From an uncultured Clostridia bacterium (GTDB lineage Bacteria > Bacillota > Clostridia > Oscillospirales > CAG-272), in NCBI GenBank assembly GCA_944384585.1, contig CALWTY010000024.1, positions 1 to 35,990 of the forward strand: 35,990 bases of DNA, read 5' to 3'. Made by a program: the position numbers and the translations under genes. The notes under the pieces are model-generated. The model made no database searches. It was not told the origin of the DNA and saw nothing but the letters and a program-made list of their open reading frames with translations. Shown piece after piece: positions 1 to 35,990 of the stretch. How positions within the stretch are numbered: position 1 is the stretch's first letter; every line of letters begins with the position of its first letter.

Positions 1-87
1 TGTTCGAGCATCATCTGAGTTTCTTTTGCTTCCTTCTTATTCGGTTGTGAGTGAAGATTTCCTTGCTTCATTCCCTAACATAGCTGA

Positions 88-118
88 AAACCGATCGGAT
101 CTTCCGGTCGGCTTTTTG
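88..118 (+). terminator. Rho-independent terminator of an upstream unit
   Basis: A roughly 9-bp stem (CCGATCGGA against TCCGGTCGG, one G-U pair, 3-base loop) is followed directly by GCTTTTTG. No complete gene is visible to its left, so it probably ends transcription of a gene outside the window. Confidence 0.6.
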
Positions 119-292
119 TTCTCTGCGGCAGATCAAGCCATGTAGGACGTCGAAACGGGAGTCCCCGTCGGATGCCCGGCCGAACAGACCTTTACCGTTC
201 GGTTCCTCACGCCTCCTTGTTGCTCCGGACGATGCCCGATCCCGACGCGGGAGCGCAGCTCCCGAACCTTTCCGAACGGAGGCGATTGATGA
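119..292. other. Leader/intergenic region before the ylmH-like gene
   Basis: No convincing ORF and no good -35/-10 pair was found. A compact hairpin GGGAGC-GCA-GCTCCC sits at 249-263, and a GGAGG ribosome binding site at 278-282 lies 10 bases before the ATG at 293. The promoter of the gene is not obvious from sequence. Confidence 0.4.
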
Positions 293-1090
293 ATGGATAA
301 ATCGTCATTGGTTCAACGTTATGCCAATACCCCTGAACAAAAGCTCCTCCTCGCGCACGTTTTGGATCTTGCCCTGCGGGCGGAAAACCGGAATACCGTC
401 GAGACGGGGAATTTTCTCTCCGACACGGAGGCGGTACTTGTCGAGGCGATGCTCCGTGCTGCGGGGATTTCCCGCTTCCTCCTCTATGGCGGCTATAGGG
501 ACGCCGAGCGAAAATGCCCCGTTTTTCTGCCCGAGTACCTCGAAGAGGAGGATCTGATCGCTTTCCCCGCTTTGGCGGAGATTACTTATGCGATCGCGGA
601 ACGGAATCGCTTCGATTCCGCCCCCCTCAGCCATCGGGACGGGCTGGGCGCTCTGATGGCGCTCGGGATTGAACGGGAGATGATCGGGGATATCGCCGTA
701 ACTGATGAACGTGTGATCATAATACTGAAATCCTCGGTGGCCGATTATGTCGCGGATAATCTGACGGCAATCGGGCGCTGCCGCGTTCAAACAACGTTGT
801 ATCCCATGACGGAAATGCCGGAGCGGGAGCCCCTTGTCGAGATGAGCGATACCGTTGCTTCCATGCGCCTTGACGCGGTTTTGGCGGCGGTCTTTCATCT
901 TTCCCGCAGTGCTGCGACGGAAGCGCTGGGACGGGGACTCGTGACGGTCAACGGCGCGGAGGCATCCAAGGCGGATCGTCTTGTCTGCGACGGGGATCGG
1001 CTGGCGCTTCGCGGCAAGGGAAGAGTCATCATCGGAGGCGTTGAGGGCTTGTCCAAAAAAGGCAGGGTGCGTTTTACCTATCGGAAATAA
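293..1090 (+). CDS. ylmH: YlmH-family S4-domain RNA-binding protein
   Basis: 265 aa, close to the usual 255-265 aa of the YlmH family. The C-terminal third (about residues 180-245) has the S4 fold signature: a MRLDAVLAAVFHLSRS helix pair, then GLVTVNGAEASKADRLVCDGD, the usual basic RNA-contact surface. The N-terminal part is the YlmH-specific domain, with a GGYRDAERKCPVFLPEY stretch that is recognisable in relatives. In Bacillus, YlmH (RqcP2) binds ribosome-associated tRNA and helps ribosome quality control; that role is known for the family and is not shown here. The start at 293 is favoured by GGAGG at 278-282. The usual neighbours sepF/ylmG/divIVA are not in the window, so the cell-division context is either to the left or absent. 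Confidence 0.85.
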   Translation: MDKSSLVQRYANTPEQKLLLAHVLDLALRAENRNTVETGNFLSDTEAVLVEAMLRAAGISRFLLYGGYRDAERKCPVFLPEYLEEEDLIAFPALAEITYAIAERNRFDSAPLSHRDGLGALMALGIEREMIGDIAVTDERVIIILKSSVADYVADNLTAIGRCRVQTTLYPMTEMPEREPLVEMSDTVASMRLDAVLAAVFHLSRSAATEALGRGLVTVNGAEASKADRLVCDGDRLALRGKGRVIIGGVEGLSKKGRVRFTYRK

Positions 1091-1160
1091 CCGCGCGGCT
1101 TGTCGGCTTGCGCACCGGCGCATCGATACATCGCCCCGCGCTGCAGCCGATGCCGATGAA

Positions 1161-1198
1161 GAAACCGGGGAAGGCTTTGAAAAGCCTTCCCCGGTTTC
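1161..1198. terminator. 17-bp perfect hairpin between convergent genes
   Basis: GAAACCGGGGAAGGCTT (1161-1177) and its exact complement (1182-1198) flank a TGAA loop. It lies between the ends of the + strand ylmH-like gene and the - strand vanZ-like gene, so it can serve both. There is no clean T-run on either side, so termination may rely on stem strength. Confidence 0.65.
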
Positions 1199-1228
1199 TG
1201 TCTGTCAGGAAAAGGAGGTGAGCTGACA

Positions 1229-1795
1229 TCAGCTCTTTTTCTTTTCGGTCGGAAGCATCCGCTTCAACAGGAAGAAGAGTGAGGTCGAGATCAGCACCCC
1301 AAGGGTGTTCAGAATCAGGTCGTTCATATCGAAGGAGCGCCCGATCAGAGGCTGAAGCAGCTCAATGGCAAGGGTTGCCGAAAGCCCTGCCGAGAAGGTC
1401 TTTCCGAAGGATGGCTGACGGCTGAAAAAGGGATGCAGCAGCCCGAAGGGGAGAAACATCAGAAGATTGAAGAGATTTTCCGTTGTGAAACGGCGGAGGA
1501 ACGTCGGAATGAACCGATAGGTGAAGTTGAAAAAGTGCCACGCATTCCCGCTCGGCTGTCGGTAGAACAGATAGTACCAGATATTCACCCAGAAATTCGG
1601 AGGAACGAGGGTGAGTGCCAGCAATCCCGTCAGATAGCAGACGAAGAGCGATGCAAGGAGCTTGCGGGAGACGGGGGAGGTATGATCCCGACGGAATCGG
1701 GAAATCCCGTAGATCAGCCCGACCGCCAGCGCGACCGGGATCACCTGAAGGAAATCCCCGAGATATGTGTCAAAGAAAAAGTACTGAAACGTCAT
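1229..1795 (-). CDS. VanZ-family integral membrane protein
   Basis: 188 aa with four to five hydrophobic segments (about residues 12-30, 45-65, 108-125, 135-150 and 155-175). The VanZ hallmark is present: NLLMFLPFGLLHP, then ELLQPLIGRSFDMNDLILN, the conserved acidic/polar pattern of the domain. VanZ in enterococci gives low-level teicoplanin resistance, but most VanZ-domain proteins in Clostridia have no assigned role, so resistance should not be inferred. The ATG overlaps the stop of the upstream gene (ATGA at 1792-1795), which indicates translational coupling with the UxaC-like protein and one transcript from the promoter at 3071-3099. Confidence 0.85.
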   Translation of the reverse strand: MTFQYFFFDTYLGDFLQVIPVALAVGLIYGISRFRRDHTSPVSRKLLASLFVCYLTGLLALTLVPPNFWVNIWYYLFYRQPSGNAWHFFNFTYRFIPTFLRRFTTENLFNLLMFLPFGLLHPFFSRQPSFGKTFSAGLSATLAIELLQPLIGRSFDMNDLILNTLGVLISTSLFFLLKRMLPTEKKKS

Positions 1796-3039
1796 GGAGA
1801 AGAATATCCTTTCTGAATCATGCGGTCAAAGCGGCGGGCGGCGTTTTCCCGCATCCGCTGCCGAAGCGCAGGGGACAGCCCGGAAGCGGCTTCCGCAAAA
1901 TCCGTCGGGTCTATGATCGCCCTGCCGCGGAGCAGAAGTACGCCGATCGGGAATTCCGCCGCAGCTGCCTGCGGATCGGAGACGGCGGGGACGATCCCCG
2001 GCAGTCCCGCCGGCGTGGAAAAGGCAAAACGGTCGATCAGACCGAGAAAACGCTGCGGGTGGGGGGAGAGCAGGACGGTTTCCGGGATGGGGTCGTTTCG
2101 GGTAAGCTGCGCAAGAAGCGCGGTCAGCGGGGCGGGATCGGAATCGACGGTGAGGAGCAGGGGAAGATCCCGCAGAACCGGGAGGGGGGAAAACTGCAGG
2201 AAGAATGAAGTGCGGAACTGATCCCGTTCGGCGGACGAGACGGGGAGACCGTCGCGTAGCTTTCGGAGGATTCCGTCCACCTCGTTTTTGCGCGCGTTGC
2301 GGTCGTATCGATAGTCGGTCAGCATAAGACGCGCTGCCGGGCAGCCCTGCTGCAGAAAGGTGTCAAGCCGCGCGGAAAGCCGCTCGATCAGCGCGGCGAG
2401 ACTGTCAAGGCCGTCAAGAGGCAGGGCACAGGGGTCACCGAGATCGAAAACGGGGCGGCAGCGCGGAAGGGGCGCTGAATCCGGTAGGATTTCATCGGCC
2501 GGGAGAAATCCTCCCATGATGGAGCCTTCGTCTGCCCGGGCGCCGGGGAGGGAGCGGGAGGGGGAACCGGTCGGTTCTGACGGGCCTGCCGTCGGGGACT
2601 CCGGCACCAGGTCGTCAAAGGGGGAGAAGCGCAGAAAGAGCGTTTCGACTCCCAAAGCGGCGGCGAGGGAGAGAGGAGAGAGACGCAGCTCCCGGATGCG
2701 CTCGCAGCATCGCTTCCAGAGCATTCCGCTCTCCCCCTCCTCCGGCGACAGGGAAAATACAGTCGACAGGATGCGGCGTACCGTCCGCTCCTGCCGATGT
2801 CCCGTCAACAGAGGAAGACAGTCCAACAGGGCGCAGAACTTCTCATAGTCCGATGCGCCCCCGGTGATCCTGTCCTCCGGGACGCCGCAGAGCCGCATGG
2901 CGCTTTGGGTGTGCGGAGAGCGCACCACAAGCAGATCGGCGATATTCCGATATGCGCGATTTTCCGCGGCGGCACGGGAAGGCAGATCATTGTCCCATGA
3001 AAAAAAACAACGTGCGGCTTTTTCGGCTACGTCTCCCAT
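1792..3039 (-). CDS. Divergent uronate isomerase (UxaC)-like protein, probably catalytically inactive
   Basis: 415 aa from the ATG at 3039, chosen because GGAG lies 5 bases upstream and the promoter at 3071-3099 would put earlier starts at or before the transcript start. From memory of UxaC, several blocks line up in order: AAENRAYRNIADL; VPEDRITGGASDYEKF (residues 53-68); PLPRCRPVFDL; RLDTFLQQGC; VSSAERDQF; IPETVLLSPHP; and the C-terminal ENAARRF. The metal and catalytic positions do not survive. The HxH of the N-terminal HCHL motif is replaced in SWDNDLPS (14-21), the Asp-His after the GC-R block is missing, the His of the QLHIG strand reads TVDSD, and the late tryptophan/TDSRS block seems deleted. 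The protein is about 50 aa shorter than UxaC. A role as a pseudoenzyme or sugar-acid sensor is inference. A new TIM-barrel activity is also possible. Confidence 0.6.
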   Translation of the reverse strand: MGDVAEKAARCFFSWDNDLPSRAAAENRAYRNIADLLVVRSPHTQSAMRLCGVPEDRITGGASDYEKFCALLDCLPLLTGHRQERTVRRILSTVFSLSPEEGESGMLWKRCCERIRELRLSPLSLAAALGVETLFLRFSPFDDLVPESPTAGPSEPTGSPSRSLPGARADEGSIMGGFLPADEILPDSAPLPRCRPVFDLGDPCALPLDGLDSLAALIERLSARLDTFLQQGCPAARLMLTDYRYDRNARKNEVDGILRKLRDGLPVSSAERDQFRTSFFLQFSPLPVLRDLPLLLTVDSDPAPLTALLAQLTRNDPIPETVLLSPHPQRFLGLIDRFAFSTPAGLPGIVPAVSDPQAAAAEFPIGVLLLRGRAIIDPTDFAEAASGLSPALRQRMRENAARRFDRMIQKGYSSP

Positions 3040-3070
3040 TGTTACTCCGTATTTCAGATTATTTTCCCCC

Positions 3071-3099
3071 ATTATAGCATTTTTTTGAAAAAAAAGCAA
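3071..3099 (-). promoter_or_regulatory. Promoter of the UxaC-like/vanZ operon
   Basis: Read on the - strand: -35 TTGCTT (3099-3094), 17-base spacer, -10 TATAAT (3076-3071). The start codon follows after a short leader. It is back to back with the pheST promoter; the two -35 boxes are 9 bases apart. Confidence 0.65.
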
Positions 3100-3108
3100 T
3101 AGTTTTGC

Positions 3109-3137
3109 TTGACAAAACCGATTGGGGATGGTACTAT
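3109..3137 (+). promoter_or_regulatory. Promoter of the pheST T-box transcript
   Basis: TTGACA at 3109-3114, 17-base spacer, TACTAT at 3132-3137. Transcription would begin about 3144, just ahead of T-box stem I. Confidence 0.75.
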
Positions 3138-3164
3138 ATTAGATGAAATCCGAATATCATTCTA

Positions 3165-3402
3165 AAAGCTGTGAAAGCGTGTAAGTAGAGGCGGAGCAGA
3201 GGGCTTGAAGAGAGGCGGCGCCGTGGCTGAGAGCGCCCCATCCCTCCCGTATCGAATTTCAGCGCCGGAGCTTTTCCCCGAAAAGCAGATCCTGCGTTAA
3301 GGGGAATGCCGCGCCGCAAAAGGCGTAAAAAGAGCGGAATTTTCCGAACACGGGTGGTACCGCGGGCTTGCTCGTCCCATGAAATTATGGGGCGGCTTTT
3401 TG
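3165..3402 (+). promoter_or_regulatory. T-box leader (tRNA-Phe-responsive) controlling pheST
   Basis: The invariant T-box GGGTGGTACCGCGG is at 3352-3365; its UGGN bulge pairs with the acceptor end of uncharged tRNA. Stem I runs from about 3165, with AGTAGA and GAGAGG segments typical of its lower and middle parts. The likely specifier codon is TTC (Phe) at 3258-3260, followed by a purine as expected. The terminator stem CGTCCCAT/ATGGGGCG (3373-3394) is followed by GCTTTTTG. Uncharged tRNA-Phe should stabilise the antiterminator and allow read-through into pheS. The specifier choice is supported by the downstream genes; stem boundaries are approximate. Confidence 0.93.
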
Positions 3403-3490
3403 TTTGTCGGCAAATATGCTGCCGAAGGCGGCGCATCCCGACCGGCGGGGGATGCGGGCTGCTGCAAACGCCGGAGAAACGGATGAACTT

Positions 3491-4519
3491 ATGCTTGAAA
3501 GTACGCAAACCATCAAAGAACAGTTTTCCTTGCTTTTGGACAAGGCGGCGTCAACGGCGGAGCTGGAGTCGCTGAAGGTCGAATTTCTCGGCAAGAAGGG
3601 AAAGATCGCCGCGCTCATGAACGAGCTCAAGGCCCTCCCCGCCGATCGGAAAAGGGAAGCGGGTCAGGTCATCAATCAGACCAAGCAGCTGATCGAGCAG
3701 CGTCTGCACGAAAAGACCGAGGAGCTGGCGATGCGGGAGGAGCAGCGCCTGATCGAAGCGGCGGAATCCTATGACGAATCGCTTCCGACCGAGCTGTCCC
3801 TCGGCTCCTATCATCCCATCACGCTGATCCAGCGGGAGGTGGAGCAGATCTTTGCCTCGATGGGTTTCTATGTCGAGGATTACGACGAGGTGGTGGACGA
3901 CTACCATTGCTTCGAGGCGCTCAATATCCCGAAGCACCATCCCGCAAGAGATATGCAGGACACCTATTATCTCGACAACGGACAGCTTCTCAAGACTCAT
4001 ACCTCGGCGGCGCAGAACTATATTATGCGGAAATACGGCGCGCCGGTCCGCGCCATCTTCCCCGGACGCTGCTTCCGCAACGAATCGACCGACGCCTGCC
4101 ATGAGAACACCTTCTTCCAGCTGGAGGGGATCATGATCGATCGGAACATTTCGATCTCCAATCTGATCTACTTCATGAAAACGATGCTCTCGGAGGTCTT
4201 CCGTCAGGATATCACCGTCCGGCTGCGCCCCGGCTTCTTCCCCTTCGTTGAGCCGGGCTTTGAGCTGGATATCCGCTGCACCATCTGCGGCGGCGCGGGC
4301 TGCCCCTCCTGTAAGAATTCCGGCTGGCTTGAGCTTTGCCCCTGCGGCATGATCCATCCGAACGTGCTGACCGCCGGCGGGATCGATCCCGAGGAATACA
4401 CCGGCTTTGCCTTCGGCCTCGGATTGACAAGGCTTGCCATGATGAAATACGGGATCAAGGATATCCGCGTGCTGAACAGCGGCAATTTAAGGGCGCTTTC
4501 GCAGTTTATCGATGCATGA
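3491..4519 (+). CDS. pheS: Phenylalanyl-tRNA synthetase alpha subunit
   Basis: 342 aa from the ATG at 3491, the standard PheS length. The longer frame back to 3404 runs into the T-box terminator and is not conserved-looking. It has the N-terminal coiled coil that contacts tRNA (about residues 1-85, Leu/Lys/Glu-rich), then the class II core. Motif 2 is near GRCFRNESTDACHENTFFQLEG and motif 3 is GFAFGLGLTRLAMMKYG. The WLELCPCGMIHP stretch lies in the Phe-binding region. It forms an alpha2-beta2 enzyme with PheT that charges tRNA-Phe. GGAG at 3473-3476 is 14 bases from the start, a long spacing. Expression is set by the T-box upstream, and pheT follows 87 bases after the stop. Confidence 0.95.
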   Translation: MLESTQTIKEQFSLLLDKAASTAELESLKVEFLGKKGKIAALMNELKALPADRKREAGQVINQTKQLIEQRLHEKTEELAMREEQRLIEAAESYDESLPTELSLGSYHPITLIQREVEQIFASMGFYVEDYDEVVDDYHCFEALNIPKHHPARDMQDTYYLDNGQLLKTHTSAAQNYIMRKYGAPVRAIFPGRCFRNESTDACHENTFFQLEGIMIDRNISISNLIYFMKTMLSEVFRQDITVRLRPGFFPFVEPGFELDIRCTICGGAGCPSCKNSGWLELCPCGMIHPNVLTAGGIDPEEYTGFAFGLGLTRLAMMKYGIKDIRVLNSGNLRALSQFIDA

Positions 4520-4606
4520 CGGGCAGATGCCCTTCCCGGAAGCATATCCCCCGGCGCGGATATGCGGATCAAAATACAGTATCAGCCGAGAAACGGAAGT
4601 AACCAT

Positions 4607-6973
4607 ATGTTTGTATCAATGAATTGGATCAGGGAATACGTCGATCTTTCCGACGAGAATACAGAGGAGCTGATCCGCCGCTTTACCCTGTCGACGGCGG
4701 AGGTAGAGGATATTTATTATAAAGGAAGAGATATTTCCGGCGTAATCGTTGCACAGATCCTGTCGGCGGAGAAGCATCCCGACTCGAAGAAGCTCCATTT
4801 GCTGAAGGTCGATACCGGCTCGGAGGTGCTTGACATCGTCTGCGGCGCGCCGAACGTTGCGCCCGGGCAGAAGGTCGCACTGGCTACGGTGGGCGGACGG
4901 GTCTGCTCCGGGGAGATCGGCAAGGCGACGATCGCCGGCTTCGATTCCTACGGAATGTGCTGCGGAGCGGACGAGCTGGGGCTTGCCGACGGGCATACCG
5001 GCCTGCTGGAGCTGGATCGCGACGCGCCCCTCGGCACCGACATCAAGACGCTCTATCCGCTGATCGAGGACATCGTCTTCGAGGTGGACAACAAATCGCT
5101 GACCAACCGCCCCGACCTCTGGGGACACTACGGCATCGCAAGGGAATTCGCCGCCCTCACGGGCAAGCCCCTTAAGCCTCTGTCCCTTTCGGAGATCGTC
5201 TTCGACGGCGACCGCGAGATACCCGTGACGGTCAGCAGAGAGGATCTGCTCTATCGCTATTCCTGCCTGGAAATGTCGGGTGTTTCGGTTCACCGCAGCC
5301 CCCTCGATATGCAGATCCGCCTCTATTACTGCGGAATGCGGGCGATCAACCTCCTTGCCGACCTGACCAACTATATCATGCTGGAGCTGGGACAGCCGAT
5401 GCACGCCTTCGACGCTCGGAAGATCGACTCCATTCACGTCGGCACGCCCGCCGCCCCCATGACCTTCACGACGCTGGACGGAGGCGAGCGGGAAATCAAC
5501 GAGAACACCCTGATGATCTACAACGGCAGCGAGCCGGTCGCCATCGCGGGCGTGATGGGCGGTCTTGACTCCGAGATCGTCGACAACACCGATTCGCTGG
5601 TGCTGGAGTCCGCTGATTTTGACGGCACCTCCGTCAGAAAGACCTCCTCCCGCCTCGGCTTGAGAACCGACGCGAGTATGCGCTACGAGAAGGTGCTGGA
5701 TCCGGAGCTGACGGTTATCGCCATCCGCCGCTTTATCCGCCTGCTCACCGAGATCGACCCCGGCGCCAGAGTCACCTCCCGTCTCACCGACTGCTATGTC
5801 AGACGGTACGACAAGGTGGTGATCACCTTTGACAAGAGCTATGTCGACCGCTATACCGGCATCGACATCTCGGAGGAGCAGATCGTGCGGACGCTGACCC
5901 TGCTGGGCTTCGGCGTAACGAACGAGGGCCATATCTTCACCGTCACCGTCCCGTCCTGGAGAGCCACGAAGGACGTCACCATCAAGGCCGATATCATCGA
6001 GGAGATCACCCGCATCTACGGCTACGATAACTTCGAGATCGCGTCTACTGAGAGCCTGCTCAAGCCGGTCAGAAGATCGGTTTCGAAGGAGGAGGACGGG
6101 AATATCAAGAATCTGCTTGTCCGGCACTACGGCCTGCATGAGGTGCATTCCTATATCTGGTGCGACGGAAAGAAGTTCAAGAAGCTCGGGATCGAGGTGG
6201 AGGAGAATGTCAGAATCCTCAACATTCCCACGCCGGAAAACGGCACGCTTCGCAGCTCGATGCTGCCCACCCTGCTGACCTTTGTCTATGAAAACAAGGG
6301 CTATTCCGACGATTTCGGCATTTTCGAGATCGGACGGGTGATTAAGGGACGGAAGGAAAACGGCGAGTGCAACGAGCGCCGCACCCTCGGTCTGACCCTG
6401 TACAGCAAGCAGAGAAGCGAGAAGGAGCTGTACTTCCGCGCCGTTTCGATGCTCCGCAGCCTGACCCTTACCGTCAAGCACACCGAGCCGGCCTTCCGTA
6501 AGAGAGCCCCTCGCTCGGCATGGCAGCATCCGAAAAATACCGCCGAGATCCTGCTGGGCGGCGAGGTTGTCGGTCTGATCTGCACGCTTCATCCGCAGAA
6601 TCTCGCCAAGCTCGATAAAAACGCCGCGGCGGTCTGCGTGGAGCTGGATCTGGATGATTTCTACAAGGCGGCGGTCAGCCCGCTGTCCTTCGAAGAGCCC
6701 TCGAAATTCCCCTCGATCGATTACGATCTGTCGATTGTGCTGCCGGAAGGGCTTCGCTTTGCCGATGCCGAGGCGGCGTGGAAGACGGCGGGCTGCCGTG
6801 AGCTGACAGGCTGGCGGGTGATCGATGTCTACGAGCAGGAGGGGATGCGGAGCGTGACGGTTCGCCTCACCTTCTCCTCCGAGGAAAAAACACTGTCGAT
6901 GGAGGAAATTCAGCCGGTCATCGATACGGTGCTGTCCAATCTCAAAAATCAGGGGATCTTTCTCAGATCCTGA
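4607..6973 (+). CDS. pheT: Phenylalanyl-tRNA synthetase beta subunit
   Basis: 788 aa from the ATG at 4607. This start gives MFVSMNWIREYVDLSD, like the MKVSYNWLKEYVDL opening of the family, and GGAAG at 4595-4599 is well spaced. Domains in order: an OB-fold tRNA-binding (EMAP-like) domain at about residues 40-155 with HPDSKKLHLLKVD and CGAPNVAPGQ; the B3/B4 editing domain at about 210-390, which hydrolyses mischarged Tyr-tRNA-Phe; the B5 domain at about 400-475; the catalytic-like core; and a C-terminal FDX-ACB anticodon-binding domain ending near residue 788. No truncation or frameshift is seen. The gene ends 15 bases before a strong terminator. Confidence 0.95.
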   Translation: MFVSMNWIREYVDLSDENTEELIRRFTLSTAEVEDIYYKGRDISGVIVAQILSAEKHPDSKKLHLLKVDTGSEVLDIVCGAPNVAPGQKVALATVGGRVCSGEIGKATIAGFDSYGMCCGADELGLADGHTGLLELDRDAPLGTDIKTLYPLIEDIVFEVDNKSLTNRPDLWGHYGIAREFAALTGKPLKPLSLSEIVFDGDREIPVTVSREDLLYRYSCLEMSGVSVHRSPLDMQIRLYYCGMRAINLLADLTNYIMLELGQPMHAFDARKIDSIHVGTPAAPMTFTTLDGGEREINENTLMIYNGSEPVAIAGVMGGLDSEIVDNTDSLVLESADFDGTSVRKTSSRLGLRTDASMRYEKVLDPELTVIAIRRFIRLLTEIDPGARVTSRLTDCYVRRYDKVVITFDKSYVDRYTGIDISEEQIVRTLTLLGFGVTNEGHIFTVTVPSWRATKDVTIKADIIEEITRIYGYDNFEIASTESLLKPVRRSVSKEEDGNIKNLLVRHYGLHEVHSYIWCDGKKFKKLGIEVEENVRILNIPTPENGTLRSSMLPTLLTFVYENKGYSDDFGIFEIGRVIKGRKENGECNERRTLGLTLYSKQRSEKELYFRAVSMLRSLTLTVKHTEPAFRKRAPRSAWQHPKNTAEILLGGEVVGLICTLHPQNLAKLDKNAAAVCVELDLDDFYKAAVSPLSFEEPSKFPSIDYDLSIVLPEGLRFADAEAAWKTAGCRELTGWRVIDVYEQEGMRSVTVRLTFSSEEKTLSMEEIQPVIDTVLSNLKNQGIFLRS

Positions 6974-6987
6974 TCCCGTGACGGGAT

Positions 6988-7024
6988 CAAAGGCGCGGAA
7001 GCGTATTCTTCCGCGCCTTTTTTT
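6988..7024 (+). terminator. Terminator of the pheST operon
   Basis: AAAGGCGCGGAAG and CTTCCGCGCCTTT form a 13-bp stem around a CGTATT loop, followed by a run of seven T. Confidence 0.92.
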
Positions 7025-7075
7025 GAAAAAGGATCGGAGGCTTCCCGCAAGGACGCTGTAAAGGAGAAAAAACGA

Positions 7076-7813
7076 ATGAAGATACAGGATTTTATCACGG
7101 CGCTCGATGCCTTTTTCGACCGTGAGGACATGGAGGGGGCGGGGGAGTATCTGAGATATGTCCACCGGAGCGCCGAGGCCGAGGGGGACAGACGGCTGCT
7201 TTTCACGGTTCTCAACGAGATGATGGGCTATTACCGCAAGACGCGGGAGGAGGAGCGGGGGCTGGAGTCGATAGCGGCGGGACTTCGCGTGATGAACGAG
7301 CTGGGGCTGGCAGACAGGCCGGAGGGGGCGACGGCCATTCTGAATGCCGCGACGACCATGAAGGCGTTCGGCAGAGCGGAAGAGGCGCTGTCCTATTACG
7401 ATGCGGCTGCCGCGATCTATGAAAAAGCCTTTTCCCCCGACGATTACCGTCTGGCGGGGCTCTGCAACAACCGCGCGCTGGCGATGGTCGACCTCCGCCG
7501 ATACCGGGAGGCGGAGGAACTGTACCGAAGAGCGCTCGCCATCCTCTCGCGCTGCGGCGGGAGGGAGACCGATATCGTCAACACCTACGTCAATCTGGCG
7601 CATCTCTATGATGCGCTCGGACGGTACGAGGAGATCGAGCAATGCCTCGAAAATGCGCTCGATACGCTGGAGCGGATTACGGTGCGCGACGGCTATTATG
7701 CCTATACCTCCCGCAAATGCGCCCCCTCCCTCGGCTATTTCGGCTATTTTGAGGCGGAGCGGGAGCTGAACGAAAGGGCGGACAGGATCTATGCAGGGAA
7801 TCGCGCTGGCTGA
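7076..7813 (+). CDS. Tetratricopeptide-repeat protein
   Basis: 245 aa, cytoplasmic, with no signal peptide. Several 34-residue-like helical repeats are visible, for example AILNAATTMKAFGRAEEALS, LAGLCNNRALAMVDLRRYRE and IVNTYVNLAHLYDALGRYEE, each with the small-residue and aromatic spacing of TPR helices. The AAGGAG site at 7061 and the ATG at 7076 give a clear start. The last 23 bases overlap the next gene, so the two are almost certainly co-translated and may act as a pair. TPR proteins are protein-binding scaffolds; the partner here is most simply the DUF4037 protein. No promoter is obvious after the pheST terminator. Confidence 0.75.
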   Translation: MKIQDFITALDAFFDREDMEGAGEYLRYVHRSAEAEGDRRLLFTVLNEMMGYYRKTREEERGLESIAAGLRVMNELGLADRPEGATAILNAATTMKAFGRAEEALSYYDAAAAIYEKAFSPDDYRLAGLCNNRALAMVDLRRYREAEELYRRALAILSRCGGRETDIVNTYVNLAHLYDALGRYEEIEQCLENALDTLERITVRDGYYAYTSRKCAPSLGYFGYFEAERELNERADRIYAGNRAG

Positions 7814-8699
7814 ACGCTTTTACAGGGAGTACGGGGAGATACTGACGGGGGAGTATGCGCCCTTCGTTTCGGCGGGGCTGGTCGGAAACGGCTCGGAATG
7901 CTTCGGCTTTGACGACGAGCTGTCAAGGGATCATGATTTCGACGCAGGCTTTTGCCTGTGGGTCGACGACGAGGCGCCGGAGGAGGCCGTGCGGGTGCTG
8001 ACCGAGCGCTATGAGGCGCTGCCCGATTCCTTCATGGGCGTAACGAGACGGGCGGTCTCGGCGGGGGCGGAGCGGCGGAAGGGGGTCTTCCTCACCTCCG
8101 GCTTTTACCGCGGGCTGATCGGGCTGGGCAGAGCCCCCGCTTCGGCGGCGGAATGGCTGGCGATCCCCGACTATGCGCTGGCGGCGGCGACAAACGGCAG
8201 GGTCTTCACCGAGAACGCCACCGATTTCACCTATGTGCGGAACCGGCTGCTTCACGGCGTGCCGAACGACGTGCTGCTCAAGAGGCTGGCACGGGCGCTG
8301 ATCCTCGCGGCTCAGGCGGGACAGTATAACTATACCCGCTGCGTCAGACACGGGGAGACGGCGGCGGCAAGATTGGCGCTGAGCGAATTCGTTTTGCAGT
8401 CGGCCTCCGCTGTCTATTATCTCAATCGCCGTTTCCCGCCCTATTACAAGTGGATTTTGCGCGGTCTGTCCTCCCTCCCCGACGGAAAGGAGATCGCGGA
8501 GCTGCTCTCCTCGATGCTGCTCGAAACGGCATACGGCGTCTGTGCCGACGGCATTGAGGAGGTCGCGGCGCGGCTGCTCGGAGAGCTGAAGAGGAGAGGA
8601 CTGACCTTCGGGCGGGAGAACTATCTTGAACCGCATGCATATCGTGTGGCGGGGCAGATCCGGGACGAGGCGCTTCGGCAGACGCATATTATGTCCTGA
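7791..8699 (+). CDS. DUF4037-family nucleotidyltransferase-like protein
   Basis: 302 aa. Near the N-terminus (about residues 30-55) it reads GLVGNGSECFGFDDELSRDHDFD, a Gly-Ser motif followed by closely spaced Asp residues. This is the DUF4037 signature and resembles the GS...DxD metal site of minimal nucleotidyltransferases. The C-terminal half is helical with a conserved-looking AQAGQYNYTRC segment. The start at 7791 is inside the TPR gene (23-base overlap in another frame), showing translational coupling. Transfer of a nucleotide to a small molecule or protein is inference from the motif; no substrate can be named. The frame closes just before the xylB promoter. Confidence 0.75.
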   Translation: MQGIALAERFYREYGEILTGEYAPFVSAGLVGNGSECFGFDDELSRDHDFDAGFCLWVDDEAPEEAVRVLTERYEALPDSFMGVTRRAVSAGAERRKGVFLTSGFYRGLIGLGRAPASAAEWLAIPDYALAAATNGRVFTENATDFTYVRNRLLHGVPNDVLLKRLARALILAAQAGQYNYTRCVRHGETAAARLALSEFVLQSASAVYYLNRRFPPYYKWILRGLSSLPDGKEIAELLSSMLLETAYGVCADGIEEVAARLLGELKRRGLTFGRENYLEPHAYRVAGQIRDEALRQTHIMS

Positions 8700-8702
8700 C
8701 GA

Positions 8703-8731
8703 TTGACAAAACGCCGCAGACGTATTATAAT
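8703..8731 (+). promoter_or_regulatory. Promoter of xylB
   Basis: TTGACA (8703-8708), 17-base spacer, TATAAT (8726-8731): a consensus sigma-A promoter starting 4 bases after the stop of the DUF4037 gene. No clear operator or catabolite-responsive element was recognised around it. Confidence 0.9.
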
Positions 8732-8790
8732 ATCGTTGTAGTTTCTGAATTCTGACGTGAAAGCGATCAGCGCAAAAGAAGGAGCGAGAT

Positions 8791-10254
8791 ATGAAAGCAA
8801 TTATCGGAATCGATATCGGAACCTCCGGCGTCAAGGTGCTCGCCGTCGACGAAGCCTGCCGTGTCATCGGCAGCAACGTGACCGAGTATCCGCTCTATAC
8901 GCCGCAGCCGGGCTGGACGGAGCAGCTTCCGTCCGATTGGTGGGAGGCGGTCTGCAAGGGCCTGTCGCAGCTTGTTCCGACGCTGACGGACTATGAGCCG
9001 GCGGGGATCGGGCTGTCGGGGCAGATGCACGGCATGGTGGCTCTCGACGCGGCGGGGGAGGTGATCCGCCCGGCGATCCTCTGGAACGATCAGCGGACCG
9101 GCGCGCAGTGCAAAGAGATCATTGCGATGGCGGGAGGACTTGAGAAGCTCGCTTCCTATACCAACAATAATATGCTGACCGGCTTCACCGGAGGCAAGCT
9201 CCTCTGGATGAAGGAAAATGAGCCCGATCACTACCGCAGGACGGTCAAGATCATCAATCCGAAGGACTATATCGCCTATCGGCTGACCGGGGAGCTTGTG
9301 ACCGACGTGTCGGACGCCTCCGGCACAGGCTTCTACGATGTGAGGAACAATCGCTTCAGCCGTGAACTGATCACCCTCTGCGGTCTGAACCCCGACCTGT
9401 TCGCCGAGCCGCACGCCTCCTCTGACGTGATCGGAAGGGTCACGGAGGAAGCGTCCGCCCTCACCTGTCTGCCGGTCGGAACGGCGGTCTGCGCGGGCGG
9501 CGGAGACGCGGTGCTTTCGACGATCGCCATGGGCGCGGGCGGGGAGGATACGGCGGCAGTGATGCTCGGCACCTCCGGCGTCGTCTCGGCGCATACCGCC
9601 GGATTCGTTGAAAACAAGGACGGTGCGGTGCAGTTTTCAAGAGCCTGCGCCGACGGACTGTATCATGTGATGGGGGTTACCTTAGCGGCGGCCGGCTCAT
9701 ACAAGTGGTACGGGGAAACCTTCGGGGACGGCGACTTCCGCGCGATGGACGACGAGGCGGAGCGCTCTCCCGCCGGCGCAGGCGGGCTGCTCTATCTGCC
9801 CTATCTCAGCGGGGAGCGCTGCCCCGTCAACGATCCCGAAGCCAAGGGCTGCTTTGTCGGGATCACGGCAGGGAGCTGCAGAGCCGATTTCAACCGGGCG
9901 GTTCTGGAGGGAGTCGCCCTGTCGCTGCGGCAGGTCTATGAGAGGGTCAGCGGAGGACGGCAGGCCAAGCGGCTGATTCTGGCGGGCGGCGGCTCGAAAA
10001 GCCCGCTCTGGCGGCAGATCTTTGCCGATGTTTTCGGAATCCGGACGGTGACGCTCGACGGAGCGGGGGAAGGAAGCGGCTTCGGTGCGGCGATCGTGGC
10101 CGGGGTTGGCTGCGGGCTCTTTGAGAGCGTGGCGGCGGTCTCGGAAACGCTTCGCGTCAAGACCGAAACGGAGCCGATCGACGCGAACAGAGCGGTGTAC
10201 GACGAGGCATATCGGAAATACTGCGGACTCTACGAGCGTCTGAAGGGGCTATGA
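8791..10254 (+). CDS. xylB: Xylulokinase (FGGY carbohydrate kinase)
   Basis: 487 aa, typical for XylB. N-terminal FGGY domain: the phosphate-1 loop GIDIGTSGVKVLAVD, then the xylulokinase hallmarks GLSGQMHGMVALD and ILWNDQRT, where Asp is the likely catalytic base. The C-terminal domain has the ATP-binding GGGSKSPLWRQIFADV and the GEGSGFGAAIVAGVG segments. It phosphorylates D-xylulose to xylulose 5-phosphate for the pentose phosphate pathway. GAAGGAG at 8778-8784 sets the start. It stands alone between its own promoter and terminator, without xylA, a transporter or a ROK/LacI regulator nearby, so it may serve several pentose routes encoded elsewhere. Specificity for xylulose is family-based. 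Confidence 0.9.
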   Translation: MKAIIGIDIGTSGVKVLAVDEACRVIGSNVTEYPLYTPQPGWTEQLPSDWWEAVCKGLSQLVPTLTDYEPAGIGLSGQMHGMVALDAAGEVIRPAILWNDQRTGAQCKEIIAMAGGLEKLASYTNNNMLTGFTGGKLLWMKENEPDHYRRTVKIINPKDYIAYRLTGELVTDVSDASGTGFYDVRNNRFSRELITLCGLNPDLFAEPHASSDVIGRVTEEASALTCLPVGTAVCAGGGDAVLSTIAMGAGGEDTAAVMLGTSGVVSAHTAGFVENKDGAVQFSRACADGLYHVMGVTLAAAGSYKWYGETFGDGDFRAMDDEAERSPAGAGGLLYLPYLSGERCPVNDPEAKGCFVGITAGSCRADFNRAVLEGVALSLRQVYERVSGGRQAKRLILAGGGSKSPLWRQIFADVFGIRTVTLDGAGEGSGFGAAIVAGVGCGLFESVAAVSETLRVKTETEPIDANRAVYDEAYRKYCGLYERLKGL

Positions 10255-10279
10255 GCCCGACGCTCGGCGGACGTCACGG

Positions 10280-10307
10280 GGAGGGGAGCAAGGCTCCTCT
10301 CCTTTTT
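10280..10307 (+). terminator. Terminator of xylB
   Basis: GGAGGGGAGC and GCTCCTCTCC form a 10-bp stem (one G-U) around an AAG loop and are followed by TTTTTG. Confidence 0.9.
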
Positions 10308-10481
10308 GCGTTCTGCTGCCTTCCGGGTAACGGCGGATGTGGGCAGAGGGGCGGCACGAAGAGGGAGACTTTCGCCGCTGATACGGCGAAAGGACGATGC
10401 GGAAGCGTGGCTGCGACCGGATCGGACCTCCGATGCCCGCAGGGGCGGATTTGAATAAAATGTTACTTTTTCGTGTGATGT

Positions 10482-10510
10482 TTGACATTCCGCCGCCGGG
10501 ATAGTATAAT
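10482..10510 (+). promoter_or_regulatory. Promoter of the lipoprotein/cysteine desulfurase unit
   Basis: TTGACA (10482-10487), 17-base spacer, TATAAT (10505-10510). It is the only strong promoter seen before 17461, so it may drive much of the downstream same-strand run, although the 182-base gap before murD could hide another. Confidence 0.88.
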
Positions 10511-10554
10511 ATAGTTAATAATTTTATGAATTGTCAAATAACAGGAGTGCAATG

Positions 10555-11232
10555 ATGAAATTTCGGAAAATCACGGCGGCGCTGCTGATTTCGGTCGCGG
10601 CGGCGCTGATCTGCGGCTGCTCGCCGGCGGACAGCTTTGTTCCCAAGGGCTTTAAACTGATATCCGACGACAATGTCGGCTATCGGTTGTATGTGCCGGA
10701 CTATTGGATTGCCGATCTCTCGACCGGAGTGACGACCGCTTACGTCTCGGAGAAGGATCGCTCCAATATCAGCTTTATGGCCTTTGAGGTCGACGATGCG
10801 CTGATCCAGGCTACGGTCGGCGGCTCCGGCAGCGGCACGACCGCGGGAGCGGGAACCGAAGCGCCGACAGGGACGGATGCGCCTGCCGAAAGCGGAACGG
10901 AGGCCTCCTCCGAAAGCGGAGAGGGTGCTTCCGAAGTGCCGAAGATCACTACGGTGGAGGAATATTGGGCATACTACTCCGCCGATTTCAAAAAAACCTT
11001 CCCCGATATGGAATATCAGAAGGAAGGGGAGAATATGCTTCTCTCGGGAAAAACTGCCAAGCGCTATGTCTATACCGCGACGGTGACAGGCGTGAAGTAT
11101 CAGTTCATGCAGGTGGTCATGCTCGATGCGGGCACGGTCTATATCTTTACCTATACCGCGCTTCCCGACCGCTATGAGGAGCATCTTGAGTCGATCGAGG
11201 AAATCCTCGGTCATATCCATATCGGCGCATAA
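10555..11232 (+). CDS. Putative lipoprotein with PsbP-like (DUF1795-like) domain
   Basis: 225 aa. The ATG at 10555 is preferred over 10552 because AGGAG at 10543-10547 is then 7 bases away. The signal peptide is MKFRKITAALLISVAAALIC with a lipobox ending at Cys22, so it should be anchored on the outer face of the membrane. The fold-like pattern GFKLISDDNVGYRLYVPDYW, SFMAFEVDD and a late TGVKYQFMQVVMLDAG strand series resembles PsbP/DUF1795 proteins. A low-complexity linker of Gly, Ser, Thr, Ala and Glu (about residues 93-128) interrupts the domain, which is unusual. Function is unknown. It is followed after 6 bases by the cysteine desulfurase gene. Confidence 0.65.
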   Translation: MKFRKITAALLISVAAALICGCSPADSFVPKGFKLISDDNVGYRLYVPDYWIADLSTGVTTAYVSEKDRSNISFMAFEVDDALIQATVGGSGSGTTAGAGTEAPTGTDAPAESGTEASSESGEGASEVPKITTVEEYWAYYSADFKKTFPDMEYQKEGENMLLSGKTAKRYVYTATVTGVKYQFMQVVMLDAGTVYIFTYTALPDRYEEHLESIEEILGHIHIGA

Positions 11233-11238
11233 TTCAGA

Positions 11239-12402
11239 ATGGACGACATCTATTTTGACAACAGCGCCACGACGCGGATCTCGGAGGCTGCTGCGGAGGG
11301 CATCCGCAAGGCGATCGAGATATGGGGAAATCCCTCCTCGGTTCACGGCTGCGGCATCGCCGCCGAACGATTGGTGACCGAGGCCAGAGAGAGCCTTGTC
11401 AGGGCGCTGGGCGTGAAGAATCCCCGATCGGGGCGGCTGATCTTTACGGGAAGCGGAACGGAATCCGACAATCTGGCGATCAGCGGCGTGATCTACGGAA
11501 GAAAATATCGCTTCAAGCCGCGGATCGTCACGACCGACAGTGAGCATCCCGCCGTTGCCAATACCGTCGGGGAGGCTGAACGCCGGGGCTTCGAAGTGAT
11601 CCGGCTGTCGACACGGGACGGCAAGATCGATCCCGACGAGGCGTCAGCGGCGCTGACGCCGGAGACGGTGCTGGTCTCGGTGATGAGGGTGAACAATGAA
11701 ACGGGGGCGGTCTACGACGTCGGGAGCCTGTTTGCGGCGGCGAAGGCCCGCTGCCCCGAGGTGGTCACGCACTGCGACGCGGTGCAGGGCTTTCTGAAGC
11801 TCGGCTGCGCGCCGGCATCCCTTTCGGCGGACCTGGTGACGATCAGCGGCCATAAGATCGGCGCGCCGAAGGGAATCGGCGCGCTCTGGTGCGATGGGGA
11901 CCTGATCCTGCATAAGCGGCTTTCACCGATCCTGTTCGGAGGCGGTCAGGAGGGCGGCTATCGTTCCGGCACGGAAAACGTCTGCGGGATCGCCGCAATG
12001 GGAGAGGCGGCAAAGGAACGCGCCGCCGCCGTCAAACGGGACAACGAACGCGTTCTTGCCGTTCGTGCCCGCCTGCTTGAGTGTCTGCCGGAGGGAGTCG
12101 AGGTGAACAGGCCGGCGGGGGAATGCCTCCCGCATATCGTCAGCCTCTATGTGCCGGGAATCAAGAGCGAGGTGCTGGTGCGCGAGCTTTCGGCGGCGGG
12201 AATCTATATTTCGGCAGGCTCGGCCTGCTCCTCCCGCAAGCTCAGAGTCGACGGCGTGCTGACTGCCTTCGGTCTCTCCCCCGATCGCGCCGATTCCACC
12301 GTGAGGATCAGTTTTTCTCACGAAAATACCGTCAAAGAGGCGGAGCGGTTCGCGGAGGCGCTGTCCGCGGCCAGGTCGCGTCTGGCGGGAAAGAGCCGAT
12401 AA
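11239..12402 (+). CDS. Cysteine desulfurase (IscS/NifS class)
   Basis: 387 aa. It is a PLP-dependent enzyme that takes sulfur from L-cysteine to form a persulfide for Fe-S clusters or tRNA thiolation. It opens with the canonical YFDNSATTR, has HAVANTV-type cofactor contacts at SEHPAVANTV, the Schiff-base lysine K206 in SGHKIGAPKG, the GGGQEGGYRSGTENV loop and the catalytic Cys330 in SAGSACSSRK. There is no good ribosome binding site before the ATG, which is 6 bases after the preceding stop, so translation may be coupled. No iscU/sufU, thiI or mnmA partner is adjacent, so the sulfur acceptor cannot be told from context. The short catalytic loop SAGSACSS suits the group I (IscS/NifS) class. Confidence 0.93.
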   Translation: MDDIYFDNSATTRISEAAAEGIRKAIEIWGNPSSVHGCGIAAERLVTEARESLVRALGVKNPRSGRLIFTGSGTESDNLAISGVIYGRKYRFKPRIVTTDSEHPAVANTVGEAERRGFEVIRLSTRDGKIDPDEASAALTPETVLVSVMRVNNETGAVYDVGSLFAAAKARCPEVVTHCDAVQGFLKLGCAPASLSADLVTISGHKIGAPKGIGALWCDGDLILHKRLSPILFGGGQEGGYRSGTENVCGIAAMGEAAKERAAAVKRDNERVLAVRARLLECLPEGVEVNRPAGECLPHIVSLYVPGIKSEVLVRELSAAGIYISAGSACSSRKLRVDGVLTAFGLSPDRADSTVRISFSHENTVKEAERFAEALSAARSRLAGKSR

Positions 12403-12584
12403 CGGCGCATACCGGATTCACCGGCGGATGAAAAAGACACAGCGGAAGCCGGCCGGTCGGCCGATGAGGGCACTGCGGCGGAGGACCGACGAAAAGGGCC
12501 TCGCGCAAAGCGGAAAACGAAGAATCGTGCCGTGACGGAAGCGCCGCGGCACAGTCAATACGGAGTAAAGCTCGGGAGAAGAAG

Positions 12585-13919
12585 ATGCGGGATTTTCAGA
12601 ACAAGAGAGCAGCGGTGCTCGGACTCGGCGTTTCCAATACGCCGCTGATCCGATGGCTGCTGGAGCGGGGCGCTGCGGTTACGGCACGGGACAGGAAGGA
12701 ATTTGCACTGCTCCCCGAGGCCGTGAAGGAATTTGCCGCGCAGGGCGTGCGGTTTATCTGCGGAGAGCAGTATCTTGAGGATCTTGACGAGGAGATCCTG
12801 TTCCGGTCGCCCGGCATTCGGTTCGATCGGCCGGAGCTTCTCCGCGCCGTCGCGTCGGGGGCGGAGCTGACCTCCGAGATGGAGCTGTTCTTTTCGCTCT
12901 GTCCCTGCAGAATCATCGGAGTGACCGGCTCCGACGGCAAGACGACGACCACGACGCTGATCTCGGAATGCTTGGCGGCGGCCTACGGGCGGGAGCGGGT
13001 CTTTGTCGGCGGCAATATCGGAAAGCCGCTTTTGCCGGAGCTTGACCGCATGGACGCGGGCTGCTTTGCCGTTGTCGAGCTGTCGAGCTTTCAGCTTCAT
13101 ACGATGCGCGTCTCCCCCGATATCGCGGTGATCACCAATATCTCCCCCAATCATCTCGATTATCATCGTGATATGGCGGAATACATTGACGCTAAAAAGA
13201 ATATCTTCCTGCACGCCAAGCCCGGCTCCGTGGTGGTTCTCAACCGGCAGAACCCCGTCACTGCCTCTCTCGGCGTTGAGGTTCCCGACGGCGCGGAGCT
13301 GCGCTGGTTTCTCGGGGAGAATGCGGATATTCGCGACGGCTGCCTTCTCAGAAGAGGGGAGCGGGTGCTTAAGCTATCCGATATCCTGATCCCCGGGCGG
13401 CACAATCAGGAGAATTTTGCCGCTGTGATCGCGGCCCTGGACGGGCTCGTCTCCGACGAGATGATCCGCACCGTCGCTGCCTCCTTCCGCGGAGTGGCGC
13501 ATCGGATCGAGGCGGTACGCGAGCTGGACGGCGTGCGGTACTACAACAGCTCCATCGATTCAAGCCCGACGCGGACGGCGGCTGCCCTCCGCTCCTTCCC
13601 GCAGAAGACGATCGTCATCTGCGGCGGCTATGATAAGCATATCCCCTTCGAACCGCTGGCCGACGTGCTTTGCGAGAAGGCGAAGCGGGTGATTCTGACC
13701 GGGGCGACGGCGGAAAAAATCAGGGAGGTGCTGATTTGCCGTTCCGACTGCCCGCCCTATACGGTGGTGCCCGATTTCAGGGAGGCGGTGCTGACCGCCC
13801 GCGCACAGGCGGAAGCCGGCGATATCGTGATTCTCTCCCCCGCCTGCGCCAGCTTTGACGCTTTTCCGAATTTCGAGGCGAGAGGGAATACCTTCAAAGA
13901 GATCGTGAGGAGCTTTTGA
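12585..13919 (+). CDS. murD: UDP-N-acetylmuramoylalanine--D-glutamate ligase
   Basis: 444 aa, normal for MurD. It adds D-glutamate to UDP-MurNAc-L-Ala in the cytoplasmic steps of peptidoglycan synthesis, using ATP. An N-terminal Rossmann-like domain (AAVLGLGVSNTPLIRWLL) binds the UDP substrate. The central ATPase domain has the P-loop VTGSDGKTTTTTL with Lys119 and ELSSFQL. The C-terminal domain has YYNSSIDSSPTRTAAAL, CGGYDKHIPFEPL and the Mur-ligase ending SPACASFDAFPNFEARGN. GGGAG at 12574-12578 gives the start. It is not within a dcw cluster: neighbours are a cysteine desulfurase and NnrD, so it appears relocated. The NnrD start lies 3 bases after its stop. Confidence 0.95.
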   Translation: MRDFQNKRAAVLGLGVSNTPLIRWLLERGAAVTARDRKEFALLPEAVKEFAAQGVRFICGEQYLEDLDEEILFRSPGIRFDRPELLRAVASGAELTSEMELFFSLCPCRIIGVTGSDGKTTTTTLISECLAAAYGRERVFVGGNIGKPLLPELDRMDAGCFAVVELSSFQLHTMRVSPDIAVITNISPNHLDYHRDMAEYIDAKKNIFLHAKPGSVVVLNRQNPVTASLGVEVPDGAELRWFLGENADIRDGCLLRRGERVLKLSDILIPGRHNQENFAAVIAALDGLVSDEMIRTVAASFRGVAHRIEAVRELDGVRYYNSSIDSSPTRTAAALRSFPQKTIVICGGYDKHIPFEPLADVLCEKAKRVILTGATAEKIREVLICRSDCPPYTVVPDFREAVLTARAQAEAGDIVILSPACASFDAFPNFEARGNTFKEIVRSF

Positions 13920-13921
13920 CG

Positions 13922-14797
13922 ATGGAAGATGAACGCCGGCTTCTGCTGAAGGAGCTGATCCGCGAAAAGGCGGCCGATTCCAACAAGGGGACAAACCGCC
14001 TGCTGTCGGTGATCGCAGGCTCGACCCGCTACCGCGGGGCAGCGTATCTGGCGGTCGCTGCGGCGGCGCGCTGCGGCGTGGGGATTGTCCGCCTGATCTC
14101 GGTCGAGCCGGTGATCGCCGCCTGCGCCGCAAAGCTGGCGGAGTGTATTTATCTTCCGGTCGCAGAGACGGCGGAGGGAGCGATCTCCCCCGACGGCTTT
14201 GCCGCAGCACTCCCGCTCCTCCGCTCCTCCGGCGCCGTCCTGATCGGCTGCGGCATGTCGGACTGCGCGGAAACGGCGGAGATCCTGTCGGGGGTCATCG
14301 GGGAGGCGGAATGCCCCCTTGTGATCGACGCCGACGGGCTCAACGTTCTGCGGGACAAGCCCTCCGCGCTGCTGAAGGCGGCGCAAACGCCGATCATTAC
14401 CCCTCATGTCGGGGAAATGGCGCGGCTGACGGGGCTTCCGATCCGCCGGATCAAGGAGGATCGTCTCAGGACCGCGGCGGAATTTGCCGCCCGTTGCCGC
14501 TGCGTCACGGTGTTGAAGGATTCCGTGACGACGGTCTGCGATCCCGAGGGAAGAACATTTGTCTGCGACCGGCCCAACGCAGGGCTGGCCAAGGGAGGAA
14601 GCGGCGATCTGCTCGCCGGGATGATTGCCTCCTTTGCGGCACAGGGCTACCCTCCCTTCGAGGCGGCGGCCTGCGGCGTGGCGCTGCACAGCCTGGCGGC
14701 TTCCCTGGCAGCGGAGGAGCTGACGGCGTATGCCATGCTGCCCTCCGATATCCTACGCTATATCCCGCAGGTCTTCGCCGGAATCCGTCCGCGATGA
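13922..14797 (+). CDS. nnrD: ADP-dependent (S)-NAD(P)H-hydrate dehydratase
   Basis: 291 aa from the ATG at 13922; GAGGAG at 13907-13912 is 9 bases upstream. It is a ribokinase-like (CARKD) fold enzyme that repairs hydrated NADH and NADPH, using ADP in bacteria. Visible motifs are GSTRYRGAAYLAVAAAARCG, VLIGCGMSD, VIDADGLNVL, TPHVGEMARLTG and the nucleotide/anion-hole AGLAKGGSGDLLAGMI. It is the dehydratase alone. In many bacteria it is fused to an N-terminal epimerase (NnrE), and no such domain or gene is in the window. It is nearly contiguous with murD, which suggests co-transcription without an obvious functional link. Confidence 0.92.
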   Translation: MEDERRLLLKELIREKAADSNKGTNRLLSVIAGSTRYRGAAYLAVAAAARCGVGIVRLISVEPVIAACAAKLAECIYLPVAETAEGAISPDGFAAALPLLRSSGAVLIGCGMSDCAETAEILSGVIGEAECPLVIDADGLNVLRDKPSALLKAAQTPIITPHVGEMARLTGLPIRRIKEDRLRTAAEFAARCRCVTVLKDSVTTVCDPEGRTFVCDRPNAGLAKGGSGDLLAGMIASFAAQGYPPFEAAACGVALHSLAASLAAEELTAYAMLPSDILRYIPQVFAGIRPR

Positions 14798-14816
14798 CCC
14801 GCGAAAGGAGACAAAA

Positions 14817-15329
14817 ATGAAGCTTATGATTGCGTCGGACATTCACGGTTCGGCCTATTGGTGTGAAAAAATGACGGAACGGTTTCATGAGGAGAAGCCC
14901 GACCGCCTTCTGCTCCTCGGAGATCTGCTCTATCACGGGCCGCGGAACGATCTGCCGCGGGACTACGCTCCCAAGCGCGTTGCGGAGCTGCTCAATTCCC
15001 TCGCCGATCGGATTCTCTGCGTGAGGGGCAACTGCGATTCCGAGGTCGACCAGATGATGCTGGATTTCCCGATCCTTTCGGATTACTGCCTTGTTTATGA
15101 CGGGGTGCATGAGATATTGGCAACGCACGGGCACGGATATGGGCCGGACAAGCTCCCGCGCCTCCCCGACGGCAGTATCCTTCTCTGCGGACATACCCAC
15201 ATCCCCGCCGACAGGCAGGAGGGGAATCTCCGCTACCTCAATCCCGGCTCGGTCTCGATCCCGAAGGGCGGGTCGTCAAACGGATATCTGATCTGTCGGG
15301 ACGGCAGCTTTGAAGCGCGGACGCTGTAA
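14817..15329 (+). CDS. YfcE-family metallophosphoesterase
   Basis: 170 aa from the ATG at 14817, with AGGAG 6 bases upstream; an earlier frame start at 14730 lies inside nnrD and is unlikely. It has the calcineurin-like dinuclear metal motifs in order: DIHGS (Asp9/His11 region), GDLLYHG, GNCDSE, ATHGHGYG and CGHTHIP. These match YfcE phosphodiesterases, which hydrolyse phosphodiester model substrates; the natural substrate is unsettled in the family. No signal peptide, so cytosolic. Part of the same-strand run after nnrD with a 19-base gap. Confidence 0.9.
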   Translation: MKLMIASDIHGSAYWCEKMTERFHEEKPDRLLLLGDLLYHGPRNDLPRDYAPKRVAELLNSLADRILCVRGNCDSEVDQMMLDFPILSDYCLVYDGVHEILATHGHGYGPDKLPRLPDGSILLCGHTHIPADRQEGNLRYLNPGSVSIPKGGSSNGYLICRDGSFEARTL

Positions 15330-15378
15330 GCTGTTGATCCTATACCGCCGCGGCGGAAATACATAACAGGGGGAAGCC

Positions 15379-16227
15379 ATGATGAAGCAGAACAAGAACG
15401 ACAGGAAAGCCAACCGAAAAAAACGGGGCGCGCTGATCGAACAGATCCGGAAGAACAAAAAGGTCTTTATCGTCTATGCGGTGCTGCGCCTGATCGTTGT
15501 GATTTCATTGGTCGCTGCGCTCCTGCGGGGCAATATCGAAAACGCGCTGCTCTGTGTGGCGACGCTGCTGCTGCTGCTCGCGCCCTCCTTTATCGAGAAG
15601 CGCTTTTCGGTGGAGCTGCCGACGGCGCTTGAGATTATCATTATGTGCTTCGCGTTTTCCCACGCGATCCTCGGTGAGATCGGATGCTTTTATGTCAGGG
15701 TGCCGGGCTGGGATACGATGCTTCATACCCTCAACGGCTTTCTCTGCGCCGGCGTCGGTTTTTCGCTGATCGATCTGCTCAACCGCAACATGCGCTTCCG
15801 CTTTGAGCTGTCTCCGATCTACGTCACGCTGGTGGCGTTCTGCTTCTCCATGACCGTCGGTGTCCTTTGGGAGTTCTATGAGTTCGGAAGCGATATGCTC
15901 CTCAGAACCGATATGCAGAAGGATACCGTGCTGAAATCGATCACCTCGGTGATGCTCGATCCGACGAAGAGCAATCTCCCGGTTACCGTCGGCGGGATCG
16001 AAAGCGTCGTCGTCAACGGCAAGGAACTGGGAGTCGGGGGCTATCTGGATATCGGCCTGATCGATACAATGAAGGATCTGCTGGTCAATTTCGTCGGCGC
16101 GACGGTCTTCAGCTTCTTCGGATTCTTCTATATTAAATACCGCGGCAAAAAGAGCCGCGTTGTCGAAAATTTCGTGGTCACGGTGGCGGATCGCGGGGAA
16201 AAAACGGAGGATGACGTCCATGAATGA
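15379..16227 (+). CDS. Multi-pass membrane protein, YjdF/DUF2238-like
   Basis: 282 aa with a very basic N-terminus (about residues 1-32) and about six hydrophobic segments (roughly 34-52, 57-73, 83-100, 115-130, 147-165 and 235-255). Conserved-looking polar spots inside the membrane part are GWDTMLHTLNGF, GVLWEFYEFGSD and DTMKDLLVNFVGA, the arrangement of His, Glu and Asp seen in DUF2238/YjdF-type proteins. A soluble loop of about 50 residues follows the WEFYEF segment. No function is known. GGGGGA precedes the ATG (15379, with a second ATG at 15382). It overlaps the nitroreductase gene by 8 bases, so the two are coupled. Confidence 0.6.
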   Translation: MMKQNKNDRKANRKKRGALIEQIRKNKKVFIVYAVLRLIVVISLVAALLRGNIENALLCVATLLLLLAPSFIEKRFSVELPTALEIIIMCFAFSHAILGEIGCFYVRVPGWDTMLHTLNGFLCAGVGFSLIDLLNRNMRFRFELSPIYVTLVAFCFSMTVGVLWEFYEFGSDMLLRTDMQKDTVLKSITSVMLDPTKSNLPVTVGGIESVVVNGKELGVGGYLDIGLIDTMKDLLVNFVGATVFSFFGFFYIKYRGKKSRVVENFVVTVADRGEKTEDDVHE

Positions 16228-16756
16228 CAGAACACAGGCAGTGGAGCTGATTGAGCTTCTCCGGTCGAGAAGAAGCGTGCGCGCCTTTACCGATGAACCG
16301 ATCCCCTCCGAGGTGTTGAGAATGATTGCCGAGACGGCGGTCTATGCCCCCTCCGCTATGAACCGTCAGTGCTGGCACTTTTCGGTGCTGACAAAGCAGG
16401 AGGAGATCCGACGTCTGGCGGAGGCGGTGCGGATCGCCTGCGGACGGGATGAGGGCTATAACTTCTATCGCCCCGCCGCGATGATCCTTTCCTCCGCCGA
16501 CCGGGATTTCCCGATGGGACGGGACGACTGCGCCTGCGCGATGCAGAATATCTTCCTTTCAGCCTATGCGCTCGGTGTCGGCTCCGTCTGGATCAATCAG
16601 GTGCGTGAGTCGTCGGAGGCGCCGGCGGTGCGGGAGGTGCTGACCGCCCTCGGTGTTCCGCCGACTCATGCCGTCTATGGGGCGGCGGCGCTCGGCTACG
16701 CGGCAAAGCCGCCGAGAGTGACCGAAAAAAACCTCGGAAACATCACCTATCGGTGA
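16220..16756 (+). CDS. Nitroreductase-family flavoprotein
   Basis: 178 aa from the ATG at 16220, with GGAGG at 16206-16210. The opening LLRSRRSVRAFTDEPIP and AETAVYAPSAMNRQCWHF are the FMN-binding signatures of the family, and the later ALGVGSVWINQVRE and AALGYAAKPP complete the core. Such enzymes reduce nitro compounds, quinones or flavins with NAD(P)H and act as dimers. At 178 aa it is among the short members. It starts within the preceding membrane gene and is followed after 18 bases by a DtxR-type regulator, so redox or metal stress control is a reasonable but unproven idea. Confidence 0.9.
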   Translation: MNDRTQAVELIELLRSRRSVRAFTDEPIPSEVLRMIAETAVYAPSAMNRQCWHFSVLTKQEEIRRLAEAVRIACGRDEGYNFYRPAAMILSSADRDFPMGRDDCACAMQNIFLSAYALGVGSVWINQVRESSEAPAVREVLTALGVPPTHAVYGAAALGYAAKPPRVTEKNLGNITYR

Positions 16757-16774
16757 GCGGGAAGGGGTGAAATC

Positions 16775-17146
16775 ATGCATCTGCTTGAATCGGGAGAAAT
16801 GTATCTTGAGACAATTCTCGTGCTATCCAAAACCAAGAGCGGCGTCCGCGCCGTCGACGTCGGGGAATATATGGGCTATTCCAAGCCGAGCGTCAGCCGG
16901 GCAATGGGGCTTCTCAAGGCAGGGGGCTATGTGACCGCCGACGGCGACGGCTGCCTGTCCCTGACGGCCGAGGGGCTTGAAATCGCGGAGAAAATATACG
17001 AAAGGCATACGCTGCTGACCGAATTGCTTATCCGTCTGGGGGTTGATTCCGAAACCGCGTCGGAGGACGCCTGCAAAATGGAACATGTGATCAGCGACGC
17101 CTCCTTCGAGGCGATCAAAAGGCACGTCCGACAATACGGCTCGTGA
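16775..17146 (+). CDS. DtxR/MntR-family metal-dependent repressor (iron-type ligands)
   Basis: 123 aa: the winged helix (about residues 1-65, recognition region MGYSKPSVSRAMGLLKAGG) plus the metal-binding and dimerisation domain. It lacks the SH3-like third domain of long DtxR proteins, like MntR. Key ligand positions, aligned from memory: Met9 in GEMYLE, His78 in ERHTLL, then Cys100, Glu103 and His104 in DACKMEHVISD. Met and Cys at these places match the Fe-responsive DtxR/IdeR set; MntR has Asp and Glu there. Iron sensing is therefore inferred. The site 1 histidine near residue 97 seems absent. No DtxR-like palindrome was recognised nearby. It is the last gene before a 479-base gap. Confidence 0.85.
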   Translation: MHLLESGEMYLETILVLSKTKSGVRAVDVGEYMGYSKPSVSRAMGLLKAGGYVTADGDGCLSLTAEGLEIAEKIYERHTLLTELLIRLGVDSETASEDACKMEHVISDASFEAIKRHVRQYGS

Positions 17147-17460
17147 CGGATCCCTCCCCTCCCGCACCTGATTTTGCATGAAATCCGACTTCCGGATTCA
17201 TTAATCCTGCGATTCATTGTGCCTGAGCTTAAGATTAATCGGATTTTGCAAGTTTTGAAAATCAAAAAATCATTTTGCCGAAAATGACCTTTTTTAACAA
17301 ATTGAACAAAATACTTCCGTTTTACGGAAAATCAAGACAGGAGGGAGTGTCGTAACCTGTGGTATATGACGGATTCTTTTTATCCTCCTAAAGCGAAATT
17401 TGCATAATTCTTTTACAAAACTTCATTTCGTTTAGAATTTAAAAAAATTTCTCTGACGAA

Positions 17461-17489
17461 TTGACAGGAAACAAAGATGGTGATATAAT
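17461..17489 (+). promoter_or_regulatory. Strong promoter of the Opp-type transporter operon
   Basis: TTGACA (17461-17466), 17-base spacer, TATAAT (17484-17489), preceded by A/T tracts. Start of transcription is expected near 17496, giving a leader of about 130 bases. Confidence 0.92.
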
Positions 17490-17495
17490 ATAGAT

Positions 17496-17541
17496 AAGCA
17501 ATGGTGCTTAAAGATGCGTTGGGCCTCATGCTTTTTTTTTC
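17496..17541 (+). promoter_or_regulatory. Possible attenuator hairpin and T-run at the 5' end of the operon transcript
   Basis: AAGCA(A)TG at 17496-17503 can pair with CATGCTT at 17527-17533, and the stem is followed by a run of T to about 17540. It would lie at the very start of the mRNA. The stem is short with a bulge and a long loop, so intrinsic termination is only a possibility. Confidence 0.3.
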
Positions 17542-17625
17542 AAGGGATTCACGGAAGACGGCTGGGGCGCGGCGGACCGAAAGTGAATGAAATCAAAACG
17601 AATTATTCATGAAGGAGTGAAAAAC

Positions 17626-20415
17626 ATGAGAAAAAAATCAACAATGCTTCTTGCTCTTGTGATGGCGGCTGTGATGCTGTTCTCACTGGCGGGTTGCAAA
17701 GATGACGGCGGCAAAAATCCGTCGTCCAGCTCGACCGCTGCGGATAGCCAGGGCAACGTCCCGTCGGGCGAGGGCTACGTTGACGACGGCAAGCAGTACA
17801 CCTACCGTATGGCTCCGTCCGACATTCCCGAATCCTGGAACTATCACACCTATCAGTCCAACAGCAGCACTTATGTCCTTGACTACACCTCCGACGGCCT
17901 TTATACCTTTGCGTATAACGACGACTTCACGGGATATAAGATCGTTCCCGGAATGGCCGCCGATTATCCCGTCGATGTGACCGCCGACTACGTCGGAAAG
18001 TACGGCATCGTCGCCGGCGAAGAGAACAAGGCCTACAAGATCACCCTGAAGGATTACCTGTTCTTCGATAACGGCGAAAAGCTCGACGCCAATTCCTTCG
18101 TCGAGTCGATGAAGCTCCTGCTTGATCCCGCTGCCGCGAACTTCCGTGCCGACAACGTCTATCAGGCCGGTCAGCTCAAGATCTACAACGCAGAGAACTA
18201 TGTCAAGCAGAACAGCTACGCGCTGTCCAACTTCCTCGGCGCGTATGATTACATGGATCCCTCGACCTTCAAGGCCAACAGCGAAGGCATCCTTCAGCAT
18301 GAGGGCTACGATCTCGTCGTCGACATCAACAACGGCGCGGATTGGGGCGCTTCCATCATCGAGGCGGCCGGCTCGCAGGTCTTCAGCGAGGACGGCACTC
18401 AGATCGCGCTGATCAACGAGACCACCGGCGAGCGCTGGGGCTGGAGAACCGTCGACAGAGTCGGCGAGGGTGACGATGCTCACTTCGTCTTCTATGATCT
18501 CAACGGCAATGAGATCACCGGCGTGACGGTCAATGCCGCCGGCACCGGCTACGAGTACCAGGGTACTCCCATTAACTTCGAATACGCATATCCCGCTCCC
18601 GCGCAGGCTCTGATCGACGCCGCCGATGAGGATGGTCAGGTCAAGCTGACTGCAGAGCATCTGAAGAATCTGCAGAACCTCATCGCGATCCTCCACGGCT
18701 ATGCTTCCGTTGAGGAGTACGCGAAGGATGAGCCCGAGTACGCCTACCAGGAGTGCCTGGAGATGATCTTCCTCGGCAAGTTCATCGACAAGATGGAGTA
18801 TGACGGCAACGTCGGCTTCTTCGCTCCCAGCGCCAACGAGCTGGTCATCGTACTGAAGAACCCGATGGAGGACAACTTCTACCTCCGTTATGAGCTTTGC
18901 TCCAGCTTCTTCCTTGTTTACGCTCCCCTTTACAAGGAGTGCATCAAGATCGACAACGGTGTTTACACCAACACCTACGGCACCAGCGTTGATACCTTCG
19001 TCGGATACGGCCCCTACAAGCTGACCCAGTACACCGAGGGTGCTACCATCCGTCTGGACAGAAACACACACTGGCGCGGCTACAACAAGAACGACTACAT
19101 CGCCGGCACCTACATGACCGACAGCGTCAGCTACCAGAAGGTCACCGAGGATGCGGTCCGTCTCGGAATGTTCCTCAAGGGTGAGATCGATTCCTACGGT
19201 CTGACCGTCGAGGATATGAAGGACTACAACGGTTCTCAGTACACCTATTACAATGACTCCGAGTCTACCTGGTACCTTGCCATGAACCCCGATCTCGAGA
19301 ATCTCGGCAAGATCCAGAACACCACCAGCCCCGTGAACGCCGGCAACGCCGTCATCAAGACCGTGCTGACGATCCCGGAATTCCGTCAGGCGCTCTCCTA
19401 CTCGCTTGACCGTAACCAGTTCAACCAGACCCTTTCTCCCACCTCCGGCGTTGCCAAGGCGCTGCTCTCCTCGATGATCGTTGCCGATCCCGAGAGCGGA
19501 CTGACCTACCGCGCCATGGATGAGGCCAAGGACGCGATCCTCGAGTTCTGGGGCCTGTCCGACAAGTGGGGCGAGGGCAAGGAGTACGCCGACCGTGACG
19601 AGGCGATCGATTCCATCACCGGTTACGATCCCGCCGGCGCCAAGACCCTCTTCGACAAGGCGTATGATCTCGCCGTTTCTCAGGGCCTGATCACGCAGGA
19701 GCAGATCAGCAGCGGCAAGTGGGAGGTTCAGCTCACCATCGGTAAGCCCGCTGAGGGCAACTATTACAACCAGGGCTACGAGTTCCTGAAGAGCAACTGG
19801 GAAGGCGCCGTGAAGGGCACCAAGTTTGAGGGACACCTCACCTTCGTGCAGTCCGCCGTCCTCGGCGCCACCACCTTCGGAAAGGCTCTCCGTACCGGTA
19901 CCGTTGATATCCTCTTCGGCGTCGGCTACGGCGGATCGATGTTCGATCCCTACTCGATGATGGATTGCTTCACCGGCTCGCTTCAGTACGATCCCTTCAC
20001 CGACAAGTCCAAGATCGATCTCGACGTCACGATTGACGGCAAGACCCTCCGCGCCAGCCTCTACGACTGGGTCAGCGTCGCTCTCCAGGGCGATAAGATC
20101 GAAGCTGTTGTGGTCGATGCCAACGGCAACGCTACCTCCGAGAAGGTCACCCTTTCCGCCGGCGCCAGCGACAAGGCTGAAACCAGAGTCGCGATCCTGG
20201 CCGCTGCCGAGACGAAGGTTCTGACCCTGGCCAACATCTTCCCGGTCTCCACCGACGCGACTGCCTCCCTCAGATGCATGAGAGTCCAGTACAAGACCGA
20301 GGATTATGTTGTCGGTATGGGCCGCGGCGGTATCGAGTGGTACACCTACGCCATGGATGACGCTCAGTTCGCTGAGTATGTCAAGAACCAGGGCGGCACG
20401 CTCAACTACAAATAA
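17626..20415 (+). CDS. ABC transporter solute-binding lipoprotein, enlarged OppA/DppA (SBP_bac_5) type
   Basis: 929 aa from the ATG at 17626, with GAAGGAG in a good position; an in-frame ATG at 17587 has no such site. The signal peptide is MRKKSTMLLALVMAAVMLFS with a lipobox LAGC, so Cys24 is lipidated outside the cell. Family-like segments are PESWNYHTYQSNSSTYVLDY, GLYTF, ITLKDYLFFDNGEKLDANSF, FVGYGPYKLTQYTEGATIRL and REALSYSLDRN-like FRQALSYSLDRNQFNQTL. OppA proteins are usually 500-600 aa, so about 350 residues are extra, with candidate inserted parts around residues 200-400. Codon choice is strongly C-ending and uniform, as in highly expressed genes and unlike most neighbours. The ligand is probably a peptide, but this is family-level inference. 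Confidence 0.88.
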   Translation: MRKKSTMLLALVMAAVMLFSLAGCKDDGGKNPSSSSTAADSQGNVPSGEGYVDDGKQYTYRMAPSDIPESWNYHTYQSNSSTYVLDYTSDGLYTFAYNDDFTGYKIVPGMAADYPVDVTADYVGKYGIVAGEENKAYKITLKDYLFFDNGEKLDANSFVESMKLLLDPAAANFRADNVYQAGQLKIYNAENYVKQNSYALSNFLGAYDYMDPSTFKANSEGILQHEGYDLVVDINNGADWGASIIEAAGSQVFSEDGTQIALINETTGERWGWRTVDRVGEGDDAHFVFYDLNGNEITGVTVNAAGTGYEYQGTPINFEYAYPAPAQALIDAADEDGQVKLTAEHLKNLQNLIAILHGYASVEEYAKDEPEYAYQECLEMIFLGKFIDKMEYDGNVGFFAPSANELVIVLKNPMEDNFYLRYELCSSFFLVYAPLYKECIKIDNGVYTNTYGTSVDTFVGYGPYKLTQYTEGATIRLDRNTHWRGYNKNDYIAGTYMTDSVSYQKVTEDAVRLGMFLKGEIDSYGLTVEDMKDYNGSQYTYYNDSESTWYLAMNPDLENLGKIQNTTSPVNAGNAVIKTVLTIPEFRQALSYSLDRNQFNQTLSPTSGVAKALLSSMIVADPESGLTYRAMDEAKDAILEFWGLSDKWGEGKEYADRDEAIDSITGYDPAGAKTLFDKAYDLAVSQGLITQEQISSGKWEVQLTIGKPAEGNYYNQGYEFLKSNWEGAVKGTKFEGHLTFVQSAVLGATTFGKALRTGTVDILFGVGYGGSMFDPYSMMDCFTGSLQYDPFTDKSKIDLDVTIDGKTLRASLYDWVSVALQGDKIEAVVVDANGNATSEKVTLSAGASDKAETRVAILAAAETKVLTLANIFPVSTDATASLRCMRVQYKTEDYVVGMGRGGIEWYTYAMDDAQFAEYVKNQGGTLNYK

Positions 20416-20746
20416 TCGCAACCGATTCGTAAGAACGGTATCGGACCCGTTCTCAGTCAAGGCGGATCCTCCGTGATCTGCCGAAACCGAAATGAGACGG
20501 CGGGACATCGTTCCGATGTCCCGCCGCCGCTGTATTAGCCCAATGGCGCGTTTCAATGGGGAAGAGACTGCCGTGACCACCGCTCCTCAAAGCAGGAGGG
20601 ATGCGCGGCAGCTTCCGTCATCGGGAAGCCGACAGGAAACACAGCTTCCGTCGTGTTTCACGGCGATCTTCCGTGTTGCAAGGCGGCATTGAGTTAAAAT
20701 CCTGAATACTGATGCCGGACGGCACATAGTTAAGGAGGGGAACCGT
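20416..20746. other. Gap between binding protein and permease genes
   Basis: 331 bases without a credible ORF or a well-spaced promoter. It contains the 13-bp perfect inverted repeat at 20498-20526 and a smaller stem GCTTCC/GGAAGC near 20610-20630. AAGGAGGGG at 20732-20740 belongs to the permease gene. The layout fits partial termination or RNA-end stabilisation after the abundant binding-protein message. Confidence 0.55.
20498..20526 (+). terminator. Strong inverted repeat after the binding-protein gene
   Basis: CGGCGGGACATCG and CGATGTCCCGCCG form a perfect 13-bp stem with a 3-base loop TTC. No T-run follows, so full termination is doubtful; a 3'-end stabiliser or partial stop that favours binding protein over membrane subunits is the likelier role. 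Confidence 0.55.
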
Positions 20747-21841
20747 TTGTATATCTTCAAATACATACTCAAAAGAATAGCGCTCATGCTGTTTGTCTTT
20801 TTTGTTATCATTACCATGTGCTTCGTCCTGGTCAAGATGCTGCCGGATATGCCGGCAGAAAGCTTCGGGAAGGACATGGAGCTGATCCTCACCAGACGGG
20901 AGGGGCTCGGCCAGATCAAGCTGCACCGTGAAAACGGGCAGATCCTCTATGTCAGATACGACAGCAAGGGTGATATTCTCCGCGATGAGAACGGCGACCC
21001 GATCCTCACCCAAAAGGGCGACCCGCTCGGCCGCCCCTGGTACGACAGAGTGCCGATTCTGCAGCAGTACGGGACGTTTCTTACCCGTGCCGTCAAGGGA
21101 GATTTCGGCGTTGGTGAAACCTATAAACTCGGCAGCGAGGTCTGGACGATTTTCAAGAATCGCCTCCCCTATACCGTCGTGCTGAATCTTACCACCATCC
21201 TGATCTCCATCCCGCTCGGCCTGATGCTCGGTATTTTTGCCGCGCTGAAGAAGAACAAATGGCAGGATCACCTGATCTCGACGGGCGTCATGGTCTTCGT
21301 TTCGGTTCCCTCCTTCATCTACGCCTTCCTGGTGCAGTATCTCTTCTTCTTTGAGCTGGGATGGTTCAAGGCAACGGTCGACGTGAGCAACGGGCCGTTC
21401 AGCTGGTCGTATATCTTTACCGCCATCCCCGCCATCCTGTCGATGTCCTTCGGAACGATCGCCGGCTTCGCCCGCTATACCCGAGCCGAGCTGACCGAGG
21501 TGCTGACGAGCGACTTCATGCTGCTGGCCAGAACCAAGGGCCTGACCCGCGCACAGGCGACGGTCCGTCACGCCATGCGGAACGCTATGGTGCCGATCTT
21601 CCCGATGATTCTCGGAGAATTTATCTCGATCATGAGCGGCTCCCTGATCATTGAGAGGATGTTCACCATCCCCGGCGTCGGTGAGCTGTATATCGGCTCG
21701 ATCCAGGCGCAGCCTGCACCGGACTATAACTTCTTCATGCTTCTGACGATTTTCTATACCTTTATCGGATTGGCCGCCGGCATTGTCATCGACATCAGCT
21801 ACGGCATCATCGATCCGAGAATCAGAATGGGGGCGAGATAA
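20747..21841 (+). CDS. oppB: Opp/Dpp-type ABC permease, OppB-like
   Basis: 364 aa with a TTG start at 20747, chosen because AAGGAGGGG lies 6 bases upstream. Six transmembrane segments: one at about residues 8-26, then five after residue 140. The BPD_transp_1 coupling loop is visible as ELTEVLTSDFMLLARTKGLT. OppB proteins are about 305-340 aa. The extra length lies in the external stretch after the first segment (about residues 45-105), which includes a charged YDSKGDILRDENGDPILTQK element with two short DxxGD-like turns. It forms the pore with the next gene product. The stop TAA is directly followed by the ATG of the oppC-like gene. Confidence 0.92.
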   Translation: MYIFKYILKRIALMLFVFFVIITMCFVLVKMLPDMPAESFGKDMELILTRREGLGQIKLHRENGQILYVRYDSKGDILRDENGDPILTQKGDPLGRPWYDRVPILQQYGTFLTRAVKGDFGVGETYKLGSEVWTIFKNRLPYTVVLNLTTILISIPLGLMLGIFAALKKNKWQDHLISTGVMVFVSVPSFIYAFLVQYLFFFELGWFKATVDVSNGPFSWSYIFTAIPAILSMSFGTIAGFARYTRAELTEVLTSDFMLLARTKGLTRAQATVRHAMRNAMVPIFPMILGEFISIMSGSLIIERMFTIPGVGELYIGSIQAQPAPDYNFFMLLTIFYTFIGLAAGIVIDISYGIIDPRIRMGAR

Positions 21842-23395
21842 ATGGAAAACAAGGATTTCAATCTCGAAAATATCCCGGCTGATCAGTTCCAATTTGCCAA
21901 TACCGCCGAAAACCTCCATGACAAAAAGCTCAAGACCAAACAGATGAGCTACTTCCAGGACGTCTTCAATCGCTTTGCCAAAAACAAATCCTCCGTTGTG
22001 GCGGCGGTCATCATCATCGTCCTGCTGATCTTTGCCATCGTCGGGCCGCTCTTCGGCAACAAGGCCTACGTCGACTCCTACCGCACCGATACGATGCTGG
22101 TCAACTACCAGTACCTCAAGCCCCGCCTTCCCTTTATGGAGGGAACCGGCATCTGGGACGGAAGCACCGTCCTTGAGGTGTCGGAGAACCGGTACGACGT
22201 CTATCGCGGCATGGAGGAGGAGATCGGGCATCCGATCATCCAGGAGGTCATCTCCACCACTACGACCACCAACGTCTTCAACGAGACCTCGACCCTGTAC
22301 AAGATCCGCATCGATTCCTATACCGCCCTTGACACCTTCCTGCTCACGCTGACTGCCGACCAATACCTCGAAATTCAGAAATGGCAGGACGAAACCGGGA
22401 TTCAGGTCATCCTGCCCCGTGTCAAGACCGACGTCGTCGGAAACAACAACATCTGGTATCAGAGCGACCGGAAGGGCAACGCCAAGTTCGATGCCGACGG
22501 CAATTTCATCCCCTCCTATTACACCAGCGGCTATGACGACTATACGAGCAAGGTGCGTCTTGAGAACGACCCCTGGACGGAGGAAGACCCCTCAGCCGGC
22601 TGGCGCTACGCGCAGCGGACCGGTACGGCGGAGTCGGGCTATAACTATGTCGTCCGACTGAGTGCCTACAACTATTTCATCTACCGCTATGGCTTCGAGC
22701 CTTGCTTCGCCTTCGGAACCGACGCAAGAGGCTTCGATATCTTCTCCCGCCTGGCAAACGGCGCACGCTTCAGCTTTATGCTCGCCATCACCGTTTCGCT
22801 GATCAACCTTCTCATCGGCGCGATCTACGGCGCGATCGAGGGCTACTACGGCGGCGTGGTCGATATCGTCATGGAACGGATCTCGGATATTCTGGCAGGC
22901 GTCCCCTTTACGGTCGTAACGGTCCTGTTCAGCCTGCATCTGGCAAGCAAGATCGGAATGGTGCCGTCACTGCTGTTCGCCTTTGTCTCAACCGGGTGGA
23001 TCGGCATGGCGAGCCGCGTCAGAATGCAGTTCTATCGCTTTAAAAACCGCGAATATGTGCTGGCTGCCCGCACCCTCGGCGCGTCCGACGCCCGCATCAT
23101 GTTCAAGCATATTTTCCCGAACAGCCTCGGTACCATCATCACCGGCTCGGTGCTTGTGATCCCCGGCGTCATCTTCAGCGAAACCTCCCTCAGCTACCTC
23201 GGCATCATCAATCTCGACAGCGCCTCCGTCACCTCGATCGGTGCGATGCTGTCGGCCGGTCAGAGCTGTATGACGACCGCTCCCCATGTCGTGTTCTTCC
23301 CCGCCTTGTTCATCTCTCTGCTGATGATCAGCTTTAACCTGTTTGGAAACGGCCTGAGAGACGCCTTCAATCCGTCTACGAGAGGAGTTGAATGA
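21842..23395 (+). CDS. oppC: Opp/Dpp-type ABC permease, OppC-like, with a large external insert
   Basis: 517 aa, compared with about 300 for OppC. A cytoplasmic N-terminus and the OppC_N segment lead into transmembrane helix 1 (about residues 51-71). The motif that normally follows after 20-30 residues, here FGTDARGFDIFSRLANGAR, only appears at residue 291. About 190 residues (73-290), rich in Tyr, Thr and Asp and without membrane helices, are therefore inserted in the first external loop. The remaining five helices and the coupling loop EYVLAARTLGASDARIMFKH are normal, as is the end DAFNPSTRG. The insert is on the same side as the binding protein and could dock it; that is inference. It is directly adjacent to oppB-like and overlaps the next gene (ATGA). 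Confidence 0.92.
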   Translation: MENKDFNLENIPADQFQFANTAENLHDKKLKTKQMSYFQDVFNRFAKNKSSVVAAVIIIVLLIFAIVGPLFGNKAYVDSYRTDTMLVNYQYLKPRLPFMEGTGIWDGSTVLEVSENRYDVYRGMEEEIGHPIIQEVISTTTTTNVFNETSTLYKIRIDSYTALDTFLLTLTADQYLEIQKWQDETGIQVILPRVKTDVVGNNNIWYQSDRKGNAKFDADGNFIPSYYTSGYDDYTSKVRLENDPWTEEDPSAGWRYAQRTGTAESGYNYVVRLSAYNYFIYRYGFEPCFAFGTDARGFDIFSRLANGARFSFMLAITVSLINLLIGAIYGAIEGYYGGVVDIVMERISDILAGVPFTVVTVLFSLHLASKIGMVPSLLFAFVSTGWIGMASRVRMQFYRFKNREYVLAARTLGASDARIMFKHIFPNSLGTIITGSVLVIPGVIFSETSLSYLGIINLDSASVTSIGAMLSAGQSCMTTAPHVVFFPALFISLLMISFNLFGNGLRDAFNPSTRGVE

Positions 23396-25537
23396 TCATG
23401 GATAAGAAACTTCAGGTCAAGGGACTGACCATATCATTCAAGACCCGTGAGGGAAAGGTTCAGGCGGTCCGCAATATCGATTTTGATCTCAACCGCGGCG
23501 AGACACTTGCCATCGTCGGGGAGTCGGGATCGGGTAAATCCGTCACCTCCAAGGCGATTCTCGGCATTCTGGCGGGAAACTCGATCGTGGAAAACGGCGA
23601 GATCCTCTATGACGGCAAGGATCTTCTGAAGATTTCGGAGGATGAATTCCATAAGATCCGCGGTGATAAGATCGCGATGATCTTCCAGGACCCGATGTCG
23701 AGCCTCAACCCCATCGCGCGGATCGGCAAGCAGCTGACCGAGGCGATGATCCTCAAGGGAAAGGCGCGTCAGAAGGAAAGCAGAACCTCCTTCAATACCT
23801 ACCTCGCCAAGCTGCGCGAGGAGATGAAGACGATCATTCCCCAGGAAGAGGCGGTTCGCAAATGTCATGATTTCGATAAATTCGAATACAAGCATCTTGA
23901 ACTGGAATCGGCATACAACCGCGCGCATGAGGCGGCGACCGAGGCGATCGACGATATCGATGCCCTCTGCTTTGAGCTGGGAAAAAAAGGCGCAAAGGAT
24001 GTCCGCTATCGCGTCGGCAGAATCAGAAGTCTTTCGATGGCTTCCGTTCAGGAGTATGTCGTCAAGGAGGATGCGGATGCGCTGAAGGCGACTGCCGCCT
24101 CCCTCCCCCGGCTGGCCCGCGCCGCCGGCAACAACATCGATAACGAACCCCTGGTCGTCGCCCTTCGGGCAATCGGGGAAATCCTGAAGAAGGCGGTTGC
24201 CCTGGAGCAGCCGAACTTCTTCGCACTCGGCTACTATTCCGTCTTTTCGGGGCAGGCAATTCCCGCGCTGCCGGTGGCGGAGCTGAACAAGAGCATGAGA
24301 AGCTACCTCGATGACCACTTCATGCTCGATTTTATCGAGAACGTCACGCTGGCGCTTCGGAAATCGGCGGAGAAGACCGCTGACAATATGCGCCGCGCCG
24401 TTGATCTCATCGGGGAGGTGCGTCCCCTCTTTACCGCGGAGACGCTTGACAAGGGCAAGACCTATGCGGCGCTGAAAACGCTCGGCGCGGCGGTCTCCGC
24501 CTCGATTGATCCCCTCGCCATCACGAAGGACAGCCTGAGCTATACCTTTGAGTCGGCATTCCGCTCCGAGCTTGACCGGTACTTCTCGGGCTTCTCCGGG
24601 AATGTCAGGGAGCAGAAGCGCTTTGACCGCCAGACGGCGAAGCAGAATCGGCAGCGTGCAAGAGGCAAGGAGCCGTCCTGGACGGTTGTCGAGCCTTCGC
24701 TTGTCGACTTCGATCTTGTTAAATCCAATCTCCTGGCACAGCTCGACCGAACGGCGGCTCATTATCGGGAGGCGCTTGACGCAGCAGACTCCCGTGACTT
24801 CCGCGAGGAAGCGGTGGCGGTCATCGATTACCTCAAGGACTGCGCCAGCGGCGTCGTGCTGAAGGTGACGAAGCAGATGGCAAAGAACAAGGCGATCAAG
24901 CTGATGGAGGAGGTCGGTATTTCCGAGCCGAGAAAACGCTTCCGTCAGTATCCCTTTGAATTCTCCGGCGGTATGCGGCAGAGAATCGTGATCGCCATCG
25001 CGCTGGCTGCCAATCCCGACATTCTGATCTGCGACGAGCCGACGACGGCGCTTGACGTGACCATTCAGTCCCAGATCCTGGAGCTGATCAACAAGCTCAA
25101 GAAGGAGCGTCGCCTCTCGGTCATCTTCATTACCCATGACCTCGGCGTCGTCGCCAATATGGCAGACCGGATCGCCGTCATGTATGCCGGAAAGATTGTC
25201 GAGTACGGCACGTCGGAGGATATCTTCTATCACTCGGCGCATCCCTATACCTGGGCGCTGCTCTCCTCGATGCCCGATCTTGATTCCACCGATCGTCTCG
25301 ATGCGATCCCCGGATCGACCCCGGATATGCTGTATCCGCCGAAGGGAGACGCCTTTGCAGAGCGGAATAAATACGCGCTGAAGATCGACTTCGAGCGCCA
25401 GCCGCCGATGTTCAGAATCAGCGATACCCATTATGCCGCCACATGGCTGCTCCATCCCAACGCACCGAAGGTAGAGCCGCCCAAGGCGGTCACCGACCGC
25501 ATCAACCGAATGAAGCAGAAGAGGGAGGCACAGAACG

Positions 25538-25548
<11 letters not shown>
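23392..25548 (+). CDS. oppD: Opp/Dpp ABC ATPase, OppD-like, with a ~360-residue insert
   Basis: 718 aa; OppD is about 330. The start is ATG 23392 or ATG 23398, both near AGGAG. All ATPase motifs are intact: Walker A GESGSGKS (43-50), Q-loop Gln99 in IFQDPMSSLNP, signature FSGGMRQR (524-531), Walker B ILICDEPTTALD (Asp548, Glu549), switch His582 in ITHDLGVVANMADR. The C-terminal oligopeptide-transporter extension (HPYTWALLSSMPD and beyond) is present, but the usual cysteine cluster for Fe-S binding is not evident. Between about residues 128 and 497 lies an Ala/Glu/Lys/Leu-rich, apparently helical region with no recognised motif, in the helical subdomain that contacts the permease. The frame is open throughout with normal codon use, so it is a real insertion. 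Confidence 0.9.
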
Positions 25549-26740
<1,192 letters not shown>

Positions 26741-26758
26741 AGACGGCGGAGTCTGCCG

Positions 26759-27160
26759 ATGAAAAAGAACTTCAACCTCTCTTACTGCCTCGGCTATGCG
26801 GCGGTCGGAATCGTATTGTTCTTCGTCTGCGCCTATCAGAACCGCCTCTTCGATCAGACCGATGCGCGGGAGATCTTCCGTATCCTGTCGGACTGCTTTG
26901 TCATTACCGGCGTTCTGGCGGCAGGCGTCGCGGGAGTCTCTTGGGCAGGCGCGCAAGGGACGTTTGATATGCTGCATTACGGCGTGAAGAGCGTGCTGTT
27001 CTTCATCCCGCGCGTTCGGGCTTCGACGGAGAAGACCTTCTACGACTACCGCAAAAAGCGGGAGGACAGGGGAAGAAGATGGCTTCCCGAGCTCCTTGTC
27101 GTCGGACTGGTCTTTCTGCTGCTCGGCGGGGTATGCTTTGCCGTTTTCTCCTTTCTTTGA
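26759..27160 (+). CDS. DUF3899 small membrane protein
   Basis: 133 aa with three hydrophobic segments (about residues 10-25, 42-62 and 110-130). The DUF3899 pattern is recognisable: GTFDMLHYGVKSVLFF followed by a basic cytoplasmic part with KTFYDYRKKREDRGR, then a terminal helix LLVVGLVFLLLGGVCF. The function of the family is unknown. The ATG is 18 bases after oppF-like and before the operon's terminator, so it is the distal gene of the transporter transcript and may be an accessory subunit; this link is inferred only from position. Confidence 0.75.
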   Translation: MKKNFNLSYCLGYAAVGIVLFFVCAYQNRLFDQTDAREIFRILSDCFVITGVLAAGVAGVSWAGAQGTFDMLHYGVKSVLFFIPRVRASTEKTFYDYRKKREDRGRRWLPELLVVGLVFLLLGGVCFAVFSFL

Positions 27161-27171
27161 TGACAGGACAC

Positions 27172-27212
27172 AAAAGGGTATACCGGACGCGAAGCGTCGG
27201 TATGCCCTTTTT
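27172..27212 (+). terminator. Terminator of the transporter operon
   Basis: AAAAGGGTATACCGGACGC pairs with GCGTCGGTATGCCCTTTT (one bulged G, one G-U) around a GAA loop; the right arm runs into TTTTT. Confidence 0.9.
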
Positions 27213-27522
27213 CCGGCTTCGGGGCGGAGAAGCGATTGTGATGACAGCTTGGTCAGGATATAGCCGTGCGGCGGTTCGGAGAGGCCGGCTTTGCGGAAAT
27301 TGACACCCCGCGCCCGGAGACACCCTGCGTATGGAGACGCTCCACGACCAATTGGGATCGACATAACACCCTGCGCCCGGAGACGCCCTGCGTATGGGGA
27401 CGCTCCACGCCCGATTCGGATCGTCTAGACACCCCGCGCCCGGATCGGATCGACAAAACGCCCCGCGCCGTTCTCCCCGCTGAATTCGGCACGGGCGATG
27501 CAAGGAAAAGAAGAAAAAACGC
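27213..27522. other. Non-coding gap with tandem repeats before the LacI gene
   Basis: There is no credible gene. ORFs crossing it on either strand lack ribosome binding sites and simply translate the repeat. It contains the 63-bp repeats and ends at the lacI promoter. Confidence 0.6.
27303..27470. repeat. 63-bp tandem repeat with 17-bp sub-structure
   Basis: Copy 1 spans 27303-27365 and copy 2 spans 27366-27428; they match at about 53 of 63 positions. A third copy starts at 27429 but lacks about 37 internal bases, and a short ACGCCCCGCGCC remnant follows near 27458. Each full copy itself holds related 17-mers (ACACCCCGCGCCCGGAG, ACACCCTGCGTATGGAG, then a diverged one). The period is a multiple of three, but no translated gene is supported. 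Confidence 0.85.
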
Positions 27523-27551
27523 TTGACAACTGCGGCTGGATGTGCTATACT
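27523..27551 (+). promoter_or_regulatory. Promoter of the LacI-family regulator gene
   Basis: TTGACA (27523-27528), 17-base spacer, TATACT (27546-27551). The operator palindrome begins just after the -10 box, so the gene should repress itself. Confidence 0.9.
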
Positions 27552-27553
27552 GA

Positions 27554-27575
27554 AAAAGTAAACGTTAACTTTATC
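27554..27575. promoter_or_regulatory. LacI-family operator 1 (autoregulatory)
   Basis: AAAGTAAACGTTAACTTT (27555-27572) is an 18-bp palindrome centred on CG with one mismatched pair, the usual LacI-family form. It covers about -3 to +15 of the regulator's promoter and recurs identically over 22 bases at 28780-28801. Confidence 0.88.
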
Positions 27576-27637
27576 CGAAAACAGCTCACGCGGCGCAGAG
27601 CGGGAAGAGGAATATCACGGGTTTCGAGGACAATGAT

Positions 27638-28720
27638 ATGGGAAATCGGGTCACAATCAAGGATATTGCGCGCGAGGTCGGCGTCAGCGCCATTACGGTA
27701 TCCAAAGCGCTGAACGGGATGCCGCAGGTCAGCGATAAAATGCGCGCCAGAATCATCGAAACGGCGAAAAAGATGAATTACAATCCGAACCTCTCCGCCA
27801 AAAGCCTGGTCCGCAAGGAGATCAGAATCGCCTGTGTCTATCCCGAAGAGCCCTATGAGTTCTATTCCTATGTTTACGAGGGGGTGCGGCGCGCAGAGGA
27901 GGATATGAGAGATCTGAAATGCAGTGTCCGCTATTACCCGTTTTCCTCCATCGATTCCTCCGGTGAGGTGAGAAAATGCCTGGAGCAGGTCTATCGCGAC
28001 GGAACCGACGGGGTACTGCTGACCGGAAACCATAATTACGGCGAATATACCGAAATCCTCCGCAGGATTACGGCGGCGGGGAAGCCGGTTCTTTACAATA
28101 CCATCTGCGGGGAGAATGTGCCGGGCGTGATCGGTGCGATCCGGCTGAATGCTGTCCTGGCGGGACAGATCGCGGCGGATTTTCACGGGATCACAAAATC
28201 CTTTGTGTCCCCCGACAAACCCTGGAAAACCGTGATTTTCGTCGGAAATAAGAACGTGTCGACCCACGGGGACTGCATTGACGGCTTTATGGAGCGGGCC
28301 GCCCGATACGGGATCGAGGTGGTCGGCGCATACGAGACCAACGAGGATAAGAACATTGCGTATTATCTGACGGGAAAGGTGCTGGAGAACACGCCGGATC
28401 TGAACGGGATCTATATTTCCTCCTACAATGCCCTGGGGGTTTGCAAATGGCTGAAGGAGCATGAGATGCAGGATAAGATCCTGACGATCGGCCACGATCT
28501 CTATCCGGCGCTGAATCGGGTCATGGAGGAAGGCACGCTGAAGGCCACGCTGTTCCAGAATCAGTTTGAATACGGCAGAGAAGGGCTGAAGATGCTGTTT
28601 GAGTATATCACGGGGACAAGAAGCATCGAAAAATGCACCAAGTTCATGACGCCTTATCTTGTGACCACCGGGATGCTCCCTGTTTTCCCGGAATACAATG
28701 TCTTAAGCGGCAGGCCGTGA
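27638..28720 (+). CDS. LacI-family transcriptional regulator
   Basis: 360 aa. The N-terminal LacI helix-turn-helix and hinge are clear: VTIKDIAREVGVSAITVSKA, then PQVSDKMRARIIETAKKMNY and the hinge NLSAKSLV. The rest is a periplasmic-binding-protein-like sugar domain of the AraF/RbsB type, with VFVGN-like IFVGNKNVSTHGDCIDGFM and a GVCKWLKEH region. It presumably represses its own gene and the GH13/transport genes through the two identical palindromes, with relief by a sugar ligand. The ligand is unknown. No terminator separates it from the next gene, so partial read-through into the enzymes is possible. Confidence 0.93.
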   Translation: MGNRVTIKDIAREVGVSAITVSKALNGMPQVSDKMRARIIETAKKMNYNPNLSAKSLVRKEIRIACVYPEEPYEFYSYVYEGVRRAEEDMRDLKCSVRYYPFSSIDSSGEVRKCLEQVYRDGTDGVLLTGNHNYGEYTEILRRITAAGKPVLYNTICGENVPGVIGAIRLNAVLAGQIAADFHGITKSFVSPDKPWKTVIFVGNKNVSTHGDCIDGFMERAARYGIEVVGAYETNEDKNIAYYLTGKVLENTPDLNGIYISSYNALGVCKWLKEHEMQDKILTIGHDLYPALNRVMEEGTLKATLFQNQFEYGREGLKMLFEYITGTRSIEKCTKFMTPYLVTTGMLPVFPEYNVLSGRP

Positions 28721-28779
28721 CGATAAGCCCATACGATAATTCTGCGGAAGCGATATCCATGGGCTATTATGAAGGCGAT

Positions 28780-28801
28780 AAAAGTAAACGTTAACTTTAT
28801 C
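28780..28801. promoter_or_regulatory. LacI-family operator 2 in front of the GH13 gene
   Basis: AAAGTAAACGTTAACTTT at 28781-28798, identical to operator 1 including flanking bases. A weak -10 TATTAT (28765-28770) sits 10 bases upstream without a good -35, so the site would cover about +4 to +22 of a weak promoter or block read-through from the regulator gene. Confidence 0.88.
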
Positions 28802-28819
28802 TCTGAAAGGTGTCGGAAT

Positions 28820-30802
28820 ATGTACGAATATCATAGAGCGGCAGACGGCGGCGTCACCGTCCGGAACGGAAGTGCCGTGCTGTCGGTGGGGAAGGCGGTC
28901 GTCGATGCGGCGATCGATGAGCGGTATCTTTTGGGGGAGCTTGTCTTTTCGGAATACGACAGTATGCCGCCGGTGATCCCGGGGCAGGGAGGAGGAAGCC
29001 TTCCCGAATGGCTCACGATCACACCGAAATGGCGGGCGGAGGAGACCGGCGTGTTTCTCGACGCGGTGATTTCCTGCCGCCGACCGGGCGGTGCGGTGCT
29101 TCGGGGCGTGGCATTCTGCCTGCGCGGGCTGTCGCCGGAGGGAGCGTCGCTTCGCTTTGCCGGAAATCTTCCGTTCGGTGCGTATACGGCGGCGGATCTC
29201 TCCTCGGAGCAGGCGGTGACCTCTTGGTTCTGTAATGCCGTTTCCTTTCTCGATACAGGATCGCTTTACGGAAGCGTGGTTCTGATCGATCCGATGGAGG
29301 CCTGGACGACAGGCTTCTGTACCGATTCCGAGGGAAGGCTCTGCATTATCAATGTCACGGGTACCTCCTGTCGGCTGGAGGAGGGGGAGGAACTTACGGT
29401 GGGGACTTTGGTCCTTCAGCTGTCTTCCTCCCGAGAAGAGCGAAGTTTGGCACTGAGGGAGCTGTACCGGAAGCTCGGCTATCCCACCGAAAGGGAGTCG
29501 CCCGACATCCACGCCGTCTACTGCTGCCATCCCTCCGGCACGACCGATACCTGGTTTGCCGACCGCGACGGCGATCTCGATAAGCTGGGGAAGAAGCTGC
29601 CGCGGCTGAAGGAGATCGGGATCGATACGGTATGGCTGCTTCCGATTTGTCCCCATCCCGATAAGCTGATCTATGCGCCGTATGAGATGCGGCGCATCAG
29701 CCCCCGGTACGGGGGAGCGGCACAGGCAAAGGCCTTCTGCGATACGGCGCACCGCCTCGGCATGAGGGTTCTGTTTGATCTTGTGCCGCACGGCCCGGCG
29801 GAGACCGATGCGCTGGCCTTGCAGCACCCCGAATGGTGCGCGAAAAAGCGGGACGGCACGCCGCAGACAGAGTGGGACTGCCTTTCCTTCGATTATGCCG
29901 ATCCCGGATATCGGGCGTATATCGAGGAGCTGGTGTCAGACCATATCGCAGAGTCGGGGATCGACGGAATCCGCCTGGACAGCGCCGCGGGCGGGAAGCC
30001 GAATTGGGCGGCGGTGGGAAGAAGACCCTCCTCCTCATATCTATGGGGCGGCTGTCGGATGGATGAGGCGGTTCTGCGCGCCTTCCGCCGGCAGGGTAAG
30101 ACGCCGGTGCTGATCAACGAAATGTTTCATGCGATTCCGAACTTTGTTCCCTACAGCAGGTATCACTACAACAACGCCCTCTATCGGCTGTTGTGGGCGC
30201 TGAATACGGCGGAGCTGACGAGGGAGGAATATGCCGCTGCGCTGACCGATTGGCTGTCGGTTCAGGGAGAGATGCTGCCTGACGGGGCGGTGCTTCTGAA
30301 TTGGCTTCAGAATCATGATACCGTTCTGTGGGCGGGGGAGGCCAAGCGCGCCTCCGCAGTATACGGCGCGGGGTTGGTCAGAGCGATGTTCACGATGATC
30401 TGCCTGATGGACGGCGTGCCGGTCCTCTATCAGGGGGATGAGAATCCGGCGCTGTACGGTCTGCCGGGAGAGAATTTGGAGGAATTTTTCAAAAAACTGC
30501 TCGCCGTCCGGGAAGACCGGCTTGCCTCCTGCGGCCGGGCAAGGTGGAGGCAGACGGGGAAGCCGCTTTTGCGGTTTGACCGGGAGGGGGCGGGTCGGCG
30601 CTTCACGGTGCTGATCAATCTCTCCGATCGGGAACTGCGAGAGAAGGCGGACGGGGAAGCGGTGTATCTTGACGCTGCGGAAAAACGAGGGGCGCTTGTC
30701 CTACTCGCTCCCTACGGCGCGTCGGTGACAGCTTCAGAGCTCCCCCGACCGGCGGAAACGGCGAGGGACAACGAACGAGAAAAAGGAAAGGAAATGCAAT
30801 GA
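28820..30802 (+). CDS. Cytoplasmic GH13 (alpha-amylase family) glycoside hydrolase
   Basis: 660 aa from the ATG at 28820; AAAGG at 28806-28810 fits, whereas the frame start at 28769 would translate the operator. No signal peptide. Residues 1-220 form a beta-rich N-terminal domain; the (beta/alpha)8 barrel follows. GH13 conserved regions are intact: I FDLVPHG (Asp320, His324), II GIDGIRLDSA (Arg385, nucleophile Asp387), III LINEMFHA (acid/base Glu434), IV NWLQNHDTV (Asp500). A C-terminal beta domain ends with LLAPYGASV. It should act on alpha-linked glucosides or related sugars by a retaining mechanism, or transfer glycosyl groups; the exact subfamily is not recognised. Its extracellular paralogue is at 33701. 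It overlaps the next gene by 4 bases. Confidence 0.88.
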   Translation: MYEYHRAADGGVTVRNGSAVLSVGKAVVDAAIDERYLLGELVFSEYDSMPPVIPGQGGGSLPEWLTITPKWRAEETGVFLDAVISCRRPGGAVLRGVAFCLRGLSPEGASLRFAGNLPFGAYTAADLSSEQAVTSWFCNAVSFLDTGSLYGSVVLIDPMEAWTTGFCTDSEGRLCIINVTGTSCRLEEGEELTVGTLVLQLSSSREERSLALRELYRKLGYPTERESPDIHAVYCCHPSGTTDTWFADRDGDLDKLGKKLPRLKEIGIDTVWLLPICPHPDKLIYAPYEMRRISPRYGGAAQAKAFCDTAHRLGMRVLFDLVPHGPAETDALALQHPEWCAKKRDGTPQTEWDCLSFDYADPGYRAYIEELVSDHIAESGIDGIRLDSAAGGKPNWAAVGRRPSSSYLWGGCRMDEAVLRAFRRQGKTPVLINEMFHAIPNFVPYSRYHYNNALYRLLWALNTAELTREEYAAALTDWLSVQGEMLPDGAVLLNWLQNHDTVLWAGEAKRASAVYGAGLVRAMFTMICLMDGVPVLYQGDENPALYGLPGENLEEFFKKLLAVREDRLASCGRARWRQTGKPLLRFDREGAGRRFTVLINLSDRELREKADGEAVYLDAAEKRGALVLLAPYGASVTASELPRPAETARDNEREKGKEMQ

Positions 30803-32325
30803 AAAGGAAAATCGGAATCAGACAGACAACGGCGGCGCTTCTTCTGATCATAACGGCGCTCTCCGCCGCGGCCTGTCGGAATGAAGAAAAGCAGGGTACG
30901 GGAAGCACCGATCCCACGCAGGAGCAATCCGTGCAGAGTGGGGACGTCGGAACAGAGGAGGAAGCCTATCACTGGACGCTGGGCGAGCATGATTTTGACG
31001 GCTATGCCTTTCGTATGGCAGGGGTCGATCCCGCCTTGTGGGTCGATTACGATATGCAGATTGATGCGGATGTGTCGTCGACTGACATTATCGACGTCGG
31101 GATTTTCAAGCGGAATGCGGCGGTGGAAAAGCAGCTTGGCGTTGATATCGTCCATGTCAAGCTGGATCATTATCTCTTCGATCTTCCCGCGTATCTGGAT
31201 AACTATGTGAAAAACGGAGAGGATGCCTTTGACACGCTGATGATGGTGGATCGGAACGCAATTGCCTCCGCGGTCAGCGGCAATCTCATCGCCTACAGCG
31301 ACCTGCCCGGAATGGAGTTGACGGGAGATTACTGGTCGACCGTCAACAAGGATATCAGCATAGCGGGGAAATACTTTTTCGCCTACGGCGACGACAGCAT
31401 CCATTTCCTTCAGTCCGCCAATGTTCTGCTGTTCAACAAGGCGCTGAAGGAGGATCTGGATATCGAGGAGAATTTCTACGACCTTGTCCTGGAGGGCTCC
31501 TTCACGGTGGAGCGGTTCTTTCAGATCGCGGGACGCGCGACAAATGATCTGAACGGGGACGGTGTTTATCAGGATACCGATCGCTTCGGCGTCATTGTCG
31601 ATGCCGATATGTATTTCCCGAGCTTCTGGACGGCTGCCGGCATGTTCACGGTGGAGAAGGATGAGCGGGATGTTCCCTATTTCAGCATCCCGGGCAACGA
31701 GCTGTTCTATACCGTCTCCGATAAGATTCTGTCGGAGAGCTTCAGAACCGGCATGATCTATCAGACGCTGTACGACAATCCGACGGTGTATACGCATGAA
31801 CGATACGGCTTGATCGGCTCGGGAGATACCATGTTTGTCGACGGCAAGGGGCTGTTCCGGACGGCGACCTTCCATACCCTCTCGGGGCTGCGGCAGATGA
31901 AGGATGATTTCGGCATTCTTCCCTATCCGAAATGGGAGGAGAACGACGAGGCGTATATCAGCAGGGTCTATTCCGGCTTCCCGACCGTTGTCCCGAAGAC
32001 AACCGCGCGCCCCGAAATCGTCGGTGTGGTGCTGGAGGCGCTGGCCTACCGTGCCAAGACGGAATTCCTTGACGATTATTTCGATCTGCTCCTCAAGGGA
32101 CGGGGCACACGCGACGAGGAATCCAAGGAAATGGTGGATATCGTGCTGAACAACCGTCGGATGGATCTGGGCGATACCTTCTGGTATGACACAATCCGCC
32201 TGAAATATCAGGAAAAGATGGCGGTAGGGGAAGGGAACCTGGTCTCTCTGACCGACAGCATCAGAACGCTGGCGGAGCAGACGATCGCGATTACCGTGAA
32301 AAAGATCGGAGAGCAGACGACATGA
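30799..32325 (+). CDS. Extracellular solute-binding lipoprotein, sugar type (SBP family 1-like)
   Basis: 508 aa. Signal peptide with lipobox SAAAC, Cys26 as the lipid site, followed by an acidic, Gln/Glu/Ser-rich linker to about residue 52. The body reads like family 1 sugar-binding proteins: FDGYAFRMAG, AVEKQLGVDIVHVKLD, NLIAYSDLPGMELTGDYW, ANVLLFNKALKEDL, FTVERFFQIAGRATNDLNGDG and FGILPYPKWEENDEAYIS. A DxNxDG-like calcium-type loop (NDLNGDGVYQDTDR, about residue 250) is present. It should capture an oligosaccharide for a CUT1-type ABC importer, but no permease or ATPase for it is in the window. Start and ribosome binding site AAAGGAAAGGA are good; the ATGA overlap couples it to the GH13 gene. 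Confidence 0.85.
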   Translation: MKRKIGIRQTTAALLLIITALSAAACRNEEKQGTGSTDPTQEQSVQSGDVGTEEEAYHWTLGEHDFDGYAFRMAGVDPALWVDYDMQIDADVSSTDIIDVGIFKRNAAVEKQLGVDIVHVKLDHYLFDLPAYLDNYVKNGEDAFDTLMMVDRNAIASAVSGNLIAYSDLPGMELTGDYWSTVNKDISIAGKYFFAYGDDSIHFLQSANVLLFNKALKEDLDIEENFYDLVLEGSFTVERFFQIAGRATNDLNGDGVYQDTDRFGVIVDADMYFPSFWTAAGMFTVEKDERDVPYFSIPGNELFYTVSDKILSESFRTGMIYQTLYDNPTVYTHERYGLIGSGDTMFVDGKGLFRTATFHTLSGLRQMKDDFGILPYPKWEENDEAYISRVYSGFPTVVPKTTARPEIVGVVLEALAYRAKTEFLDDYFDLLLKGRGTRDEESKEMVDIVLNNRRMDLGDTFWYDTIRLKYQEKMAVGEGNLVSLTDSIRTLAEQTIAITVKKIGEQTT

Positions 32326-33635
32326 CCGAAATGATTCTGGCGAGCGAGGCGGGCGTTCCGCTTGACAGCGACGTCCGCCTAGGGGGAGGAACCGACGCCA
32401 CGGAGGCGCTTCAGAGGCTGCTTGATCGCGCGAAGGGCAGCGGCGGCGTTCACCTGATCCTCAACGGAGCGGCGCTGGTCAGAGGACTGAAGCTGCATTC
32501 CAATACGACGATCGAGTGCCCGGATAAATCCTGCGGACTGTATCTGGCGGACGGCTCCGACTGCCCTCTTCTTACCAATTCCCAACCGGATCAGAAGCAG
32601 ATCCGACAGAGGAACATCAGCATTCGGGGCGGCACGTTCAACCATAACTGCCGCGGGCAGCGCCATACCGTCCCTTGTCCCGAAAAAATCTTTGAAAAGG
32701 TGACGGGAGACCGCCGCTGGGTGATTGCCTTTGAATTTCACGGGGTGGAGAACCTGCTGATCCGGGATGTGACCATTGCGGATCAGCGCAGCTTCGCCGT
32801 ACTGATTCTGAACTGGAAAAATGTCACGATCGAGGACGTCATCATTGAGCTTCCCCATCGGATGCAGGCGCAGAATCAGGACGGGATCAATATCTGGGGA
32901 CCGGGACAGTACCTCTGTATGCGGGGGATCACCGGCAGAAGCGGGGACGATCTGATTGCGATCACGCCGGATCAGCTCGACGAGACCTCCTCCATTACCG
33001 ATGTGCTGATCGATGGGGTGTTTGCCGATCATGCCGATCAGGGCATCCGGCTTCTGTCCAGAGGGACGGGGCGCTTGGATCGGGTGACGATCCGCAACGT
33101 GACGGGAGTCTATCGGAGCTTCGGATTCTATATCAATCCCTGGTTCAAGGGAAAGCACTGCGGCAACTTCGGCAATATTTTCATTGAGAACGTCGACCTG
33201 CGGAACGAAGCGCCCAACTACACCTATACACCGCCGATGCTCTTCCGGATCGGCGGGAATATCGAGCATATCACCTTCCGGAATATCAGACACCACAATC
33301 CGTTCGACGGAAGAGCGCTGTTTCAGATCGGGATTCCCTACTCGGAGGTCAGGGACGAGATCGCCTGGTGCGAGGGGGAGGGAGGCAGACAGTCGATCGG
33401 AACGGTGCTGATCGACGGGTTGAGTCTTTACGGAGGCGGACGCAGCGAAACGCCGCTGATCACCGTTTACGACGATGTCGACACCCTGATCCTGCGCGAT
33501 TTTGATATACAGAGCGAGGGCGGGCGACTTCTTGAACTGAAACGGGGCAAGCCCGGCAGGCTGCTGTGCGATCGGATCTTTGCGCCGGGGCTGGAGCTGC
33601 CCGATCCCGACAGACCCGACGGGGAAGGCCGATAA
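32322..33635 (+). CDS. GH28-like right-handed beta-helix protein
   Basis: 437 aa, no signal peptide, so cytosolic. The N-terminal GGTDATEALQRLLDRAKGSG is the pectate-lyase-3/GH28 opening, and repeating beta-helix rungs follow. The GH28 acidic pair is there: NQDGINIWG (Asp187) and SGDDLIAI (Asp209, Asp210), 22 residues apart as in polygalacturonases. The GHG histidine region reads ADQGIRLLSRG and the RIK motif reads GFYINP, so two normally conserved catalytic/substrate elements are replaced. It is therefore a divergent hydrolase, lyase or epimerase-like protein whose substrate is unknown. GGAGAG at 32308 is its ribosome binding site; the 4-base overlap with the binding-protein gene shows it belongs to the same operon. 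Confidence 0.75.
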   Translation: MTEMILASEAGVPLDSDVRLGGGTDATEALQRLLDRAKGSGGVHLILNGAALVRGLKLHSNTTIECPDKSCGLYLADGSDCPLLTNSQPDQKQIRQRNISIRGGTFNHNCRGQRHTVPCPEKIFEKVTGDRRWVIAFEFHGVENLLIRDVTIADQRSFAVLILNWKNVTIEDVIIELPHRMQAQNQDGINIWGPGQYLCMRGITGRSGDDLIAITPDQLDETSSITDVLIDGVFADHADQGIRLLSRGTGRLDRVTIRNVTGVYRSFGFYINPWFKGKHCGNFGNIFIENVDLRNEAPNYTYTPPMLFRIGGNIEHITFRNIRHHNPFDGRALFQIGIPYSEVRDEIAWCEGEGGRQSIGTVLIDGLSLYGGGRSETPLITVYDDVDTLILRDFDIQSEGGRLLELKRGKPGRLLCDRIFAPGLELPDPDRPDGEGR

Positions 33636-33700
33636 TCAGGGAACAGGACGGTCAAACCGTCCCACGCCGCTGTGCGGCAGAAAGAAGCAGGTTCAATCCT

Positions 33701-35911
33701 ATGAAAAAAACAATGCTCATGATGTTGTTGCTTTTGCTTGCGGTGACGGTTGCCGCCTGCGGAAGCCGCCACGCTTCCCCCGATGACAGCAGCCTCACCG
33801 ATGAGGCCGGGAGCGCGTCCTCCGAAACGGCGGGAGCAGGGAGCGAGACGACTCCTCCGATCCGGGAGGAGGTCCCCCTTGACGGGACGGTTTATACCGT
33901 TCAGGTCGGAGATACCTATCTCCGCGTGGATACTGCAACCGGCCTTGCGGTATCGGCAGGCAGCAAAGCTCTTGACATGAACTTTGACAGAATTCTGGTG
34001 GATGTCGGGTATGACAGCCGCTATGTCTGGGATACCGTTCCGTTTCAGAGTTACGACGCCTTCAGCTCGACGACGCTGCCGACGGTGCAGCCGAACCCCG
34101 ATTCCTTTCAGCGCGATTACACCGTGGAGGGGATCTACGACGTAGGCGGCGGGTTGGAGATCTCCCTTCGGTGCGGGACGCTGCGGGTGATCTATCATTA
34201 TACCGTAGAGGAGGATTATATCGCGCTCTCCGCGGAAATTGTCTCGACAGCGGCCTCCGCCCGGCTGATCAACGGAGTCGCTTTTGACATACGGGGGATG
34301 GAGCTGGGAGAGGGATTCTATGAGTTCCCCGGCAATCTGCCGTACGGGAAATTTTCCCTCGATGAAAAGCGCCCCTACATTGTCAACAGCACGCTGTTTT
34401 GCGGCAGCGCCACTTCCTTCAGCACAGAGATCGGGGAGTTCAATGTCCTGTTCATCGACGAGGAGGAAAAGTGGAGCACGGGCGTTTACCGCGACCGGGA
34501 GGATCGGAGCGGTATCATGAACGTCGCGGCGGTGGAATGCTATGCCGAAAAGGAGCAGCCGATCACGGTCGGGACGCTCTATCTCTGCTTCCCCTCGGGG
34601 GATCGGTACGAGAATATCCCGGAGATGATAACGAGGCTGGGCTTTGTCTCGGGCGGAAGCGGATTCGACTGCGGACCGATCTGGTGCGGCCACCCTGCCG
34701 GGACGACGGATACGGAATATTCCTTGGGAAAGGATCTCTTTGAATTTTCGGAGGAGCTTTCCGGGCTTGCGGATATGGGGATCGGAACGGTCTGGCTGAT
34801 GCCGCTGTTCGATCATGCCGACAAGATGTACGCCCCCGATTCCCTCGAAAGCATCTACCCGGGATACGGAGGAGAGGCGGGCGCCCGCGCCTACCTTGAG
34901 GAAGCCCATCGGCTCGGCATGAAGGTGATCCTCGATATCGTGCCCCACGGGCCGCTTCCCGGAAGTGCCTTTGCGAAAAATCATGAGGACTGGATCTCGC
35001 GGACACGCGGGGGACGGGAGCAGCTCGAATGGAATTGCGTCTCCTTCGATTACAACAACAAGGACTATGCGGAGTGGGTCCGCCGCGTGATGGAGCGCTA
35101 CGGGCAGCTCGGATTTGACGGTTCCCGGATCGACTGTGCCATGGGCGGGATGACCAATTGGAACAACGAAACGGGTAAACGCCCCTCCTCCTCCAATCTG
35201 GGCGGCGGGGTGAATATCACGAAGGCGGTTGCCGAGGGCTTTGAGGATGCCGACGTACAGGCGGTCATTCTTCCCGAAATGTTCTATCCGATCCCGCACT
35301 ATATCCGTTCGACGGATTATTACTACAACAACGCCTTTTATCGGGTGCTGATGGATCTCAACGCCGGCTGGCTCGGACACGATATGACCTACTATGCCCA
35401 AACCGTCACCGAGTTTCTCGATGTACAGTATCGCACCAAGCTGCCGGGACAAATCATGGTGAATTGGCTGGAGAACCACGACACGGTTTTCTGGTCGGGA
35501 GACTGCAAGCGTGCCGCGTCGCTCTACGGCGAGCGGACAAAGGCGATGTTCTGCCTGATCAGCTGGATCGACGGAATTCCCGCCCTCTACATGGGGGACG
35601 AGAATCCCGGGGAATACGGGCTGCCGGGCGAGGATCTGCGCCCGTTTTTCAAGGAGATCTTCGAGGTGCGGGAGAAATATCTGCGATATGATCTGCAGAC
35701 GGAGTATCTGTACACCGACTCTCCCCTCATCGCGTTTTATCGATATGATGACAGCGAACGTTATCTCGTTCTGATCAATCTGGCGGACGCTGCCATCGAA
35801 TATTCCGCGGAAAGCGCCGAGCTTCTGTATGCCGATGACGGCTCGCGGCTTTCCGGTCAGACAGTTGAAATCGGCGGCTGCGGATATACGGTTCTTCGCA
35901 TGACCGATTGA
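33701..35911 (+). CDS. Lipid-anchored extracellular GH13 glycoside hydrolase
   Basis: 736 aa from the ATG at 33701; the frame extends back to 33566, inside the previous gene, but the signal peptide MKKTMLMMLLLLLAVTVAAC begins here. Cys20 is the lipid site, and a Ser/Thr/Glu/Gly linker runs to about residue 60. It is collinear with the cytoplasmic GH13 protein over the whole length, for example FPGNLPYGKFS/FAGNLPFGAYT and WSTGVYRD/WTTGFCTD. Catalytic regions: LDIVPHGP (Asp412, His416), GFDGSRIDCA (nucleophile Asp478), LPEMFYP (Glu526), NWLENHDTV (Asp594). All residues needed for catalysis are kept. It is likely to cut polysaccharide or oligosaccharide at the cell surface to feed the binding protein. 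The ribosome binding site is weak (AGCAGG). Confidence 0.88.
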   Translation: MKKTMLMMLLLLLAVTVAACGSRHASPDDSSLTDEAGSASSETAGAGSETTPPIREEVPLDGTVYTVQVGDTYLRVDTATGLAVSAGSKALDMNFDRILVDVGYDSRYVWDTVPFQSYDAFSSTTLPTVQPNPDSFQRDYTVEGIYDVGGGLEISLRCGTLRVIYHYTVEEDYIALSAEIVSTAASARLINGVAFDIRGMELGEGFYEFPGNLPYGKFSLDEKRPYIVNSTLFCGSATSFSTEIGEFNVLFIDEEEKWSTGVYRDREDRSGIMNVAAVECYAEKEQPITVGTLYLCFPSGDRYENIPEMITRLGFVSGGSGFDCGPIWCGHPAGTTDTEYSLGKDLFEFSEELSGLADMGIGTVWLMPLFDHADKMYAPDSLESIYPGYGGEAGARAYLEEAHRLGMKVILDIVPHGPLPGSAFAKNHEDWISRTRGGREQLEWNCVSFDYNNKDYAEWVRRVMERYGQLGFDGSRIDCAMGGMTNWNNETGKRPSSSNLGGGVNITKAVAEGFEDADVQAVILPEMFYPIPHYIRSTDYYYNNAFYRVLMDLNAGWLGHDMTYYAQTVTEFLDVQYRTKLPGQIMVNWLENHDTVFWSGDCKRAASLYGERTKAMFCLISWIDGIPALYMGDENPGEYGLPGEDLRPFFKEIFEVREKYLRYDLQTEYLYTDSPLIAFYRYDDSERYLVLINLADAAIEYSAESAELLYADDGSRLSGQTVEIGGCGYTVLRMTD

Positions 35912-35943
35912 AATTAAGGGAACCTCTAAAAATTCCCCATCAA

Positions 35944-35972
35944 TTGCAATAAACAGCAAAATGTGATATAAT
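35944..35972 (+). promoter_or_regulatory. Extended -10 promoter for a gene beyond the window
   Basis: TTGCAA (35944-35949), 17-base spacer, TATAAT (35967-35972), with TGA directly before the -10 box (an extended -10, TGN). It lies 30 bases after the stop of the GH13 lipoprotein gene, so the next gene probably has its own transcription. Confidence 0.75.
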
Positions 35973-35990
35973 AGAGGCAGAACAAGGAAA

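Follow-up and report, generated by a model that had tools for sequence, protein, structure and literature searches.

A predicted pseudoenzyme of uronate isomerase ancestry, probably disarmed in place in a family of Clostridia

The window, that is, the whole stretch of 35,990 nucleotides from the contig CALWTY010000024.1 of an uncultured Clostridia bacterium, carries near its left end a UxaC-like gene followed on the same strand by a gene for a VanZ-family membrane protein (Table 1). The UxaC-like frame starts with an ATG at position 3039 and ends with a stop codon at 1794-1792. A TATAAT hexamer with an extended -10 element was found by eye approximately 32 bases upstream of the start codon; the corresponding promoter-like sequence has a weak -35 hexamer and is absent from the list of the consensus scan. 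Together with the overlap between the two genes and the hairpin downstream of vanZ, which is likely a bidirectional transcription end, this arrangement looks like one transcription unit, in line with the common transcript proposed in an earlier, sequence-only reading of this DNA. The UxaC-like gene obtains its best codon bias score in its own frame, although this score is weaker than that of the neighbouring genes, and the approximately 42-residue insert in its product is predicted to be disordered (pLDDT of about 25 in the AlphaFold model). The T-box leader in front of the divergent pheS-pheT operon scores below the Rfam gathering threshold of 93 bits and is therefore missed by default annotation.

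Table 1. Features at the left end of the window (positions refer to the whole stretch)
Feature	Position	Strand	Basis and remarks
YlmH-like S4 RNA-binding protein	293..1090	+	Pfam; also adjoins the degenerate gene in G001 and G005
18-bp hairpin preceded by a 6-bp one	1161..1198	-	z -7.0; follows vanZ, between convergent genes
VanZ-family membrane protein, 188 aa	1229..1795	-	Pfam; ATGA overlap with the pseudoenzyme stop codon; pairing only in the window genome
Predicted UxaC-derived pseudoenzyme, 415 aa	1792..3039	-	ORF, Pfam, alignment, AlphaFold model
D377, Asp of TDSRS, sole retained UxaC metal ligand	1909..1911	-	Alignment; model has low confidence here
Low-complexity Pro/Ser/Gly-rich insert, ~42 residues	2479..2604	-	After the second barrel strand; no relative has it
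D16-N17-D18, in place of the zinc-binding HxH	2986..2994	-	Alignment
GGAG ribosome-binding site	3045..3048	-	5 nt 5' of the ATG at 3039
Promoter-like TTGCTT-17-TATAAT, TGC before the second hexamer (extended -10)	3071..3099	-	By eye
T-box leader of the divergent pheS-pheT operon	3162..3382	+	75.3 bits

The suggested uronate isomerase ancestry of the 415-aa product is borne out by a search with the Pfam UxaC model (PF02614), which it matches with an E-value of 7.5e-18 and 65 bits at a cut-off of 25. Searches of the PDB with the protein sequence exclusively returned solved uronate isomerases. With the NCBIfam glucuronate isomerase equivalog model PRK02925, in contrast, the protein scores only 60.6 bits against a cut-off of 387, while one intact family member reaches 596. 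AlphaFold models were obtained for the window protein (pLDDT 73.6, pTM 0.70) and for a 385-aa orthologue (pLDDT 82.3, pTM 0.79), and the top structural matches of both are uronate isomerases. The window model matches the uronate isomerase 3iac with a Foldseek E-value of 1.8e-13, and the orthologue model aligns with the same structure with a Z-score of 28.1 across 373 residues. Both models thus show the UxaC fold, namely an N-terminal helical part followed by a (beta/alpha)8 barrel; the input alignment for the models included three intact Bacteroidota UxaC sequences, and the predicted fold is hence not independent of the homology. The window protein consequently shares homology and overall model fold with UxaC of the amidohydrolase superfamily (PDB 3iac, 1j5s, 2q01 and 2pnk). 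The degenerate proteins described below differ from UxaC in their length, 385-430 compared to approximately 465 amino acids, and their genes lie outside uronate operons.

To compare individual residues, we aligned the window protein and its relatives with 77 UxaC proteins from the same family and order, and the column positions of the catalytic residues are those of this alignment. The series His-His-Tyr-Trp-Arg-Asp-(His)-His-Arg-Trp-Trp-Asp-Arg-Ser is complete in nearly all of the 77 UxaC proteins, whereas nearly all of these approximately 14 active-site residues are gone in the window protein and its relatives. In the window protein, the zinc-binding HxH is replaced by DND (the other relatives from the same genus, g1, carry D-x-A/S/E/Q), the Asp-His pair by R-L, and TDSRS by IDPTD, a motif in which the Asp remains but the Arg is gone; the His of the HIG motif is missing along with the following RNN segment and its Arg, and the WW block is deleted. 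In E. coli numbering, the lost residues are presumably the zinc ligands His33 and His35, Asp238, His297, Arg302, both Trp residues and Arg414. The TDSRS Asp is retained in g1 and g3 and lost in g18 and g72. The loss of the metal-binding and catalytic residues claimed in the sequence-only reading therefore stands for HxH, Asp-His, HIG and WW, but the Asp of TDSRS has survived, and the HxH position is not blank but reads D-x-D. On this comparison, it is strongly supported that the window protein is not a uronate isomerase, and we classify it by its sequence as a UxaC-derived pseudoenzyme. A search of the open-access literature revealed no previous description of a pseudoenzyme in the UxaC family.

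Eighteen genomes from five genera carry a degenerate copy (seven in g1, including the window genome, three each in g3, g18 and g72, and two in g52). The g1 relatives stem from Clostridia/Oscillospiraceae metagenome assemblies, with deer gut as the source of three. No internal stop codon is reported in any of the 18 frames. A second, complete UxaC is encoded elsewhere in 11 of the 18 carriers; the remaining seven are without any other UxaC, six of them also without UxuA, although the completeness of some of these assemblies is 76-88% and reaches 94-98% in the window genome, G005 and G025. The window genome itself is among the six, as neither another UxaC nor any UxuA was found in it, which agrees with the view that the gene does not belong to a sugar-acid locus. 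Complete second genes are present at L041-L043, L048 and L183-L185. The second UxaC of g72 has all motifs and adjoins a gene that, by eye, resembles uxaA, while the g1 and g3 ones are set apart on a branch of their own, which points to acquisition from elsewhere.

The genomic position of the degenerate genes points to their origin. Most g1 genomes and those of g18, g72 and g52 have the degenerate gene in divergent orientation to at least one member of a block coding for a PHP phosphatase-like protein, an orphan MutS domain V protein (MutS_V), an Lrp/AsnC regulator and a class I aminotransferase, although no neighbouring gene is common to all carriers. An intact uxaC is found at the same site in many sister genera (L045, L156, L158-L161, L165, L171 and L172), so that in most genera the degenerate genes occupy the position of the intact uxaC of the same bacterial family, which indicates that its inactivation took place on the spot. 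The G001 copy sits directly between ylmH and the Lrp/aminotransferase genes, with no vanZ there, whereas the window copy is flanked by ylmH-vanZ on one side and pheST on the other. Comparison of these flanks indicates that the window carries the same locus in a rearranged form, and ylmH, which is also next to the degenerate gene in G005, marks the orthologous locus. Based on this synteny, which comes from g18, g72, g52 and most of g1 and does not extend to g3 (including G585), we take the degenerate gene to be the family's native uxaC, disarmed at its original site. The block beside uxaC is itself conserved in many genera (L139:11130-15250, with a HisJ-like PHP protein; equivalents in L045, L047, L140 and L159), and its 538-aa MutS domain V protein matches the KamC reactivase model with a score under the cut-off. 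In some genera, a gene for a xylose-isomerase-like TIM-barrel protein is located 5' of uxaC on the same strand (L139:10133-11146, L044 near 8251, L173 near 7567); this gene is still found beside the degenerate copy in g18 and might encode a partner.

The active site of UxaC was probably lost several times over, as judged from gene trees. In the full UxaC tree, all degenerate copies fall on one side of one branch; the program warns of long branches, which make this grouping unreliable. The tree of the neighbouring MutS_V gene requires at least three changes of state, with a single change in 0% of the bootstraps, and the aminotransferase tree requires two. In a tree without the other degenerate groups, the g72 copies are placed beside the intact uxaC of g72 itself (99/85), and the g18 copies fall inside a supported set with three intact copies. 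These observations argue for repeated loss, with g72 and g18 supported as independent losses and g1, g3 and g52, which have long branches, likely representing further ones. A single ancient pseudoenzyme clade, as hinted at by the full tree, is contradicted by the neighbour-gene tree and by the trees containing one degenerate group each.

The constraint on the degenerate genes is relaxed but real. In the g1 trio G002, G006 and G007, the degenerate gene has a dN/dS of 0.19-0.20, compared to 0.035-0.098 for intact UxaC and 0.02-0.05 for the Lrp and aminotransferase genes of these genomes; in g72, g18 and g3, its dN/dS is 0.15-0.30, 0.19-0.31 and 0.21, respectively. The overall range of 0.15-0.31 was measured in relatives, those of the window gene being too distant for the test, and it is these relatives that combine an open frame with a dN/dS well below 1. 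As the values are two to six times those of intact UxaC in the same genomes, part of the pattern is relaxation. We also compared the conservation of the catalytic rim, the rest of the barrel and the N-terminal part, using strand ends taken from the orthologue model. In intact UxaC, the rim is the most conserved part (p of about 2e-5), whereas in g1 it is no better conserved than the remainder of the barrel (p 0.45) and in both g18 and g72 falls below it, which speaks for a function independent of the former catalytic centre. Conservation of the N-terminal helical part exceeds that of the barrel in each degenerate group compared; the same holds for intact UxaC, and this feature is thus not unique to the degenerate proteins. 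The retention of an intact and selected gene after the loss of the catalytic site hints at a second job that does not require catalysis.

Could the barrel instead have become a new enzyme? The mouth of the g1 barrel could have been rebuilt as a carboxylate/arginine site for a different metal or substrate, an idea that draws on an Asp at the position of the first zinc-binding His, an Asp at the R186 position, the retained Asp of TDSRS and a new Arg after strand 2. These four residues are positioned at the strand ends that face the former active site and are invariant over five g1 lineages at approximately 34% identity, and the D-x-D of the window protein in place of HxH would fit such a site as well. 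The invariant charged rim residues of g1 (D17, R139, D160 and D343 in the G006 orthologue) are enriched, albeit in a small test with seven residues (Fisher p 0.029), so that a new active site is possible in g1. As a probe for an alternative metal site, however, conservation gave only a weak signal, restricted to g1; the rim as a whole is not favoured there, and g18 and g72 do not keep the same residues, for which reason we consider a new enzyme unlikely. Slightly less probable still, in our opinion, is that a redundant uxaC is slowly decaying, with a frame that is open but no longer matters. The raised dN/dS (0.15-0.31 versus 0.035-0.10 in intact UxaC), the long branches, one of which bears the window protein itself, and, in the window gene, the unstructured insert and weak codon bias are what a fading relic would look like, but all 18 copies are open, the g1 trio shows almost no indel differences over 385 codons, frames persist down to approximately 30% identity within the genus, and dN/dS stays far below 1 at high dS.

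Two further readings assign the protein a partner, and we give both of them very little credence. Many pseudoenzymes act on active paralogues, and the degenerate protein could accordingly be a regulatory subunit that forms mixed oligomers with an intact uronate isomerase. A complete UxaC is indeed available in 11 of the 18 carriers, but the other seven, among them the nearly complete assemblies of the window genome, G005 and G025, would offer no such partner. The working partnership with VanZ put forward in the sequence-only reading is just as improbable. The downstream protein is a member of the VanZ family (PF04892; 1.7e-17, 64.6 bits at a cut-off of 30.1), does not come near the NCBIfam cut-offs for VanZ-A and VanZ-F and is the only VanZ of its genome, and the ATGA overlap in a common transcription unit could be taken as a sign of cooperation. 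VanZ is reported to lower lipoglycopeptide binding (PMC7146870). In our neighbourhood survey, VanZ genes were found in 14 of the 20 genomes, but beside the degenerate gene in the window genome alone. The 17 other carriers, six from g1 and 11 from the four other genera, either lack vanZ or have it on a different contig, and G001, G006, G007 and G110 have no VanZ match at all, so that we rejected the candidate partnership on the basis of this survey. In two g3 genomes, a formate/nitrite transporter gene overlaps the end of the degenerate gene by four bases, which illustrates that a stop/start overlap is a poor guide to partnership.

We therefore return to the native uxaC that was disarmed in place. 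We propose that the gain of a second UxaC or the loss of the uronate pathway would have lifted the constraint on catalysis, and that the gene may have been kept for a second role of the family's UxaC that involves no catalysis, either in binding a protein or ligand or as a structural component, and that would be carried mainly by the N-terminal helical part. We infer that this role has outlived the enzymatic one, and it would probably consist in binding. VanZ would have been inserted downstream in the window species only and would merely be co-transcribed. As a whole, this account of a gene disarmed in place and retained for a non-catalytic role, with VanZ as an incidental neighbour, has in our view about an even chance of being correct. 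Somewhat more tentatively, we suggest that the UxaC of this clostridial family hides a second function that has nothing to do with uronate isomerisation, and that it was disarmed in place several times independently once its catalysis had become redundant, with the protein being kept.

Like bacterial pseudoenzymes in general, the proteins described here have lost catalytic residues while retaining their fold and purifying selection; what sets them apart is that the ancestral gene itself lost its active site in place, apparently more than once among sister genera. The repeated disarming of a housekeeping sugar enzyme whose protein is kept represents a natural experiment that can separate catalysis from a second function. 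There is also a practical side, as the degenerate proteins score as 'glucuronate isomerase' in Pfam, and UxaC-based pathway predictions for gut bacteria can therefore err. The window genome, with no catalytically complete UxaC and no UxuA, is an example. Further along the window, positions 17587-20415 (+ strand) code for an unusually long (942 aa) family 5 solute-binding protein, which precedes Opp-type transporter genes.
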